From Bacteroides sp. (GTDB lineage Bacteria > Bacillota > Clostridia > Lachnospirales > Lachnospiraceae): a stretch of DNA of 64,000 nucleotides. The position numbers were made by a program, and so were the translations under genes. The notes below the pieces were generated by a model, which was given only the letters and a program-made list of their open reading frames with translations, made no database searches and was not told where the DNA came from. Shown here piece by piece: positions 1 to 64,000 of this stretch; position 1 is the first letter of the stretch; every line of letters starts with the position of its first letter. The stretch covers positions 1-64,000 of the forward strand of contig JAMPBO010000015.1 of the NCBI GenBank assembly GCA_023666705.1, read 5' to 3'.

Positions 1-25
1 AAAACACCAAATAGACAGCTCTGCA

Positions 26-1009
26 TTATGATTCAATCCCAAGCCATCCCTTTACTGTTTCCACGGCATATCCAACCGCTTGAGCTATTTTCTCTGCATC
101 AAGCCCCATGTCATATAATTTTCCGGCTGTTTCCTTTGCCTTATTCATTTCACCTATTTGACGTTCTTCTTTCCGAATTTCTTGAATCGCCTGGCACATA
201 TCGACCGATACCTCGCTTTCATCATATTCTATTCCTGAATTTGTGACTGCCTCAATCACATCCACAGCTCTGCGCTCCACTTCCCGGAAACGCTTTTCAT
301 TCACCTTCAGTACCCTGTTTAAGTTTTCCCTGTCCTTTGAATATTTGATGAAGAACATAACTTCCCGCAGACTTGACTGGAACTTCATGATCTCATCATC
401 TGTCATCTGCGCCGGGGCAATCAGCCGCACATGGTAGTTGTCTATGAAAGAAAAAATCCTGGGGTCTTTTACCTCCATCATATCGAACAGGCTCAATGGG
501 CCGTCCCACGCATCCGGGGCAAAGTAAAGCATGACAGTCACTGATGGAATCAGACGGTCAGTTTTCCAAAATCCGCTCAAAAACTCCCCGGCATTCGGCT
601 TCTGCTGTTCCATACCGGAATCAACCTTTTCCTGTTCCCTCGCCTGTTTCATCGCCCTCCGATGTGACCTTGCCGCCTCCTCCACCTGCCCGGCGTATTC
701 GATGGCGTCATATAGGTTGTTTTTCACTGCAGCCGCATAATGGATTTCTGACTGTGCCTCGATTCCATAAAGGACATATTCCATGCTGCCGTCCGTCATG
801 GCCGCATACAGTTTCTGGACATCCCTGAATTTCTGGACCGGCACCGCCGCCCCATCCCCACCGTAAGGAAGGGCAATCTCCGTAGGGTCACGCTCTTCCA
901 ACTGCTCCGGGCGGATAACCTGCTCACCGTCATAAATAAAATAGTTAAACACGTCCGCGAATACGGTTGTGTCCGAAATATAATCTTTTGTTATCGTATC
1001 TGCTTTCAA
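26..1009 (-). CDS. Rpn/PD-(D/E)XK family putative nuclease (TIGR01784-like)
   Basis: The product resembles the recombination-promoting nuclease / putative transposase family (PD-(D/E)XK fold) common in Clostridia. Family hallmarks visible are the N-terminal KDYISDTTVFADVFNYFIY segment, then a stretch with ALPYGGDGAAVPVQKFRDV and a Lys/Glu-rich C-terminal half. The family is thought to act on DNA; no substrate can be read here. I choose a TTG start at 1009, giving MKADTITKDY, because a TTGAAA / 17 bp / TATAAT promoter (1080-1108) overlaps the upstream in-frame ATG, so that ATG cannot be in the transcript. GGAGG sits only 3 nt before the TTG, which is tight. About 328 residues; the gene appears complete, with TAA at 26-28. 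It diverges from the TM-TIR module and lies in the accessory left end. Family placement is fairly sure, the start less so. Confidence 0.75.
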   Translation of the reverse strand: MKADTITKDYISDTTVFADVFNYFIYDGEQVIRPEQLEERDPTEIALPYGGDGAAVPVQKFRDVQKLYAAMTDGSMEYVLYGIEAQSEIHYAAAVKNNLYDAIEYAGQVEEAARSHRRAMKQAREQEKVDSGMEQQKPNAGEFLSGFWKTDRLIPSVTVMLYFAPDAWDGPLSLFDMMEVKDPRIFSFIDNYHVRLIAPAQMTDDEIMKFQSSLREVMFFIKYSKDRENLNRVLKVNEKRFREVERRAVDVIEAVTNSGIEYDESEVSVDMCQAIQEIRKEERQIGEMNKAKETAGKLYDMGLDAEKIAQAVGYAVETVKGWLGIES

Positions 1010-1079
1010 CGGCCTCCACCGCCTTCCCAAAAATGCATGGCAGGACTTGGCCTTGCCAAACCCTCTCTGCCATAGCCCC

Positions 1080-1108
1080 ATTATACTAAAAAGGCTATCT
1101 TTTTTCAA
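1080..1108 (-). promoter_or_regulatory. Promoter of the Rpn-family gene
   Basis: On the minus strand a -35 TTGAAA (1103-1108) and -10 TATAAT (1080-1085) are separated by exactly 17 bp. Transcription would start near 1073, downstream of the in-frame ATG at 1081, which decides the downstream TTG start. Confidence 0.6.
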
Positions 1109-1143
1109 GCGTATCCGGCTTATCTCCAAAACCGCCACAGATA

Positions 1144-1244
1144 GACCACGGGGGTTCACTTTTTTTGACCACGGGGTTCAAAATGACCATAGGGTGTTCA
1201 TTTCCTCTGACCACGGGGTTCAAATGCCCTTTGGGGAGGGTTCA
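1144..1244. repeat. Iteron-like array A (GACCACGGGGTTCA units)
   Basis: Four direct repeats of GACCACGGGGTTCA (variants GACCACGGGGGTTCA and GACCATAGGGTGTTCA) begin at 1144, 1167, 1185 and 1209. A degraded fifth unit ending GGGTTCA lies at 1233-1244, and an inverted TGAACACCCCC follows. Start-to-start spacing is 18-24 bp, about two helical turns. Such arrays are typical initiator-binding sites of plasmid-type origins; no initiator gene is present in this window. Confidence 0.6.
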
Positions 1245-1300
1245 AAAGTGAACACCCCCTCTGCCGACTGCCACAGATTTTCAAACCAGCCAAAACGCAA

Positions 1301-1342
1301 ACAAGGGATTCCAGCAACAGCCAATGTGCCGGAATCCCTTGT
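1301..1342. terminator. Bidirectional terminator-like hairpin
   Basis: ACAAGGGATTCC at 1301-1312 pairs with GGAATCCCTTGT at 1331-1342. T-rich tracts lie on both sides, so either strand could use it. It lies between the two repeat arrays of the origin-like region. Confidence 0.5.
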
Positions 1343-1377
1343 TTTCAGCGGTTTCCCTGATATTCTGTTCATTCCCT

Positions 1378-1429
1378 TTGTATCAATTAAGCGGTTTACA
1401 TTTCTATGTAAATGGTGTCTTTGATACAA
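1378..1429. repeat. Nested palindrome in the origin-like region
   Basis: The outer arms TTGTATCAA (1378-1386) and TTGATACAA (1421-1429) are perfect inverted repeats. They enclose a second perfect pair, TTTACAT (1395-1401) and ATGTAAA (1406-1412). This could form a cruciform or an operator. Together with the flanking iterons it suggests a replication-origin remnant. Confidence 0.5.
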
Positions 1430-1444
1430 TTCGATTTTGCTTGG

Positions 1445-1501
1445 TACTTTTTGATTTTCCCCCTAACAATTTGATTTTTCCCTATACTTTTTGATTATTT
1501 C
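1445..1501. repeat. Iteron-like array B (20-bp period)
   Basis: Three imperfect direct repeats share the core TTTTTGATT plus a CCCTA flank. TTGATT begins at 1451, 1471 and 1491, an exact 20-bp period. AGGGGGTTCAAA at 1506-1517 then repeats the array A core. An array with two-helical-turn spacing next to a second array is expected for an initiator-binding origin. No coding sequence is supported in 1010-1620; this stretch holds the two arrays, a terminator hairpin, a nested palindrome and the TM-TIR promoter. Confidence 0.55.
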
Positions 1502-1563
1502 ATTTAGGGGGTTCAAATTGGAAATATCAATTCAAATCCCTGCGAAAGCAAACAAATTTTCGA

Positions 1564-1592
1564 TTGTAAAATCACTTTCCATATGCTATAGT
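1564..1592 (+). promoter_or_regulatory. Promoter of the TM-TIR module
   Basis: TTGTAA (1564-1569) and TATAGT (1587-1592) are separated by 17 bp. The predicted start is near 1599, about 20 nt before the first possible ATG at 1621. No other promoter is apparent ahead of either gene, so both are probably co-transcribed. Confidence 0.5.
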
Positions 1593-1620
1593 AAAATTTA
1601 AAGCATAAAAAGTATAAACT

Positions 1621-2304
1621 ATGGTTTTAAAGGGAATGAGTGTCAAAATGGATACAGCAGAAATTATTTATGACCATTATAAGGAAACTGATGAATTGCG
1701 GAGAACTGCACAAGGCAAACGGGATAAAAGTTTTTTATGTGTATGTATCTTAGAGGCCTTTTCATTTTTCTTATTAATAAAACCCGAAGAAGCATTGGCC
1801 ATATTGCTGGATGGTATCAATAGCCAATTGGAAACAAACATAAGTTTTGGATTAGGTGTTTTGCAAACCTTGCTATGGATTTTGGTCATATATGCCACAA
1901 TTCAGTATATTCAAGCAGTACTATATGTCGAACGATCATATCGGTACCAAAATAAACTTGAAAAAGAGCTTTCACAAGAAATCCGAAAAGCAATTAGCCG
2001 AGAGGGTGATAGTTATACAGAAAATTATCCTATGGTAAGCAACTTCATTGAGTTATTCTATAAAATGTTTTGTCCCATTCTTTTTTTAGTGATAAATTCA
2101 GTGCATATTTATAAAGAATGGATTCAAATGCCAAAAATTAATTTCAGGCTTGTATGTGACACTGTGCTATATGTTGCTTTATTTGTTATTTTATGGTTCT
2201 ACTTTTTTGAAATTCATTCTAAAATAACCAACTGGTGCAAAATGCACATTCCAGGAATCAAGTTTATTGCTGACAAATTGCGTAATCTATTAAAGGAGGT
2301 CTAA
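1621..2304 (+). CDS. Four-helix membrane protein, partner of the adjacent TIR protein
   Basis: I do not recognise a named family. About 227 residues with four hydrophobic segments near residues 40-58, 78-104, 150-170 and 182-203. A charged cytoplasmic-looking linker (about 105-145, KLEKELSQEIRKAISREG) separates the two hairpins and a basic C-terminus follows. No signal peptide or enzymatic motif is visible. Starts at 1636 or 1648 (MDTAEIIYDHY) are possible; AAAGGGA at 1629-1635 favours 1648 weakly. The ribosome binding site of the next gene, AAGGAGG, lies inside the last codons, and the ATG follows the stop by 4 nt, so translation is probably coupled. By position it is the likely membrane effector of a Thoeris-like pair; loose similarity to SLATT-type membrane effectors is possible but unproven. 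Base composition is markedly AT-richer than the partition genes next to it. Confidence 0.7.
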   Translation: MVLKGMSVKMDTAEIIYDHYKETDELRRTAQGKRDKSFLCVCILEAFSFFLLIKPEEALAILLDGINSQLETNISFGLGVLQTLLWILVIYATIQYIQAVLYVERSYRYQNKLEKELSQEIRKAISREGDSYTENYPMVSNFIELFYKMFCPILFLVINSVHIYKEWIQMPKINFRLVCDTVLYVALFVILWFYFFEIHSKITNWCKMHIPGIKFIADKLRNLLKEV

Positions 2305-2308
2305 AATT

Positions 2309-2740
2309 ATGGCAAAGAAAAAGGTGTGCGTATCGTTTGATTATGAACATGATAAGCACTATTACTATCTTTTAGAAGCGTGGAACAAGAATCCCAACAT
2401 AGATTTTGGGATTAATGACTGCACTCCAAGCGAGATTCAATCTGAATCTGTATCCAAAATCAAACAGGTTCTTAGCACGAAAATAGGACAAGCTAATTAC
2501 ATGGTTGCAATCATTGGAGAACATTCCACTGACACACATCCAGACAGTACAGAAATTGGCTATAATAACTGGCAATCATATGAAGTTGCTAAAAATCATG
2601 AAAAAGGAAACGGTCTCGTAGTTGTTAAATTAGATTCATCATGTTCTGCACCAGATGAGTGTTACAATATCGGAACAAAATGGGTGACAGGATTTTCATT
2701 AGATGCAATTGAAAATGCATTGAAAGAATTAGTAAATTAA
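2309..2740 (+). CDS. ThsB-like TIR-domain protein (MTH538/DUF1863 type)
   Basis: A 143-residue single-domain protein of the MTH538 TIR-like family (PF08937), to which Thoeris ThsB sensors belong. Visible landmarks are the first beta strand KKKVCVSFDYEHDKHYY, the central TPSEIQSESVSKIKQVL helix, strand YMVAIIG (64-70), the segment EIGYNNWQSYEVA with Trp88 and Glu92 in the conserved W-x-x-[FY]-E pattern of the catalytic region, and a C-terminal helix. In Thoeris such proteins make a signal molecule from NAD after phage infection and activate a partner. Here no SIR2-SLOG, macro-domain or caspase partner is adjacent; the only partner is the membrane protein 4 nt upstream. The start is fixed by AAGGAGG at good spacing. 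Family call is strong; the defence role is inferred from family and context. Confidence 0.8.
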   Translation: MAKKKVCVSFDYEHDKHYYYLLEAWNKNPNIDFGINDCTPSEIQSESVSKIKQVLSTKIGQANYMVAIIGEHSTDTHPDSTEIGYNNWQSYEVAKNHEKGNGLVVVKLDSSCSAPDECYNIGTKWVTGFSLDAIENALKELVN

Positions 2741-2749
2741 AAATTACTA

Positions 2750-3139
2750 TTAGCGAGAAGTATATCTTTGAGCAGAAACAGCAAGTTTACCGCTTACCGG
2801 TTCTGCCTTGTAATAAGTGTCATATATCCCTTCCTTTGACAGATCGAAGGAACCTTTTCCCTCATAATAGGACACCCTGACCTTACCGGGATTGTAACTG
2901 ATTCCATCCGTAGTGTCTTTCACATCATAATCGGAATCTTTCTCCACGGTAATGTCCTCTGCCGCTGCCACTTCATCAGCATCCAAATCTGTCCTGTCCT
3001 CTGCCGCATACAGAACGGGTTCCTGTCCATCCGCTTTGCCCGTATCCTCTGCAAAAACGAATGAACCGCTTCCCGCTACTGCCGTAAGCATAATAACGAC
3101 AGCCATAAACATTGCTAATTTTCTCCTGCATTTCTTCAT
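2750..3139 (-). pseudogene. Truncated secreted adhesin-type protein (N-terminal fragment)
   Basis: The first 30 residues form a Sec signal peptide (KK..RRK, hydrophobic core MFMAVVIMLTAV, FVFAED cleavage region). The mature part ends with VRVSYYEGKGSFDLSKEGIY, a segment I associate with the N-terminal region of large sortase-anchored or isopeptide-domain surface proteins carried by Clostridia conjugative elements. The reading frame stops after 129 residues. The homology-like part ends near PVSGK (about 2805), and the last 12 residues look unrelated. The stop lies 9 bp from the end of the TIR gene, on the opposite strand, so the rest of the gene was probably lost when the TM-TIR module arrived or through a deletion there. 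A secreted fragment may still be made. Fragment status is inferred, not proven. Confidence 0.55.
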
Positions 3140-3207
3140 TGTACCATTCTTCCTTTCCTCATTGATTTACGCAAACAAAATTCCCTGCCTTTCCGCCCAA
3201 AAAGGGC

Positions 3208-3242
3208 AGAAAAAAAGACACACCACTCTGGCATGTCTTTTC
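3208..3242 (-). terminator. Rho-independent terminator after the 119-aa gene
   Basis: On the minus strand AAAGACA (3240-3234) pairs with TGTCTTT (3220-3214) and is followed by a T run. It separates the partition operon from the truncated adhesin gene. Confidence 0.6.
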
Positions 3243-3309
3243 TACCCATAAGCCCTTATTGCACTCAGGCTTCCCTTATCTGATTTTTACTCTCATGGAT
3301 TACCTCCCC

Positions 3310-3669
3310 TTATGGAGCAGTGATACTGCCATTCTGCATGAAACTCTGCCACGAAACCGAGGTAACATACATCAAATCCGCATTATCCCTGATATAGAAA
3401 ACGGAAAAATCTGCATAGGCGAAACCAAACCGCTTTTCCCCGAAAGTTCCGTCTGCAACATAGTCACCCAAATCTCCGCCCTGCTTCTTTTCTTCCTCAA
3501 TCTCAAGATTGGCCTCACTCTCCACAATGCTTAATGCTTCATAAGTGCCATGTAACCGTTCCCTGAACCATTCCTCCATATCTTCAAATGTGCGGAAACG
3601 GAAACCTGCCATTTCCTCAAACAGCCTGTCTGCCTTTTCTTTTGTATCAATACATTCCTTACCCATCAT
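3310..3669 (-). CDS. Hypothetical protein downstream of the partition pair
   Basis: I do not recognise this 119-residue protein. It is soluble-looking and acidic, with an N-terminal helical region (KEKADRLFEEMAGFRFRTFEDMEEWF) and a C-terminal beta-rich part with many aromatics (FGFAYADFSVFYIRDNADLMYVTSVSW). A strong AAGGAGG lies before the double ATG; the start could be 3669 or 3666. It is the third gene after parM-like and parR-like genes on the same strand, with a 13-nt gap, and a terminator follows. It is therefore probably part of the element's maintenance operon. No function can be inferred. Confidence 0.65.
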   Translation of the reverse strand: MMGKECIDTKEKADRLFEEMAGFRFRTFEDMEEWFRERLHGTYEALSIVESEANLEIEEEKKQGGDLGDYVADGTFGEKRFGFAYADFSVFYIRDNADLMYVTSVSWQSFMQNGSITAP

Positions 3670-3682
3670 CGGTGCCTCCTTT

Positions 3683-4099
3683 CTATCCCCACTTCATCGC
3701 AGCATCCAGCACTTCATCTTCAATTTCCGGCTCCGCATTTTCCCTGTTCTCCTGCCCTGTATCTGCCTGCCCCATGTTCATGTTTTGAAGAAGCACGTTT
3801 CCACCGTATAACTGAAGTACCTTGCCATAAACCTCTGCTTTCAGGTCAGATATGGCTTTTTCCATTTCCTCCCGTGAAACATATTCCTCCCTGCATTTCT
3901 GCTTTCTCTCAAAACCGCTGTTTGTCACTTCCGCTTCATCAAAACTGTTAAAATAGTATTCAATCGCATCTATGATAAACTGGTTTTTCGATTTATGAAT
4001 ATCCATATTCAAATCTTCCAACAGGTTACGCACTTTAATGTGCTGCTCATTTTCCCCGCTCAGACGGATGGTGAAGTTGCGGAATTTCCTTTTTGCCAT
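3683..4099 (-). CDS. ParR-like centromere-binding protein
   Basis: About 138 residues. The N-terminus MAKRKFRNFTIRLSGENEQH looks like a basic ribbon-helix-helix strand followed by helices (VRNLLEDLNMDIHKSKNQFIIDAIEYYF). The C-terminal half is acidic and helical. This arrangement, directly downstream of a ParM-type actin ATPase, is that of ParR adaptors, which bind a centromere and link it to the filament. The start is at the second of two adjacent ATGs after a GGGGG-type ribosome binding site; the parM-like stop is 12 nt upstream. Assignment rests more on context and N-terminal pattern than on a conserved signature, so a CopG-like regulator is an alternative. Confidence 0.6.
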   Translation of the reverse strand: MAKRKFRNFTIRLSGENEQHIKVRNLLEDLNMDIHKSKNQFIIDAIEYYFNSFDEAEVTNSGFERKQKCREEYVSREEMEKAISDLKAEVYGKVLQLYGGNVLLQNMNMGQADTGQENRENAEPEIEDEVLDAAMKWG

Positions 4100-4111
4100 C
4101 ATCCACACCCC

Positions 4112-5038
4112 CTATGCAAAATGCTTCAAAACCCTGTTCAGGTATATGTTGCCGAGATACTCATATCCTTTGGCATTTGCCTTTACATCCTCAATGTAAC
4201 GGATGTTTTTCTGGTTCAGTTCTCCAAACAGCTTCATCATTACCGCACCGCCGCCGACAAATGTGATAGGCGTGGTTTTCAGGTTATACCCCTGCTCGCC
4301 TATCATGCGGAATACCTTTTTGGCATAAGCGGCAATTTCTTTTTTGACAATCTCAAGATACTCCGTTTCAAGAAAATCATTGCTGCCTTTCATCATAACC
4401 TCCTGTATTGCACTTTCATCAATCTGTCCATTTAACAGCCGGACACTCTGCTCATTGATACGCCGCATACAAGTGATAATACCCTCCGGCACAGTGACAC
4501 ATAAGGATTCATCCGGGGAATGTCCGATTACCGGCACCATGTCAATCGTCCATGAGCCAATATCGGCAACCAGTTCCTTTTGTGAAAAATCCTTTATCCG
4601 GTCTGCCACCGCCCCGTAACACTGCGGATAAACAGAAACCCTTTCCACGGTAATCCGGTACTGCTTTTTCTCAAAACGGAAAGACACTTCCCTTTCCCGT
4701 TTCAGGTAATCAATAAATCCCTGCTTCTCTGCCCCGAATCTCCCGATTGGAAGCCCTGCCGCAATCAGTACATGTGCATTTCTCTTTCCTCTTAATTCCA
4801 GCTCCTTTGCCACTGCCGCCAGCGTGAGGATATAAAAACTGTCATCGGACACCTTATCTTCCTTGACTTCCAGACGGTTCCCGCCTACCTTATAATACTT
4901 CCCTTTATACTGCACTACATTATCAAACAGTGCCGGCTCCGTGGTAATCTCCCTGACACCTGATGTAAAAACGCTCCCTGCGGTTTTCATCTGCGACCAG
5001 CCGTGGTCTATCCCTATCACGATTGTATTCTTATCCAT
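4112..5038 (-). CDS. parM: ParM/StbA-type actin-like segregation ATPase
   Basis: A 308-residue actin-fold ATPase. Phosphate-1 motif GIDHGWSQMKTA near residues 9-20, phosphate-2 motif VADIGSWTIDMV near 157-168 (DIG core), and adenosine motif FVGGGAVMM near 268-276. These match the ParM/StbA family that polymerises to push plasmid or integrative-element copies apart. The start at 5038 is fixed by AAGGAGG seven nt upstream; longer in-frame extensions to 5224 lie in what looks like leader DNA. It heads a minus-strand operon with the ParR-like and 119-aa genes. A partition system on chromosomal DNA beside lysS indicates an integrated plasmid-like element. Confidence 0.85.
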   Translation of the reverse strand: MDKNTIVIGIDHGWSQMKTAGSVFTSGVREITTEPALFDNVVQYKGKYYKVGGNRLEVKEDKVSDDSFYILTLAAVAKELELRGKRNAHVLIAAGLPIGRFGAEKQGFIDYLKREREVSFRFEKKQYRITVERVSVYPQCYGAVADRIKDFSQKELVADIGSWTIDMVPVIGHSPDESLCVTVPEGIITCMRRINEQSVRLLNGQIDESAIQEVMMKGSNDFLETEYLEIVKKEIAAYAKKVFRMIGEQGYNLKTTPITFVGGGAVMMKLFGELNQKNIRYIEDVKANAKGYEYLGNIYLNRVLKHFA

Positions 5039-5560
5039 AACTTGACCTCCTTGTATTCTGCAATCTTTATAATTGGTTACATTTTTCCGGCAGTCCATTC
5101 TTATCTTCCATTCATCCTCCATGCCTGCCATTATTGTTATGTAGAAGTGTACGCCGGTATCTCTACCCCTCATTGCCCGTACACATGGAATTACAGACCG
5201 GTGCTTCCGCTTCACGGCATACATTGTATGCTCTCCCCTGCTGCTATTTCCGGGGATAAGGAAAGTTCTTCACTTCCCTTTGTGGTTTATTATCCATCCG
5301 CCACAAGTAACCTGCCGTGTCCGCTCCATCTTCATTGTTACATCCATCAACTCTTATCGCATGACTTTGACTGATCCATTGTCTGGCATTGCACCGGATT
5401 TCTACCGAGTAGGATTTCTCCCAACTGTCTGTAATTGCTATTCAGTTGTTACAGCTCTCTTTCGATTACTGTACCCCTATGGTAAATCCAAATGCCGGAA
5501 TTGGCTATGGACTCTCATGGTATAATTTGCGGACTGCATACCATGTCATGGTATTTTTGA
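5039..5560 (-). promoter_or_regulatory. Long leader and operator region of the partition operon
   Basis: No convincing gene is seen in this stretch. It holds a palindrome ATACCATG-T-CATGGTAT at 5538-5554 with a third copy, CATGGTAT, at 5516-5523, which suits an operator or small centromere. Between this and parM lies a roughly 460-nt untranslated stretch of higher GC. It contains local inverted repeats such as CAACTG/CAGTTG (5422-5450 region) and a short possible 13-codon leader frame starting near 5518. A structured leader or cis-acting RNA is possible; I cannot assign a known RNA class. Confidence 0.35.
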
Positions 5561-5602
5561 AATCTTATTGTTTAATTCAATTGTTGCTATAACCATGACC
5601 AG

Positions 5603-5643
5603 ACAAAAAAAGACACTTTTCAAAATTTCTCTTGAAAAGTGTC
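5603..5643 (-). terminator. Intrinsic terminator downstream of lysS
   Basis: GACACTTTTCAA (5612-5623) and TTGAAAAGTGTC (5632-5643) form a perfect 12-bp stem. On the minus strand it is followed by seven T residues. It can end lysS transcription, and it sits on the element side of the repeat motifs at 5714-5743. Confidence 0.7.
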
Positions 5644-5677
5644 CTAAGTAAGCAAATTTCTTTAATTAGGGATAAAT

Positions 5678-5743
5678 GACAACACCTTATTATTACTCAT
5701 TATCATGTATTATTGGTGTCAAAAATGTTGTCCTTTTGTTGTC
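5678..5743. repeat. GTTGTC repeats near lysS 3' end, possible recombinase arm sites
   Basis: Three direct copies lie at 5714-5720 (TGGTGTC), 5726-5732 (TGTTGTC) and 5737-5743 (TGTTGTC), with 12- and 11-bp spacing. An inverted copy (GACAAC) lies near 5679-5684. Clusters of short direct and inverted copies near a gene end are typical of tyrosine-recombinase attachment regions. No integrase gene is in the window, so the assignment as an element boundary is inference. Confidence 0.35.
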
Positions 5744-5776
5744 TTTTTTTGAAAGAACCCCTTACAACCCTTGATT

Positions 5777-7288
5777 TTACTGGTTTTCTTTACCTAACGA
5801 CTTCATCGTCGGGAACAACAGTACATCCCTTATGGCAGGTGAATCCGTCAGCAGCATACACATTCTGTCGATACCAAAGCCAATTCCACCCGTCGGCGGC
5901 ATACCGATTTCTAATGCGTTGAGGAAGTCCTCATCCGTATGATTTGCCTCCTCGTCACCTGCATCTGCAAGTGCATCCTGAGCAGCGAAACGCTCTCTCT
6001 GGTCAATCGGATCATTTAACTCGGAGTAGGCATTTGCCATCTCCCAGCCATTCATAAAGAACTCAAAACGCTCCACGTATTCAGGATTGTCAGGCTTTTT
6101 CTTTGTGAGCGGCGATATCTCAATCGGGTGATCCATCACAAAGGTCGGCTGAACAAGATGCTCCTCAACATATTCCTCAAAGAACAAATTGAGAATATCT
6201 CCTTTCAGGTGCCTTTCCTCAAACTCTATGTGATGCTCCTTAGCTGCTGCCCTTGCAGCCTCCAGTGTATCTATCTCATTAAAATCAACATTTGCATATT
6301 TCTTAACTGCATCCACCATCGTGATACGCTCAAACGGCTTTCCCAAATCCATTTCAATTCCATTATAGGTAATCTTAGTTGTGCCAAGCACCTCATTTGC
6401 AACGTACCTGTAAAGATTTTCCGTCAAATCCATCATTCCGTTGTAATCCGTGTATGCCTGATAAAGCTCCATAAGCGTAAATTCAGGATTGTGTCTCGTA
6501 TCAAGACCCTCATTGCGAAATACACGTCCAATTTCATAAACACGCTCTAAGCCGCCTACAATAAGCCGCTTTAAGTAAAGCTCAAGAGAAATTCTAAGCT
6601 TCAAATCTTCGCCAAGTGCGTTAAAATGCGTCTCAAACGGTCTTGCGGCAGCACCGCCTGCATTGGACACAAGCATCGGAGTTTCAACCTCCATAAAGCC
6701 CTGCCCGTCCAAATATCTTCTGATGGTGCTGATAATTTGCGAACGCTTGATAAAGGTATCCTTAACTTCAGGGTTCATAATCAGATCCGTATACCTTTGA
6801 CGATAACGCAAATCTGTATTGGTAAGTCCATGATATTTTTCAGGAAGAATCTGTAAGCTTTTTGAAAGAAGGGTAATTTCCGTCACATGGATTGACTTTT
6901 CTCCTGTCTTTGTAAGGAACACCTTGCCCTTTAATCCAACAATATCTCCGATATCCATACGCTTAAATTCCTTGTAGGACTCCTCACCCAAATCATCGCG
7001 GGCAACATATATCTGTATGTTTCCTGATTTATCCTGCACATTTCCAAAGGACGCCTTACCCATAACACGCTTGGACATAAGCCTGCCTGCCACAGATACC
7101 TCCTTGCCGTCATACGCATCAAAATCATCCTTGATATCTGCCGTATGGGTATCCACATCATACTTCGTTATCTCAAACGGATTTTTGCCATTTGCCTGTA
7201 ATTCGGCAAGCTTCTCACGACGCACCTTCAAAAGCTGCTTCACGTCCTGGGGCTTTGCCTGATTGTTTTGATTATTATTATCAGCCAT
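5777..7288 (-). CDS. lysS: Lysyl-tRNA synthetase (class II)
   Basis: 503 residues, the usual length of bacterial class II LysRS, which charges tRNA-Lys with lysine and ATP in the cytosol. An N-terminal OB-fold anticodon-binding domain (about 60-160, with VSVAGRLMSKRVMGKASF) precedes the class II core: motif 2 YEIGRVFRNEGLDTRHNPEF near 260-280 and motif 3 PPTGGIGFGIDRMCMLLTD near 465-483. The start has a short Asn/Gln-rich tail MADNNNQNNQAKPQD. The gene follows greA by 27 nt and is probably co-transcribed with it, a common clostridial order. A terminator lies at 5603-5643. It marks the chromosomal side of the left-end mobile DNA. Confidence 0.97.
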   Translation of the reverse strand: MADNNNQNNQAKPQDVKQLLKVRREKLAELQANGKNPFEITKYDVDTHTADIKDDFDAYDGKEVSVAGRLMSKRVMGKASFGNVQDKSGNIQIYVARDDLGEESYKEFKRMDIGDIVGLKGKVFLTKTGEKSIHVTEITLLSKSLQILPEKYHGLTNTDLRYRQRYTDLIMNPEVKDTFIKRSQIISTIRRYLDGQGFMEVETPMLVSNAGGAAARPFETHFNALGEDLKLRISLELYLKRLIVGGLERVYEIGRVFRNEGLDTRHNPEFTLMELYQAYTDYNGMMDLTENLYRYVANEVLGTTKITYNGIEMDLGKPFERITMVDAVKKYANVDFNEIDTLEAARAAAKEHHIEFEERHLKGDILNLFFEEYVEEHLVQPTFVMDHPIEISPLTKKKPDNPEYVERFEFFMNGWEMANAYSELNDPIDQRERFAAQDALADAGDEEANHTDEDFLNALEIGMPPTGGIGFGIDRMCMLLTDSPAIRDVLLFPTMKSLGKENQ

Positions 7289-7315
7289 GTTTCTATCTCT
7301 CTTTCAGTCTAACCG

Positions 7316-7795
7316 TTATCTTTTCTTTATATCCAATATCTTGTAATCGTAGTTTCCATCAGGTGCTTCCACGGTTACCGTCTCTCCGATTTTTCTTTTC
7401 ATAAGTGCCATGCCAAGAGGCGATTCATTTGATATCTTACCCTGCATGATGTTTGCCTCTGTGGAACCGACTATCTTATAAGTAACAACCTCATCCATAT
7501 CGATGTCGTGAAGAACAACCTCTGAACTGAAATTTACCGTCTCATGGTCAAATTCGTCCTCATCAATAACCTCAGCATTTTTCAGTATCTTCTCTATTTC
7601 CTCAATTCGGGATTCAATATCTCTTTGTTCATCCTTAGCCGCATCGTACTCAGCGTTCTCAGACAAGTCTCCCTGCTCCCTTGCCTCTTTTATCTTCTGG
7701 GCTACTTCCTGACGTTTATTTACCTTTAAATCCTGTAACTCATCCTCTAATTTTTTCAGACCCTCATAGGTCAGCATATTTTTCTTCTCTGCCAT
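7316..7795 (-). CDS. greA: Transcription elongation factor GreA
   Basis: 160 residues, standard for GreA, which binds in the RNA polymerase secondary channel and stimulates cleavage of backtracked transcripts. The N-terminal coiled coil contains LSENAEYDAAKDEQ, with the acidic tip residues. The C-terminal FKBP-like domain ends with SPLGMALMKRKIGETVTVEAPDG. I start at the ATG at 7795 (MAEKKNMLTYEG), since the upstream ATG at 7813 overlaps the AAAGGG ribosome binding site. It precedes lysS by 27 nt on the same strand. Confidence 0.95.
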   Translation of the reverse strand: MAEKKNMLTYEGLKKLEDELQDLKVNKRQEVAQKIKEAREQGDLSENAEYDAAKDEQRDIESRIEEIEKILKNAEVIDEDEFDHETVNFSSEVVLHDIDMDEVVTYKIVGSTEANIMQGKISNESPLGMALMKRKIGETVTVEAPDGNYDYKILDIKKR

Positions 7796-7879
7796 AATAT
7801 TTGCCCTTTCCATTTATATATTTGCCTTTCAGACATCAACCTATAGCATTATACATTATCAAAACTTTCATGTCAATTT

Positions 7880-8563
7880 TCAGTTATCGTTTGTCACGTT
7901 GCCGTCTCCGTCAAGCGATATCTCCATGCCCATCAAGGATGCCTCAGGCTTAATGATTGCCTTACAGAAATCCTTTGAAATGGCAAGCACCTCTCTTACA
8001 TCCCTGTATGTCTGTCCCGAATACTTTATATCCTCACAGGCAACTCCATAAGCATCAAGTCCTAACTGCTTTGCCACATAAAGCGAACGGTACAGATGAT
8101 ATTTCTGGGTTACAATGACAACCTTTTTTGCGTTGAAAATATACCTTGCCCGATACATACTCTCATAGGTAGAAAAACCTGCATGGTCCATAAATATATC
8201 CTCTGTAGGAATTCCGGCAGATGCGGCATAATTTTTCATTACGTTTACTTCATTATAATAGGCACTGCCATGGTCGCCGCTCATCAAAAGCTTGTCTGAG
8301 CATCCCGCAAAATAAAGCTCAATTCCTTTATCCAGTCTATCCTGCAGCATCAAGCTTGGCTTCTCATTATTTTGAACCGAAGCACCAAGCACCAAAATAC
8401 AGTCAACATCCTCCAGTTCTTCTGCCTCATCAGGCTTTAAAATCCTGTCCTTAACACTACCCCTTACATAAAGATTCGTGCCCAGAACACCAATACCGAC
8501 CACTGCAGCCACAATCACGATAACAATAAAAACATATTTCATTAATTTCTTTATTTTCTTCAT
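7880..8563 (-). CDS. SanA/ElyC/YdcF-like DUF218 membrane protein
   Basis: 227 residues with one N-terminal membrane anchor (about 8-30) and an extracytoplasmic DUF218 domain. Landmarks are DCILVLGASVQNNEKPSLMLQDRL, LLMSGDHGSAYYNEV, a FSTYESMYRARYIF segment and VVIVTQKYHLYRSLYVAK. This matches the SanA family (vancomycin-exclusion protein), linked to envelope integrity and lipid-carrier metabolism in other bacteria, with the enzymatic reaction unclear. It stands alone between greA and glgB on the minus strand. Family call is firm, function is not. Confidence 0.85.
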   Translation of the reverse strand: MKKIKKLMKYVFIVIVIVAAVVGIGVLGTNLYVRGSVKDRILKPDEAEELEDVDCILVLGASVQNNEKPSLMLQDRLDKGIELYFAGCSDKLLMSGDHGSAYYNEVNVMKNYAASAGIPTEDIFMDHAGFSTYESMYRARYIFNAKKVVIVTQKYHLYRSLYVAKQLGLDAYGVACEDIKYSGQTYRDVREVLAISKDFCKAIIKPEASLMGMEISLDGDGNVTNDN

Positions 8564-8590
8564 ATTAAACCTTCACGATACGATTACATA

Positions 8591-8636
8591 GGGCGGCAAT
8601 AGGAATTTGTATATTATACAAACTCCCGTGCCACCC
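8591..8636. repeat. Long hairpin between glgB and the SanA-like gene
   Basis: GGGCGGCAATAGGAATTTGTAT pairs with a near-perfect inverse ending CCGTGCCACCC; the inner arms are TTTGTAT/ATACAAA. There is no T run on either side, so it is not a classical terminator and may act as a processing or stability element after glgB. Confidence 0.5.
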
Positions 8637-8661
8637 GTCACTTTATCAATCTATTAAATTT

Positions 8662-10926
8662 TTATTTTTTTGGTGCCTTTTCAATCGCCTTAGCAGGCTT
8701 TGCCGGTTCCTTATAGTCATACTTAAATATCATAACTGAAAGCGGCGGTATCGTTAAGCTTAATGAGTAATTCATTCTGTCACACGGTCTGTCCGTTGCA
8801 GTTACCACACCGTTTACTCTGTTCAAGCCGCCAAATTCCTCAGCATCAGAGTTCAGTATTTCCGTATACTTTCCAGGGCACGGTGCACCGATTAAATGTG
8901 TCGTCCGTTCAACAGGCACGAAGTTACATACAAATAGCAGCTGGTCCTTCACTGATTTTCCACGTCTCACGAAGGCAACGATACCCTCCTCGGCATCATC
9001 AACCTTCACCCATTCAAAACCGACAGACTCATTGTCATTGTAATATAATGCATCGTATTCTGTGTAAATATGGTTCAGTCTCTTAACGAAATTCTGCATC
9101 TTATTGTGGAGCGGCTCGTCAAGGAGATACCAGTCAAGGCTTCTCGCCTCACTCCACTCCCGGAGCTGTGCAAATTCCTGTCCCATAAAGAGAAGCTTTT
9201 TGCCCGGATGTCCAAGCATGAAACCATATGCCGTCCTTAAATTAGCAAATTTATCAAACTCAAGTCCCGGCATCTTATTAATCATGGAGCACTTCAAATG
9301 GACAACCTCGTCGTGGGAAATCACAAGCACATAATTTTCCGAGTAGGTGTAACTCAGGCTGAATGTAAGTCTGTTGTGGTTAAATGACCTGAAATACGGA
9401 TCAAGCTTCATATACTCAAGGAAATCATTCATCCAACCCATATTCCATTTAAACAGGAACCCAAGTCCCTTCAGGGATGCAGGTGCAGTTACGCCTGCCC
9501 ATGCCGTTGATTCCTCTGCTATCAGGTATGCTCCCGGGTTTCTCTCCTCCATAACCGTATTTATCTTCTGAAGAAGCTCTATGGCATCATAGTTTTCATT
9601 TCCGCCATCCTTGTTTGGAAGCCACTGTCCGTTTTGCTTGCCGTAATCCAGATAAAGCATTGAGGCAACCGCATCTACCCTGAGTGCGTCTATATGGAAT
9701 TTTTCAACCCAGAATAATGCATTGGATGTCAGGAAATTGCTGACCTCATTTCTCGCATAATCAAATATATAAGTTCCCCAGTCAGGATGCTCTCCACGTC
9801 TTGAGTCCGGATGTTCATAAAGCGGCATGCCATCAAATCTTCCAAGACCGTGTGCATCACGCGGAAAATGTGCAGGCACCCAATCCAAAATAACGGAGAT
9901 ACCAATGGAATGCATATGATCCACAAAGTACATGAAATCCTGTGGCGTTCCATATCTGCTGGTAGGTGCATAGTAGTTTGTTACCTGATAGCCCCATGAA
10001 CCGTCAAACGGATACTCAGCAATACCCATAAGCTCGATATGGGTGTATCCCATGTCCTTAACGTAATCTCCCAGCTCCTTGGCTATTTCCCTATAGTTAT
10101 AAAATCCGAAATCCGAATCCTCCACTTTCTTCTTCCACGAGCCAAGATGCACCTCATAAATTGACATCGGCTGCTTGAGACGTGCTACCCTTGTCTGCTT
10201 CTTTCTGTTCTCCATCCACGCATTGTCGGTCCACTTGTAATTTCTCAGGTCTGCAACAACATTTGCATTATCTGGTCTTACCTGCGTCTGGTTGCCATAT
10301 GGGTCAGCCTTATATAGGATATCACCGGTTCTCGTCTGTATTTGGAATTTATAAACTGCACCCTCATTTACATCAGGCATAAATATCTCGTAAATTCCCG
10401 AAGCAGAATGTATCTGCATCGGATTTAAGGCACCGTCCCACATATTAAAGTCACCAACTATGCTTACGCGTCTTGCATTTGGTGCCCAAACCGAAAAATA
10501 AGTGCCCTTGACGCCATCAATTGTCATAGGGTGTGCACCCAGCTTGTCATATATATCATAATTTTTACCTTCCGCAAAAAGATACGTATCATAATCCGTG
10601 ATAAGTGAATCAAATGCGTAGCAGTCTGCGGTCAGCACAGTTGTTCCATCCAAATACTTCGTCTCAATTTTGTATTTGTTTCCTTTATATTTTTTCTTCG
10701 GAAAATATACACCATAAAATCCGTCTGCAAGCTGTTCCATCGGAACAGGACTTTTCCCTGTTACGGATGTAACCGAAACCGACTCCGAATGAGGACGGTA
10801 AACCGTAATCACCTGTCCCTCGCCATAATCGTGAATACCAAGCAGATGCTTAGGTGCGTTGAGCTGTCCATTCATAAGCTCATCATACAAAACCCAATTG
10901 ACCCAATTTTCCAATCTCTTATTCAT
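8662..10926 (-). CDS. glgB: 1,4-alpha-glucan branching enzyme
   Basis: About 754 residues. It makes alpha-1,6 branches in glycogen by cleaving and transferring alpha-1,4 glucan chains. Two N-terminal CBM48-like modules (WAPNARRVSIVGDFNMWDG near 150-170) precede a GH13 barrel with DWVPAHFPRDAHGL, the nucleophile in DALRVDAVASMLYLDY, the acid/base in IAEESTAWAG, and SHDEVVH. The start at 10926 follows GGAGG by 7 nt. The preceding membrane gene ends 13 nt upstream, so they are likely co-transcribed. A Lys/Ala/Pro-rich tail ends the protein. No other glycogen genes are in the window. Confidence 0.95.
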   Translation of the reverse strand: MNKRLENWVNWVLYDELMNGQLNAPKHLLGIHDYGEGQVITVYRPHSESVSVTSVTGKSPVPMEQLADGFYGVYFPKKKYKGNKYKIETKYLDGTTVLTADCYAFDSLITDYDTYLFAEGKNYDIYDKLGAHPMTIDGVKGTYFSVWAPNARRVSIVGDFNMWDGALNPMQIHSASGIYEIFMPDVNEGAVYKFQIQTRTGDILYKADPYGNQTQVRPDNANVVADLRNYKWTDNAWMENRKKQTRVARLKQPMSIYEVHLGSWKKKVEDSDFGFYNYREIAKELGDYVKDMGYTHIELMGIAEYPFDGSWGYQVTNYYAPTSRYGTPQDFMYFVDHMHSIGISVILDWVPAHFPRDAHGLGRFDGMPLYEHPDSRRGEHPDWGTYIFDYARNEVSNFLTSNALFWVEKFHIDALRVDAVASMLYLDYGKQNGQWLPNKDGGNENYDAIELLQKINTVMEERNPGAYLIAEESTAWAGVTAPASLKGLGFLFKWNMGWMNDFLEYMKLDPYFRSFNHNRLTFSLSYTYSENYVLVISHDEVVHLKCSMINKMPGLEFDKFANLRTAYGFMLGHPGKKLLFMGQEFAQLREWSEARSLDWYLLDEPLHNKMQNFVKRLNHIYTEYDALYYNDNESVGFEWVKVDDAEEGIVAFVRRGKSVKDQLLFVCNFVPVERTTHLIGAPCPGKYTEILNSDAEEFGGLNRVNGVVTATDRPCDRMNYSLSLTIPPLSVMIFKYDYKEPAKPAKAIEKAPKK

Positions 10927-10939
10927 ATCATTTCCTCCG

Positions 10940-11614
10940 TTAAAATTTATGTGGACGTCCACAAAATATTATAATTGCCCTTATCAGTACCGCCAGAACA
11001 ATCAGGATAAACACGATGCAAAGATAAGCAAATGCAAGTGCCATTCCGTAATCAGGCGGTAATATCCATCTTATTAAATCCATATCGCTAAAATAGGAGT
11101 AATCCCCATGCATTACCATGTTTCTCACACCTGTCAGCGTCTCACTGCCCGACAGCATTATTATAACCGCATTTAACACGGTTAAAAAAGAAGCAAGAAT
11201 CCCTCCGTAAAGAAGCGGCATGTACATACGTACCTTTGAAAGCTCCCGAAAGCTGTAAACAATTCCTACAATGGAAAAAGCCGCAACCACCCACGCCAGG
11301 CGGTAATATCCCTTAAGCCTGTTCAGTTTTTCAATATTTTCCTTTGTAATCTCATAGCTTGTATCAGGATAACCGTTTCCGAAAAACTGCGTAAAGCCAT
11401 CTGCCAGCTGGTTGTAGTTTTGCTCTGCCTCAAACTTACTGAGTGCCTTATCTCCAAGCTCCTCTCCATATGTTTCGTGGAGTGTGTCCACGTAATCTTC
11501 ATAACACCAATCGTACACATGCCTGTCCATGGCGAGTATACACAGTGAAAAGCTTATTATAAACAACGCTATGCATATTGTTGCAGTAATTTGGTATTTA
11601 TTATACTTTTTCAT
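10940..11614 (-). CDS. Integral membrane protein, DUF1461/TIGR01906-like
   Basis: About 224 residues with an N-terminal transmembrane helix (MKKYNKYQITATICIALFII), an extracytoplasmic loop of about 90 residues rich in acidic and aromatic residues, then three more helices near 105-125, 135-160 and 190-218. The WILPPDYGMALAFAY stretch near the third hairpin resembles the DUF1461 / TIGR01906 family of uncharacterised membrane proteins. The start at MKKYNK (11614) is preferred over 11647. It lies just upstream of glgB on the same strand, and its promoter would be in the divergent region 11615-11890. Confidence 0.6.
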   Translation of the reverse strand: MKKYNKYQITATICIALFIISFSLCILAMDRHVYDWCYEDYVDTLHETYGEELGDKALSKFEAEQNYNQLADGFTQFFGNGYPDTSYEITKENIEKLNRLKGYYRLAWVVAAFSIVGIVYSFRELSKVRMYMPLLYGGILASFLTVLNAVIIMLSGSETLTGVRNMVMHGDYSYFSDMDLIRWILPPDYGMALAFAYLCIVFILIVLAVLIRAIIIFCGRPHKF

Positions 11615-11796
11615 TCTTATATCTACATCTTTTCGTTTTAAGACCAATATAATGGTCTTGCGTCAATTACTGTAATATTGTACCATTTAAAAGTACGTAT
11701 GTAAAGAAAGCATTTTCAAGTCGGAGATTTATTTTTTCATTTGCCGCTAATGCTTGCCATCTATTTCATTTTAGAATATAATTTATATTATAGTTG

Positions 11797-11823
11797 TGTC
11801 AAGTTTTCATAGAAAACTTGACA
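11797..11823. repeat. 27-bp perfect palindrome, copy 1
   Basis: TGTCAAGTTTTC and GAAAACTTGACA flank a 3-nt centre. An identical 27-mer occurs at 27510-27536. A second hairpin (11831-11868; arms TCAGCCCATT and AATGGGCTGA with inner TTTGCT/AGCAAA) follows at once, ahead of the ribosome binding site of the PAS-GGDEF-EAL gene. Confidence 0.8.
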
Positions 11824-11891
11824 TGTAGCGTCAGCCCATTTGCTGAAAGCAAATTCGGAATGGGCTGATGTTCAATATGGGAGGTGGACAT

Positions 11892-14800
11892 ATGACTTCA
11901 ACAAATTATGCAAACGGGACTGACGTTGCAACCTTCGTCCTTGAGACGGATGCACCATACAACATTTTAGATTTTGATCAGGGGCTTTGCCTCATGACAG
12001 GTTACTCTCCCCGTGAGCTTTCAAAAAATATATGCACGCTGGACAATCTTCTTTTTGTGGATGATTTTGCAGAAACCATAGCTTCCATCAACTATCAGCT
12101 TAGTATTTCCAATCTTATCAGTTTTCAAAACAGAATTGTGACAAAGCACGGAGCGGTTCTCACTGTGCTCTGCAATGGACAGGCATATACGCTAAATGAT
12201 GGTCGTGACGTTTTACAATGTGTGTTTACCGATATCACCAACTTGGAAAATGCCGCCAATGAGACGGCACAGGCAAAAACAGATTTGGAAATATTTGCAA
12301 ATACGGTTCCAAGCGGAGTGAGCAAACACCTGCTTGACAACAACCTCTCCCTCATATGGGCAAACAACTTTTTCTATGACATGTGCGGATACACGGAAAA
12401 CAGTTTTAAGGAGGCATGCGGCAAAAATACACTCGCCATCGTTTGGAGCGAGGACCTTGCCATCGTAATTGACGTACTTGCAGACCTTACGGAGGACAAG
12501 AACTCCAAAATTGCCAACTTCCGGGTCAAATGTGCTGATGGCAGCATCAAATGGGTGAATGCCATTTTTGCACGCTCAGGCGAAAATGCTGAGGGCTTCC
12601 CGATTTTAAATCTTGTTATGTCCGATATTACAAACCTTAAAATTGCGGAAATGAAGGCAAGGCTCGAGGAGCAGAAATATCTGATTATTGCCGATATATC
12701 CGAGGAACTTCCATACGAATACGATATCGCTGAGGACACAATTACCTTTGCAGAAAAGTTCAATAAAATATTTGACGCTGACCCTATCCTATACAATCCT
12801 GCTGTTTCCATGATTTCACTTGGACTGGTTTCTTCCGATACGAAGGATGCCTTTGACGAACTGTTCATGCTTGCCAAATCAGGCACTGCATTTCACTCAA
12901 CGGAATTTAAGCTAAACACCAGAAACAGTGGTTTTCAGTGGTTTTTTTCCACATTTTCCACTATTTATGACGAGGACCAAAAACCGATACGTGTAGTCGG
13001 ACTGTTAAGAAATATAAATATACAGAAAACAGAACAGCAAAAGCTCCTGATGAAAGCGGAAACAGACCTGATGACGGGACTTTTAAACAAGGCAGTCACG
13101 GAAAGCAAAATCAAAGCACATCTCCGTGAGCTTGACGGTAATGTCTACAATGTATTTATGCTTGTTGACATCGATGATTTCAAAAAGGTAAATGATACAT
13201 ATGGTCATCTTAAGGGTGACGAGGTTATTGTCAACATTGCCGACACCTTAAAGGAGTACGCAGGTGAGTATGATTTAGCAGGACGCCTTGGCGGTGATGA
13301 GTTCTGCGTTTATTTCAGCAATCTCCTTGATACGCAGGTTGCCTGTGAAAAGGCAGAGCAGATTGCCAACCGTATCAGGGAGCTTTATCCGGGAACAGAC
13401 TCCTGCAAGGTTACGCTCAGCATCGGGATTGCCTTCACAAATGAACCACTTCCATATGATGTTCTCCTTGAACGGGCAGATACCGCCCTATATCAGGCAA
13501 AGCTCAACGGCAAAAACTGCTACTACTGCTATAGGGATGACATGGAACGGGCAACCTATGAAAATGAGCGGAGCAGCACAACCCCATCCCCTGCGGATCA
13601 GGTTGTCAGCGAGCTTCTCACGATGCTTTTTTCAGGCAACAACACCCACATGTCAATCGGGAAATCCCTCGACCTGATTGGAAGCAGCTATGACATCGAC
13701 AAAATATGTATATGGGAATATTGTCCGGAGGACAAGTTTGTTGACTGCACACACCAGTGGTGCAGAGAGGGTATTCCAAATGACAGACATGTTAAACAAC
13801 ATACGCCTGCCACCATATTTGAGGAGCTCGACTCCATGGGCATGGACGGTGTAGCTTACAACTCTGACACATCCCTGATTAAGCTGAATTCCTCCAGCAT
13901 GAATCCTTATTCCGAAGGCATTAAACGGCTGATTCAGTCACAGATTTTACTTGAGGGAAATGTAATCGGTTATATCAGCTTTTATTCCATGAATAACGAT
14001 ATGGTGTGGTCCACATCCACAATCAGTTCCTTTAAACTTATATTTAAGCTTTTAGGCGAAGCCGTCTGTGCAAAAAAGAGTTCACAGCATATGTCCCTTC
14101 TCCGGGAAAACACAATCAGTGCCTTCGATATTATAGAAGCTCCGATTGCCATCATTGATAAGGACAGCTATGATATCATGTATTTTAATGAAACTGCCAA
14201 GGAATATTTTCCGAATCTTTCCATGGGCAGCAAATGTTATAACTGCATGTATCAGGCAAGCGGACCATGCCGCGACTGTGCCGTCCACAAAATGTCGGAG
14301 GATACTACCGCAAAATGTGTAAAGCATTGCAAAGCGACAAACGAAACCTTAGATGTATATATGTCCCCAATCAACTGGAGTACAGGCGGAAGCTCATTTG
14401 TGCTTATATTTAACATGCATAAGCAGACCAAATCCGAGCGTCTCAAGCAGGAGCTTGAACAAAACATAGACATTGAAAAGAAAATTGCTGAGGCATCCTA
14501 CCGCGACATTATAACAGGCTACGGTAACTTCGAAAAATTTAAGGTGACTGCCCAGGATATACTTGACAATAATCCTGATGATGATTACGTAATGTTCTAC
14601 TTTAACATCCGCAATTTCAAATACATTAACGAAGCATACGGACATGGCACAGGCGACCTCACACTAAAAACAGTGGCGGATGTTTTAAATAAGCACCTTG
14701 CGGAGGGCGAAGCATTTGCCCGCATAATAGGCGATACATATATTATGCTGATTCGTGACCAAAAGAACCATACCTACATGGACGTTTATAACAGCATACG

Positions 14801-15782
14801 AAATGAGGTTCACGATGCATGTAATATTATACAGGACCGGTTTGTTGTAGATTTTACAACAGGAATCCTTCTGATTGACGAGTCAATGCATTCCTACAGT
14901 GTCAACCGTCTGGTTGACCGTGCCATGATGGCAGCCAAAAACATTAATGCCGCCACAGGTGTGGCATATGCCTTTTATGATGATGCATACCACAAAACCA
15001 TGCTCAATGATGCACACATCGAAAACAGTATGCATGCTGCCCTCGATAATAAGGAGTTTTGTGCATATGTGCAGCCAAAATATGATATTAGCAACGACAA
15101 ATTAATTGGCGGGGAGCTTCTCGTCAGGTGGCTTTCCCCTTCCAAGGGCTTCTTAGAACCGTCAGCCTTTATACCGTCGTTTGAGAAAAATGGATTTATC
15201 TATCAGATTGACTGCTTTATGCTTGAGGAGGCATGCAAATCCCTGCGGAGATACCTTGACACCAACGTATGTGCCCTGCCGTTCTCAGTGAACCTGTCAC
15301 GCATCACCATTGCCCACCCTGACTTTTTGGACAGCGTGCAGGAAATTGTTGAACAATACTGCATTCCACATCATTACATTGAATTTGAAATAACAGAAAG
15401 TATATTGGTTGAGGATTACGATTACATGATAGATGTTTTAGGCAGGCTCCACTCCATGGACTTCTCCATCAATATGGATGATTTTGGCACGGGCTACTCA
15501 TCACTCACCCTGCTCCGCGACCTGCCTGTGGACGTCATCAAGCTTGACCACGACTTTCTTGCACGTTCTGCTGCAAACGACAAAAATGCCGTTTACATAC
15601 TGAAATGCATCATCGACATGGCACACAATCTGGATATCCGGGTTGTCAGCGAGGGAATTGAAGCTTCTGACCAGCTTGAAATGTTAAAAGAACTTGGCTG
15701 TGAAATTGGTCAGGGATTTTTATTTGCAAAGCCGATGCCAATCAGCGACTACGATAAGCTTGTAAAAAAATATATTGAATAA
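11892..15782 (+). CDS. PAS-GGDEF-PAS-GGDEF-EAL cyclic-di-GMP signalling protein
   Basis: A 1296-residue soluble protein. Two or three PAS domains fill residues 1-400. GGDEF domain 1 follows with an intact signature, GRLGGDEFCV, near 465-473. A GAF-like region (about 535-740) is followed by a PAS-like domain with four cysteines, C782, C785, C793 and C796 (CYNC, then CRDC). A second GGDEF domain is degenerate (IGDTY). The EAL domain is complete: GGELLVRW with E1075, NLSR, EITES, MDDFGTGYSS, KLDHDF, SEGIE and GQGFLFAKP. It can probably both make and break cyclic di-GMP under sensory control. The start follows GGGAGG by 7 nt; an upstream in-frame ATG at 11868 is less likely. It lies alone between two divergent or unrelated units and is preceded by two hairpins. 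No membrane helices are seen. Confidence 0.9.
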   Translation: MTSTNYANGTDVATFVLETDAPYNILDFDQGLCLMTGYSPRELSKNICTLDNLLFVDDFAETIASINYQLSISNLISFQNRIVTKHGAVLTVLCNGQAYTLNDGRDVLQCVFTDITNLENAANETAQAKTDLEIFANTVPSGVSKHLLDNNLSLIWANNFFYDMCGYTENSFKEACGKNTLAIVWSEDLAIVIDVLADLTEDKNSKIANFRVKCADGSIKWVNAIFARSGENAEGFPILNLVMSDITNLKIAEMKARLEEQKYLIIADISEELPYEYDIAEDTITFAEKFNKIFDADPILYNPAVSMISLGLVSSDTKDAFDELFMLAKSGTAFHSTEFKLNTRNSGFQWFFSTFSTIYDEDQKPIRVVGLLRNINIQKTEQQKLLMKAETDLMTGLLNKAVTESKIKAHLRELDGNVYNVFMLVDIDDFKKVNDTYGHLKGDEVIVNIADTLKEYAGEYDLAGRLGGDEFCVYFSNLLDTQVACEKAEQIANRIRELYPGTDSCKVTLSIGIAFTNEPLPYDVLLERADTALYQAKLNGKNCYYCYRDDMERATYENERSSTTPSPADQVVSELLTMLFSGNNTHMSIGKSLDLIGSSYDIDKICIWEYCPEDKFVDCTHQWCREGIPNDRHVKQHTPATIFEELDSMGMDGVAYNSDTSLIKLNSSSMNPYSEGIKRLIQSQILLEGNVIGYISFYSMNNDMVWSTSTISSFKLIFKLLGEAVCAKKSSQHMSLLRENTISAFDIIEAPIAIIDKDSYDIMYFNETAKEYFPNLSMGSKCYNCMYQASGPCRDCAVHKMSEDTTAKCVKHCKATNETLDVYMSPINWSTGGSSFVLIFNMHKQTKSERLKQELEQNIDIEKKIAEASYRDIITGYGNFEKFKVTAQDILDNNPDDDYVMFYFNIRNFKYINEAYGHGTGDLTLKTVADVLNKHLAEGEAFARIIGDTYIMLIRDQKNHTYMDVYNSIRNEVHDACNIIQDRFVVDFTTGILLIDESMHSYSVNRLVDRAMMAAKNINAATGVAYAFYDDAYHKTMLNDAHIENSMHAALDNKEFCAYVQPKYDISNDKLIGGELLVRWLSPSKGFLEPSAFIPSFEKNGFIYQIDCFMLEEACKSLRRYLDTNVCALPFSVNLSRITIAHPDFLDSVQEIVEQYCIPHHYIEFEITESILVEDYDYMIDVLGRLHSMDFSINMDDFGTGYSSLTLLRDLPVDVIKLDHDFLARSAANDKNAVYILKCIIDMAHNLDIRVVSEGIEASDQLEMLKELGCEIGQGFLFAKPMPISDYDKLVKKYIE

Positions 15783-15795
15783 GGCAGAAAAAGTA

Positions 15796-15824
15796 TTGAC
15801 AATAAAATGTGAATTTGATATTCT
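15796..15824 (+). promoter_or_regulatory. rpsT promoter
   Basis: TTGACA (15796-15801), 17 bp, TATTCT (15819-15824). The transcript would carry a leader of about 145 nt. Confidence 0.55.
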
Positions 15825-15830
15825 AATGTT

Positions 15831-15960
15831 TGCGTGCGAAACAGTGCGATAGCTATAATTCACTGAGGTTTGGCATATCTGGTGGTGTGGGTATGCCTGT
15901 TCGTGTCTTGACCAAGGTGATATTAATACAATACTTATTTTAACTTTTTGATTTATTTTA
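15831..15960 (+). promoter_or_regulatory. Structured rpsT leader
   Basis: The leader contains a hairpin GGCATA...TATGCC (about 15872-15897), enclosed by a weaker GGTT...GACC pairing. A leader of this size suits autoregulation by S20, but I recognise no published motif here. Confidence 0.35.
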
Positions 15961-15975
15961 ATGGAGGTGTCTGAT

Positions 15976-16239
15976 TTGGCAAATATCAAATCTGCAAAGA
16001 AGAGAATTCTTGTAATTGAAACAAAAACATTGAGAAACAAGATGATTAAGTCTAAGGTTAAGACTATGATTAAAAATGTTGAGGCTGCTATCGAGTCAGG
16101 TAACAAGGCTGAGGCAGAAGCAAAGCTTAAGGTTGCAATCTCTGAGATAAGTAAGGCGGCTTCCAAGGGCATTTACCACAAGAATAACGCTTCAAGAAAG
16201 ATTTCACATCTTACTTTAGCAGTTAACCGTATGGCATAA
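15976..16239 (+). CDS. rpsT: 30S ribosomal protein S20
   Basis: 87 residues, basic and helical: ANIKSAKKRILVIETKTLRN at the N-terminus, then the long helices and GIYHKNNASRKISHLTLAVN at the C-terminus, typical of S20, which binds 16S rRNA early in 30S assembly. The start is TTG at 15976, with GGAGG eight nt upstream; the ATG at 15961 overlaps the ribosome binding site and is rejected. A terminator-like hairpin lies at 16259-16325. Confidence 0.95.
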   Translation: MANIKSAKKRILVIETKTLRNKMIKSKVKTMIKNVEAAIESGNKAEAEAKLKVAISEISKAASKGIYHKNNASRKISHLTLAVNRMA

Positions 16240-16258
16240 TTGAAAAACAATCAGAAAT

Positions 16259-16325
16259 GAGGCTGTTATAGTAATGATTTGAGGCTTGTCATATGTATGC
16301 CTGAAATCCTTATTGTGACAGTCTC
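16259..16325 (+). terminator. rpsT terminator-like hairpin (GAGGCTG family)
   Basis: GAGGCTGTTATAGTAA at 16259 pairs with TTATTGTGACAGTCTC ending at 16325, with an ATTATTTTTAT tail. The outer sequence is shared with hairpins at 30074, 51044, 52181 and 59303. It lies just before the ribosome binding site of the FkbM gene. Confidence 0.5.
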
Positions 16326-16353
16326 ATTATTTTTATGAAAGGAGAATGGCTCT

Positions 16354-17589
16354 ATGCAAATAACCCAAAAACAAGATTTACTAAACGCAGTCCATACCAT
16401 CGAAAAAATAGTGACTTTCCTTTCCAAAAATGGTGACGCCGTATCGGAAGAAAAGTCTTCCCATTTATTTGGCAGCGTTATGCAGGCTGTGTCGAATGTC
16501 AATAAAACACTATTTAACAGTGAAACAATTAATCAATATAAAATCTCTAATTCAAATTTTTCCGGCACTACTTCTACCCCCCCCCTCTCAACTTTTATTG
16601 AACAGTGTCAGGCATGGACAGACTTTATAAAAAATACGATTGAAACCCGCTACCTGCAAAACACTGCATTGGATGAACAATTTCTTCAATTACTTGATTA
16701 TGTAACCTATGTAGATTATGATATTATTTTACAGCAATCAAAAGAGTCGCTTCATAAGCTTTCGCCTGATATCATAGATATTTTAAACCGTCATTATCAA
16801 ACTTGGGAACATATGTGGAAACGCCTTGATACAAATAATAATTGTTACGATGTCCTTGAAGAACGCATACATAATCTGATAGAACACCGTGATGACTTTA
16901 AATGGTTATATAACCATCTTGGTGACTATCGTTCTAAATTGGTTCTTCATAATATGCTCTATAATTGGCTGACTTTTAATCCTAGCTTACTTCTTCAAAT
17001 GCGGGAAGGTAATTATGCTGATTACTATGATTTGGACCTATTAAACTGTGACGAAAATGAAGTGGTTGTCGATTTGGGTGCTTTTGATGGTGATTCCACA
17101 AAAGACTATATTCAAACTTATCAAAAATATAAACGCATATATTGCTATGAAATTACAAAAAGCACAGCAGACCTTTTAGCTGAAAACCTGAAAGATTACC
17201 CAAATATCGAAATACGGAATAAGGGTGCAGGTGCAGAAAGCGATATTATGTATGTTTCCTCCTCCGAAGTATCCTCCAGCAATATGGCAAATAAAGAAAA
17301 AAGTGATAATGTCATCCCTGTTGAAATCGTCTCCATTGATGAAGATATAACGGAGCCTGTAACGCTTATAAAAATGGATATTGAGGGTGCCGAGCAAAGT
17401 GCACTGACCGGTTGCCGACGTCATATCGTTGAAGAACGCCCTAAGCTTTTAATATGTGTCTACCATAATAACGAAGATATTTATAAAATACCAAACATGA
17501 TTGCTGAGATGAGAAATGATTACACATATTATCTCAGGAGTAACGGCTTACAATATGGTCCGGCTGAAATTGTACTGTTTGCACTTTAA
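16354..17589 (+). CDS. FkbM family methyltransferase with a C9 tract
   Basis: 411 residues. The C-terminal ~190 residues are an FkbM-type SAM-dependent methyltransferase: EVVVDLGAFDGDSTKDYI (motif I), IYCYEITKSTADLLAENL, VTLIKMDIEGAE (acidic motif) and ERPKLLICVYHN. Such enzymes usually O-methylate sugars of surface glycans or small metabolites. The N-terminal ~230 residues are helical, of unknown function. Codons 75-78 contain nine consecutive C residues (16577-16585), unusual in this AT-rich DNA. Gain or loss of one C would frameshift the protein before the catalytic domain, so phase-variable expression is possible. In this sequence the frame is intact. It is preceded by a good AAAGGAG and lies between rpsT and the convergent holA. 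Confidence 0.85.
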   Translation: MQITQKQDLLNAVHTIEKIVTFLSKNGDAVSEEKSSHLFGSVMQAVSNVNKTLFNSETINQYKISNSNFSGTTSTPPLSTFIEQCQAWTDFIKNTIETRYLQNTALDEQFLQLLDYVTYVDYDIILQQSKESLHKLSPDIIDILNRHYQTWEHMWKRLDTNNNCYDVLEERIHNLIEHRDDFKWLYNHLGDYRSKLVLHNMLYNWLTFNPSLLLQMREGNYADYYDLDLLNCDENEVVVDLGAFDGDSTKDYIQTYQKYKRIYCYEITKSTADLLAENLKDYPNIEIRNKGAGAESDIMYVSSSEVSSSNMANKEKSDNVIPVEIVSIDEDITEPVTLIKMDIEGAEQSALTGCRRHIVEERPKLLICVYHNNEDIYKIPNMIAEMRNDYTYYLRSNGLQYGPAEIVLFAL

Positions 17590-17662
17590 TAACAATGTGC
17601 TTATCAAATGAACGGACCTTCAAAAATCAGACACCTGATGATTGAAGGTCCATTTATGTCAT

Positions 17663-18667
17663 TCATTCTTTTTTAAGCAAATTTACAATCAGCATCTCTA
17701 CAGCCATAGCATCCTTCATGCGTCCGGACTTTATATCACTGTCCGCCCGCTGGCACATATCCACACATTCTACCAACTGGCTATAGGTGTAGCCCTCACA
17801 CTGGCTTACATATTTTTTAACGGTAAATGGCGGTATTTTAACGGCAGATGCTATTTTACTATTATCGCTTCCTGTCTCTAACGCCAGCTTCACCTTAAGC
17901 AATATATTGTACTGTCTTGTCACCAAAAACAATAATCTCATTGCCGGTTCCCTTAACATCAGCAAATCGTCGTACAGCCTCATTGTTTTTGCTGCATTTC
18001 TTTGAGACAGTGCATCCATCATGTCAAATATTTTGCTCTCCACCTGATTGACACACAGCTGCTCTACTGCTGCGGCATCTATGATATCCCGTTCCATGCA
18101 ATAGCATTTCAGTTTTTCCGCCTCATTTGCAAGTAAGTTCATGTCAGTACCTACATTTTGAAGCAGGGTATAAACAGCCGCATCCTCTATTTTCATGCCC
18201 TCTCTTGTAAACAGGGATTTCAGCCATGCAAGCAGGGTTCTCTCGTCAGGTGTGGAAAATTCTACAACCGTTCCTACCTTTGCAAGCTGTTTATAAAGCT
18301 TCGTTCTCTTATCAATTTCGCTCTCAACAAATACAAGAATGGTTGTATCCGCTATCTCATCAAACAAAGCCTCCAGCACCTCATTCCCTTTTTTGAAAAA
18401 ACCTGCATTTTCAACAAGAATAACCCGTCGGTCTGCAAAAAAGGGCATGGTTGTTGCAAGCTCACGTATATCCTCAGGTACTGCATTTTCGCCCTTGTAC
18501 ACCATATAATTCATACTGTCGTTTTTGTCACATACAGCATCTATCAGCTTGTCCTTATACTGATTGACAAGATACGGCTCATCTCCACAAAAAAGATAAA
18601 TTGTGGAGTAACTCCCCTGTTCTATCTGTGTATTAATAATTGACATTCCATCTGACTTTTGTGCCAC
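17663..18667 (-). CDS. holA: DNA polymerase III delta subunit
   Basis: 334 residues, typical of HolA, the clamp-loader subunit that opens the beta clamp. Visible are YLFCGDEPYLVNQYKDKLIDAV near 22-45 (degenerate P-loop region), ILVFVESEIDKRTKLYKQL in the AAA-like domain, and the C-terminal collar LLFLVTRQYNILLKVKLALE. The start is GTG at 18667 with AGGGAG upstream; the ATG at 18646 is a possible alternative. It follows comEC, as in many Firmicutes (comEC-holA), after a 183-bp gap. That gap holds a GTTCC/GGAAC palindrome and no gene. Confidence 0.92.
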   Translation of the reverse strand: MAQKSDGMSIINTQIEQGSYSTIYLFCGDEPYLVNQYKDKLIDAVCDKNDSMNYMVYKGENAVPEDIRELATTMPFFADRRVILVENAGFFKKGNEVLEALFDEIADTTILVFVESEIDKRTKLYKQLAKVGTVVEFSTPDERTLLAWLKSLFTREGMKIEDAAVYTLLQNVGTDMNLLANEAEKLKCYCMERDIIDAAAVEQLCVNQVESKIFDMMDALSQRNAAKTMRLYDDLLMLREPAMRLLFLVTRQYNILLKVKLALETGSDNSKIASAVKIPPFTVKKYVSQCEGYTYSQLVECVDMCQRADSDIKSGRMKDAMAVEMLIVNLLKKE

Positions 18668-18850
18668 CCTTATATTCTCCCTACTATCCTTGTTTTACAT
18701 AGGCAATTGCTTTCAATATCAGCAGGTTCCGCAGGAACACGCCAATGATTACTATATATGTTTGTACAATAAATTCCTCAATATGTCAATCTACCTATGC
18801 TGAAATGACACTCCTTATGACAAAAATAGCGATTGAATTTCTATATCCTC

Positions 18851-21217
18851 TCACCGCACAATAACAGCTCCATGCCTGTCTGTCCGGTATATGTCAATCC
18901 CTTCCTGCGTCAGCATTTCAATTATCTCAGCGTGCGGATGTCCATACAAATTATTTTTTCCACATGATATCACAGCCAGCTTCACATTGTTATCCGTATA
19001 CAATGGCTCATACAGGGAATTTTTCGAGCCGTGATGCGGCACCTTTACACAGGTATAGCCATCCTGCAAAAATTCCGCATGATGTAAAAGCATATATTGT
19101 ATCGCATCATCCGACATATCTCCAAGAAACAGTCCGCTTAAGGTATCTCCGCGGTAGCTCAGTGCCATGGATGCAGCATTTGTATCTGCTGCCTCAAATT
19201 CATTATCAGGGTGACAGCAAACGATATCTGCACTTCCGTCTGTTACCATATCTCCTGCCTCCAGATACCTTACGGGAATTTTATTTTTATCTGCCAGCGT
19301 AATGATTTTGTCTATCGTTTCATTATATACAACGTAGCGTGAAAGCAAAATACATCTGATTTTAATTCCGTATACATCATAGCTTTCCAAAATATTAATC
19401 AGCCCGTTTACATGATCCATGTCCCCGTGCGTCAACGCCCAAAAATCCACATCTGCCATTTTCAACGACTTTAAGGCAGGCTCCAATACATATTTTCCTA
19501 CATCTTCTCCCTCCATGCTTAAGGAACCTCCGTCTATTGCAACTATCATGCCATGTGGCGAGGAAAGCAAAATCCCGTCTCCCTGTCCCACATCAAGAAA
19601 TACAAAGCTTTCCTGTTTTTTCATAAAATGAAAGCATATCGTTATGCCAATTACAAGGCAAAAAATTACCGTAACTGCAATCCGCTGTATAGTAGCAACT
19701 GTGTTTCTGTTAATCTTCTTAAACCTTTTGTTCTCCAAAAACCATATCAGCTTTTCCTTCATGCGTCCGTTCGTCAAAGCAAGTATCATAAGCAGTATCA
19801 TGTAATATAAAACAATCTGCCATATCAAAGGCTTTCCTGTATTTACCACTGCAAACGGAAGTCTTAGCACAGTCCCTGCAATTCCTTTGAAAAATGCAAG
19901 CAGCCATCCACCCGGTGCAATGACAGTCTTTCCAAGCGGCAGCGACAACACAGACAAAAAAATACCTAGAAATCCCAGTGCAACAACAACAGACATGCAG
20001 GGAACAACAACAAGATTGACAAATATGCCATAAACGGGTGTCTCATAGTAAAAATATGCCACAAGCGGAAGGGTAACAATCTGTATTGACACTGAAAAAA
20101 CAACAGACCCTGTCACATATTTTACAATCTTATGCTTCTTAAAACAGCTGCCTATTTTTTTATTGGATAAAAGTCCCTTGTTTATGTAATTTCCAAGACA
20201 TACGCCAAAAATTGCACCTACACTAAGCATCATGCCTGTATCCATAATGCTCATGGGATTTTTTATCAGCATAACAAATACGGCGATTGCCAATCCTGTA
20301 AGCATGTCTAAGCTTTTCCCAAGCCGTTCTCCCAGCATTGCAATTACAAGCATAATCAATGCCCGCACCGTACTCATGCCAAAGCCTGCCAATGCCCCAT
20401 ACAAAAATGCTGTCATGATTGCCGCCAAGGTGGAAGCCCATGTAGGAATGGAAAGCTTCCGTAAAATAAAATACATACAGCCGCTTATGATTGAAATATG
20501 AAGTCCCGATATCGCCAAAATATGAGCAATGCCGCTTCTCCGGAACAACAACATGGTTCTGTCACTGATGCTGCTTTTATCGCCAAACAAAATCCCCTGA
20601 TACTCTACACAGCTGTTTGTGCATATTTTCTCCAGCCTTTGTACGCCCCATTCCCTGACAGCTTCCCGTATTTCCCATGCCCTGCTATAGGAACCATCAA
20701 GCACCGTAATCTTCTGGCACATTACAGAAAAACATATACCCTTTCCCTTGTAATATGCAGCAAAATCAAACGCTCCCGGATTTGTCGGAGCCGACGGACA
20801 GATTGCATTGCCAGATGCCGAAACCCTTTGTCCTACTTTCATCCCATCATCAACACCGTAGACAACCACCCTGCATTTGTCATTCGTTTTTATTATAATA
20901 TTACAGCCATTTTGAGTTTTATTAACCTCTGCCACCGTTCCCTGAAGCAAGACATATGTATTCCCGCCTGCATCCTGCTTTTGCCTAAGCTTTGCCAACC
21001 GGTCACAGCCAGAACAGCTTCCTATATTGATAAAACCCACGGCAGCCAGAAAGGAAACCCATATATACGCTGCTCTTTTTTGTGTCTTTCCAAGAAAAAT
21101 GCCAACACAAATAAGCATGCCCATAAGTGCATATGATAAACCTGTTTTGCCAATTATTATGTAAATCACCTCTCCAAGTGCAAACATAACAGCTGCCCAA
21201 AACAAAATTCTTTTCAA
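18851..21217 (-). CDS. comEC: ComEC/Rec2 DNA-uptake channel
   Basis: 788 residues with the three usual parts. Several N-terminal helices with a DUF4131 OB-like region come first (1-200). The polytopic Competence domain follows (about 215-490; GILFGDKSSISDRTMLLFRRSGIAHILAISGLHI). The C-terminal metallo-beta-lactamase domain (about 530-788) has THGDMDHVNGLI and VKVPHHGSKNS metal-binding motifs. ComEC conducts single-stranded DNA into the cell and the lactamase-like domain is thought to act as a nuclease. It starts 18 nt after the GerMN gene and is the last cistron of the comEA operon. Confidence 0.93.
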   Translation of the reverse strand: MKRILFWAAVMFALGEVIYIIIGKTGLSYALMGMLICVGIFLGKTQKRAAYIWVSFLAAVGFINIGSCSGCDRLAKLRQKQDAGGNTYVLLQGTVAEVNKTQNGCNIIIKTNDKCRVVVYGVDDGMKVGQRVSASGNAICPSAPTNPGAFDFAAYYKGKGICFSVMCQKITVLDGSYSRAWEIREAVREWGVQRLEKICTNSCVEYQGILFGDKSSISDRTMLLFRRSGIAHILAISGLHISIISGCMYFILRKLSIPTWASTLAAIMTAFLYGALAGFGMSTVRALIMLVIAMLGERLGKSLDMLTGLAIAVFVMLIKNPMSIMDTGMMLSVGAIFGVCLGNYINKGLLSNKKIGSCFKKHKIVKYVTGSVVFSVSIQIVTLPLVAYFYYETPVYGIFVNLVVVPCMSVVVALGFLGIFLSVLSLPLGKTVIAPGGWLLAFFKGIAGTVLRLPFAVVNTGKPLIWQIVLYYMILLMILALTNGRMKEKLIWFLENKRFKKINRNTVATIQRIAVTVIFCLVIGITICFHFMKKQESFVFLDVGQGDGILLSSPHGMIVAIDGGSLSMEGEDVGKYVLEPALKSLKMADVDFWALTHGDMDHVNGLINILESYDVYGIKIRCILLSRYVVYNETIDKIITLADKNKIPVRYLEAGDMVTDGSADIVCCHPDNEFEAADTNAASMALSYRGDTLSGLFLGDMSDDAIQYMLLHHAEFLQDGYTCVKVPHHGSKNSLYEPLYTDNNVKLAVISCGKNNLYGHPHAEIIEMLTQEGIDIYRTDRHGAVIVR

Positions 21218-21235
21218 TTGCTCTCCTCATTAATT

Positions 21236-21724
21236 TCACATACCTGAATATCCATAGAAATAAAACGATTTTCGGTCAAAGCTCTCCTCTGAAATAACAG
21301 TTCCCTTATTATCACTCAGCCGTATGGTGATAAAGTTTATATTTGATATCTGAAACAGGGAGCTTGTGATTGCCGCCTTTGCCAGAAGATAATATTCCTT
21401 ATTATATTCACTTACCAAATCAAAATCCAGCGTCACATTATTGTACGCGTCTATCATATATGTGGTATAATCTATCCTGTCATTTCCAAGCTTTTCCGAC
21501 AATACAAGCATAAGCTCTTCAATAGACGCTCCGACAGAATCAGGCTGCTTAAACCGAAACGCAGCCTCATCCTTTACAATTCCATTATCCACAGGATAAT
21601 AGATGTCTACCATATTTTCTTCCTGCACACTTACGGAAAATTCCGTATTGGACTGTTGCTCACCACAACCTGTCGTTAAAGCGAGCATACATAAAACAAG
21701 AAAAACATAAGTAATTTTTTTCAT
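21236..21724 (-). CDS. GerMN-domain lipoprotein
   Basis: 162 residues. A lipoprotein signal peptide with lipobox LTTGC (C20) precedes a GerMN domain, recognisable by VTLDFDLVSEYNKEYYLLAKAAITSSLFQ and a closing NFITIRLSDNKG. GerMN proteins are exported lipoproteins linked in Firmicutes to spore formation and germination and, in other settings, to two-component sensors. The gene starts 5 nt after the histidine kinase stop, and comEC follows after 18 nt. The position suggests it works with the kinase at the membrane. Confidence 0.82.
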   Translation of the reverse strand: MKKITYVFLVLCMLALTTGCGEQQSNTEFSVSVQEENMVDIYYPVDNGIVKDEAAFRFKQPDSVGASIEELMLVLSEKLGNDRIDYTTYMIDAYNNVTLDFDLVSEYNKEYYLLAKAAITSSLFQISNINFITIRLSDNKGTVISEESFDRKSFYFYGYSGM

Positions 21725-21729
21725 TACAA

Positions 21730-23163
21730 TTAACCCTCTTTACTGTCTGCATGTTTCATCGGTATTTTAACCGTAAATGTTGTTCCCTCTCCCGACTGGC
21801 TGTAAAGCTTAATCGTTCCGTCATGCATGAGAATAATATTTCTGGTTATGGCAAGACCAAGACCGGTTCCACCCGTATCCCTGCTTCTCGCCTTGTCAAC
21901 CCTGTAAAATCTCTCAAAAACCTTATCCTTGCAGTCATCTGGTATTCCAACTCCCGAATCAGCAACCTTCACATAGAAATTTTTGTGGTCAGAATTTAAG
22001 GTAACCTTTATCCAGCCGTTATCGACATTATACTTTATGGCATTTTCTATAATATTTGTCAGGGCAAGTGTCAGCTTTACCTCGTCAACGTCAGCCTCAA
22101 CCTCACGATAGCTCTCATAGGTTATGACAATTCCCCTCGCATCAGCCAAAGGTGCCACACGTTTCAGGATAATCTCAAGCAACGTATTAATGTCAATGGT
22201 TGCAATATTAAGCTCTGCAGACTTCTTATCAGTTTTGACCAATGTGAGCAAATCTGTTATGATTTCACTTTCCCTGTCAATCTCGTCAACAATATCCGCC
22301 ATAAATTCCTTATACATATCTAAATCCGCCTGCTCGTTCTGAACTAAAGAATCTGCAAGCACCTTCATGGATGTAATAGGCGTTTTCAGCTCATGGGACA
22401 CATTTGATACAAACTCCTGCCTTGAGGAATCTATCTCCATAAGCTTTCCAATTGAATTGTTGTAATTTTCAATAATCGTCCGGAACTCCGTAAAGCCTGC
22501 CTCAGGTATATCCTGATTTGCCTGACCATACCGCATAGTCTCCATATGTGTATTAATATTTTTCAGACCGCTTACGCAGATCCATGCACCCAATATGGCA
22601 AGCAAAATACCAATAACTATAATAACGAACACGAGCATATAGCTCCGTTCCGCAATATTATCCCACGCAGATGTTATTCTTTGGACAGGAACACTAATCA
22701 TGATGACTCCTGCTATTTCATCCGATGCATTCACGGGATAAATATACTGGTAGCTGTTATCAAGCAACGTGACAACACGTGGTTCCTCTCCCGTCATAAC
22801 ACTGATGACGGATGCATTTATAATAAATGTATTTTCATTTTGAGCCGCCGAATCCTTTATAATATTATAATCTGCGTTAATTATAAAAATCCGCCCGTCA
22901 AAAAAAGTCGCCATAAACTCTATACACGGATTTAAGTTGAAATCTTCCCCCTCCAAGGCAAAATCATTCGCAATTAAATCCTGTGAAAGCTTATCGCACT
23001 GCTTCCACACATCATTTTCCAACATCTTTTTCTGGCTGTCCTTATTGAATCTGACAATGACAATAGAATAAACAGACAAAAGCAACAAAACAACAAGTAT
23101 AATGTATATCGTGATAAATGCACGAAGACTGATGGCTGTGAAATTTTTTTTGTTATTTTTCAA
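21730..23163 (-). CDS. HAMP-containing sensor histidine kinase
   Basis: 477 residues. Transmembrane helices near 14-37 and 174-199 flank an extracytoplasmic sensor domain of about 135 residues; a HAMP linker follows. The HisKA box FVSNVSHELKTP has H257. The HATPase part contains NIIENAIKYN (N box), VADSGVGIPDD (G1), FERFYRVDKARSRDTGGTGL (F/G2) and ends with VKIPMKHAD. It is the PhoR/WalK type. It starts 22 nt after the response-regulator gene. The signal is unknown; operon membership with comEA, GerMN and comEC suggests envelope or competence control. Confidence 0.93.
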   Translation of the reverse strand: MKNNKKNFTAISLRAFITIYIILVVLLLLSVYSIVIVRFNKDSQKKMLENDVWKQCDKLSQDLIANDFALEGEDFNLNPCIEFMATFFDGRIFIINADYNIIKDSAAQNENTFIINASVISVMTGEEPRVVTLLDNSYQYIYPVNASDEIAGVIMISVPVQRITSAWDNIAERSYMLVFVIIVIGILLAILGAWICVSGLKNINTHMETMRYGQANQDIPEAGFTEFRTIIENYNNSIGKLMEIDSSRQEFVSNVSHELKTPITSMKVLADSLVQNEQADLDMYKEFMADIVDEIDRESEIITDLLTLVKTDKKSAELNIATIDINTLLEIILKRVAPLADARGIVITYESYREVEADVDEVKLTLALTNIIENAIKYNVDNGWIKVTLNSDHKNFYVKVADSGVGIPDDCKDKVFERFYRVDKARSRDTGGTGLGLAITRNIILMHDGTIKLYSQSGEGTTFTVKIPMKHADSKEG

Positions 23164-23185
23164 TGTCGTTTCCTCGTTTCAAGGG

Positions 23186-23872
23186 TCAGGATTGGAAATA
23201 ATATCCAACTCCCCATTTCGTATGAATATATTTTGGATTTGCAGGTGTCGATTCGATTTTTTCCCTGAGTCTTCTCACATGAACATCAACCGTTCTTGCA
23301 TCGCCGGGATAGCCTGCACCCCATATTGTCTTTAAAAGCTGTTCCCTGGAATAAACCTTGTTCGGATTTGAAATCAACAAATATACAAGATCAAACTCCT
23401 TTGCCGTCAGGTTTACTTCCTTTTCTTCTATGTATACCCGTCTGCTGTCACAATCAATTTTAAGCCCTTTCGCCTCTATAATCTTGCTACTTGCAGTTTC
23501 ATTTGCAGTTTTGGTATTTCTTCTTAAAATCGCCTTTATTCTCGCCTTTACCTCAAGAATATTAAAGGGCTTTGTGATGTAATCGTCGGCACCATACTCA
23601 AGTCCCAGTATTTTATCCATATCATCGCCCTTTGCCGTAAGCATGATGATAGGCACATCGGAAAACTCCCTGATCTGCTGGCATATTTCCAAGCCTGTAA
23701 TTCCCGGCAGCATAATGTCAAGGAGAATAATATCGTACTTGTTCTCCTTTGCCATATTAAATCCTTCCTCACCATCGTATGCTACATCCACATGCATATC
23801 GTCCTGCTCAAGACTGAACTTTATTCCCTTTACGATTGACTTTTCGTCATCAACTACCAAAACCTTTTTCAT
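23186..23872 (-). CDS. OmpR/PhoB-type response regulator
   Basis: 228 residues. Receiver domain with DD at 8-9, phosphoacceptor D52 (IILLDIMLPG), T/K in MLTAKGDD and DDYITKPF. A C-terminal winged-helix DNA-binding domain (about 130-228) has EFDLVYLLISNPNKVYSREQLL, RTVDVHVRRLREKIE and the closing WGVGYYF. It is cognate to the kinase that follows 22 nt downstream. comEA ends 9 nt upstream, so the regulator is the second gene of the competence operon. Its targets cannot be read from this window. Confidence 0.94.
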   Translation of the reverse strand: MKKVLVVDDEKSIVKGIKFSLEQDDMHVDVAYDGEEGFNMAKENKYDIILLDIMLPGITGLEICQQIREFSDVPIIMLTAKGDDMDKILGLEYGADDYITKPFNILEVKARIKAILRRNTKTANETASSKIIEAKGLKIDCDSRRVYIEEKEVNLTAKEFDLVYLLISNPNKVYSREQLLKTIWGAGYPGDARTVDVHVRRLREKIESTPANPKYIHTKWGVGYYFQS

Positions 23873-23881
23873 GTTATCTCC

Positions 23882-24463
23882 TTACTCTACACATATATAA
23901 TCCTTTATATTATTGTAGACGCCATCCTTGATTCCACTTATTTGTTTTATGTCATCCACGCTTTTGTAGCTACCGTGTTCCTCCCTGTATTCTACAATTG
24001 CCTTAGCCTTACTCTTACCGATACCCGGCAGTGTCATCAATGTTTCCACATCTGCAGTATTAATGTTCACAAGTCCCGATGCTTCCTCCTGGACAATGCT
24101 CAAATAAGCTTCTGTCTCATCCCTGCTTGGAAAATAAATCTTTTCCCCTGCAGAAATTCCTTCAGCGAGATTAATGTATTCCTCATCCGCCTCCCCGGAA
24201 AATCCTCCTGCAGCATGTAACGCATCCTGCTTTATCGAGCCTTGCTCCATATAGTAAACGCCCGGATTTGCAACAGCCCCACAAACGTAAACCGCAAGCA
24301 GTCCATCTCTTGGCACTGCCGTGGTACTGATTGCTGTATCTGCCACATCACCGAAAGCGGCGGCATCCGTACCAGCGGAAGTTACCACGGTTCCCGAACT
24401 GCCACATGCCGTCAGACATGTCATCATCAAAACAACCAAAACACATACAAAAATCTTGTGCAT
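23882..24463 (-). CDS. comEA: ComEA-like DNA receptor lipoprotein
   Basis: 193 residues. An N-terminal signal with a lipobox-like CLTAC (C20) suggests membrane anchoring by lipid. An SLBB domain follows (about 55-112, LAVYVCGAVANPGVYYMEQG), then the helix-hairpin-helix pair SGLVNINTADVETLMTLPGIGKSKAKAIVEYREEHG that binds double-stranded DNA. ComEA delivers DNA to ComEC. It heads the operon comEA / regulator / kinase / GerMN / comEC, with a strong AAAGGAGG. A lipid anchor in place of the usual transmembrane segment is a small oddity; the anchor could also be read as a short helix. Confidence 0.88.
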   Translation of the reverse strand: MHKIFVCVLVVLMMTCLTACGSSGTVVTSAGTDAAAFGDVADTAISTTAVPRDGLLAVYVCGAVANPGVYYMEQGSIKQDALHAAGGFSGEADEEYINLAEGISAGEKIYFPSRDETEAYLSIVQEEASGLVNINTADVETLMTLPGIGKSKAKAIVEYREEHGSYKSVDDIKQISGIKDGVYNNIKDYICVE

Positions 24464-24575
24464 ATGAAATACCTCCTTTATATATCTGCAAGTATTTCAC
24501 AACACACAACAAAACACACTACCATTTTACCCAACTTTGTAAAATATTACAATAGTAAAAAAGTATAATCGTACA

Positions 24576-25016
24576 CTACTTTTCCCACTTAAATATGATA
24601 AATCCTACAATAGAAATAATAATACCGATTAATTTACTCCATTCAAAGGAAACCTTCTCCACGCCAAACAGTCCCATCAGCTCTATCAGATATGCAACCA
24701 AAAGCTGTGCAATTACAATTAACAGAACTGCCTTGGCAGGTCCTAAGTCAGCCATGCTCTTTATAACCGTCCATGTAATAAATGCACCGATTACACCTCC
24801 CGTAAGCATATATTTATGATCGACCTGAAACAGCGACATTATATTTGCATCATTTCGTTCAAATACCGCCCAAAGAATAAACGCTACCACAAAGCTTGAA
24901 AGTGCAACCCATGAGGTAGCCAGCCAGTTTGAAGTCTGCTTTGTAACCCCCGTGTTAAACACACCCTGAATACTCATCAGTGTTCCCGATATTAGGGCAA
25001 TAATAAGTCCCCACAT
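24576..25016 (-). CDS. Small DMT-family transporter (YdcZ/DUF606 type)
   Basis: 146 residues, four or five transmembrane helices, opening with MWGLIIALISGTLMSIQGVFN and containing WVALSSFVVAFILW and LVAYLIELMGLFG. This is the half-size PF04657 (DUF606) branch of the drug/metabolite superfamily, which works as a dimer or a gene pair; the substrate is unknown. It lies after argB on the same strand. The ribosome binding site GGAGG sits in the 3' arm of a strong hairpin (25021-25074), so folding would block its translation unless opened. Confidence 0.85.
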   Translation of the reverse strand: MWGLIIALISGTLMSIQGVFNTGVTKQTSNWLATSWVALSSFVVAFILWAVFERNDANIMSLFQVDHKYMLTGGVIGAFITWTVIKSMADLGPAKAVLLIVIAQLLVAYLIELMGLFGVEKVSFEWSKLIGIIISIVGFIIFKWEK

Positions 25017-25020
25017 AATA

Positions 25021-25074
25021 AAAACCTCCGTTTTGCAAATAATATAAGTTATTATTTGTCATAACAGAGGTTTT
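25021..25074 (-). terminator. argB terminator that also holds the DMT gene's ribosome binding site
   Basis: On the minus strand AAAACCTCTGTT pairs with AACGGAGGTTTT, with the inner arms CAAATAATA/TATTATTTG, followed by T residues. The 3' arm contains the GGAGG used by the DMT gene, 8 nt before its ATG. Confidence 0.6.
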
Positions 25075-25113
25075 ATTCCCAAATTACTTTTTTATTTCAT
25101 GACATGCCAGTGG

Positions 25114-26004
25114 CTACAGTAGCGGTTCCTTCATAATCGCTGTACCAATACCCTTTTCCGTAAATATTTCAAGCAGCAGGCAGTGTTCCACACGTCCATC
25201 AAGCATATGCACCCTTGATACGCCATTTTTCATTGCCTCTATGCAATTCGTAAGCTTGGGAAGCATACCGCCGCCTACAATTCCTTTGTCAATAAATTCC
25301 TGTGCCTCATTGATATTCATTTCTGAAATAAGCGTGGATTTGTCCTCAGGGTCAACGAACACACCCTCAATATCCGTTAAAAATACAAGCTTCTCTGCAT
25401 TTAACGCTGTTGCAACCGCACAGGCTGCATCGTCAGCATTGATATTGTAACCATGGAAATCCTCCACACCGATTCCAATCGGCTCAATCACAGGGATAAA
25501 ATCATTTTCAATGAGCGTCTCCAAAATGGAAACATCTGCAGAGACAACCTCACCTACATAGCCGATATCCTTTCCACTGCTTAGTTTTTTACGGACCTGC
25601 AGCAAACCGCCATCCTTGCCGCTTATACCCACAGCCTTAAGTCCGAGCTTCTGCATCATTGCCACTAGACTTTTATTCACCTTGGATAAAACCATTTCTG
25701 CCACATCAAGCGTCTCCTCGTCAGTCACACGAAGACCGTTTATAAACTCGGACTCCTTGCCGATTTTATTCATCCATGCACTAATTTCCTTGCCTCCGCC
25801 ATGCACGATAATCGGCTTTAAACCAACCAGCTTCAAAAGGGCAACATCCCTGATTACATTATACTTTAAATTTTCGTCTATCATGGCACTTCCGCCATAC
25901 TTTACAACGACCTTTTTTCCATTAAATTTCTGAATATACGGCAAAGCCTCTATCAGCGTCTGTGCCTTAGCCAAAACCAAATCCATTGAATCATTATTAA
26001 CCAT
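25114..26004 (-). CDS. argB: Acetylglutamate kinase
   Basis: 296 residues. It phosphorylates N-acetylglutamate in arginine synthesis and is usually feedback-inhibited by arginine. Motifs: [11 protein letters not shown] (phosphate binding), [12 protein letters not shown] (substrate loop), [27 protein letters not shown], and the closing [28 protein letters not shown]. The start at 26004 gives AAAGG at 8 nt; the ATG at 26010 is too close to it. It follows argJ after a 211-bp gap with two 50-bp repeats. Confidence 0.95.
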
Positions 26005-26036
26005 ACTCATATCCTTTCCAAATTTCCAATTTCTTA

Positions 26037-26203
26037 GAACAAAGTGCCTTCGACATTCTTCATGCAGCTACAACTTTAATGGCACTTTGGGCGAATCCTA
26101 GCAGGATTTTTAATCCTGCCTTATAAGGAAGTTCAAAGAACTTTCTTATAAAGGAACAAAGTGCCTTCGACATTCTTCATGCGGTTACAACTTTAATGGC
26201 ACT
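26037..26203. repeat. Two 50-bp direct repeats between argJ and argB
   Basis: Copies at 26037-26086 and 26154-26203 are identical except for two bases, 117 bp apart. Each begins GAACAAAGTGCC and ends AATGGCACT, so each can fold through AGTGCC/GGCACT. Between them lie a GCAGGATT/AATCCTGC hairpin and a GTTCAAAGAAC hairpin. Confidence 0.75.
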
Positions 26204-26214
26204 GCAGTCCGCAT

Positions 26215-27441
26215 TCAAGACCTGTAATCCGCATTTATCTTAACATAATCATATGTCAAATCGCAACCCCACGCTGTCGCCTTACCATCCCCTGACTTAA
26301 CATCAACGACTGCAGTAACTGCCTTAGGGGAAAGGATTTCCATTGCCAGCTTCTCGTCAAAATCGGTTGCCATACCATTGCTTACCAATTGAATGCTTCC
26401 CTTTTCACTTTCAATTGTTATGTCAACCTTATAAGGATCAAACTCAGCACCCGAATAACCCATGGCACAAAGGAATCTTCCCCAATTTGCGTCCTTACCA
26501 TATATGGCACATTTTGTAAGGTTTGAGGTGACTATGGATTTTGCAAGCACCTTTGCCGCCGCAGTATCAAATGCCCCCTTGACATCGACCTGAAACAGTC
26601 TGGTTGCTCCCTCTCCATCTCCTGCAATCTGCTTTGCAAGAAATGTATTCATCTCATTCAATGCCCTCTTAAATGCTTCATAATCGGCATTCTCAGTATC
26701 AATTCTTTTATTTCCCGCAAGTCCGTTTGCCAGAATCAGCACAGTATCATTGGTTGACGTATCTCCGTCCACCGACACCATATTAAAGGTATCCTCAACA
26801 TTCTCCTTTAATGCCTTTTCAAGGAGCGGCTGTGCTATATCAAGGTCTGTGGTAATAAATCCAAGCATGGTTCCCATGTTTGGATGAATCATTCCCGAAC
26901 CCTTACACATTCCTCCCATCGTAACGATAGTGCCTCCAATTTCAAACTGAAGGGCAATTTCCTTTTTATGGGTATCCGTCGTCAAAATAGCTGTAGCCGC
27001 ATCTTCCGCTGACTGTCTGCTGTCACTTATCATATCCTTAAGGGCATCAACGCCTGTTGCTATCACATCCATCGGCAGACGAAAGCCGATAACACCTGTA
27101 GACGCAACCAGCACCTGTTCCTCATTAAGGTTAAGGGCATCTGCCGTAAGCTGTGCCATTTTTTTTGTGTCCTCATAACCTCCATCACCAGTACAGGCAT
27201 TCGCAACTCCAGTGTTTATAATAACCGCCTGTGCCGCCTTTTGTTCCTCCACAACCTTTTTATCCCACAAGACAGGTGCTGCCTTTACAATATTTTTCGT
27301 AAATGTGCCTGCTGCATTTGCCGGACATTCCGAATATATCATTGCCATATCCTTATTTGTTTTTCCTGCCTTAATTCCCGCACGTGTTCCTGCTGCCTTA
27401 AAACCTTTCGGAGCCGTCACTCCGCCATCTATTATCTTCAT
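26215..27441 (-). CDS. argJ: Bifunctional glutamate N-acetyltransferase / ornithine acetyltransferase
   Basis: 408 residues. ArgJ recycles the acetyl group between N-acetylornithine and glutamate and may also use acetyl-CoA. The precursor cleaves itself before a threonine nucleophile: here KGSGMIHPNMGTMLGFITTD, with Gly-Thr in place of the Ala-Thr of many homologues. Other marks are NTGVANACTG, STGVIGFRLPM, GDTSTNDTV and the C-terminal GCDLTYDYVKINADY. The start at 27441 follows AGGAGG; the longer frame to 27510 has no support. Order argC-argJ-argB on one strand. Confidence 0.95.
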   Translation of the reverse strand: MKIIDGGVTAPKGFKAAGTRAGIKAGKTNKDMAMIYSECPANAAGTFTKNIVKAAPVLWDKKVVEEQKAAQAVIINTGVANACTGDGGYEDTKKMAQLTADALNLNEEQVLVASTGVIGFRLPMDVIATGVDALKDMISDSRQSAEDAATAILTTDTHKKEIALQFEIGGTIVTMGGMCKGSGMIHPNMGTMLGFITTDLDIAQPLLEKALKENVEDTFNMVSVDGDTSTNDTVLILANGLAGNKRIDTENADYEAFKRALNEMNTFLAKQIAGDGEGATRLFQVDVKGAFDTAAAKVLAKSIVTSNLTKCAIYGKDANWGRFLCAMGYSGAEFDPYKVDITIESEKGSIQLVSNGMATDFDEKLAMEILSPKAVTAVVDVKSGDGKATAWGCDLTYDYVKINADYRS

Positions 27442-27509
27442 ATATTCCCTCCTGTCTCTTTGAACGTCGCCGCATCCTAATTTTGCTTCGCAAAAGCGGC
27501 AACGCTGCA

Positions 27510-27536
27510 TGTCAAGTTTTCATAGAAAACTTGACA
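27510..27536. repeat. 27-bp perfect palindrome, copy 2
   Basis: Identical to the palindrome at 11797-11823. It lies between argC and argJ. CTTGAACATCAGCCCAT next to it is the reverse complement of the sequence beside copy 1 (ATGGGCTGATGTTCAA), but placed on the other side of the palindrome. Confidence 0.8.
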
Positions 27537-27571
27537 CAACCTTGAACATCAGCCCATAAATATCATGTGTG

Positions 27572-28615
27572 TTATGGAAAAAGCGGCGGCATCATAAGTC
27601 CCTTAGTCTCATCAAGCCCCATAATCAAATTCATGTTCTGCACTGCCTGACCTGCCGCACCCTTAACCAGATTATCCATCGCACCCATAACAACAACCCT
27701 GTTTGTTCTTGGGTCTTTCACAAAATTGATATCAACATAATTACTGCCCTCCACCCATCTTGTCTCAGGGCATACCCCTTCGTCAAGAACACGAACGAAA
27801 GGCTCCGAACCGTAATATTTATCATAAACCGCCTTTAAATCCCCATATGAGCATTCCTTTACAAGACCTGCATAGGCAGTTACAAGAATTCCCCTGTTCA
27901 TCGGTACTAAGTGTGGTGTAAAGTTGATTGTAAGAGGCGTTCCGTCATATGCATACCCCAGCTGTTCCTCTATCTCCGGTGTGTGTCTGTGTGTCGTAAC
28001 ACCATATGCCTTTATGCTCTCGTTCACTTCACAATAAAGATTTGCAACCTTTGCACCCCTGCCTGCACCTGAGGTTCCTGATTTTGCATCCACGATAATG
28101 GTATCAACATCAATCAGTCTTTCTTTTACAAGCGGATACAGGGACAAAATAGAGCAGGTCGTATAACACCCCGGATTTGCTATAATTCTGGCACCCTTGA
28201 TGGCGTCCCTGTTTATTTCACAAAGACCGTACACCGCTTCTCCTAAAAATTCAGGTGCCTTATGCTCAATTTTATACCATGCCTCATAAGTTGCGGCATC
28301 CTTTATACGAAAATCCGCTGAAAGGTCAACCAGCTTTGCCTTTGAAAGAATATTTTCATTGACAAGCGACGCTGCAAGCCCCTGTGGCGTAGCGGTAAAT
28401 ATGACATCCACCTGATCCGCAAGTGCCTCCATATTATCATCCATACATTTTTGGTCTACAATCTGAAACATATTTCCATATACGTCAGAATATTTTTTAT
28501 CTATGTAGCTTCTTGAGCCATACCACTCTATGGAGACATCTCCATGCCCCAAAAGCAATCTCACAAGCTCCTGACCTGCATATCCCGTCGAGCCTATTAT
28601 TCCTACCTTTACCAT
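27572..28615 (-). CDS. argC: N-acetyl-gamma-glutamyl-phosphate reductase
   Basis: 347 residues. It reduces N-acetylglutamyl phosphate with NADPH. Motifs: VGIIGSTGYAGQELVRLL (Rossmann), VIFTATPQGL, the active-site cysteine in ANPGCYTTCSI, DAKSGTSGAGRG, THRHTPEIEEQL and the C-terminal VKGAAGQAVQNMNLIMG. The start at 28615 follows GAGGG; the in-frame ATG at 28639 lies in the leader. First gene of argCJB, divergent from argG across a 226-bp AT-rich region. Confidence 0.95.
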   Translation of the reverse strand: MVKVGIIGSTGYAGQELVRLLLGHGDVSIEWYGSRSYIDKKYSDVYGNMFQIVDQKCMDDNMEALADQVDVIFTATPQGLAASLVNENILSKAKLVDLSADFRIKDAATYEAWYKIEHKAPEFLGEAVYGLCEINRDAIKGARIIANPGCYTTCSILSLYPLVKERLIDVDTIIVDAKSGTSGAGRGAKVANLYCEVNESIKAYGVTTHRHTPEIEEQLGYAYDGTPLTINFTPHLVPMNRGILVTAYAGLVKECSYGDLKAVYDKYYGSEPFVRVLDEGVCPETRWVEGSNYVDINFVKDPRTNRVVVMGAMDNLVKGAAGQAVQNMNLIMGLDETKGLMMPPLFP

Positions 28616-28639
28616 AATACTTCCCTCTTTTCTTCTCAT

Positions 28640-28800
28640 TGAACATCAGTGAATTATCACGATTATACAACCGAGCCTTAAAATATGCAATATAATATTT
28701 GTTTTTTATGCATATTTTTTATAATTTATTCATATTTTTGTATATTATTCACGTTTTTATGCATACAGCATGAATTACTCTTGCATATTCCAATTTTAAG
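28640..28800. promoter_or_regulatory. argC-argG divergent regulatory region with possible ArgR sites
   Basis: Very AT-rich DNA with repeated half-sites TGCATA, TATTCA and TGAATT (about 28685-28795), in keeping with ARG boxes of the TGAATA/TATTCA type. No exact 18-bp box can be asserted by eye. Confidence 0.4.
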
Positions 28801-28841
28801 GTTTATACTTAACCTATGTTTTTTAAGGAGGATAAAAGGTA

Positions 28842-30059
28842 ATGAAAGAAAAAGTAATTCTTGCATATTCCGGTGGTCTTGATACTACTGCCATCATCCC
28901 ATGGCTTAAGGAAACCTACGACTTTGATGTTGTATGTGTCTGTATTGATGTGGGACAGGAAAGCGAGCTTGACGGTTTAGAGGAACGGGCAAAATATTCA
29001 GGTGCGGAAAAGCTCTACATATTGGATGTAGTTGATGAATTCTGTGATGAGTACATTGTTCCGGGTGTTCAGGCAGGTGCAGTTTATGAAAATAAATATC
29101 TTCTCGGTACATCATATGCCAGACCGCTGATTGCAAAAAAGCTTGTTGAAATTGCACGGAAGGAAGGGGCAACTACCATTTGCCACGGTGCAACAGGAAA
29201 AGGCAATGATCAGGTACGGTTTGAGATAAATATAAAGGCTCTTGCTCCTGATTTAAAGGTTATCGCTACATGGAGACAGCCGGAATGGACGATGCAGTCA
29301 CGTGAGGATGAAATCGCATATTGTAAGGCACACGGCATTGACCTTCCGTTTGATGCATCTTCCTCATACAGCCGTGACAGAAACCTTTGGCATATTAGCC
29401 ATGAGGGTCTTGAGCTTGAAAACCCTGGGGAGGAACCAAACTGGGATCACCTTCTTGTACTTGGCACACATCCGCTTAAGGCACCTGACGAACCTGAATA
29501 TGTTACAATGACATTTGAAAAGGGTGTTCCAAAGTCAGTAAACGGAAAGGAAATGAAGGTTTCCGATATTATACGTGAACTGAACAGACTTGGCGGAAAG
29601 CATGGCGTCGGTATTGTTGATATCGTGGAAAACCGTGTTGTAGGCATGAAATCACGCGGCGTTTATGAAACTCCAGGCGGAACAATACTGATGGAGGCAC
29701 ACGCACAGCTTGAGGAGCTTATCCTTGACAGGGATACCCTTGCATTTAAGAAGCTGATTGGTGACAAGTTTGCGGATATGATTTATGAAGGTAAATGGTT
29801 CTGTCCGCTCCGCGAGGCACTGCAGGCATTTATCGAGAGCACCCAGCAGCGTATTACGGGAGAAGTTAAGTTTAAGCTTTATAAGGGCAACATCATAAAA
29901 GCAGGTACTACATCTCCATACTCACTTTATTCTGAGGAGCTTGCAAGCTTCACCACAGGTGACTTGTATGACCACAAGGACGCAGAGGGCTTTATCAAGC
30001 TGTTTGGACTTTCCATGAAGGTTCGCGGAATGCTTGATGCAGAAAGAGACAACAAATAA
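28842..30059 (+). CDS. argG: Argininosuccinate synthase
   Basis: 405 residues. It joins citrulline and aspartate with ATP. N-terminal PP-loop VILAYSGGLDTTAIIPWLKE, then TSYARPLIAKKLVEIA, CHGATGKGNDQVRFE, and DRNLWHISHEGLELENP. AAGGAGG lies upstream. It is the only gene in its unit; argH is not in the window. A strong terminator at 30074-30110 follows. It diverges from argC, so both units may share one repressor region. Confidence 0.97.
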   Translation: MKEKVILAYSGGLDTTAIIPWLKETYDFDVVCVCIDVGQESELDGLEERAKYSGAEKLYILDVVDEFCDEYIVPGVQAGAVYENKYLLGTSYARPLIAKKLVEIARKEGATTICHGATGKGNDQVRFEINIKALAPDLKVIATWRQPEWTMQSREDEIAYCKAHGIDLPFDASSSYSRDRNLWHISHEGLELENPGEEPNWDHLLVLGTHPLKAPDEPEYVTMTFEKGVPKSVNGKEMKVSDIIRELNRLGGKHGVGIVDIVENRVVGMKSRGVYETPGGTILMEAHAQLEELILDRDTLAFKKLIGDKFADMIYEGKWFCPLREALQAFIESTQQRITGEVKFKLYKGNIIKAGTTSPYSLYSEELASFTTGDLYDHKDAEGFIKLFGLSMKVRGMLDAERDNK

Positions 30060-30073
30060 AAAAACAAAATTAA

Positions 30074-30110
30074 AAGGGCTTGTCACATAATCCTTACTGT
30101 GACAGCCCTT
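30074..30110 (+). terminator. argG terminator
   Basis: AAGGGCTTGTCACA pairs with TGTGACAGCCCTT, then a T run. Member of the GGCTGTC hairpin family seen after several genes here. Confidence 0.8.
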
Positions 30111-30135
30111 TTTTATTTGATTTTTTATTTTTTCT

Positions 30136-31050
30136 TTAGAAGAATATGTGATCTCCGATAATTGCACTGTTCGGATATGCACTTGTGTCCACACTGTATG
30201 TAGCTCTGTAGGAAAGATAGGAACCTATGTTGTTGTTTCCTGATGCAGCATCCCTGACTGCCGTAACACAACTTTCCTGCGGTCCATTTGCCATGCACTG
30301 TGCAAAGCTGTCTGTATATACAACCGAGAACTGGTTTTGTGCATAAAGCACACCCTCAATTGTATTTCCCCATATACCTGTCTCTAATCTGTTCAGTATC
30401 AGATTTGCAACTGCAAGCTGTCCCTCATATGACTGGTTACCACATTCAAGGGTAAGTACACATGCCATAAGCTGAACCTCATAATCCGTAAGGTTAAACG
30501 CTGCCCTCGTTGTTGGAGCAGGTGGTTCCTGTGATGCAGGTGCTTCCGTTGTTGGAGCTTCTGTTGCAGGTGCCTCCGTGGTCGGTGCTTCTGTTGTTGG
30601 AGCTTCCGTAGTCGTCGCCTCCGTTGTTGGCTGCTCAGAAACCTGAATCTCTGTTGTTGATGCCGACGGTGTCACATCTAACTCTGTGCCCTTAAGCTCA
30701 AAATCATCCTGAACATTTGCAACAACCTGAAAATCATTTGCCTCAACTACCATATTTGCCCCATCATCCATAGCAGTTTTCAAATTCAAAACAGATGACG
30801 GATTCATAAGGCTTATTGTATCTATCGTAATCGTATCTTCTATTGTATCTTCTGTTTCCGCTGCTGCTACCATGCCTGCCTTTACATCTTTTCTGTCCTT
30901 GAGGACATTTGCACCACACACTGATAACCCAATAGCAGAAACTCCGACTAAAGCTGCAATCGTATTTCTCACAAAGTACTTTTCATTAAAAACATTCTTC
31001 TTAAGATTCAGACGAAGATTGTGCATCTTCAACTTCATTCTCTTATTCAT
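30136..31050 (-). CDS. SleB-type cell wall hydrolase with TTEAP repeats
   Basis: 304 residues. An N-terminal basic stretch and one membrane or signal helix (about 27-47) are followed by a linker with tandem TTEAP/PTTEA repeats (about 145-185, seven Thr-Glu-Ala-Pro-type units). The C-terminal Hydrolase_2 (SleB/CwlJ) domain has MACVLTLECGNQSYEGQLAVANLILNR and ends with YPNSAIIGDHIFF. SleB-family enzymes cut peptidoglycan, best known as cortex lysis enzymes. E in LTLECGNQ is the expected catalytic glutamate. The start at 31050 follows GGTGGAG. An 18-bp perfect palindrome lies upstream at 31079-31096. Confidence 0.85.
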   Translation of the reverse strand: MNKRMKLKMHNLRLNLKKNVFNEKYFVRNTIAALVGVSAIGLSVCGANVLKDRKDVKAGMVAAAETEDTIEDTITIDTISLMNPSSVLNLKTAMDDGANMVVEANDFQVVANVQDDFELKGTELDVTPSASTTEIQVSEQPTTEATTTEAPTTEAPTTEAPATEAPTTEAPASQEPPAPTTRAAFNLTDYEVQLMACVLTLECGNQSYEGQLAVANLILNRLETGIWGNTIEGVLYAQNQFSVVYTDSFAQCMANGPQESCVTAVRDAASGNNNIGSYLSYRATYSVDTSAYPNSAIIGDHIFF

Positions 31051-31078
31051 AGCTCTCCACCTATAATGTTTATTTTGC

Positions 31079-31096
31079 AACAAAGTTAACTTTGTT
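31079..31096. promoter_or_regulatory. Palindromic operator candidate upstream of the SleB-type gene
   Basis: AACAAAGTTAACTTTGTT is a perfect 18-bp palindrome 28 bp before the start codon. GTTAC/GTAAC motifs follow to 31125. It could bind a repressor. Confidence 0.4.
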
Positions 31097-31195
31097 ACAT
31101 TTTTGTTACGGATGTATTGTAACATTACCAAGTATAGGTGTCAAGCATTTGTTACAAAACCTTTACAAATGTTAATATTTATAACACACAAATGA

Positions 31196-32065
31196 CTAAT
31201 TTTGTTCAAAAGCAAGTGCCGTCATGCCCGCTCCCACGTGTGTTCCAATGATTGGACCTATCGGTGCAATGATTATATTTTCGGAAGGCACACCTGCCTC
31301 AATCACCATTTCCTTTAGCTTATTTACCTTTTCAGGTGCATCTGCATGTCCCAAAACAACATGCTGTCCTGCAAGGTCTCCACCTTCCTCAACAAGTCTT
31401 GCAACAAGATATTCCAATGCCTTTGTAGTTCCTCTTGTCTTTGATTTGACGAAAAGCTTTCCTTCCTTGTCCACACTTAATATCGGCTTTATTTTAAGGG
31501 CACTTCCGACCATTGCCTCAACGGTAGAAATCCTTCCGCCTCTTTTCAAATGAAATAAATCCTCAACCATAAACCAGTGCCTGATATTAGAACGGGTTCC
31601 CCGTATCCAGCCCTCAAGCTCACTGATTCCAAGTCCCTCCTGCTTCTTTTTCGCAGCCTTGTATAACAGAATCCCCTCACCGATGGAAGCACACAGAGAA
31701 TCTATGACAACAATATTTGCATCAGGGTACTTGTCCTTCAACATGTCAACACCCATGAGGCATGTCTGGTAGGAACCACTCAGACCTGAGGAAAAGCATA
31801 AATACAATATGTCCTTTCCTTCTTTCACTATATTTTCAAAATACTCCTTGTAGGTTGCAGGGTTAACCTGTGAGGTCACGGGCATGGCTCCCTTTTTCAG
31901 ACGTGCATAAAACTCACTGATATCCCCATCTCTCTCATCCAGGTAATACTCAAATACCTCATCATTCACCGAATAGGTAAATGGTATAATATTTACCCCA
32001 AGCTTCTTTATGACCTCCGGAGCCAAATCCGCCGTGGAGTCGCTTACCAATACATAATCACTCAA
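31196..32065 (-). CDS. DegV family fatty-acid-binding protein (1)
   Basis: 289 residues. The DegV fold binds a long-chain fatty acid and, as FakB, presents it to the FakA kinase. Visible marks: VLVSDSTADL at the N-terminus, PVTSQVNPATYKEYF, CFSSGLSGSYQTCLMG, and the C-terminal PIGPIIGTHVGAGMTALAFEQ. The start is TTG at 32065 with AGGAGG eight nt upstream. It lies 12 nt after the degenerate amidase, with which it is probably co-transcribed. No fakA gene is in this window. Confidence 0.92.
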   Translation of the reverse strand: MSDYVLVSDSTADLAPEVIKKLGVNIIPFTYSVNDEVFEYYLDERDGDISEFYARLKKGAMPVTSQVNPATYKEYFENIVKEGKDILYLCFSSGLSGSYQTCLMGVDMLKDKYPDANIVVIDSLCASIGEGILLYKAAKKKQEGLGISELEGWIRGTRSNIRHWFMVEDLFHLKRGGRISTVEAMVGSALKIKPILSVDKEGKLFVKSKTRGTTKALEYLVARLVEEGGDLAGQHVVLGHADAPEKVNKLKEMVIEAGVPSENIIIAPIGPIIGTHVGAGMTALAFEQN

Positions 32066-32077
32066 TTTTTCTTCCTC

Positions 32078-33163
32078 CTACTCCGAAAAATAACTATCTA
32101 TGCCATCAGCCATTCCCTTCACAAGCTTAGCCTGATATTCCTCGTCCAGCAGATTTGCCTCATCCAGCGAATTACTCAAAAATGCCGGTCTGATTACTGC
32201 AACAGGAATTTTACTCCAATTAATAACCGTCATTTCCTCCGTCTCATAAATGCCTTGATTTGCAGCACCCGTCTCCAAAATAATTCCCTGTATGATTCTG
32301 GTAGCCAGATAGTTACTGCTGTCATATAAATCACCATTATATGGACTGCTTTCAGACATGGTCATCGCCATAACGCCTGACAATTCCTTGTTTGAACTAA
32401 AGCCCATTTGAATTCTGATTAACACAGTTGCACCTGAGCTGTTTGCATATTGTGCCCTCTCCATGTTTGTCATGTCCGCATCATTGCTGTCCCTTGTTAA
32501 GAACACCTCATAACCTCTAAGCTCAAGCTCTGTCTGGAGAAGCTTTGCATAAACAAGATTTATTTCATACTCCTTCGTCTCATATGTTGTACCTACATTA
32601 CCTGTTGTTGCCCCTCTTTTCTTCTCCTGACTATCAGGACCGACAGGCTCCGATATAACATTTTCATGTGCCTGATTTCCTGCATCTATGACAACCTTTT
32701 TCGGAAGGTGGTTCCCTTCCTCCTCCGTGTCTTCCTCCTCGCTTGACGTCTGCTCCTCAGACGTTTCCGGCTCCGATGCCTGCTCAATCTGTGATGTAAG
32801 GACATAAAAATCAGTGTTATCAACCAAAATCCTTGACCAAATATCATTATAGCCTGTTCTTTTGACTGTTTCACCTGCCGTCATATATCTGTAAATTCCC
32901 GAACCCTCAGATGGCTTAATCATAATCTCCGCCACGTCCTGGGTAGGGGTAACATAATCATCAACGATATAAAATCCATCCTCATCGGTATTTTTTTCTT
33001 CACTGGTTTTTTGGGGCTGTTTTTCCTCTGTGACAACCACTTCATTGGTATTATCCTTTGTCTTTTGCGGCTTCTTTTTTTCTTCTTTTCCGCATCCCGA
33101 CAATGAAAAAAGAAAAATAAGACATAAAATTTCAAGTATATAAAAATGTTTTCTTCTTATCAT
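32078..33163 (-). CDS. Amidase_3-like lipoprotein with degenerate zinc site
   Basis: About 361 residues. Lipoprotein signal with lipobox LSGC (C24), a Lys/Glu-rich spacer, an SH3-like region (about 80-140) and a C-terminal domain of the N-acetylmuramoyl-L-alanine amidase 3 fold. The usual motifs are changed: KVVIDAGNQAHE has Asn where D-x-GH places the first zinc His; VLIRIQMGFSSN replaces the second His of the IHAN motif; VAVIRPAFLSNS lacks the catalytic Glu before GFxSN. Only the Glu in TKEYEINLVYAKLL remains. The fold is intact and full length, so it is probably a non-catalytic wall-binding or regulatory relative. The start at 33163 follows AGGAG. It lies between two DegV genes. Confidence 0.8.
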   Translation of the reverse strand: MIRRKHFYILEILCLIFLFSLSGCGKEEKKKPQKTKDNTNEVVVTEEKQPQKTSEEKNTDEDGFYIVDDYVTPTQDVAEIMIKPSEGSGIYRYMTAGETVKRTGYNDIWSRILVDNTDFYVLTSQIEQASEPETSEEQTSSEEEDTEEEGNHLPKKVVIDAGNQAHENVISEPVGPDSQEKKRGATTGNVGTTYETKEYEINLVYAKLLQTELELRGYEVFLTRDSNDADMTNMERAQYANSSGATVLIRIQMGFSSNKELSGVMAMTMSESSPYNGDLYDSSNYLATRIIQGIILETGAANQGIYETEEMTVINWSKIPVAVIRPAFLSNSLDEANLLDEEYQAKLVKGMADGIDSYFSE

Positions 33164-33204
33164 TAGAATTCTCCTAATTGCTATAAATATTCTCATTATA
33201 GCAT

Positions 33205-33242
33205 TAAAAAAACAAAGACACAAGATAATTAAATCCTGTGTC
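33205..33242 (-). terminator. Terminator of the second DegV gene
   Basis: GACACAgGAT and ATCtTGTGTC form the stem on the minus strand, followed by TTTGTTTTTTT. Confidence 0.75.
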
Positions 33243-33279
33243 CTTATTGTTCCACTTATTTTGGTATAGCTTTCCTTTT

Positions 33280-34110
33280 TTAAAGGGAGAGAACGATTCC
33301 GCCACGGTTTTCGTAAAGGGTACTTACGCCCCTTGCCTCTAATACCACAACATTTTCAAAACCAAATTTTTCCATGAGTATTTTTCTTACGTTCATGCAT
33401 CTTTCATAGCTGTCACACTGGGTTATCTCAACCTTGCGTTTTTTATCAAAATTCCCTTTTTCAATATGCCAAAGCATCTTATTCAATGCCTTGTTCATTC
33501 CCTTTGCCTGGTCAAGCTGCTGTATCTCACCGTCTTTTCCATACAATACAGGCTTAATGTTTAACACGCTTGCAACGATTGACTTCACCTTTGACATTCT
33601 TCCGTTCTTTCTCATAACATCCAGATTTTCCAAAACAAAAATTGTTGCCTGCTTTTTAATGTACTCCTCTGTCATACTGACAATCGTCTCGTACTTATTT
33701 CCCTTAAGGGCAAGTGCCTCAATTTTTTCACAGATAAGATGCTGTGCCGCCGCCGCTGATTTTGAGTCAAACACATAGATCTTAACGTCCGGGTGCTCCT
33801 CCAAAAACATATTCTTTGCCAGCATGGCACTGTTGTAGGAACCGCTAAGCTTTGCCGATAATGTAACGACATATACCTCATCTGCCCCCTCATATGCCTC
33901 CATATATGCTTCCGGTGACGGACAGGCTGATCTCGGACAATCCTCGCACTCTGCCATTTTCTTTAATAAATCCTTTGTATCAAGGGTCTCATCATCTACT
34001 ATATCAACTCCCCCTACGGTAAGGGTAAGCGGTACATTCACAAAATACTCTCTTGACAGTTCTTCCTTGGTCAAATCACAGCAACTGTCGCCAACTATTT
34101 TAAATTTCAT
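33280..34110 (-). CDS. DegV family fatty-acid-binding protein (2)
   Basis: 276 residues. KFKIVGDSCCDLTKEELSRE at the N-terminus, RSACPSPEAYMEAYEGAD, VVTLSAKLSGSYNSAMLAKN with the Ser of the lipid-head-group site, and VLENLDVMRKNGRMSK. It differs clearly from the DegV protein at 31196-32065, so the two are not a recent duplication. It has its own terminator and a promoter region shared with the divergent DUF368 gene. Confidence 0.92.
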   Translation of the reverse strand: MKFKIVGDSCCDLTKEELSREYFVNVPLTLTVGGVDIVDDETLDTKDLLKKMAECEDCPRSACPSPEAYMEAYEGADEVYVVTLSAKLSGSYNSAMLAKNMFLEEHPDVKIYVFDSKSAAAAQHLICEKIEALALKGNKYETIVSMTEEYIKKQATIFVLENLDVMRKNGRMSKVKSIVASVLNIKPVLYGKDGEIQQLDQAKGMNKALNKMLWHIEKGNFDKKRKVEITQCDSYERCMNVRKILMEKFGFENVVVLEARGVSTLYENRGGIVLSL

Positions 34111-34314
34111 AGGGCAAGCCTCCTACACATAGTTTTTAATACCACATATCATAGCATATAACAACTCGTTTGACAATATCCTAATTGTTAAATTTATGTG
34201 TTATTTTTCCCAATAAAAAATATTTATTAATATAAGTGTTTATGCTATAATGGGCGGCAGTGGTCAGGCACAACAATCATAAGTCTGCACAATAAATAAA
34301 AAGGATGGTTTCTT

Positions 34315-35223
34315 ATGAATTTTTTGATAGACATAATTAAAGGTATTTTTGTCGGTGTGGCAAATGTCATACCAGGGGTAAGCGGTGGCACCATGGCAGT
34401 TTCCTTTGGCATATATGATAAGCTTTTATCATCCATATCCAATTTGCTTAAGGACTTTAAAAAAAGCTTCAAAACACTTTTACCGATTGCACTTGGCATG
34501 GTAATCGGCGTTGTAGGTTTTACATTTATTATACCTGTTATATTGAAGCATCAACCGTTTATCACCTCGGCTGCATTTACAGGTCTTATATTCGGTGGTC
34601 TTCCCATGATTGTAAAATCACTTCGCGACGGCTGGAATAAGGATACCCATAAATCGGCTGTTATAAACATAATCATTCTAATTGCATTCACGGCGTTTGC
34701 TGTCATACTTCCGTTTATGGGTGGAAATTCAGAAAGCGGTGCATTGCTTGCTGTTAGCCTTCCTTCAATTATAAAGGTATTTTTTCTTGGCGTAATCGCT
34801 TCTGCCACCATGATTATTCCGGGGGTAAGCGGCTCCCTTGTGCTTATGATTCTTGGTTATTATTTTGGAATTATTACTGCCGTAAAGGATTTCATTGCGG
34901 CACTAAAGGAATTGGATTTTGCCATGCTATGGAACCGTGCACTGATTCTCGCACCATTTGCAATTGGCTGTATCATCGGAATCTTTTTTATTTCAAAACT
35001 GATAAAATGGCTGTTTGAACATTTTTGCTCTGCAACCTACTGCGGCATACTCGGTTTAATTCTTTCATCACCTGTATCCATCTTTTACAAGGTTCAGGAG
35101 GAATACGGAATGGGCGGCACAGGCACCGCCCAAATCATAATCGGTGTTATAATTTTTATTCTATGCACAATCTTTACATTATATATTGGTAAGCTTGAAG
35201 CACCTAAGACTTCCGGCGAGTGA
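34315..35223 (+). CDS. DUF368 membrane protein, putative undecaprenyl-phosphate translocase (PopT-like)
   Basis: 302 residues, about eight transmembrane helices. Two family repeats are visible: GVANVIPGVSGGTMAVSFGIYDKLL near 14-38 and SATMIIPGVSGSLVLMILGYY near 162-182. DUF368 proteins (PopT) have been linked to recycling of undecaprenyl phosphate across the membrane for wall synthesis. AAAGGA lies before the ATG. Its last 20 bp overlap the end of the convergent DUF2156 gene. Family call is strong; the substrate role comes from work on homologues. Confidence 0.9.
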   Translation: MNFLIDIIKGIFVGVANVIPGVSGGTMAVSFGIYDKLLSSISNLLKDFKKSFKTLLPIALGMVIGVVGFTFIIPVILKHQPFITSAAFTGLIFGGLPMIVKSLRDGWNKDTHKSAVINIIILIAFTAFAVILPFMGGNSESGALLAVSLPSIIKVFFLGVIASATMIIPGVSGSLVLMILGYYFGIITAVKDFIAALKELDFAMLWNRALILAPFAIGCIIGIFFISKLIKWLFEHFCSATYCGILGLILSSPVSIFYKVQEEYGMGGTGTAQIIIGVIIFILCTIFTLYIGKLEAPKTSGE

Positions 35224-36106
35224 CAAAGCCCTTTTCTACCAGCCTTACGGGCTGGTAGGATGTTTTTGCATGGCGAAGTCCCGGAATCCCCATGTCTTCT
35301 TCCCTGTTAATGTACCGGTAGCCCGACAGCCTTCTTCTGACATACTCCCTGTTAATCATGGGATAAGCTCCCCTAACGTCTGCGTATGCCTTTTCAAAAT
35401 GTATGACATATGTGTCCTTCGTAAGCGGCTCCCCAACCGTAAACGCCACAACCCGTTCATCTACACGTATCAGACCACCCTCAAGTCCAAGCTCCTTCAT
35501 GTTGTCTAATGCAAATTTCAGCACCTTTACTTCATATTCGAAATTTTCCCCGTCAGTCTCCACAGACGCATGCTCCCTTGCCCAATCGTCTGTAAGCTGC
35601 TTGCACGCATTTACATTTGCCTCATCAATATCCTCATACACATAATTCGGATACTGCTCTGTAAATGCGTTTATATGATTCCGCTTTCCATGGAGCTTTT
35701 TTCCTTTTAGCTCTGCAAGGGTTTTATATTCATACAGATAATCTGCCGAATCCCTGTCAAAGCTGATTTGATATTTGTCAGGATACCACTTCTCTATCTG
35801 TGCAAACATGTTTTCTTCGACGAGATACATGGAAAACTCCATATTATTCTCATCAAAATATTCACATATGCAGTCAAATGCCTTTTTTGCATCCCCATTC
35901 CCGACAGGAAATGAAAAGCATACCGGTATTTCATTCTTCAGCTTACAAAAGGACAGCATATCCTCAATTACCACATATCCCGTATCGTAATATGGTGACC
36001 ATAAAATATTATTGGCTGCGGAAAATTCGCAGCCAGGGTAATGATTGTATCGTAAGTATTTTTCTAAAACAGGCTTATCCTTTCGTGTTGCCCTAAATAC
36101 AGTCAA
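35204..36106 (-). CDS. DUF2156 (GNAT-fold) protein
   Basis: 300 residues, no membrane segment. It matches the DUF2156 / phosphatidylglycerol-lysyltransferase-like C-terminal domain in free form: LRYNHYPGCEFSAANNILW, KLHGKRNHINAFTEQYPNYVYE, RVVAFTVGEPLTKDTYVIHFEKA, and the closing MINREYVRR...YINREEDMGIPGLRHAKTSYQP. Such soluble proteins are common in Lachnospiraceae and their substrates are mostly unknown; aminoacyl transfer is a possibility from the fold. The gene starts 23 nt after the unknown acidic membrane protein gene. Confidence 0.85.
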   Translation of the reverse strand: MTVFRATRKDKPVLEKYLRYNHYPGCEFSAANNILWSPYYDTGYVVIEDMLSFCKLKNEIPVCFSFPVGNGDAKKAFDCICEYFDENNMEFSMYLVEENMFAQIEKWYPDKYQISFDRDSADYLYEYKTLAELKGKKLHGKRNHINAFTEQYPNYVYEDIDEANVNACKQLTDDWAREHASVETDGENFEYEVKVLKFALDNMKELGLEGGLIRVDERVVAFTVGEPLTKDTYVIHFEKAYADVRGAYPMINREYVRRRLSGYRYINREEDMGIPGLRHAKTSYQPVRLVEKGFVTRRKS

Positions 36107-36129
36107 AGCAATACCTCCAATATTTCAAA

Positions 36130-37404
36130 CTATTTTCCTTCTATCAAAACTTCTACGTCGTTTTTTCCAAAAGCGTACAGTCTTTGCTTTACTTCCTCTG
36201 CCGTATAATCGTCTGCATGAAGCTCTATTTTCTCAAATAACGCATCCACATAGGAACACCACTTTTCATATATCTTTACCAAATCCTGCGTAGTAGGCTC
36301 CTTTTTTTTCTGTGGCTCCTCATAGCCCGCATTTCCAGACATAAGAATTTCCCGCATGGAAACAGCCTTTGGCTCAATACCGTAAGCGATATACTTTATT
36401 TCCTCTGTTCTTACAAGTGCACAGTCATACATTTCCATCAGCAAATCATCAATACAGTCCTTTGGCAGATTGAAATAATGGTAATACATTTCCGCCGGCT
36501 TATAGGACGGCTTTTGTGCAACGTCCATCTTATTGTACCAGTAAAAATCGTCCGTGCTTAGCACATTAGACCTCTTTAAGCCCTTTTTACGCGGCGGCTC
36601 CGTAGCCTTGGCAAACTGCTCTGCCGCCCCAAACATTACTGCATTTCTCAAGGCATCCGCTTCCTTTACGGACGCATCAATTGCCTCCTCAGTCAATGCT
36701 CCCGGCAAAGTCTGCCCGTAAACCGCACGCTCCTCATTGTCCTTGTCTCTTTGCTCTATGACATTCTCTTTCATATGTGCATCTGCATTTCCCTGTATGC
36801 TTATCTGGTCAATATTGGTAATTTCCTGTGCACTTGACGCCATAGACTTATCGCGGGCTTTCAGGCTTTCGATAAACTCTCTCTGGGAATCTGTTGCAAT
36901 CAGCTTATCTGTCTGCCCTATCTCGTCATATTCGCCATCCTCCCAGATATCATCCTCCGATTGTTGCTGCTCAGCTTGTTCTTCATCCTCTACCAACGTA
37001 TTTACATACAAATCATCCATCGCATCGATTGGCAGCGTACTGATATCAACATCCCCGGAAGGCGTGTTTGTATAACCGTCCATAGGATTATCTTCATTTA
37101 ATGTATTTACAAATACATCATCCATCGGACCAGGCACATCTTCCTTTTTTATGCGGCTTGTTTCCTTTTCTATTTCATTTATGATTGTTTCAATGTCAGC
37201 CGCCTTTTCGTCCTTCGCAACCTCACCAAGCTTTTTTATTTCCTTTTCATCATCCTCAGTGTAATCATCTTCCTGCTTTCCTCTGCTTACAAACAAAGCT
37301 ATACTCATAGCAACAAGTGCTATAAAGAAAACCACAAGTAAAACAGCAAACAAAATAGTTATTGTGGATTGTTCAAACAAAATCATAACCACAGTATCTT
37401 CCAT
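36130..37404 (-). CDS. Unknown acidic membrane-anchored protein
   Basis: About 424 residues, not recognised. One N-terminal transmembrane helix (about 14-38, TILFAVLLVVFFIALVAMSI) is followed by a long acidic, low-complexity cytoplasmic-looking region (40-210). That region contains two similar short segments, PMDDVFVNTLNED and AMDDLYVNTLVED, about 40 residues apart. A C-terminal helical domain (about 290-424) is more conserved-looking, with DDFYWYNKMDVAQKPSYKPA and MYYHYFNLPKDCIDDLLMEM. Start choice is uncertain: ATG 37404, with GTG and TTG just upstream. The DUF2156 gene lies 23 nt downstream. A scaffold role is possible but is only inference. Confidence 0.6.
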   Translation of the reverse strand: MEDTVVMILFEQSTITILFAVLLVVFFIALVAMSIALFVSRGKQEDDYTEDDEKEIKKLGEVAKDEKAADIETIINEIEKETSRIKKEDVPGPMDDVFVNTLNEDNPMDGYTNTPSGDVDISTLPIDAMDDLYVNTLVEDEEQAEQQQSEDDIWEDGEYDEIGQTDKLIATDSQREFIESLKARDKSMASSAQEITNIDQISIQGNADAHMKENVIEQRDKDNEERAVYGQTLPGALTEEAIDASVKEADALRNAVMFGAAEQFAKATEPPRKKGLKRSNVLSTDDFYWYNKMDVAQKPSYKPAEMYYHYFNLPKDCIDDLLMEMYDCALVRTEEIKYIAYGIEPKAVSMREILMSGNAGYEEPQKKKEPTTQDLVKIYEKWCSYVDALFEKIELHADDYTAEEVKQRLYAFGKNDVEVLIEGK

Positions 37405-37522
37405 AAATAACACCAATCCCTTGTAAACTAACCGATATTTTATGATTGCATCGGCTTATTTAACACTTTCCGCAATTCATCCTTTAGTATACTAAAAATC
37501 AAAACATTAATCAACTATTGTG

Positions 37523-37551
37523 TTGTAAAATAAAAAAGGTTAGGTTATAAT
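37523..37551 (+). promoter_or_regulatory. gltX promoter
   Basis: TTGTAA (37523-37528), 17 bp, TATAAT (37546-37551), giving a leader of about 28 nt with AAGGGAG before the ATG. Confidence 0.65.
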
Positions 37552-37585
37552 TTCCTAAGAAATTCAGCAAAAGGGAGAAATAAAA

Positions 37586-39037
37586 ATGTCTAAAACAAGA
37601 ACACGATTTGCACCAAGCCCAACAGGCAGAATGCATGTAGGAAACTTACGAACCGCACTTTATGCATACCTGATAGCCAAGCATGACGGCGGCGATTTTA
37701 TACTTAGAATAGAAGATACCGACCAGGAACGGAAGGTGGAAGGTGCTGTTGACATTATCAACCGGACCCTTGAAGAAACAGGTCTGATTCATGACGAAGG
37801 ACCTGACAAGGACGGCGGTGTAGGACCATATGTGCAAAGCCAGCGCCACAGCCAGGGCATATATTTAGAGTACGCCAAAAAGCTAATCGACAAGGGCGAG
37901 GCATATTACTGCTTCTGCAATGAGGAACGTCTCAAGGGGCTTGTGACCGAGGTTGCAGGCAAAACCATTTCCCGCTATGACAAGCACTGCCTGCATCTTT
38001 CCAAGGAAGAAGTGGATGAAAAGCTTGCGGCAGGAATTCCATATGTAATAAGGCAAAACAATCCATTAGAGGGAACAACAACCTTCTCAGACGAGCTTTA
38101 CGGTGACATTACTGTTCCAAACGAAGAGCTTGATGACATGATTTTAATTAAATCTGATGGTTTTCCGACATACAATTTTGCAAATGTTGTTGACGACCAT
38201 CTTATGAATATCACACACGTTGTCCGTGGCAATGAATACCTTTCCTCCTCACCAAAATACAACCGTTTGTATGAGGCATTTGGCTGGGAGGTCCCAACCT
38301 ATATCCATTGCCCGCTCATAACGGATGAGGACCACAACAAGCTCAGTAAACGAAGCGGTCACTCCTCCTTTGAGGATTTGCTGGAGCAGGGCTTTTTAAC
38401 GGAAGCCATCGTTAATTTTGTTGCACTGCTTGGATGGTGTCCTGATGATAACAGGGAAATATTTTCATTAGCGGAGCTGGTTGAGGCATTCAACTACAAA
38501 AATATGTCCAAATCCCCTGCTGTCCTCGACATGACCAAATTGCGGTGGATGAACAGTGAGTACATTAAGGCAATGGACGATGATGCATTCTATACGCTTG
38601 CACTTCCGTATATCAAGGATATTGTTCCTGATTACATGGATACCAAAAAGATTGCCTCCATGGTTAAAACACGAATTGACATACTGCCTGACATCAAAGA
38701 CCAAATCGACTTCCTTGCAGCTGTACCTGAATATCCTGTTGACATGTACACACACAAGAAAATGAAAACAAATGCGGAAAATTCCCTTGTCCTGTTACAG
38801 GAGGTGCTGCCTGTCTTAGAGCAGCTTGAGAGCTTTGACAATGACACGTTATTTGAAGCACTTCAGGAATTTGCAAAATCAAAGGAATACAAAACAGGCT
38901 TTGTCATGTGGCCACTCCGAACCGCTGTATCCGGCAAACAGGCAACACCGGGAGGAGCAACGGAGCTTATGGCACTCCTCGGCAAGGAAGAAACCCTAAA
39001 CCGCATCCAGGCAGCAATCAGGAAGCTGTCGGCATAA
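37586..39037 (+). CDS. gltX: Glutamyl-tRNA synthetase
   Basis: 483 residues, class I synthetase charging tRNA-Glu. HIGH-type motif in [20 protein letters not shown] (HVGN, near 17), EDTDQER, and the KMSKS-type loop KLSKRSGH near 252. The C-terminal helical anticodon domain ends with [28 protein letters not shown] lies upstream. The long inverted repeat at 39060-39478 begins 22 bp after its stop. Confidence 0.96.
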
Positions 39038-39059
39038 CACAAAGGGGTTTGTTGTTGGG

Positions 39060-39478
39060 ACGGTCATATCTATGACAGATTTAAGACGCTTCCATATGTG
39101 ACACCTCTTTGCGGCAGCCATACAGCCTATACAATTACACAAAAACCCGCTTTCGCTCGGTTAAAGACGTAACGGTACTAAGAATCGTCAGTACGGTACG
39201 GCTGATATAATCAAAACAAAAACCGTTTGAAGACGTCGGTACTTAAATTGCCGGTCCAAGATATCCTGATATGGATTTTATCTTAACCGGCAATTTTTAG
39301 TACCGCTACGTCTTTAACCGAGCGAAAGCGGGTTTTTGTGTGATTATATCAGCCGTACTGCACTGACGATTCAAGTGCCGACGTCTTCAAACGGTTTTTG
39401 TTTTAATTGTATAGGCTGTATGGCTGCCACAAACGGGGCACATATGAGCGTCTTAAATGTACCATAGATATGACCGCC
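39060..39478. repeat. Long nested inverted repeat between gltX and the EAL gene
   Basis: Two arms of about 195 bp face each other around a centre near 39270. Outer parts pair directly (ACGGTCATATCTATG at 39060 with CATAGATATGACCGCC at 39463-39478; CAGCCATACAGCCTATACAATT with its inverse near 39407-39427). Inner parts consist of module A (CGCTTTCGCTCGGTTAAAGA, left 39140-39180), a middle module (GTACGGCTGATATAATC) and module B (AAAAACCGTTTGAAGACGTC, left 39213-39244). The right arm carries the complements of A and B in swapped order. A and B also resemble each other around AAGACGT..CGGTACT. No coding frame or transposase is present. This fills the 460-bp gap between convergent genes. Confidence 0.85.
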
Positions 39479-39498
39479 TTGGATGACAGCCCTTTGGC

Positions 39499-41403
39499 TT
39501 AAGCTGATAACAGCTTTTTGAAATCCTCGTCGCATACTGCCTTGGAGTAATACCAGCCCTGCATATGATGACAGCCAGCCGCAACCAGCTTATCCTTCAT
39601 TTCTGCAGTTTCCACACCCTCCGCTACGATTAGAAGCTCAAGTTCATTCAACATCTGGATGGTGTATTTCAAGGTAACACCTGCCTTCAAATCCTTAAAT
39701 GCATCCCATATAATGTATTTATCCAGCTTGATAATCTTAAACGGCATATGGTTGATGTAATCGATATTTGCATTTCCCGAACCGTAGTCATCCAGCGAGA
39801 AATTGATTCCATATTCCACAAGCTGCTCAATGTTCTTGTTTATAATCGTCATATTTCCCATGGTTGCCGTCTCCGTTATTTCCATATTAATGTGCTGCGG
39901 CTTCACGTCATATTTTTCAAGAATGGATTTTACACGGTCAACAAAATCAAGCTGCATCAGCTGCACCGAGCTTATATTTACCTCAATATATTCTATGGAA
40001 GTCTCCATAATGTCATAGTCACGTATGAATTTGCATACCTTTTCCAGTATCATTTCACCCATGCTTACAATTAGTCCATTTTTCTCTGCAATCGGAATAA
40101 AGTCCTCAGGGGACACCCAGCCAAGCTCTTCGTCATTCATCCGCACCAATGCCTCCGCCGAACTATATTTTCCTTTCTTTATGGAGAAGATAGGCTGATA
40201 GTAAACCATAAATTCGTCTCTGTCCATGGCAAGCCGTAATGCCTTTTCGATATCCTTTTCCCGCTTCAGCTTCTCAAGCTCCAGATTTTCAACCTTGGAT
40301 ACCATTCCTTTTCTGGATTTCTTTGCAACTGCCATGGAGTAATCTATCACCTCCACAAGGCTTCCATAATCCGGTGCATCCTTCGGACAATTGACACAGC
40401 AAATGGATGCCGACATCATAATACCGATTTCCGTATCCCCATACCACGGATGCCGGAAACGGTTAATGATATCATCTACTATCTCATCCAGATTTTGCCC
40501 CTTTTTGTCAAGTACAATACAAAACTGGTCGGAGCCAAACCGAAATACATATTTTTGTGCATCAACCTGTGTCAGGTAATTTCCCACTTCAAGAAGAAGC
40601 TTATCTCCCACTCTTGCACCATAAGTTTTATTGATAAACTTGAAGTCATCCATGGCAACCATAATAATTTCAAAGGATTTCTTCTGCTCATACAGATTTG
40701 CCACATACTTTCCAAGCATCTTTCTGTTGAAAAGCTGCGTCGTTTGATCCTTAACCGTATCAGGGTTATGCAGATAATGACACAGCGTCAAAAGCAGTGT
40801 CGCAATTGTACTGTTTAAGACCGGCACCCCAAGCACCACCTGTGCATATGCCGCCACAAGAACAACCAGAATATTTAGTACGATTGTAACCGACTTGAAC
40901 ACGGATATGTCCGTAACATACTTTATCATATTGTACATGGCAAGACACAGCATGATAAAATCCACGATGGCAAGAAATACCGTTCCTCCATGTGCTATAT
41001 ATCTGCCGCCCTCTACCGTAAACAGGATACCTGTATTGTAATTTGCCACGGCAAGCACAAGCTCCACTGCAACAACCGCCATCAGTGCCAGCCTGATACG
41101 GTTCATAGCTGCATCCTTAAGCCTTGACAGCGAAAAGGAATATTTTACAAAAAGCACTGCCAGCATATGTATAATAAATGTCTCCGCAGCAATCAGATGA
41201 TAGATTACCGTACTATCCATCTGCTGTCTCATCATGTGCGTCGCCAATATCTCAAGGGACGTTGCAATAAGTGCAGTATATACAAGCAGCCGAAACGCTA
41301 CATAATTTTTAAGGGGGATTTTCTTTTCAATAACGTACCATGCTGCAATTACAAACATAATGTAGAACGCAACATAGTCAAACGCGACATTCCATTCAGC
41401 CAT
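39499..41403 (-). CDS. Integral-membrane EAL phosphodiesterase with degenerate GGDEF
   Basis: 634 residues. About seven transmembrane helices in the first 210 residues form a membrane sensor unit. A degenerate GGDEF domain (RFGSDQFCI in place of GGDEF, near 297-305) cannot be expected to make cyclic di-GMP, but may bind GTP. The EAL domain (about 385-634) keeps YYQPIFSIKKG, AEALVRM, NISSVQL, MEITET, DDYGSGNAN, IKLDKYII, VAEGVET and MQGWYYSKAV, so hydrolysis of cyclic di-GMP is likely. It follows the GH25 gene by 24 nt on the same strand. Confidence 0.88.
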   Translation of the reverse strand: MAEWNVAFDYVAFYIMFVIAAWYVIEKKIPLKNYVAFRLLVYTALIATSLEILATHMMRQQMDSTVIYHLIAAETFIIHMLAVLFVKYSFSLSRLKDAAMNRIRLALMAVVAVELVLAVANYNTGILFTVEGGRYIAHGGTVFLAIVDFIMLCLAMYNMIKYVTDISVFKSVTIVLNILVVLVAAYAQVVLGVPVLNSTIATLLLTLCHYLHNPDTVKDQTTQLFNRKMLGKYVANLYEQKKSFEIIMVAMDDFKFINKTYGARVGDKLLLEVGNYLTQVDAQKYVFRFGSDQFCIVLDKKGQNLDEIVDDIINRFRHPWYGDTEIGIMMSASICCVNCPKDAPDYGSLVEVIDYSMAVAKKSRKGMVSKVENLELEKLKREKDIEKALRLAMDRDEFMVYYQPIFSIKKGKYSSAEALVRMNDEELGWVSPEDFIPIAEKNGLIVSMGEMILEKVCKFIRDYDIMETSIEYIEVNISSVQLMQLDFVDRVKSILEKYDVKPQHINMEITETATMGNMTIINKNIEQLVEYGINFSLDDYGSGNANIDYINHMPFKIIKLDKYIIWDAFKDLKAGVTLKYTIQMLNELELLIVAEGVETAEMKDKLVAAGCHHMQGWYYSKAVCDEDFKKLLSA

Positions 41404-41427
41404 ATTATCTCTTCTTTCTATTTTGGA

Positions 41428-42369
41428 TTATTCAAACCATACATTCATATCAACATTACCACTTACACCATTGACATGACCACTGTCAGTATACTGCCAT
41501 CCCGTATACTGATATGGCAAATCCGGCTGATTTGTATAATGTGCATACCATATCTTATAATCACCAAGTCTTGTCAAATCAAGACATTGCACAAGCCAGT
41601 TTCTGTTTGTGTATACCATTGGGGTATACCCTGCCTCCTTCACTGTCTCGCAAAATCCGACTACAACATCCGTCCTTGATGTTATATCCAAGTCATTTGT
41701 TCTTGCATCATCCGCATAAATAGCCTCCGTATCAATCGCAATGGGATACGTTATGTTATATGTTCTGATTGCATTAAGAACAAACCTTGCCTCCTCGACA
41801 CCTTCCTCATAGCTTATTCCCTGCGTATAAAAATATACGCCTGCCTTAAGCCCTGCATCAAGTGCGGACTCCACGTAGGTCTGAAACATGGAATCCTCTA
41901 CCAGAGCTCCCGAACCGTATCCGCGATATCCGACCCGAATCATTACGCCTTTTACGCCCGTGCTCTTTACCTGCTCCCAGTCCACCTCCGGTTGAAATTC
42001 AGACACGTCAATCACAATATATGACTGCCTGTTTCCTTCGTTGTCGTGGTAGTACATTTCGTCATCAGCATCAATATAAAAATTTTCATTTACAAAATCA
42101 TTTCTTGGTATTTCCGTAACAATTTTGTAAAACTGGCAATCCGGCGGAGTACCTACTATTATGTAGCTTGCATCAATAAATTTCCAGTAATTTTCATATA
42201 TCATTTGCCCTTCCTGTCCCTGACTTAACAGCCAGTCGTCCTCATATACAAAAACAGGCTGGGGCTGATCACGTTTTACATTTATGTTTATGCCGATTAC
42301 TATGCCAATCGCAATCAAAATAGCCACTGCAGCAACAACCAGCAGAACCTTTCGTATATCTATTCTCAT
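41428..42369 (-). CDS. Membrane-anchored GH25 lysozyme
   Basis: 313 residues. N-terminal transmembrane anchor (about 8-30), an extracytoplasmic spacer, then a GH25 muramidase domain (about 115-313): SYIVIDVSEFQPEVDWEQVK at its start, VMIRVGYRGYGSG, GLKAGVYFYTQGIS, the catalytic acidic pair in PIAIDTEAIY, and YKIWYAHYTNQPDLPY...WQYT at the end. It cleaves the MurNAc-GlcNAc bond of peptidoglycan outside the cell. First gene of a probable two-gene unit with the EAL protein, linking wall remodelling and cyclic di-GMP by position only. Confidence 0.9.
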   Translation of the reverse strand: MRIDIRKVLLVVAAVAILIAIGIVIGININVKRDQPQPVFVYEDDWLLSQGQEGQMIYENYWKFIDASYIIVGTPPDCQFYKIVTEIPRNDFVNENFYIDADDEMYYHDNEGNRQSYIVIDVSEFQPEVDWEQVKSTGVKGVMIRVGYRGYGSGALVEDSMFQTYVESALDAGLKAGVYFYTQGISYEEGVEEARFVLNAIRTYNITYPIAIDTEAIYADDARTNDLDITSRTDVVVGFCETVKEAGYTPMVYTNRNWLVQCLDLTRLGDYKIWYAHYTNQPDLPYQYTGWQYTDSGHVNGVSGNVDMNVWFE

Positions 42370-42449
42370 AAATTAATCCATTTCATCGTATTTTACCTGC
42401 TATATGAAATACTATCACATTTTTGCAAATCACACAACATGAAAGGTCA

Positions 42450-44465
42450 CTATGCTTTGCAAATTTTTTTGTTGCTTTTTACTATAAAAACTCCCACTGC
42501 CACAAAAAATATGCCAAGTCCAAGCATAATCAAAATGTCCGACATGGCAAGCGTCTCCTTTGCAAACACGGGAAATACTTTTACGGTTTCCTCCTGATAA
42601 AACATCGTCACCACGGACAGTGCATTATTTGTAAAATGCATCAGCATACCGGGAAGTATACTCTTTGACCTGACTGCCACATAACAGATTAATCCGCCAA
42701 TCAGTGCCGTTGTGAAAAACTTGGATACGCTCATATGGTAAATTCCAAAAATAACTGCACTGATTATAACTGCCGTCCTCTCGTTATATTTTCCTGACAT
42801 GGCACCGAGCACATAGCCCCGGAACATCAGCTCCTCGCATATTGCAGGTGCCAGTGCAACGATGATAAGGGCAAGCGGGAAGCTGTCCCCTATAATCTGT
42901 GCCATTGATTCTGATGCATCCAGTGCACTTTCCTTAAATATAAGACCCGTAACTGCCGACACCAGCATTCCAAGCATGATTCCTCCGGTGATTACAAAAA
43001 TTCCACCCACAAAATATCTCGGGGAGCAGCCCTTAAGCTTAAATGTTTTTTTGATGTCCTTCTTCGTATAAATCGTTGCAATAAGAGGTATTCCCACCAC
43101 AATAAGCTGGGTGATAAGCAGTCCGTATATTCCGTATTTGAGCTGTGCGGCACCTCCCGCATATATCACCAGCATTGCCGTAAAAATTATAACCAGCCAT
43201 GCATCCTGTGTTGTCGGAAGCATGCCCTTTTTGAGATTACTTCTTTTCTCAAATATCTGAATTCCGCCACTTCCGTCCCCAAATATGACAGCCTCACTGT
43301 TATATATTTTTGAGAGAAGCATGACCGAAACAAGACCGTATGCCACATTTACAAACAATACCAGGACTATCATTTGGATGTTGTACTTAAACAACAGCAA
43401 ATCCCTTACAAGCAGACACACATTTGCCACAGGGATGAGTGCAGTTGATGTATTTAACGCCACATTCGGTATAAAGCTTAAAAAGGATGCAAACATAACC
43501 ACAAGGGTAAGCGGCGTCAGATAGTTATTTGCTTCCTTATATGACCGTGCAAGTGCACAGACACACATGGAAATGGCACTGATAAATACCGCAAATGCCA
43601 AAATACAGAGCGTACCGACAAAAATTGCAGGTATAAATCTTGACATATTAAGACCGCCCGTGCTCTCTCTTATGGTTGCAACCATGTTGTACATATATGC
43701 ACCGACACCACCCATGGATATCAGATTCAAAACGGCAGAGGTAACCCCGATTGTGCCTACCGCCAAAAACTTACTCATAATGAGCTCGCTGTTTGATACG
43801 GGCAATGTAAGCATGGTTTCCAGCGTCCCCCGTTCCTTCTCCCCTGCAGTCGTATCAATTGCAGGATACATGGTTCCCATGAGAAGGCTCATCACAAGCA
43901 TGAAAGGAATTAACATTCCAAGAAGGCTTCCTGCCGTCTCCTCATTTGTTGACACATCCCTGTAATGGATATCCACTGGCGTCAGGGTGTACTGTGGGTC
44001 TAAGCCCGCATCCTCCAGTATGCCAACGGTAAGGTCATGGGAATAAGAATTGAGTGTCTTTTCTATCATATCCACTGCATAGGCGGAATTGTTTATGGAT
44101 GACATATACGTAATATCAAAACGCTCCCTACCTTCTTCAACCGTACGCCTTATAATTGCGTCAACTTCCTCATTGGCAAGTGCTTCATTTGGATTTTCGC
44201 AAGCAACCAGTTCAAAGGAGTAAGATACCTCATCCGTATTTTGAAACAACTCCTCCACATGTCCGTCGTCCTCAAAATCAAGGCAGATTCGGTATGTGCT
44301 GCTTGATATGCTGTTTGTAATTCCCGTCATAACGAAGAGTGAACAAATCATAACAAGCGGATACAGCACAAGCGGAACAACCAGCATCATGACAACTGTT
44401 TTTTTGTCCCGCAGGACATCCAGCATTTCTTTTTTATATAAGCTTTTTATGATTCTAACATTCAT
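42450..44465 (-). CDS. ABC-2 type permease fused to a CPBP intramembrane protease
   Basis: 671 residues. The N-terminal part is a NatB-like ABC-2 permease: one helix (SLYKKEMLDVLRDKKTVVMM), a large extracytoplasmic loop (about 55-170), then the membrane bundle with AGEKERGTLETMLTLPVSNSE. The C-terminal ~230 residues form a CPBP (type II CAAX prenyl endopeptidase-like) domain with EELMFRGYVLGAM near 543-555 and FGIYHMS and LMHFTNNAL metal or active-site His motifs. The start overlaps the ATPase stop by 11 nt. The pair probably exports sodium, a peptide or another small substrate. Such fusions occur in Firmicutes; the role of the protease part here is unknown. Confidence 0.85.
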   Translation of the reverse strand: MNVRIIKSLYKKEMLDVLRDKKTVVMMLVVPLVLYPLVMICSLFVMTGITNSISSSTYRICLDFEDDGHVEELFQNTDEVSYSFELVACENPNEALANEEVDAIIRRTVEEGRERFDITYMSSINNSAYAVDMIEKTLNSYSHDLTVGILEDAGLDPQYTLTPVDIHYRDVSTNEETAGSLLGMLIPFMLVMSLLMGTMYPAIDTTAGEKERGTLETMLTLPVSNSELIMSKFLAVGTIGVTSAVLNLISMGGVGAYMYNMVATIRESTGGLNMSRFIPAIFVGTLCILAFAVFISAISMCVCALARSYKEANNYLTPLTLVVMFASFLSFIPNVALNTSTALIPVANVCLLVRDLLLFKYNIQMIVLVLFVNVAYGLVSVMLLSKIYNSEAVIFGDGSGGIQIFEKRSNLKKGMLPTTQDAWLVIIFTAMLVIYAGGAAQLKYGIYGLLITQLIVVGIPLIATIYTKKDIKKTFKLKGCSPRYFVGGIFVITGGIMLGMLVSAVTGLIFKESALDASESMAQIIGDSFPLALIIVALAPAICEELMFRGYVLGAMSGKYNERTAVIISAVIFGIYHMSVSKFFTTALIGGLICYVAVRSKSILPGMLMHFTNNALSVVTMFYQEETVKVFPVFAKETLAMSDILIMLGLGIFFVAVGVFIVKSNKKICKA

Positions 44466-45222
44466 ACAGGTCCTCCTCTTGCGACGCAAGCTTTCCAAAT
44501 ATCTCCCTAAGGCTGGAAAAACCTGTCTTATTTCTCATCTCATCCAACGTACCACTGCCGATAATACGTCCCTTTCCAATCATGATAATTCTGTCGCAAA
44601 GATATTCTGCCTCTTCCATGTAATGGGTGGAGTACACAACACCCTTGCCATTTTCTTTTTCCTTGCACATAAATTCTATGATTGCACTGCTGCTTAATAT
44701 ATCAAGTCCCAAGGTTGGCTCATCAAAAATATATATATTTGGACTGTGTATCAGACATCTTGAAATGGAAGCCCTCTGCGTCTGACCTGTAGACAGCTTT
44801 TCTATCCGGTTGTCAATAAAGCTGTCCATGTTTAAAACCTTGGATATTTCAGCGATACGCTCCTCAATCTCCGCTACGTCCAAGCCGTGTATTTTGCCTA
44901 TCATATCAAGCAGCTCCCTTGTGCTTAGTCTGCCGTACAGCTTTGTATTGCCTGATAAATATCCAATTTTTCCTTTCATGGCAAGCTCATTTTCAATTTT
45001 TTCATCCCCATCCCACATCACAACCTGTCCTGACGTAGGCTTCATAAGACCTGCCAGCATTCGGAGCAGCGTTGTTTTTCCTGCCCCATTGGCACCGATG
45101 ATTCCGACGATTTCACCTTGTGAAACTTTAATGGAGATATTATCTACTGCATTAAATTCCGTCTTCTTTCCGCGTTTTTCATTTCGTTCAAAGCTTTTTA
45201 CCAAATTTTCACCAACAAGCAT
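44455..45222 (-). CDS. ABC transporter ATP-binding protein (NatA-like)
   Basis: 255 residues. Walker A GANGAGKTTLLRML near 44-57, signature LSTGQTQRASISRCL near 144-158, Walker B NIYIFDEPTLGLD near 163-175, and the switch His in VYSTHYMEEAE. It energises the permease-CPBP protein encoded by the overlapping downstream gene. The ribosome binding site AGGTG is modest. A 136-bp inverted-repeat element lies between this gene and the next unit upstream. Confidence 0.93.
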   Translation of the reverse strand: MLVGENLVKSFERNEKRGKKTEFNAVDNISIKVSQGEIVGIIGANGAGKTTLLRMLAGLMKPTSGQVVMWDGDEKIENELAMKGKIGYLSGNTKLYGRLSTRELLDMIGKIHGLDVAEIEERIAEISKVLNMDSFIDNRIEKLSTGQTQRASISRCLIHSPNIYIFDEPTLGLDILSSSAIIEFMCKEKENGKGVVYSTHYMEEAEYLCDRIIMIGKGRIIGSGTLDEMRNKTGFSSLREIFGKLASQEEDLYEC

Positions 45223-45285
45223 TTCATCACCTCTGCATGCAAATCAAATTAGCCATGAGCACAGCATTACTTTTATGAACTTTCG

Positions 45286-45421
45286 TTGTACAATATAGAC
45301 AAATCACCGCAAGGCACGCTTTCGCTGCTTGTCGCTCATAACGGTGCTAAGTTCGAAAATACCTCACTAAGCACCGATGGCTCCAAAGCACCTTGCTTAT
45401 GATATTGTCTATATTGTACAA
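45286..45421. repeat. 136-bp MITE-like element with perfect 17-bp terminal inverted repeats
   Basis: TTGTACAATATAGACAA (45286-45302) and its exact complement (45405-45421) bound the element. Pairing continues inward: AGCAAGGTGC on the right pairs with CGCAAGGCAC on the left, and GCACCGATGG with its partner in TAACGGTGCTAAG. It has no frame of its own and no clear target duplication. Its interior CGCTTTCGCT...AACGGTGCTAAG resembles module A of the 39-kb repeat. Confidence 0.75.
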
Positions 45422-45460
45422 CTAGTTTTTAGAAATAACGCATTTTGCTCATCCCTAAAA

Positions 45461-47188
45461 TCAAATTGCAATTTCGTAAGCCTCGCCGCCAAGTCTGACA
45501 TGCACAATTTTATAATTATATGATATTTTGTTATATTTCATCGCCGCCTTTGTGGCAAGCTTAAGCTTTTCCGGCTTTCCTGCAAATTTCATCAGCGGCT
45601 CCTCCGATATCAGCCTGTAATCCGTACCCCATTCACCCAAAAGCCTTTGGGCATCGTTGACAAAAATTTTCTTTTTGTCAGTCTCGACTGCATTTGATCC
45701 ATATATAATATTGGTGTATATGGATGCTCCCGTAGTTGTTGCGGTGAACACCAAATCTGCTCCCGGAAATTTTTCAAACAGGATTGCAAGCAATTCCTTA
45801 AGCTGATGCATGGTCAAACACATAAGCACCTCATTACATACAAACATGACGCCGTGGTTCCGTTTGCATTTAATCTCATCCACCCACGTAAAATCCATGA
45901 TATCACGTCCCACAGTCTTTTCCCGCTCCCGCTCACCGTACATACTTCTTCTGACGGACATGATGTTATGGGTATCAATGCTGTACCACTGAATTCTACC
46001 GTTATCCAGCCGTTTAAACATGTTGTCCAGCCTGCAGCCCAAATTGATAATGGTACAGTTTGGATATTCCATAATATACCGCTCCACCTTTGCATCGCAG
46101 GCACTATAAGCGGAAGCCTTAAGCAGACTTCTATATTCACTCATTTTTGTTTTTATGTTTGAAAAGTCAAATTTGTTGTCATAGATAAACTTGGTTGCCC
46201 ATTCGTCCTTTATGATTTCAGGATATTTTTTCGTCCAGTCCGCCATCATTTTTATAGGATAAATATCAGGCAGGGAATTAAAATAGGTATTGTTCAGCAC
46301 ATCCACAAGGTAGCTTCTTGCACTTTTTGCATTGCTTGTCCTGGAATTGATTATGAAGTCGTGCCCTTCCTTGTCAAATTCAAAAAACCTTATATTTACA
46401 CCCTGCATTTTTGCCTTTTTGTAAAATGCCCTTGCGTAACAGTTGAACATATCGTCTATGCCTGAAAATATAATGACATCATCACACAAATCCGTATAAT
46501 CCCCATAAAACGGACTTGTGTATTCCGTTTTAACCGCATAATCCTTTACCCAGTATGTATTGATAAAATCCTTTGCCGCCTGATTGAAAAAGATATCATC
46601 ATCTGCGTATCCCTTATCCAAAAGCTTTTGCTCCAAATCAGTATCAAAAAATTCCGTGTCAAGCACAGGGGATAAAAGAATAAGCTGGTCCGGCTTCCTG
46701 TAACCTTCCTTCCATGCTGTCATTGCGATGGACAGTGCAAGTCCTGCTCCTGACGAATCCCCCATAAGAATTAGCTTTTTTATATCATACGCCATAGTCA
46801 GGTTCGAATATGTATTTTCCAGCATGGCAAAGGTTTCCCTGCAACAAAATTCAGGTGCAAGGGGATACATCGGAACCAGTATGCCGATACCCATGCTTCT
46901 TGAAATGGAAGCAATAAACTCCCACTGCTGTGTGGATATATTTTTGCACATCCCACCGCCATAAATATAAAAAATGTACTTTCCCTCAAAATTTTTATTT
47001 GGGTGAATCCTGTAACATTTTCCACCCTCCAGGTCAAGCTCATCAACCTGACAGAATTTGCTTATTTCCTTATTGATGCCTGCCGGAATTTTGTCCGTAC
47101 ATTTCTTCCTTTTTTTTAGGACCAAATCCTTTAATTCCTCTGTATTTAGTTTTGAATATGCATTTTTTCCATTTCTTCCCATACCCAA
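45461..47188 (-). CDS. HSL-type alpha/beta hydrolase fused to a methyltransferase-like domain
   Basis: 575 residues, two domains. Residues about 50-300 are an alpha/beta hydrolase of the hormone-sensitive-lipase type: oxyanion loop YGGG (76-79), nucleophile GDSSGAG (S145), acid in FSGIDD (245/246) and His in KEGHDF (H276). Residues about 320-575 resemble the leucine carboxyl methyltransferase / TcmP-like SAM-dependent group: CTIINLGCRLDNMFKRL (motif I), WYSIDTHNIMSVRR, and VMFVCNEVLMCLTMHQLKELL. An esterase joined to an O-methyltransferase suggests processing of an ester or acid metabolite. The gene stands alone. The start may be at 47188 or at the ATG at 47182. Substrate unknown. Confidence 0.78.
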   Translation of the reverse strand: MGMGRNGKNAYSKLNTEELKDLVLKKRKKCTDKIPAGINKEISKFCQVDELDLEGGKCYRIHPNKNFEGKYIFYIYGGGMCKNISTQQWEFIASISRSMGIGILVPMYPLAPEFCCRETFAMLENTYSNLTMAYDIKKLILMGDSSGAGLALSIAMTAWKEGYRKPDQLILLSPVLDTEFFDTDLEQKLLDKGYADDDIFFNQAAKDFINTYWVKDYAVKTEYTSPFYGDYTDLCDDVIIFSGIDDMFNCYARAFYKKAKMQGVNIRFFEFDKEGHDFIINSRTSNAKSARSYLVDVLNNTYFNSLPDIYPIKMMADWTKKYPEIIKDEWATKFIYDNKFDFSNIKTKMSEYRSLLKASAYSACDAKVERYIMEYPNCTIINLGCRLDNMFKRLDNGRIQWYSIDTHNIMSVRRSMYGEREREKTVGRDIMDFTWVDEIKCKRNHGVMFVCNEVLMCLTMHQLKELLAILFEKFPGADLVFTATTTGASIYTNIIYGSNAVETDKKKIFVNDAQRLLGEWGTDYRLISEEPLMKFAGKPEKLKLATKAAMKYNKISYNYKIVHVRLGGEAYEIAI

Positions 47189-47277
47189 AAGCCTCGTGTT
47201 CTCCCACCTGAAATTTTATTTTTTATTATACTATTTTTTATAAAAATATACAACATGGGGTTACTTGTAAAACAAAA

Positions 47278-47312
47278 AACCGAATCCCCCAAATTTTACG
47301 GGAATCCGGTTT
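47278..47312 (-). terminator. tRNA-Leu terminator
   Basis: AACCGGATTCCC pairs with GGGGGATTCGGTT on the minus strand just after the tRNA, followed by TTTTGTTTT. Confidence 0.7.
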
Positions 47313-47319
47313 TATATCG

Positions 47320-47403
47320 TGCAGTTGATGGGACTTGAACCCACACCCGCGTAAGCGGACATGAACCTGAATCATGCGCGTATGCCAATTCCGCCACAAC
47401 TGC
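47320..47403 (-). tRNA. tRNA-Leu (CAG)
   Basis: An 84-nt class II tRNA. Acceptor GCAGTTG pairs with CAACTGC, discriminator A, no encoded CCA. The anticodon arm is CATGA-TTCAGGT-TCATG with anticodon CAG. A long variable arm (TCCGCTTACGCGGG) and the T arm GTGGG-TTCAAGT-CCCAT are present. It reads CUG leucine codons. Confidence 0.95.
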
Positions 47404-47467
47404 CCAATGCAACCTGCATCATATCATTAATGTATGCAGGTTGTCAATGCTATTTCCAATAATTATT

Positions 47468-48562
47468 TTACTCCTCTGTCGTTACAGGGGTGCCATTTTC
47501 AACAATGAAGTCATACACCTTTTCTGCTATTGCATAATAGGTGACATCATCCTTTGAGTAATTCTCGTAAAGTGCATCCGTTGATGTTATGCCATAAGCA
47601 TCCATAATCATTTTCTCTGATGCTGCGATATCTTCATCGCTTACCATGATACCCTCTGCCTTTGCGATTGCACATACAACAATCTTTTCATTGAGGTAGT
47701 CTTCCACAATACCTGAGATATACTCTACAAATGACTCCTCTGACGCCATTCCGTATACCGCAGTAACATAGGTTGCAAGGTCGTAACCATAAGTTTTTGC
47801 TTCGCTTTCCACGGAAGCAACCGTCTCATCAACCAATTTCTTCATTTCCTGCTCCGGATACTGGGTAACCTTTGCAGACTCGATTACTTTTGTAATAACT
47901 GCTGTCCTGTTCTGCGTCTTATCCATGTTAGAATAATATTCTTCCAGACTTGTTCTTGTGTTTGATTCATACTCTGCCTTTGATGATGCATCCGTATTGG
48001 ATGCCACAAACTCATCCGTATATTCAGGAACCTGGTTTCTTGTTGCACTGTTAATTGTAATATTGAAGACTGCATCCTTACCATTTAACTCATCCTTGCC
48101 GTAATTCTCAGGGAAGGTTACATTGATATCAAAATTCTCTCCGATGCTGTGTCCCACAATCTGATCCTCAAAGCCCGGTATCATACTGCCTGAACCAAGG
48201 GTGATGTCGCTTCCATTTCCACCTGTGGAGCCGCCCTCAAATTCCACACCATCTACGCTTCCCACAAAATCCACATTTACGGTGTCTCCATTTTCAACCT
48301 TGCCTGACTCTATCGGTGTAGCAGTTGAAAAGGAGGTAAGGAGATTATCAACCTGTGCCTGAACCATGTCATCCGTAACTATGGTTTTTGCCTCATTATA
48401 TTCAATCCCCTTATACTCACCAAGCTCGCACATAGCGGCATATTTATCTATCATGTCCTCCGGCTTTGTCACCTGTTCCTTATTACTGCCACATCCCGAC
48501 AGGACGGTAAGACCCATGACGAGAGCCAGCATACAGCTCATGCTTTTAAATTTCTTTTTCAT
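47468..48562 (-). CDS. Trigger-factor-like FKBP lipoprotein
   Basis: 364 residues. Lipoprotein signal with VLSGC (C24), then a trigger-factor-like architecture without the ribosome-binding domain. An FKBP-type prolyl isomerase domain (about 85-175; GDTVNVDFVGSVDGVEFEGG, IPGFEDQIVGHSIGE, FPENYG) is followed by the helical TF_C chaperone arms (about 180-350). It is likely an exported foldase at the membrane-wall interface, a paralogue of cytoplasmic trigger factor. It is monocistronic, with its promoter facing the nrdD promoter region. Confidence 0.9.
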   Translation of the reverse strand: MKKKFKSMSCMLALVMGLTVLSGCGSNKEQVTKPEDMIDKYAAMCELGEYKGIEYNEAKTIVTDDMVQAQVDNLLTSFSTATPIESGKVENGDTVNVDFVGSVDGVEFEGGSTGGNGSDITLGSGSMIPGFEDQIVGHSIGENFDINVTFPENYGKDELNGKDAVFNITINSATRNQVPEYTDEFVASNTDASSKAEYESNTRTSLEEYYSNMDKTQNRTAVITKVIESAKVTQYPEQEMKKLVDETVASVESEAKTYGYDLATYVTAVYGMASEESFVEYISGIVEDYLNEKIVVCAIAKAEGIMVSDEDIAASEKMIMDAYGITSTDALYENYSKDDVTYYAIAEKVYDFIVENGTPVTTEE

Positions 48563-48705
48563 TTTATTATCCCTTCTATAAAATAACTATTATCGTTTTG
48601 TCCCTAGACTTTTATATCACATTTCCATAAAAAAATAAAGCATATTTTTATGGAAACACCCTATTTTCAAGGTTTTTTCACATTTTTGCTCCCTATAAGC
48701 CAAAA

Positions 48706-48777
48706 ACACTATATCTTGTATTTTTTTAAAAAAATTTACAATATTTAGTAGACATAATAGAACTAAGGTGTTATAAT
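48706..48777 (+). promoter_or_regulatory. nrdD promoter with two NrdR boxes
   Basis: ACACTATATCTTGTAT (48706-48721) and TACAATATTTAGTAGA (48737-48752) match the paired NrdR-box pattern and lie 31 bp apart, three helical turns. The second overlaps the -35 TAGACA (48749-48754), which lies 17 bp before the -10 TATAAT (48772-48777). NrdR repression of this unit is therefore expected. Confidence 0.7.
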
Positions 48778-48783
48778 CATAAA

Positions 48784-48900
48784 TCACGGGGGAACTTAGC
48801 AAGCTTCACAGGGAGCGTGCCTGCCAAAAATAAGACAAGGCACCTTCGGTGTAGCACTTCTAAATATCAGTTACCAGTTTGATTAAGTTAAAAGTTAGGA
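48784..48900 (+). promoter_or_regulatory. Structured nrdD leader
   Basis: About 120 nt of untranslated leader with competing pairings: GTGCCT with AGGCAC, or AGGCAC's neighbour CACCTTCGGTG folded on itself. This is the layout of an attenuator or riboswitch expression platform. No known class was recognised. Confidence 0.3.
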
Positions 48901-48908
48901 GATGTACT

Positions 48909-51035
48909 ATGAAGGTTATTAAACGTGATGGTCATACCGTTACTTATGATCGTTCAAAAATTGTAACGGCAATTCAAAAGGCAAATGCGGAGGTGGAACC
49001 CTGCGAAAAGATTTCCGATGAAAAAATCGAAGAAATTGTACAGGGAATTGAAGCAAAAAACCGTCAGAGAATGCTCGTTGAGGACATACAGGATATTATC
49101 GAGCAGGACCTTATGGATGACAGGAAATTCGTGCTTGCCAAAACTTACATTATTTACAGATATACCCGCGAGCTTGTAAGAAAAGCAAACACAACCGACG
49201 ATTCCATTTTAAGCCTTATCCAAAACAGAAATAAGGATGTTATGGAGGAGAATTCAAACAAGAATGCTACTGTTGCATCCACCCAGAGAGACCTGATTGC
49301 AGGTGAGGTGTCAAAGGACCTTACAAGGAGAGTGCTTCTTCCTGAAAAGATATCCAAGGCACACGATGAGGGAGCAATCCATTTCCACGATGCAGACTAT
49401 TTCCTTCAGCCTATATTTAACTGCTGCCTTATCAACATAGAAGACATGCTTGATAACGGAACGGTTATGAACGGAAAGCTCATTGAATCACCAAAAAGCT
49501 TTCAGGTTGCATGTACCGTTATGACCCAGATTATTTCCTCGGTTGCCAGCAGCCAGTATGGCGGTCAGTCTGTCGATATCAGACACCTTGGAAAGTATTT
49601 AAGAAAGAGCTACAACAAATATAAGAGCAAGCTTGTAGAAGAATTTGGAGACCGTGTTGACGATGAGATACTTGAAAAAATGGCACGTGACCGTCTGAAT
49701 GACGAGCTTCGTTCCGGCGTACAGACCATTCAGTATCAGATAAACACATTGATGACTACAAACGGTCAGTCACCTTTTGTCACACTGTTTTTAAACCTTG
49801 ACCCGAAGGATGAATATATCGAAGAAAACGCAACAATCATCGAGGAAATATTAAGGCAACGGCTTGAAGGCATTAAAAATGAAAAAGGTGTCTATGTAAC
49901 ACCTGCTTTCCCGAAGCTTATATATGTACTGGATGAGCACAACTGCCTGAAGGGCGGCAAGTACGACTATATCACAAAGCTTGCTGTTAAATGTTCCGCA
50001 AAGAGACTGTATCCTGATTATATTTCAGCAAAGAAGATGCGTGAAACCTATGAGGGCAACGTATTTTCCTGTATGGGTTGCCGTTCTTTCCTCTCTCCAT
50101 GGAAAGATGAAGAAGGAAATTACAAGTGGGAGGGACGCTTCAATCAGGGAGTTGTCAGCTTAAATCTTCCACAGATTGGAATCATTGCAAAAGGCGACGA
50201 AGACAAGTTCTGGAAGCTTCTTGATGAAAGACTTGAGCTTTGCTTCGAAGCACTTATGTGCCGCCACCGTGCCCTTTTGGGTATCACCTCTGATGTAAGC
50301 CCTGTCCACTGGCAATACGGTGCAATCGCAAGGCTGAAAAAGGGTGAAAAAATTGACAAGCTCCTCGTAAACGGATATTCAACCATATCCCTCGGATACA
50401 TCGGATTGTATGAGGTTACCAAGCTTATAAAGGGCGTCAGCCATACGGCACCTGAGGGTGAAGATTTTGCATTACGTGTTATGAAGAGGCTCCGCAAAGC
50501 ATGTGACACATGGAAGGCAGAAACAGGTATCAGCTTTGCATTATACGGAACGCCTGCTGAATCCCTCTGCTATCGTTTTGCACGAATTGACCAGGAGCGT
50601 TTTGGAACCATACCTGATGTTACTGATAAGGGCTATTACACAAATTCATACCATGTAGATGTACGTGAAAAAATTGATGCTTTCAGCAAATTCCGGTTTG
50701 AAAGCCAATTCCAGACAATCTCCTCAGGCGGTGCTATTTCATATGTGGAAATTCCAAATATGAGACATAACTTGGAGGCACTGGAGGAAGTGGTACGGTT
50801 TATATATGACAATATCCAATATGCAGAGTTTAACACAAAGTCAGATTACTGCCATGTATGTGATTATGACGGTGAAATCATTGTAAATGATGATTTTGAG
50901 TGGGAATGTCCTCAATGCGGTAACAAGGATCATGCAAAAATGAATGTAACACGCCGTACTTGTGGTTATCTTGGTGAAAACTTCTGGAACGTAGGAAAAA
51001 CCAAGGAAATCAAATCGAGGGTTCTTCATCTGTAA
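48909..51035 (+). CDS. nrdD: Anaerobic (class III) ribonucleoside-triphosphate reductase
   Basis: 708 residues. It reduces NTPs to dNTPs with a glycyl radical, in strict absence of oxygen. An ATP-cone regulatory domain (1-90, KVIKRDGHTVTYDRSKIVTA) precedes the barrel. C-terminal zinc site CHVCDYDG...CPQCGN and glycyl radical loop RRTCGYLGENFWN follow. The start at 48909 follows AGGAG by 7 nt; the in-frame ATG at 48879 is upstream of it. It is followed by nrdG and dut; two NrdR boxes lie in its promoter. Confidence 0.96.
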   Translation: MKVIKRDGHTVTYDRSKIVTAIQKANAEVEPCEKISDEKIEEIVQGIEAKNRQRMLVEDIQDIIEQDLMDDRKFVLAKTYIIYRYTRELVRKANTTDDSILSLIQNRNKDVMEENSNKNATVASTQRDLIAGEVSKDLTRRVLLPEKISKAHDEGAIHFHDADYFLQPIFNCCLINIEDMLDNGTVMNGKLIESPKSFQVACTVMTQIISSVASSQYGGQSVDIRHLGKYLRKSYNKYKSKLVEEFGDRVDDEILEKMARDRLNDELRSGVQTIQYQINTLMTTNGQSPFVTLFLNLDPKDEYIEENATIIEEILRQRLEGIKNEKGVYVTPAFPKLIYVLDEHNCLKGGKYDYITKLAVKCSAKRLYPDYISAKKMRETYEGNVFSCMGCRSFLSPWKDEEGNYKWEGRFNQGVVSLNLPQIGIIAKGDEDKFWKLLDERLELCFEALMCRHRALLGITSDVSPVHWQYGAIARLKKGEKIDKLLVNGYSTISLGYIGLYEVTKLIKGVSHTAPEGEDFALRVMKRLRKACDTWKAETGISFALYGTPAESLCYRFARIDQERFGTIPDVTDKGYYTNSYHVDVREKIDAFSKFRFESQFQTISSGGAISYVEIPNMRHNLEALEEVVRFIYDNIQYAEFNTKSDYCHVCDYDGEIIVNDDFEWECPQCGNKDHAKMNVTRRTCGYLGENFWNVGKTKEIKSRVLHL

Positions 51036-51043
51036 TCTTATCA

Positions 51044-51144
51044 AGGGCTGTCGTACTAAGATGATATTTATGCCATGCTATAAGAATTGGGCGAAAGCGT
51101 ATTTTCGTTATTGCGGTATAAATATACTTATATGCGGCAGCTCT
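51044..51144. repeat. Inverted repeat between nrdD and nrdG
   Basis: AGGGCTGTCGTACTAAG... (51044) pairs over about 30 bp with ...CTTATATGCGGCAGCTCT (ending 51144). An inner CGAAAGCGTATTTTCG hairpin sits in the loop. It belongs to the AGGGCTGTC family and could attenuate nrdG relative to nrdD. Confidence 0.6.
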
Positions 51145-51179
51145 TATAATTTTTATTTTTCTATGAAAGGAATTTGATA

Positions 51180-51713
51180 ATGAACTATGCCGACATAAAA
51201 GAATTTGATGTGGCAAATGGAGTTGGTGTGCGTATTTCACTGTTTGTTTCAGGCTGCAATCACCACTGCAAAGGGTGCTTTAACGAGGTCGCATGGGATT
51301 TTAATTACGGAAAAGCCTTTACAAAGGCGGACGCTGACCGAATACTGGAATGCCTTAAGCCTGACTATATACGGGGCTTATCTCTTCTGGGTGGAGAACC
51401 GCTCGAATACAGCAACCAGCAGGGACTTCTGCCCCTCTTAAGGCGATTTGACAAGCTTTACCCTGACAAGGATGTTTGGTGCTACACGGGCTATGACTTT
51501 GAAACGGATATCAAAGATAACATGATGGTCAAATGGGAGGAGACAAGAGAGCTTATGTCCTATATCGATATCCTTGTTGACGGCAAATTTGACGAGGACT
51601 TAAAGGACTTAGGACTGCGGTTCCGTGGCTCATCAAACCAAAGAATCATTGATGTAAAAAAATCCCTGAACGAGGGAAAAACAATACTGTGGGATAAGGA
51701 TGGACGAATATAA
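51180..51713 (+). CDS. nrdG: Anaerobic ribonucleotide reductase activating protein
   Basis: 177 residues, radical SAM enzyme that installs the glycyl radical on NrdD. The 4Fe-4S motif is CNHHCKGC (C-x3-C-x2-C) near residues 27-34 in SLFVSGCNHHCKGCFNEVAW. SAM-binding LSLLGGEPLE and DVWCYTGYDFE follow. AAAGGA lies 8 nt before the ATG. dut starts immediately after the stop. Confidence 0.95.
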   Translation: MNYADIKEFDVANGVGVRISLFVSGCNHHCKGCFNEVAWDFNYGKAFTKADADRILECLKPDYIRGLSLLGGEPLEYSNQQGLLPLLRRFDKLYPDKDVWCYTGYDFETDIKDNMMVKWEETRELMSYIDILVDGKFDEDLKDLGLRFRGSSNQRIIDVKKSLNEGKTILWDKDGRI

Positions 51714-52163
51714 ATGATACAAACCATGAATGTAAATATTAAAAAACTGAAAGAAACTGCAACAATACCGACATACGGCTCTGAATTTTCAGCAGGTGCT
51801 GACCTTTATGCATGTCTGGATGAACCTGTTGTGATTGAGGCAGGAAAAACTTTTCTCGTTCCTACCGGACTTGCAATGGAGCTTCCAATTGGTTATGCAG
51901 GTCTTATTTACGCAAGAAGCGGTCTTGCCTCCAAAAAGGGACTTGCACCTGCCAACAAGGTTGGTGTAATTGATTCCGACTACCGCGGTGAGGTTCTGGT
52001 AGCACTTCACAACCACTCGCAGGAGGCAGCATCCATTCAACCGAACGAACGAATTGCACAGCTTGTAATCACCCCTTATATCGCGGCTGCATTTAATACC
52101 GTAGAACAGCTTGCAGATACTGAGCGTGGAGCAGGCGGTTTTGGTTCAACGGGAAGCCACTAA
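51714..52163 (+). CDS. dut: dUTP diphosphatase
   Basis: 149 residues, trimeric dUTPase. The five motifs are present: GSEFSAGADLYA (1), YARSGLASKKGLAPANKVGV (2), GVIDSDYRGE (3), PNERIAQLVI (4), and TERGAGGFGSTG (5) at the C-terminus. It removes dUTP and supplies dUMP. The ATG directly follows the nrdG stop; a start at 51726 (MNVNIKKL) is also possible. Last gene of the dNTP-supply unit, closed by a hairpin at 52181-52214. Confidence 0.95.
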   Translation: MIQTMNVNIKKLKETATIPTYGSEFSAGADLYACLDEPVVIEAGKTFLVPTGLAMELPIGYAGLIYARSGLASKKGLAPANKVGVIDSDYRGEVLVALHNHSQEAASIQPNERIAQLVITPYIAAAFNTVEQLADTERGAGGFGSTGSH

Positions 52164-52180
52164 AAAAGAGAGAACAACGT

Positions 52181-52214
52181 AAAGCTGCCGCACTGTGAAT
52201 TGTGTAGGCAGCCT
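52181..52214 (+). terminator. dut terminator (AAAGCTGCC...GGCAGCCT)
   Basis: AAAGCTGCCGCAC pairs with GTGTAGGCAGCC-type sequence and is followed by TCTTTTT on the plus strand. It lies between convergent genes and may serve both. Confidence 0.65.
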
Positions 52215-52218
52215 CTTT

Positions 52219-53274
52219 TTATAAAATGTTGTCGTACACATCCATATTAATTGAGTCGGGATATTTGAAGTCTCTGTCCATTTTTAGCTTCCAGTCCTCC
52301 AAGGTTGTTCCCAGCTTTTCATTGATTGCATCGTTGGTCATCTGATTTTTTTTGTTCATGGTAGCATCCTCATCCGTAAGTGCTATCATTTTAAACACAT
52401 GATACCCGTATTCCGTCTCCACAACCGTACTGTGCTCCCCATTTTCCATGGCATAAAGCATATCACAAATGTCCTCGCCATATGTTTTTTTAATCTGGGC
52501 AGGACTGTACGTATATTCCCCTGACATATCAAGCTTATAAAGAGTTGCAACGTCCTCAACCCTGATTTCGCTTTCCTCATCATTTTCTATTGTTGCCGTT
52601 GTGAGCAGTCCACAGGCATCCACCGCATTTTCATACTGTTTTTTTTGGTTTTCCTCACTAAGCGGTACAATATCACCATTGCCGTTGGTTTCATAGCAGT
52701 TAAAATATAAGTCATAGAATGTGGTCATTCTCGCCTGCTCCAGTGATATCTCCACAGGATCCTTGGCAAGCAATGCTTCTTCCACGCTTTGTGCCATATT
52801 ACATTCTGTCAGAACCTTTGTAACAAGTGCAGCGTCTACATCCAGCCGTTCTATGTCCTCGTCCGTAAGCCCGTTATAAAACTCCAATGCCTGCTCCTCC
52901 AGCTTTTTCTTATCGGCGTCCGTAAGTGCAATATCATATTCCGTTGCATGTGCCACAAGGGTTTTGATCCGCACGATTTCATCAATTACGGCTTCCCTAA
53001 GTAGTGCAGACACGGATATGGCATCAGCTTCCGTTGCAATTGACATCGTCCATACATCCTCGCCATAAAGAGCCTCATAGTTTTCCTTGACCGTCAGATA
53101 ATATATGTATACCTCGCCCACGGTAACATCGCTGCCACCATAGGAAAATACAACCGTATCGTCCTGCTGCTCCACCAGTTCCTCTTTGCCACATGACGTG
53201 AAAGCAACACAAAATAACACCATGAAAATAACAACCCTTGCTCTTAACTTTATCCCATTTACCGTATTGTTCAT
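52219..53274 (-). CDS. PrsA/SurA-like peptidyl-prolyl isomerase lipoprotein
   Basis: 351 residues. A signal peptide with a lipobox-like FTSC (near residue 28) leads to a SurA_N-type helical region (about 40-200). A short parvulin-like part near 245-315 (YSPAQIKKTYGEDICDMLYAMENGEHSTVVETEYGYHVFKMI) keeps the GYHVFK end of rotamase domains. It is probably an exported foldase, the second in this region after the trigger-factor-like lipoprotein. It lies upstream of no other gene on its strand; mfd ends 95 bp away. Confidence 0.78.
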   Translation of the reverse strand: MNNTVNGIKLRARVVIFMVLFCVAFTSCGKEELVEQQDDTVVFSYGGSDVTVGEVYIYYLTVKENYEALYGEDVWTMSIATEADAISVSALLREAVIDEIVRIKTLVAHATEYDIALTDADKKKLEEQALEFYNGLTDEDIERLDVDAALVTKVLTECNMAQSVEEALLAKDPVEISLEQARMTTFYDLYFNCYETNGNGDIVPLSEENQKKQYENAVDACGLLTTATIENDEESEIRVEDVATLYKLDMSGEYTYSPAQIKKTYGEDICDMLYAMENGEHSTVVETEYGYHVFKMIALTDEDATMNKKNQMTNDAINEKLGTTLEDWKLKMDRDFKYPDSINMDVYDNIL

Positions 53275-53369
53275 TTTTTCTCCTTAAAACTTTGAAAAAT
53301 CATACATTAAATCCCATTATACATCAAAACATGGCATCGTGCCACCATGTTCCCACATAGTTTCATAAC

Positions 53370-56300
53370 TTACTCAATCAACAGCATGATATCATTGATT
53401 GCACGTTCTGCAACATCAATCAGTTCATCCTGAATGAGACTTGAGGTTTTCAGTGCAAAGCCTGACTGTTTTTCTGCAACAAACCGAAGTGCACCCTGAT
53501 ACCGTTTCAGCAGCATATCGATACGCTCCGTTTTCACAGGTGCAGTCGGCAACATGTAAAGCTTAAGCTCACCGTTTAAATATTTGATATCGGTAATATA
53601 TCCCCGCCTTGCAATTGATTTCAAATATGCAACATCAAGCAGGCGGAGCAGCTCTTTCGGCGGCTCGCCAAAGCGGTCCTTTACCTCCTCTATGATTGCA
53701 TCGTTGTCCTCCCTGCCGTCACATCTTGATATCCTCCTATATAAATCAAGCTTAACATATTCATTTTTTACATATGCGTCAGGAATATATGCATCCACAG
53801 GAAGCTCTATTGCAGTATCAAACTCCGTAGCGGTTTCCTCGCCCGACAATCTTTTGATTGCATCATTTAACATTTTGCAGTAAAGGTCATATCCAACTGC
53901 TTCGATATTTCCCGACTGCTCCTGTCCAAGCAAGTTGCCTGCCCCTCTTATCTCCAAATCCTTCATGGAAATTTTATAGCCTGAACCAAGCTCCGTGTAC
54001 TCCCTGATAGCCTTAAGCCTTTTTTCTGCCACTTCCTTAATCATTTTGTCACGCTTATACAGCAAAAATGCATATGCACTTCGATTGGAACGCCCCACAC
54101 GCCCCCTGAGCTGGTACAACTGGGACAACCCGAAATTGTCTGCATCGTGAATAATAATCGTGTTTACATTTGGAATGTCAAGTCCTGTCTCAATAATCGT
54201 TGTGGACACAAGTACATCTATTTCTTTCCGGATAAACCGCCGCATAACCTCCTCAAGCTCCCGCTCGTTCATTTTACCATGGGCAAACTGAACGTTAGCG
54301 TTCGGCAGGACAGCCCTTAACTCCGCCGTTATATCCTCTATGGTATTTACCCTGTTGTAAACGTAATACACCTGCCCGCCTCTGTTTAATTCCCTGTTGA
54401 CTGCCTCCTTCACAAACTCTATGTCGTACTCCATAATATAGGTCTGTATTGGCATCCTGTCCACAGGTGCCTCCTCCAGAAGACTTATGTCACGCAGCCC
54501 CACAAGGCTCATGTGAAGCGTTCTCGGTATCGGCGTAGCCGTAAGCGTCAGCACATCCACATTCCTTTTCATTTGCTTGATGGTTTCCTTGTGCTTCACT
54601 CCGAACCGCTGCTCCTCGTCTATAATGAGCAGTCCCAAATTTTTAAACTGTACATCCTTGGAAAGCAGTCTGTGGGTTCCTATGACAATATCTGCCTGTC
54701 CGCTTTTCAAATCTGCAATCGTCTGCTTAATTTCCGCAGCAGTGCAAAATCTCGAAAGCATCCTGATATTGATTGGGAAATCCTTCATACGCTCAGTAAA
54801 GGTATCATAGTGCTGCTCTGCAAGGATTGTCGTCGGCACTAAATATGCTACCTGCCGGTTGTCCTGCACCGCTTTAAATGCAGCCCTGATTGCAACCTCT
54901 GTCTTACCAAATCCCACATCGCCGCATATGAGTCTGTCCATAATTCCGTCACTTTCCATATCGCTCTTTGTATCGTCAATGGCATGCTGCTGGTCAATGG
55001 TCTCCTCATATGGAAAAAGCTCCTCAAATTCCTTCTGCCATGTAGTGTCAGGCGAATAAGAAAATCCCTTTAATGTTTTTCTTGCCGCATACAAGTCCAA
55101 AAGCTCTTTCGCAATATCATCCACATGTCCCTTGACCCTCTGCCTTACCGTATGCCATTCTGCCCCACCAAGCCGGTTCAGCTTTGGCTTTACGCCATCC
55201 TTACCCGACAGCTTTCCTATCATATTAAATTGCTCAACAGGAACAAACAGCTTACTCCCCTTTGCATATTCCACACTGATATAATCCTTCAGCCGTCCGT
55301 CCGTTTTGACCTTCTCAATTCCCTTGTAGATACCGACGCCGTGATTTTCATGTACAACATAATCACCAACGGATAAATCAGCAAAGCTGTTTATTTTATC
55401 CCCTGCATATTTTACCTTTTTCTTTCCTTTTTTAACCTCTTTTTCAGTAAATATATCACTCTCACTTATGACAATCAGCTTACTGTCAGGCAGTTCAAAG
55501 CCCGACTCCATACGCCCCACTACCACAACAATTTCTCCCTTTTTTAAAGGAGCACCCGCCGCCTCGCTGTAATGTGCCGTTATATCATTATCCCGTAAAT
55601 TGGCGGCAATTCTCTTTGCCCTTGTAGCAGATGGGGATACGATAATAATCCTGTAATCATTTTTTCTCCATTTGCCTATGTCCTTCATAAGCGACTCAAA
55701 GCTGTTGTTATAGCTTAAGATATCCTTAGACGAAAAACCAACCGCCTGATTTTCCTTCCATCTTGGCTGCTTTAAGTATATGGATGACATCAAAATAAGA
55801 CATCTTGACGTCATTTTTGCTAATACGCTCTTTCCGTCATATATTACATTTGCCTGTGTGGGGAGCACATATCCGCCAAGCAGTCTTCCCTCCATGGATG
55901 CGGCAAATTCCTGCGTATATACGGTTGCCTGCCGTTCCACCTTGTCAGGCTCAAGTACATACACAAACGCATCCTTCGGAAAATAATCGAGGAAGGATAC
56001 CGTGTCATCATAAAAATATTCCACCATACTGTCCAAGCCCATGGTTGAATTAAACTCCTTAAGCTCCTCAAAAGTTGTTTCCACCATACGCTTCAGCCTT
56101 GCATACTGCTCTGTCCGAAATTCTTTTTTGAGCTGTGCAGACTGCTTTTTATATTCCTGATTTATCATTTTTATTCCCTTTTCAATCCGCTCATTTGTAA
56201 GCACCATCTCACTTGACGGACAGATTGTAACACTGCTTACCTCCTCTATGGAACGTTGGCTTTCCACGTCAAAGCTTCTTATGGATGAGATATCATCGCC

Positions 56301-56882
56301 CCACAATTCAACACGATAAGGGCACTCCTCAGTAAGAGGGTATATATCTATAATACCACCTCTTACAGAAAACTGCCCTGGTGTTTCAACCATTGTTACC
56401 TTTTCATATCCAAGTGTTGTAAGCTTTTCGGAAAATAGTCCCAGGTCAAGCGTATCACCTGTACTTACCGTCTCGCTCCCTGCCATAAATTCATCAAGCG
56501 GCGGCAGCTTATCCATCAACCCCTCTATGGTGGTGACGACTACCGTGGGCTCCCCCATTGCAAGACGTCTGAATATTTCGATACGGTTTTTTACCGTTGT
56601 ATTGTTGTGTATGTCAGCATAATAAAACAGCAAATCCTTTGCAGGATAATAAAATACATTTCTGTCAAAAAACTTATAGTCCCTGACCACATCTCTTGCC
56701 TTTTTCTCATCCGCAACAACAATTAGTTTACTATTGCTGCCGCCCTTTACCGTCTCCATCAAAAGCGGTGCTATACTATAATCAAGCCCCCATGCATGGA
56801 TTGGAAACTTATTTTTATCTATACTGTCCTGAAGCTTTACAAATCCCGGATTTTCTTCAAATGCCGCAATCATTGCCTGCAT
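53370..56882 (-). CDS. mfd: Transcription-repair coupling factor
   Basis: About 1170 residues. It displaces stalled RNA polymerase and recruits UvrA. UvrB-like N-terminal domain; CarD-like polymerase-interaction domain INSFADLSVGDYVVHENHGV near 505-525; translocase with Walker A DVGFGKTEVAIRAAFKA, DEEQRFG, LTATPIPRTLHMS, TGLDIPNVNTIIIHDAD and QLYQLRGRVGRS; a C-terminal TRCF domain. The start is the ATG at 56882 with GGAGG eight nt upstream; the TTG at 56897 overlaps that site. It follows pth closely, a typical clostridial order. Confidence 0.96.
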   Translation of the reverse strand: MQAMIAAFEENPGFVKLQDSIDKNKFPIHAWGLDYSIAPLLMETVKGGSNSKLIVVADEKKARDVVRDYKFFDRNVFYYPAKDLLFYYADIHNNTTVKNRIEIFRRLAMGEPTVVVTTIEGLMDKLPPLDEFMAGSETVSTGDTLDLGLFSEKLTTLGYEKVTMVETPGQFSVRGGIIDIYPLTEECPYRVELWGDDISSIRSFDVESQRSIEEVSSVTICPSSEMVLTNERIEKGIKMINQEYKKQSAQLKKEFRTEQYARLKRMVETTFEELKEFNSTMGLDSMVEYFYDDTVSFLDYFPKDAFVYVLEPDKVERQATVYTQEFAASMEGRLLGGYVLPTQANVIYDGKSVLAKMTSRCLILMSSIYLKQPRWKENQAVGFSSKDILSYNNSFESLMKDIGKWRKNDYRIIIVSPSATRAKRIAANLRDNDITAHYSEAAGAPLKKGEIVVVVGRMESGFELPDSKLIVISESDIFTEKEVKKGKKKVKYAGDKINSFADLSVGDYVVHENHGVGIYKGIEKVKTDGRLKDYISVEYAKGSKLFVPVEQFNMIGKLSGKDGVKPKLNRLGGAEWHTVRQRVKGHVDDIAKELLDLYAARKTLKGFSYSPDTTWQKEFEELFPYEETIDQQHAIDDTKSDMESDGIMDRLICGDVGFGKTEVAIRAAFKAVQDNRQVAYLVPTTILAEQHYDTFTERMKDFPINIRMLSRFCTAAEIKQTIADLKSGQADIVIGTHRLLSKDVQFKNLGLLIIDEEQRFGVKHKETIKQMKRNVDVLTLTATPIPRTLHMSLVGLRDISLLEEAPVDRMPIQTYIMEYDIEFVKEAVNRELNRGGQVYYVYNRVNTIEDITAELRAVLPNANVQFAHGKMNERELEEVMRRFIRKEIDVLVSTTIIETGLDIPNVNTIIIHDADNFGLSQLYQLRGRVGRSNRSAYAFLLYKRDKMIKEVAEKRLKAIREYTELGSGYKISMKDLEIRGAGNLLGQEQSGNIEAVGYDLYCKMLNDAIKRLSGEETATEFDTAIELPVDAYIPDAYVKNEYVKLDLYRRISRCDGREDNDAIIEEVKDRFGEPPKELLRLLDVAYLKSIARRGYITDIKYLNGELKLYMLPTAPVKTERIDMLLKRYQGALRFVAEKQSGFALKTSSLIQDELIDVAERAINDIMLLIE

Positions 56883-56897
56883 ATCAAGAACCTCCAA

Positions 56898-57455
56898 CTA
56901 ATTAAATTTATTCATTGCAGCGTCTATGCCCTCTGAAAGCACAACCGCAACAGCAGCCGCAGCATTTTTTGTGCTCTCCCTGATTACAGGCTGCTCATCC
57001 TTAGAAAAATGTCCCAGCACATAATCCGCCAAATCCATATGCTTTGGTTTTTCCCCAATGCCGACTTTGATACGTGCAAACGCCTCCGTTCCAATACAGG
57101 AAATAATATTTTTTATTCCGTTATGTCCGCCTGCACTGCCCTTCGCCCTTATTCTCAGCTTTCCGACATCGAGACTAACATCATCATAAATAACAATGAT
57201 ATCACTGCTGTCACATTTATAATAATCCATAAGTGCACGGACGCTCTCGCCACTCAAATTCATGTAGGTCATGGGCATGGCAAGAATAACCTTTTCTCCA
57301 CCGATAATCCCCTTTCCTATGAGTGCTTTATGTTTTTTTGTGTCCACCCTTATATCATACGCATCACTAAGTGCATATATAACAGAAAAACCAACGTTAT
57401 GCCTCGTCCCCTGATACTCTTTTGTAGGATTTCCGAGTCCGATAATAAGTTTCAT
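56898..57455 (-). CDS. pth: Peptidyl-tRNA hydrolase
   Basis: 185 residues. It releases peptides from dropped-off peptidyl-tRNA. KLIIGLGNPTKEYQGTRHNVGFSVI holds the conserved Asn and catalytic His. MTYMNLSGESV, VIYDDVSLDVGKLRIRAKGSAGGHNGIK and the C-terminal lid follow. The start at 57455 is typical for the family; a GTG at 57467 would overlap the nucleotidyltransferase gene by 8 nt. mfd begins 15 nt after its stop. Confidence 0.95.
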   Translation of the reverse strand: MKLIIGLGNPTKEYQGTRHNVGFSVIYALSDAYDIRVDTKKHKALIGKGIIGGEKVILAMPMTYMNLSGESVRALMDYYKCDSSDIIVIYDDVSLDVGKLRIRAKGSAGGHNGIKNIISCIGTEAFARIKVGIGEKPKHMDLADYVLGHFSKDEQPVIRESTKNAAAAVAVVLSEGIDAAMNKFN

Positions 57456-57459
57456 ACCA

Positions 57460-58200
57460 TCAGACACCCCTGTTTCTCATAATTTGCTCTGCTTCTTCAA
57501 GCTGCTCCACTGTATTAACGCCCCGTATTTCATCCAGTGCCTCCGGTGCAACCGGAACAGCAGAAACCTTAAGTCCCGTTTTCTTTATAATGGAAATGGT
57601 ATCCGTAAGATAATATTCCCCTTGGATATTGTTATTGTCAAGCATATCGAGTGCCGCATAAAGTGCCTCGGAATTATAGATATAAATTCCTGAATTTATC
57701 TCCTTTACGTCCTGCTCCTCATCCGTTGCATCCTTTTGCTCCACAATCTTTAGAAAATCTCCATCATTGCCTCTGATAATTCTTCCGTACCCGTAAGGCT
57801 CATCCACAATGGCAGAAAGCACTGTAACGCCATTTGCACGTTTTTTGTGCTCATCAATTAATTTTTCTAAGGTTTTTCCCGTTATAAGCGGAGTATCACC
57901 ACACAAGACGATGGTATCACCGTCTGTCCCGATAAAATCCCTTGCACACTTGACCGCATGTCCTGTACCAAGCTGCTCCGTCTGCTCCACATAATCAACA
58001 ATGTCATATATGGCATTTTTTACATCCTTTGCCTTGTAGCCGACTATCACACATACATCCTGTGCACCTGCATCCTGTGCTGCTTTTATCACATAATGTA
58101 CCATAGGCTGCCCTTCGCATTTATGTATCACCTTAGGCAAATCCGAATTCATTCTTGTTCCCTTACCTGCTGCCAATATAACAGCCTTTATTTTACTCAT
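57460..58200 (-). CDS. GlmU-type nucleotidyltransferase, single domain
   Basis: 246 residues. AVILAAGKGTRMNSDLPKVIHKCEGQPM is the pyrophosphorylase signature of GlmU-like enzymes. QTEQLGTGHAVKCA, LCGDTPLITGKTL, GYGRIIRGNDG, VEQKDATDEEQ, VKEINSGIYIY and NNIQGEYYLTD are also GlmU-like and point to UTP + GlcNAc-1-P chemistry. The C-terminal left-handed beta-helix acetyltransferase domain is absent: the frame ends in a normal stop just ahead of pth, so this is not a sequencing frameshift. Either the acetyl step is done elsewhere or the enzyme has another sugar-phosphate substrate. The start follows GGAGG by 6 nt and overlaps the lipoprotein stop by 8 nt. Confidence 0.82.
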   Translation of the reverse strand: MSKIKAVILAAGKGTRMNSDLPKVIHKCEGQPMVHYVIKAAQDAGAQDVCVIVGYKAKDVKNAIYDIVDYVEQTEQLGTGHAVKCARDFIGTDGDTIVLCGDTPLITGKTLEKLIDEHKKRANGVTVLSAIVDEPYGYGRIIRGNDGDFLKIVEQKDATDEEQDVKEINSGIYIYNSEALYAALDMLDNNNIQGEYYLTDTISIIKKTGLKVSAVPVAPEALDEIRGVNTVEQLEEAEQIMRNRGV

Positions 58201-59200
58201 AGTCTTCCTCCGCTTTCCAGCTTCTCCATTTTTCCAAATATTCATCAAGTGCGTTTTTCAGCGTTTCCGCTGCCGCAGCATCATATTCTGCACTCAGATA
58301 TAAAACTCCGTCATTTACGGGTGCGTTTACCGTTATCATGGCACAAAATGCATCCTGATTGTACAGGGAATAATTTTCAGGGGTGCCATGAATCCCCTTT
58401 GTTGTCTCTGCCAGTGCATTGGTGCCTGTATCATTTAGTATGATGGCAACCGCAAACCATTCTTCCGCATCGCTCTCAACATCCATCCCTACATTTTCTG
58501 TATCTTCATATGCAGTTTCACCCATGCTTTCTTTGACAGCCGCTTCCCTGTCTGCATCCGAATCCGTTGCACCTAAAATATCACGATATGGCACTACCAA
58601 AAATGCCTCTATCATGTCGGTTGTGACAATCCTTTCATCGCTGGCATTATGAATTCTCGGTCCCAAATCATATCTATTGTTATATCCGTCCAACAGCTTT
58701 TTGTCAAGTGCCCGGCAATATTCAATACTCTCCTCCCGTACAAGCTGATATGCAAAATCATACACCGTAAGAAAGCTTATGTTTGATGGGCTTAAGCCCC
58801 CTGATTTATGTGCTCCAAAGGAACCATAAACCGTGAAGGTTTTCGCCGTTCCTTTTGTCAGGTCACGGTTTCCCACGCTTTCACGCATACTGTACGCACG
58901 CTCCTTTAAAATAAGGTTTTTCAGCTCCTCAAGCTCCTCACTGCTGATGGAAAACTGCCGGGTCTCCATCTCTAATTCATCATACAGCTTTTCAAAATCA
59001 TCTGCGTAGATTTCCACACTGCAATCATTATAAATACAGATGTGCAGTGCATAACTCATATAATCCTCCGTCATGCCTATGGGTTTTGTTGTAATCTCAA
59101 TCAGCTTATCCTGATTCAACTCAGGAAGCTCTTCCTCGTTGCAGCCACAAAATGCCCACATGGATATGAACAATATGAAAACAAGAAGCACTCTTTTCAT
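58193..59200 (-). CDS. Hypothetical lipoprotein
   Basis: 335 residues, unrecognised. Lipobox AFCGC gives a lipid-anchored, exported protein. The body is acidic with alternating strands and helices and no clear motif; PIGMTEDYMSYALHICIYND, SISSEELEELKNLILKERAY and SLYNQDAFCAMITVNAP are among its more regular parts. The last codons overlap the nucleotidyltransferase start (ATGAGTAA), so it is the first gene of the unit lipoprotein / nucleotidyltransferase / pth / mfd. Function cannot be inferred. Confidence 0.7.
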   Translation of the reverse strand: MKRVLLVFILFISMWAFCGCNEEELPELNQDKLIEITTKPIGMTEDYMSYALHICIYNDCSVEIYADDFEKLYDELEMETRQFSISSEELEELKNLILKERAYSMRESVGNRDLTKGTAKTFTVYGSFGAHKSGGLSPSNISFLTVYDFAYQLVREESIEYCRALDKKLLDGYNNRYDLGPRIHNASDERIVTTDMIEAFLVVPYRDILGATDSDADREAAVKESMGETAYEDTENVGMDVESDAEEWFAVAIILNDTGTNALAETTKGIHGTPENYSLYNQDAFCAMITVNAPVNDGVLYLSAEYDAAAAETLKNALDEYLEKWRSWKAEEDYE

Positions 59201-59302
59201 TACTCACCAAACCTACTCCTTCTAAGGACAGTTACCATTATTTGCCTGCTTAGTATACCGCTTTTCACAAAAAATATCAAGCTTGCTTAAAACAAACGGG
59301 AA

Positions 59303-59362
59303 ATGAAAAAGACTGCTCCGCAAAGCTTGTCCGTTTGGACAGCTTTTTTGCGGGGCAGCCTC
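59303..59362 (-). terminator. feo operon terminator
   Basis: GGCTGCCCCGCAAAAAAGC pairs with GCTTTGCGGAGCAGTC on the minus strand; the inner arms are TGTCC/GGACA. A TTTTTC tail follows. Same hairpin family as 30074, 51044 and 52181. Confidence 0.75.
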
Positions 59363-59422
59363 TTTGATACTTCATTACAAGTACCCGTGTGTGTAGTTGA
59401 AAATAATATGTTTATGGCATAT

Positions 59423-59581
59423 TTAAGATTGTTTTGCACTGCTCTTACAATGACCTGACATGGCACAGGAGCTGCATCCACAGCCGCAGCCCGAACTGCC
59501 CTTTGCCCGGTCCTTTACAAGGCTTCTCACGCTGGAATAAAAAATTGCAATCAACAATACAATAAGTACAGCATCTATCAA
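59423..59581 (-). CDS. FeoB-associated Cys-rich membrane peptide
   Basis: 52 residues, too short for ordinary gene calling. It starts with TTG at 59581, one base after the feoB stop, with GGAGG ten nt upstream inside the last feoB codons. Residues 3-15 form a transmembrane helix (DAVLIVLLIAIFY). The C-terminal half is GCGCGCSSCAMSGHC, six or more cysteines for metal or Fe-S binding. Such peptides are commonly encoded after feoB in Firmicutes and probably assist ferrous iron transfer on the cytoplasmic face. Translation is likely coupled to feoB. Confidence 0.85.
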   Translation of the reverse strand: MIDAVLIVLLIAIFYSSVRSLVKDRAKGSSGCGCGCSSCAMSGHCKSSAKQS

Positions 59582-61651
59582 TTAAATCAATCCTCCTACA
59601 AGCTTTACAATCAGTGCAACCAAATATGCGGTAACCATCTGTACGAGAACTGCCCCGCCTGTTGCCTTCCAAGTCTTAAGCTCTCTCTTAAGTGCTCCGA
59701 CTGCTGCAAAGCACGGCATACACAAAAGGTTAAATACCATATATGCATAGGCAGCTGCCTTCGTCGGAATATCCTTTCTCATAGTAGGAAGTGCATTTTC
59801 GTCGCCTCCCTCAAACAGGACACCCTCTGCATATATATCTGCTGCCGCTTCACTGTCATATTCGCCATTTTCAAAGCCAAGCTCCTCAAGCTCTTCAGAT
59901 GACATGCCGGCAAAAAATTCTTCCAAATATTCGTCCGTTACATCCTCCTCATATAACTGTGCAAATGTAACGACTACATTTTCCTTTGCAATCCATCCTG
60001 TAACAACTCCCACAGCAGGTCTCCACTCACCGAATCCAAGCGGCTTAAATACAGGTGCCACAACCCTTCCTGCTGATGCAAGGAAGCTGTTTTCCATGTT
60101 TTCACACATGATGGAGTTGTCCTCATTCAGCTTTTTGTTTTCTCCATTGAAGGAGTCACCATTGAAGTTAGAAAGGAACCATATCAATACGGTGGAAAGA
60201 AGAATAATTGTTCCTGCCTTCTTTCCGAAGCCCTTCACCTTTTCCCATCCATGTATCAGTACACTCTTTATCGTCGGAATCCTGTACTGTGGAAGCTCCA
60301 TAATAAAGTTTGATGCCTCAGATTTATAAACAACCTTATTGAGGAACAAGCTTACTACAATTGCTGCCACTAAAGCAAGGATATATAATGAATACGTAAC
60401 AAGTGTCTGATTGTCATCAGCAAAAATAGTGGATGCAAACATTGCAAAAATCGGAAGCTTAGCACCACAAGGCATAAAGGTTGTTATGGTTGCCGTTATT
60501 TTTCTGTCCTTTTCCTTTTCCAGCGTTCTTGTCGCCATAATGGCAGGAACGCCACATCCGTAGCCCATAAGAAGCGGAATAAAGGAACGTCCGGAAAGTC
60601 CGAATTTCCTAAAAATCCGGTCCATAATAAATGCAACTCTTGCCATATATCCACTGTCCTCTAACACGGACATAAGGAGATAGAGCACAAGTACAAGCGG
60701 CATGAAGCCAAGCACGGCTCCGACACCTTCCAGTATACCGTCAACCACAAGTGCCTGCAGCCATGGGGATGCACCTTCGATTGCTCCTGCAATACCATCT
60801 GTAATCCATGACCACACTGTACCTACAAGACCCTCAAGCCATTTTCCCGGGCTGTTGATTCCAAGCCACAGGAAGTTCTCACTGAATGTACAGGCGAACA
60901 TAATGTACATAATAATCAAAAAGATTGGAATTCCCAAAATACGGTTTGTCAGTATCTTATCAATCCGGTCAGACTTCGTCTCCTCTGTCTTTGCCGCCTT
61001 TTTCTTCTTTACGGTTTTCGCTACGATACCATCTATTGCCGTGTATCTGATATCTGCCACCTTAATTTCTGCTTCTTCCTTGTCCTCCTCGCTTGTCGCT
61101 CCTGCTTCAAGCTTTTTAATTTCCTCAAATATCGGAAGCTGCTTTGGCTCACTTTTGGTTTCAGCAAGCTGCTCCACTGCATTAAGCAGCTCATCAATCC
61201 CTTTCCCGGTCCTTGCCACCATAGGAATTATGGTAAGTCCAAGTTCCTTTTCAAGTTCCGGAACATTAATTTCCGTGCCTGCCTCTGCAACCTCGTCCAT
61301 CATATTAAGTGCAACAATCATCGGCACCTTTGTCTCCATAATCTGGAGGGTCAGATATAAGTTTCTCTCGATGGATGCTGCATCTACAATATCTACCACC
61401 ACATCAGGCTTTTCACCATTCTTGCCTGTGATGGTTTCCATTGCTACTATCTCCTCCGCAGAATACGGGGAGAGTGAATATGTACCCGGAAGATCCAGTA
61501 TCTTGATTTCTTTATTTTTTTTGCATGTGCCTTCTTTTTTATCTACCGTAACTCCGGGCCAGTTTCCCACATGCTGCTTGGAGCCCGTAAGTGCATTAAA
61601 TAATGTTGTTTTTCCGCAGTTTGGATTACCTGCTAACGCTACCTTTATCAC
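59582..61651 (-). CDS. feoB: Ferrous iron transporter B
   Basis: 689 residues. The N-terminal G domain has G1 AGNPNCGKTTLFNALTG, G2 region NWPGVTVDKKEG, G3 DLPGTYSLSPYS and G4 NMMD. A linker of about 60 charged residues (200-255) follows, then the transmembrane core with two Gate motifs and LLMGYGCGVPAIMATRTL, where the Cys in GCGVPA lies in the proposed iron path. The start is GTG at 61651 with AAGGAGG. It follows two feoA genes and is followed by a Cys-rich peptide. DtxR-type operators precede the operon. Confidence 0.95.
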   Translation of the reverse strand: MIKVALAGNPNCGKTTLFNALTGSKQHVGNWPGVTVDKKEGTCKKNKEIKILDLPGTYSLSPYSAEEIVAMETITGKNGEKPDVVVDIVDAASIERNLYLTLQIMETKVPMIVALNMMDEVAEAGTEINVPELEKELGLTIIPMVARTGKGIDELLNAVEQLAETKSEPKQLPIFEEIKKLEAGATSEEDKEEAEIKVADIRYTAIDGIVAKTVKKKKAAKTEETKSDRIDKILTNRILGIPIFLIIMYIMFACTFSENFLWLGINSPGKWLEGLVGTVWSWITDGIAGAIEGASPWLQALVVDGILEGVGAVLGFMPLVLVLYLLMSVLEDSGYMARVAFIMDRIFRKFGLSGRSFIPLLMGYGCGVPAIMATRTLEKEKDRKITATITTFMPCGAKLPIFAMFASTIFADDNQTLVTYSLYILALVAAIVVSLFLNKVVYKSEASNFIMELPQYRIPTIKSVLIHGWEKVKGFGKKAGTIILLSTVLIWFLSNFNGDSFNGENKKLNEDNSIMCENMENSFLASAGRVVAPVFKPLGFGEWRPAVGVVTGWIAKENVVVTFAQLYEEDVTDEYLEEFFAGMSSEELEELGFENGEYDSEAAADIYAEGVLFEGGDENALPTMRKDIPTKAAAYAYMVFNLLCMPCFAAVGALKRELKTWKATGGAVLVQMVTAYLVALIVKLVGGLI

Positions 61652-61667
61652 TTTTATCCTCCTTGTA

Positions 61668-61886
61668 TTACTTTAAAACAATTGCCTGTGCCTCATCTTT
61701 TCTCAGGCTCAAATCATATCCCCTAAGCTCTACCTGAACAGGGTCACCAAGCGGTGCAACCTTGATTACGTCTATTTTTGTTCCCGGAGTAACGCCCATT
61801 TCAAGGACACGTCTTCTTATATTTCCCGCTCCCTTTATGGCATCCACAACTCCGCTCTGTCCCGGCTTTAAATCACCTAACGTCAT
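61668..61886 (-). CDS. feoA: FeoA-domain protein (1)
   Basis: 72 residues, SH3-like FeoA: TLGDLKPGQSGVVDAIKGAG, RRRVLEMGVTPGTKIDVIKVAPLGDP, and LSLRKDEAQAIVL. It is thought to modulate FeoB. It lies between the second feoA copy and feoB, 16 nt before feoB. Confidence 0.92.
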   Translation of the reverse strand: MTLGDLKPGQSGVVDAIKGAGNIRRRVLEMGVTPGTKIDVIKVAPLGDPVQVELRGYDLSLRKDEAQAIVLK

Positions 61887-61916
61887 ATCTTCAGATCCTT
61901 TCCCTATATATTTTCT

Positions 61917-62138
61917 TTAGTCACAAACTATAATTCTGGATGCAAGGCTTCTGTCTAACGCCATACGGACTCCTTTGACAACCAAAATCAATCCGCTTGC
62001 ATTCTGATCTACAACCTCTACCTTTTCGCCGGGGATAAATCCCATCTCCCGCAACCGGTTGATTACGTCCTCTTTTCCGATAAATCTTGAAATGGTTTTT
62101 ACATCTCCTGCAACCGCCATAGATAATGCCATAGACAT
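61917..62138 (-). CDS. feoA: FeoA-domain protein (2)
   Basis: 73 residues, again the FeoA fold: LSMAVAGDVKTISRFIGKED, NRLREMGFIPGEKVEVVDQN, GLILVVKGVRMALDRSLASRI. It is clearly diverged from the other copy, so the two probably have different partners. The start could be MALSMAV at 62132. It is the first gene of the feo operon, 13 nt downstream of the DtxR-type box. Confidence 0.9.
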   Translation of the reverse strand: MSMALSMAVAGDVKTISRFIGKEDVINRLREMGFIPGEKVEVVDQNASGLILVVKGVRMALDRSLASRIIVCD

Positions 62139-62150
62139 TCACCTCCTAAG

Positions 62151-62202
62151 TTAGTCATTTCAAACTAATTATTTCATTTATATATTAGTTAAAACTAACT
62201 AA
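62151..62202. promoter_or_regulatory. Two DtxR-type operators between feoA and the regulator gene
   Basis: TTAGTCATTTCAAACTAA (62151-62168) and TTAGTTAAAACTAACTAA (62185-62202) are 18-bp imperfect palindromes related to the DtxR/IdeR pattern TTAGG-n-CCTAA. They lie in the divergent promoter region and probably let the regulator shut off feo, and perhaps itself, when iron is plentiful. Confidence 0.7.
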
Positions 62203-62359
62203 CTTGTCAAGGGGGTACATTGAAAAAATTTGAATTTTTTATTTCCATGTGCTAGAATATGCACTAACAATTAATATATAGAGCTAAGCAAAATTCATTA
62301 TTTCTAAAATATAGTTTTGCCAATGACTATAAGCAACAGAAAGTATTGGGGTAATAATT

Positions 62360-62734
62360 ATGAAAATACAAGAATCAGCAGAAGACTATCTCGAAGCAAT
62401 CCTGCACATCAGCCAGACAAAAGAATATGTACGTGCCATAGATGTAGTTCACCACCTTGGCATTTCCAAGCCAAGCGTAAGTGTTTATCTAAAAAATTTA
62501 AAGCAAAACGGATATATCAATGTAGACGGAAACGGACATTTGACGCTTACAGATAAGGGTGCTGAAATTGCCAACAAAATTTATGAACGCCACAACACCC
62601 TTGCAGAGTTTTTTATTTCCATTGGTGTTGAGCACGACACTGCATACAAGGATGCATGCAGAGTCGAACATGATTTAAGCGATGAGTCATTTGCTGCCAT
62701 AAAAAAGCATTTTTTGGAAAGTGTCTCAAAGTAA
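62360..62734 (+). CDS. DtxR/MntR-family metal-dependent repressor
   Basis: 124 residues, short form without the C-terminal SH3 domain. N-terminal winged helix: QESAEDYLEAILHISQTKEY, IDVVHHLGISKPSVSVYLKNL. Dimerisation and metal site: YERHNTLAEFFISIGVE and DACRVEHDLSDE, which provide the His, Cys/Glu and His ligands of the family. The divergent feo operon and two palindromes make it the likely ferrous-iron sensor of this region. It is convergent with the ZIP gene, 9 bp between stops. Confidence 0.9.
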   Translation: MKIQESAEDYLEAILHISQTKEYVRAIDVVHHLGISKPSVSVYLKNLKQNGYINVDGNGHLTLTDKGAEIANKIYERHNTLAEFFISIGVEHDTAYKDACRVEHDLSDESFAAIKKHFLESVSK

Positions 62735-62743
62735 TTTTATCTG

Positions 62744-63529
62744 TCATCCCAGTGCAACATCCAAAATCATCATAATGACGAACCCGATGGCAAAGCCTAT
62801 GGTTCCTATGTTTGAATGTTCCCCTGCTGCGGACTCAGGTATCAGCTCCTCCACCACCACATATATCATTGCACCAGCTGCAAATGCAAGCAGATACGGC
62901 ATTACGCCCATAAAATAGTGGGAAAGCCACAGTGTCAGCAAGGCACCGATTGGCTCCACGATTCCTGAGAGTGTGCCGTAGAGCAGTGCTTTTCCTTTTC
63001 CAACGCCTGATGCACAAAGCGGCATGGAAACGATTGCACCCTCAGGGAAATTCTGAACGGCAATTCCGATTGTAAGTGCCATGGCACCCATAAACGTAAT
63101 GGTACTGTCACTGGCGGCAACACCCGCAAACGTAATTCCTACAGCCATGCCCTCCGGTATATTGTGCAGGGTGACTGCAAAAATAAGCATGGTAGATTTT
63201 GAAAGGGACGTTTTGGGTCCCTCCGCCTTATCTTCATTTACATGTAAATGTGGTATAACCATATCAAGAAGTAAAATAAACAGCACTCCAAGCATAAATC
63301 CTACAGCGGCAGGTACAAATGCCAGCTTTTTCATACCATTTTCTTCTGACATTTCGATAGCCGGAATCAGGAGTGACCAAACCGAAGCAGCAATCATAAT
63401 TCCGCCTGCAAAGCCCGACAGAGCTTTTTGAACCTTAATATTCAGATTATCCTTCATAAAAAGAACCGTACATGCTCCTAAGGCCGTGCCGATAAACGGA
63501 ATCCAAAGTGCGAGCATAGTTTCTTTCAT
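62744..63529 (-). CDS. ZIP family metal transporter
   Basis: About 261 residues, eight transmembrane helices. Metal-site motifs in helices 4 and 5 are HNIPEGMAVG and QNFPEGAIVS; the latter has Gln for the common His. A short cytoplasmic loop with HLHVNEDKAEG may bind metal. Related to ZupT/GufA, importing Zn, Fe or Mn. The start at 63529 follows GGGAGG; the longer frame to 63562 is unlikely. It lies next to the iron regulator but on the opposite strand. Confidence 0.9.
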   Translation of the reverse strand: MKETMLALWIPFIGTALGACTVLFMKDNLNIKVQKALSGFAGGIMIAASVWSLLIPAIEMSEENGMKKLAFVPAAVGFMLGVLFILLLDMVIPHLHVNEDKAEGPKTSLSKSTMLIFAVTLHNIPEGMAVGITFAGVAASDSTITFMGAMALTIGIAVQNFPEGAIVSMPLCASGVGKGKALLYGTLSGIVEPIGALLTLWLSHYFMGVMPYLLAFAAGAMIYVVVEELIPESAAGEHSNIGTIGFAIGFVIMMILDVALG

Positions 63530-63585
63530 AAGCTTCCTCCCTACAGTTACTGTATTCATCATATAAGCTTTTGTTACATATTCCG

Positions 63586-64000
63586 CTATCTTGATGATGC
63601 ATACAGCTTTCCTGTATAATATTCATTTGCCTCAATCATTCTTGTCTTCATGTCCTTTTTATTTTTGTACATAAATGCATCTGCTAAATGCCATATTTCT
63701 GACATTGTTTTTTCCCTGCTGGATTCGTTGTATGTGGCAAAGCCCGATGCAATACTGATTCTGAACTTTTTGTCAGGATTTGCATTGTGCTCCGCAATGG
63801 CAGACTCAAAATGCTTCATGCCCTCCTTGTACTGTGCCATAGGCATATTTCCCGTTATGATGACAACAAACTCATCGCCGCCCACTCTGTAGCAGGTTCC
63901 ACCGAGTCCGGAAAAAGACTCATTAATTATGGTTGCACCCTTCATAATAAGCTCGTCTCCTACCGTGTGTCCCATTTTGTCATTTATGTATTTCAGGTCG
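63586..64000 (-). CDS. GGDEF domain protein, partial
   Basis: The gene runs off the right edge; only the last ~138 codons are seen. They contain the GGDEF core: DLKYINDKMGHTVGDELIMK, then YRVGGDEFVVIITG with an intact signature, and the end RISIASGFATYN...HLADAFMYKNKKDMK. It should be an active diguanylate cyclase. Upstream sensor domains are outside the window. The ZIP gene begins 56 bp after its stop on the same strand. Confidence 0.85.
   Translation of the reverse strand, partial: DLKYINDKMGHTVGDELIMKGATIINESFSGLGGTCYRVGGDEFVVIITGNMPMAQYKEGMKHFESAIAEHNANPDKKFRISIASGFATYNESSREKTMSEIWHLADAFMYKNKKDMKTRMIEANEYYTGKLYASSR

Follow-up and report, generated by a model that had tools for sequence, protein, structure and literature searches.

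A conserved pair of genes for a four-helix membrane protein and a ThsB-type TIR protein in mobile-looking DNA, with a likely role in phage defence

Two adjacent genes in a Lachnospiraceae genome, encoding a membrane protein with four helices from an unnamed family and a single-domain TIR protein of the ThsB type, were found to form a real module that is conserved well beyond the window (the whole stretch of 64,000 nucleotides that was analysed, contig JAMPBO010000015.1). From the context of the pair a role in defence is likely, and the reading that we favor with moderate confidence is that of a Thoeris-like, mobile two-gene abortive-infection module, in which an NAD derivative made by the TIR protein would drive a membrane effector that carries no SLOG, macro or caspase domain. 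The features of the pair in the window are as follows.

1564 to 1592, plus strand: TTGTAA-17-TATAGT with extended TG, a promoter-like site directly 5' of both genes, a consensus match only
1621 to 2304, plus strand: gene for the four-helix membrane protein of unnamed family (P0001, ORF of 227 aa), the proposed effector
2292 to 2299, plus strand: ribosome-binding site AAAGGAGG of the TIR gene, read from the sequence
2309 to 2740, plus strand: single-domain ThsB-type TIR gene (P0002, ORF of 143 aa), the proposed sensor and signal maker
2582 to 2584, plus strand: Glu92 codon of the TIR gene, the residue being invariant in the aligned TIR proteins

Both reading frames, the membrane protein gene and the ThsB-class TIR gene, were found where the original prediction had placed them, separated by 4 nt, and the ribosome-binding site of the second gene does overlap the first, with AAAGGAGG sitting within the last codons of the membrane protein gene, 9 nt 5' of the ATG of the TIR gene. 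The proposed common promoter fared less well: a promoter-like site lies in front of both genes, but it matches the consensus only, and the 9 such sites observed between 1200 and 3200, against 6.8 (sd 2.4) in shuffled sequences, give no clear enrichment. The codon of M10 of P0001 aligns with the start codon in most relatives, and the membrane protein gene therefore probably begins at 1648, which would give a protein of 218 aa.

To describe how the two genes are linked elsewhere, we scanned one genome per species with one short pattern, using six relatives of the membrane protein as the basis; this gave 152 pattern stretches, 27 of which encode a relative, a number that is a lower bound because a single short pattern was scanned. 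The same TIR subfamily was directly adjacent at 23 of these 27 loci and other TIR proteins at two (L037 and L056, where the neighbors are other TIR-domain genes, as confirmed by Pfam TIR_2), while contig ends cut the remaining two (L039 and L043). Homologues rarely found beside TIR genes, the outcome that had been named as counting against the pairing, were thus not what the scan returned, and a TIR neighbor was present at all 25 loci that are not cut by contig ends. Since the host genome of 2.86 Mb has just 2 PF08937 matches, yet 25 of the 27 loci have a TIR neighbor, the pairing is more than chance. Five loci (L036, L037, L038, L047, L051) come from the same genomes as G899, G342, G738, G829 and G819, respectively, and were counted once within the 27; L030 to L032 are near-identical to one another, as are L066 and L067.

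The order of the genes is less constant than their adjacency. The TIR gene was upstream of the membrane protein gene in 22 of 23 loci, with a gap that ranges from a 4-nt overlap to 18 nt, the order in the window being the rarer one among relatives. The window order is seen in Eubacterium plexicaudatum (L034), where the membrane protein frame is interrupted near its 3' end and 81 nt lie between that stop and the TIR gene. As the window starts at a contig end, an assembly artefact was considered and rejected, the same order being found inside the 6.35-Mb contig of E. plexicaudatum. In that genome the module and two more TIR genes stand, by eye, between two serine-recombinase-like genes (L034 4096-11302).

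By record title, loci with the pair belong to Clostridia, Bacilli, Bacteroidota, Cloacimonadota, Omnitrophota and Moraniibacteriota; many of the records are metagenome bins, so single taxon assignments may be wrong. In samples at the level of the order, 5 of 246 genomes had the membrane protein (E <= 1e-5) and 5 of 295 had the TIR subfamily (E <= 1e-15), and the carriers of the two are the same five genomes, including the genome of the window itself. The class sample (291 genomes) gave the window's own membrane protein and three weak matches, the family sample (397 genomes) its own, G342 and one weak match, and the phylum sample (348 genomes) no relative besides its own. The module is therefore rare, G342 being the one other clear relative that these three samples gave.

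Phage contigs carry the module too, usually with the TIR gene first. When viral contigs were searched with the membrane protein, a TIR gene was just upstream in five of five loci, three of which are near-identical; when they were searched with the TIR protein, 9 of 11 loci lay beside a gene of this membrane family, five of them on contigs that the membrane protein had also found. The partners at the other two are 2TM-type genes of other families, one DUF4231-like (44% identical to a Staphylococcus one) and one 8xMP-like. Pairwise distances of the TIR and membrane proteins are correlated across 23 loci (Mantel r 0.44; 0 of 10000 permutations as high; L026 omitted as a near copy of L035), a co-divergence to which common descent of the loci could have contributed in part. 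The two proteins need not fit each other tightly, because TIR proteins 70% to 77% identical to that of the window adjoin membrane proteins that are just 25% to 55% identical to the window's.

By profile matches and its predicted structure, P0002 can be placed in the ThsB class of TIR proteins, in agreement with the family first recognized. It is matched by Pfam ThsB_TIR PF08937 at 7.6e-9, over the cut-off, by the PADLOC ThsB model at 1.2e-12, and by PHROG 6988, an unnamed phage family, at 1.3e-25. The AlphaFold model, built on 27 sequences (pLDDT 86.4), had 14 PDB matches at Foldseek E <= 0.001, headed in order by the Bacillus cereus TIR protein 8fz9, the deoxyribosyltransferase 6qai and EcThsB2 8v6t; ThsB structures 8v6t, 8wcf and 9b7d and the TIR structure 8fz9 are among these 14, beside related deoxyribosyltransferases. 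Both Glu92 and Trp88 are present in every one of the 27 aligned TIR proteins, and from its position relative to ThsB we take Glu92 to be the catalytic glutamate. The second PF08937 match of the host genome is an 837-aa protein at another place (G000:C26, L019 5569-8082).

The description of the partner as a four-helix protein of no known family was borne out. Four hydropathy peaks of P0001 (residues 37-55, 76-94, 143-161 and 175-193) mark four hydrophobic helices with a positive-inside topology, and no family in Pfam, PADLOC, NCBIfam or PHROGs matched P0001 above its cut-off; searches of 30 relatives against Pfam, PADLOC and PHROGs likewise gave no family label, apart from the weak 8xMP matches described below. 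The AlphaFold model (pLDDT 87.6, pTM 0.79) had no Foldseek match among solved structures at E <= 0.001. The profile searches recognized no ligand-binding domain in P0001 or the 30 relatives, no SIR2 or SLOG match in P0001 or among the 19 families listed for the 30 relatives, no macro domain in the 30 relatives, and no caspase-like or other protease in P0001 or the 30 relatives. SLATT/DUF4231 was likewise unmatched among the 30 relatives, and comparison with a two-sequence DUF4231 alignment indicated no similarity (E 0.39). With PADLOC read up to E 0.1, the single match among the 30 relatives was to the CARF8 model (1 member, 0.025). In the alignment of P0001 with 26 relatives (A8), the strictly conserved residues are mostly cytosolic; DHYK and R34 belong to the cytosolic N-terminal helix, and Y107, E114, R127-E128 and Y132 to the cytosolic helical stretch that joins membrane helices 2 and 3. 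In one 399-aa relative (L046 5455-6654) the C terminus is extended, and the extension weakly matches a phosphoribosyltransferase (UPRTase 0.0088, under the cut-off).

The only plasmid match of P0001 was a distant relative, a Moellerella protein of 204 aa (27% identity, 4e-10), which is encoded by the last gene of its locus, after genes for a cyclase, HORMA and TRIP13 proteins and Cap17- and Cap18-type proteins. Relatives of this protein were found in 3 plasmid records, that of Moellerella included, and in 8 of 5426 Escherichia coli genomes, and its place was the end of a CBASS operon in all four loci inspected (L007 6007-6621; L013, L014 and L083 7001-7615), the E. coli and Klebsiella loci being read by record annotation and gene order. 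In enterobacterial type III CBASS operons with Cap17- and Cap18-type genes the relative stands as the sixth, unnamed terminal gene. The Cap17 of the Moellerella locus is matched as Cap17-like in its N-terminal part; a weak match to the deoxyribosyltransferases, a class which an excerpt of PMC9503650 describes as related to TIR, stayed under the cut-off. Type III CBASS with Cap17 and Cap18 has in common with our module a terminal gene related to P0001, and differs in that the seven ORFs scanned around the pair (window 26-5224, the contig starting at window base 1) gave no match to a cyclase, HORMA or TRIP13. Because sensing in CBASS is done by other genes, the presence of the relative at the operon end argues for an effector role, and by this homology points to the membrane protein of the window as an effector.

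The same conclusion is suggested by the loci in which two or three TIR genes accompany one membrane protein gene. L035 has the order TIR, membrane protein, TIR, with the second TIR gene 2 nt downstream of the membrane protein gene, and the second TIR protein is 77% and the first 43% identical to that of the window; in G899 a second TIR gene at the start of another contig fits the order of L035. In G342, from which L037 comes, a single membrane protein gene is surrounded by genes for three larger TIR proteins (one of them under the Pfam cut-off), and further TIR genes lie downstream in L031, L034 and L040 (one of the two in L034 under the Pfam cut-off). Several thsB genes can share one thsA in Thoeris too, and the arrangement of L035 and G342 is what would be expected if the membrane protein were a shared effector. 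These loci and the CBASS relatives bear on a reversal of roles, in which the membrane protein would sense a membrane disturbance caused by phage and hold the TIR protein, which would then destroy NAD+ as the effector. TIR proteins are NADase effectors in several systems according to excerpts of PMC12948488, and genes so closely spaced would be consistent with a complex formed constitutively, but in L035 and G342 a single membrane gene goes with several TIR genes, and the occurrence of the membrane family in type III CBASS without a ThsB-type TIR fits an extra effector better than a sensor, so that we regard this reversal as unlikely. Two further observations concern TIR-rich loci: a DUF4062 protein (Pfam 2.1e-27) follows the TIR, membrane protein, TIR arrangement of L035 (7095-8090), DUF4062 having been described in 2026 as a family of TIR-like NADases (excerpt of PMC13174449), and on Acinetobacter plasmids (L010 2372-5216; L011 2372-5216) a close TIR protein lies, by record annotation, within a cluster of three TIR genes with a tetratricopeptide-repeat gene.

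The neighborhood of the pair in the window contains the following features.

1144 to 1257, plus strand: short direct and inverted repeats (GACCACGGGG / GGGGTTCAAA), from a repeat search
2750 to 3139, minus strand: N-terminal part of a large, interrupted gene for a surface-type protein, a 129-aa frame that matches longer ORFs in three relatives
3683 to 4108, minus strand: small protein gene before the ParM-like gene, its role suggested by position
4112 to 5224, minus strand: ParM-like actin gene (ALP_N PF17989, 1.6e-13)

A mobile setting was supported in that the module lies in mobile-looking DNA with an interrupted surface-type gene and ParM-like neighbors. Of the origin-like repeats and the broken surface-protein gene between which it had been placed, the repeats exist and are modest (GACCACGGGG occurs three times, with one 80% variant, at 1144-1218) and make no more than a putative origin, and the broken gene was confirmed: about 124 residues of the frame at 2750-3139 match the first part of ORFs of 1754 and 1762 aa in two relatives and, in a third, of an ORF that a contig end leaves incomplete (at least 933 aa), and in all three the order of the adjoining ParM-like and small genes is the same. 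The small protein before the ParM-like gene is not basic (19 K+R against 27 D+E), and the two are probable maintenance genes of a mobile element. Stretch 2741-5300 had DNA matches in 30 of 250 family genomes, own genome included, many of them short; because the window begins at the contig start, one side of the element is visible. At the contig start itself a 377-aa gene (26-1159) has a weak Rpn-type match (TIGR01784 5.7e-4, under the cut-off). Restriction-modification-, phage structural- and recombinase-like genes were seen by eye as neighbors at other loci. Such a location on phage contigs and mobile elements, together with the small size and close spacing of the two-gene operon, would also suit a superinfection-exclusion or addiction device, with the membrane protein as a toxin that is checked by the TIR protein; the residue at the catalytic position, invariant in 27 of 27 TIR proteins, would be of no use to an antitoxin, the membrane family occurs in CBASS without this TIR, and we consider such a device very unlikely.

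Compared with the known systems, the module is like type I Thoeris (ThsB with the SIR2-SLOG protein ThsA) in having a single-domain ThsB-class TIR protein beside a partner gene, while the partner, which there has SIR2 and SLOG, is here a four-helix membrane protein with a match to neither. Type II Thoeris, in which according to an excerpt of PMC12948488 the TIR messenger is His-ADPR and the effector disrupts the membrane, likewise joins a membrane effector to a TIR protein, and differs in the macro domain of that effector, of which the 30 relatives here gave no match. The caspase-like protease partner of type IV Thoeris also separates it from this module, P0001 and the 30 relatives having no protease match. 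In phage AC1, as far as an excerpt of PMC9122126 describes it, TIR and transmembrane proteins defend E. coli, so that TIR and membrane-protein genes occur together in a phage as they do here, with three genes there as against two here. Firmicute phages carry pairs of TIR and 2TM SLATT genes according to an excerpt of PMC9503650, which resemble our pair in having a small membrane protein beside a TIR protein in phages and differ from it in the SLATT domain. In Staphylococcus phage X2 (L008 3561-4399) a TIR gene and a DUF4231/SLATT 2TM gene overlap close to an integrase gene, the record naming domains only.

Pfam 8xMP (PF24838), described by Pfam only as an octameric membrane protein, weakly matched 5 of the 30 relatives (best 3.1e-5); the scores of L052 and L044 were 21.4 and 21.6 against the curated cut-off of 30, and a profile comparison with three 8xMP-type proteins gave 3.5% probability. 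Over the cut-off, 8xMP had three matches in 116 genomes, two of which (L061 and L062) are beside a ThsB-like TIR, and the third (L063) is incomplete, with no TIR among its ORFs. The two 8xMP genes are directly followed by the ThsB-like TIR gene (L061 1426-2040 and 1022-1423; L062 1471-1956 and 1088-1474). The proposal that a plain membrane partner sets the pair outside known Thoeris thus stood as to the domains, no SIR2, SLOG, macro or protease match being found, and not as to the kind of system, TIR proteins with plain membrane proteins being already known from phage AC1 and the phage TIR-SLATT genes, and type II Thoeris having an effector that disrupts the membrane. Type VI Thoeris is cited (excerpt of PMC13232231) from the December 2025 preprint of Yirmiya et al. 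(bioRxiv 2025.12.03.692087) on TIR signaling systems, which may already list the module of a TIR and a four-helix protein.

Under the Thoeris-like reading, phage infection would be sensed by the TIR protein, whose Glu92 would, by analogy with the ThsB class, turn NAD+ into an ADP-ribose-type messenger. This messenger may be received by the cytosolic N-terminal helix and the linker between membrane helices 2 and 3 of the partner, whose membrane helices would then oligomerize or open, so that the cell would be depolarized before phage release, with the predicted membrane damage giving protection. For this reading speak the ThsB class of the TIR protein, the pairing on genome and viral contigs, the correlated distances, the loci with several TIR genes and the CBASS relative. 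Against it are the lack of a recognized ligand-binding domain in P0001 and of a Foldseek match at E <= 0.001, the possibly loose fit of the two proteins, the possible share of common descent in their co-divergence, the rarity of the module, and the CBASS messenger, which is a cyclic oligonucleotide, so that one family would have to read two signals or a shared product. The lack of a ligand-binding domain, and the TIR neighbor that is always present at the 25 loci not cut by contig ends, would suit a membrane protein that is switched on by touching an activated TIR assembly and not by a diffusible nucleotide; this we hold to be quite unlikely, since Glu92 is invariant, so that catalysis has probably been kept, and the CBASS relatives occur without this TIR. 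We also put forward, tentatively and as a rather doubtful extension, that the four-helix protein represents a new class of nucleotide-gated membrane effectors with a ligand site formed by its own conserved cytosolic helices, which would serve TIR signaling in several phyla, would have been recruited as an extra effector into type III CBASS, and may there read a product of the neighboring enzyme Cap17, of the TIR/deoxyribosyltransferase class, and not the cyclic oligonucleotide.

The module gives a testable effector family to a pair of TIR and membrane proteins that is unlabeled in the libraries searched, and the invariant cytosolic residues suggest where a messenger-binding site may lie. Should a TIR product open it, the protein would be, to our knowledge, a ligand-gated membrane effector of very small size in bacterial immunity. 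Through the CBASS relative, one effector family would be placed in two immune pathways, and it can be asked which signal it reads.
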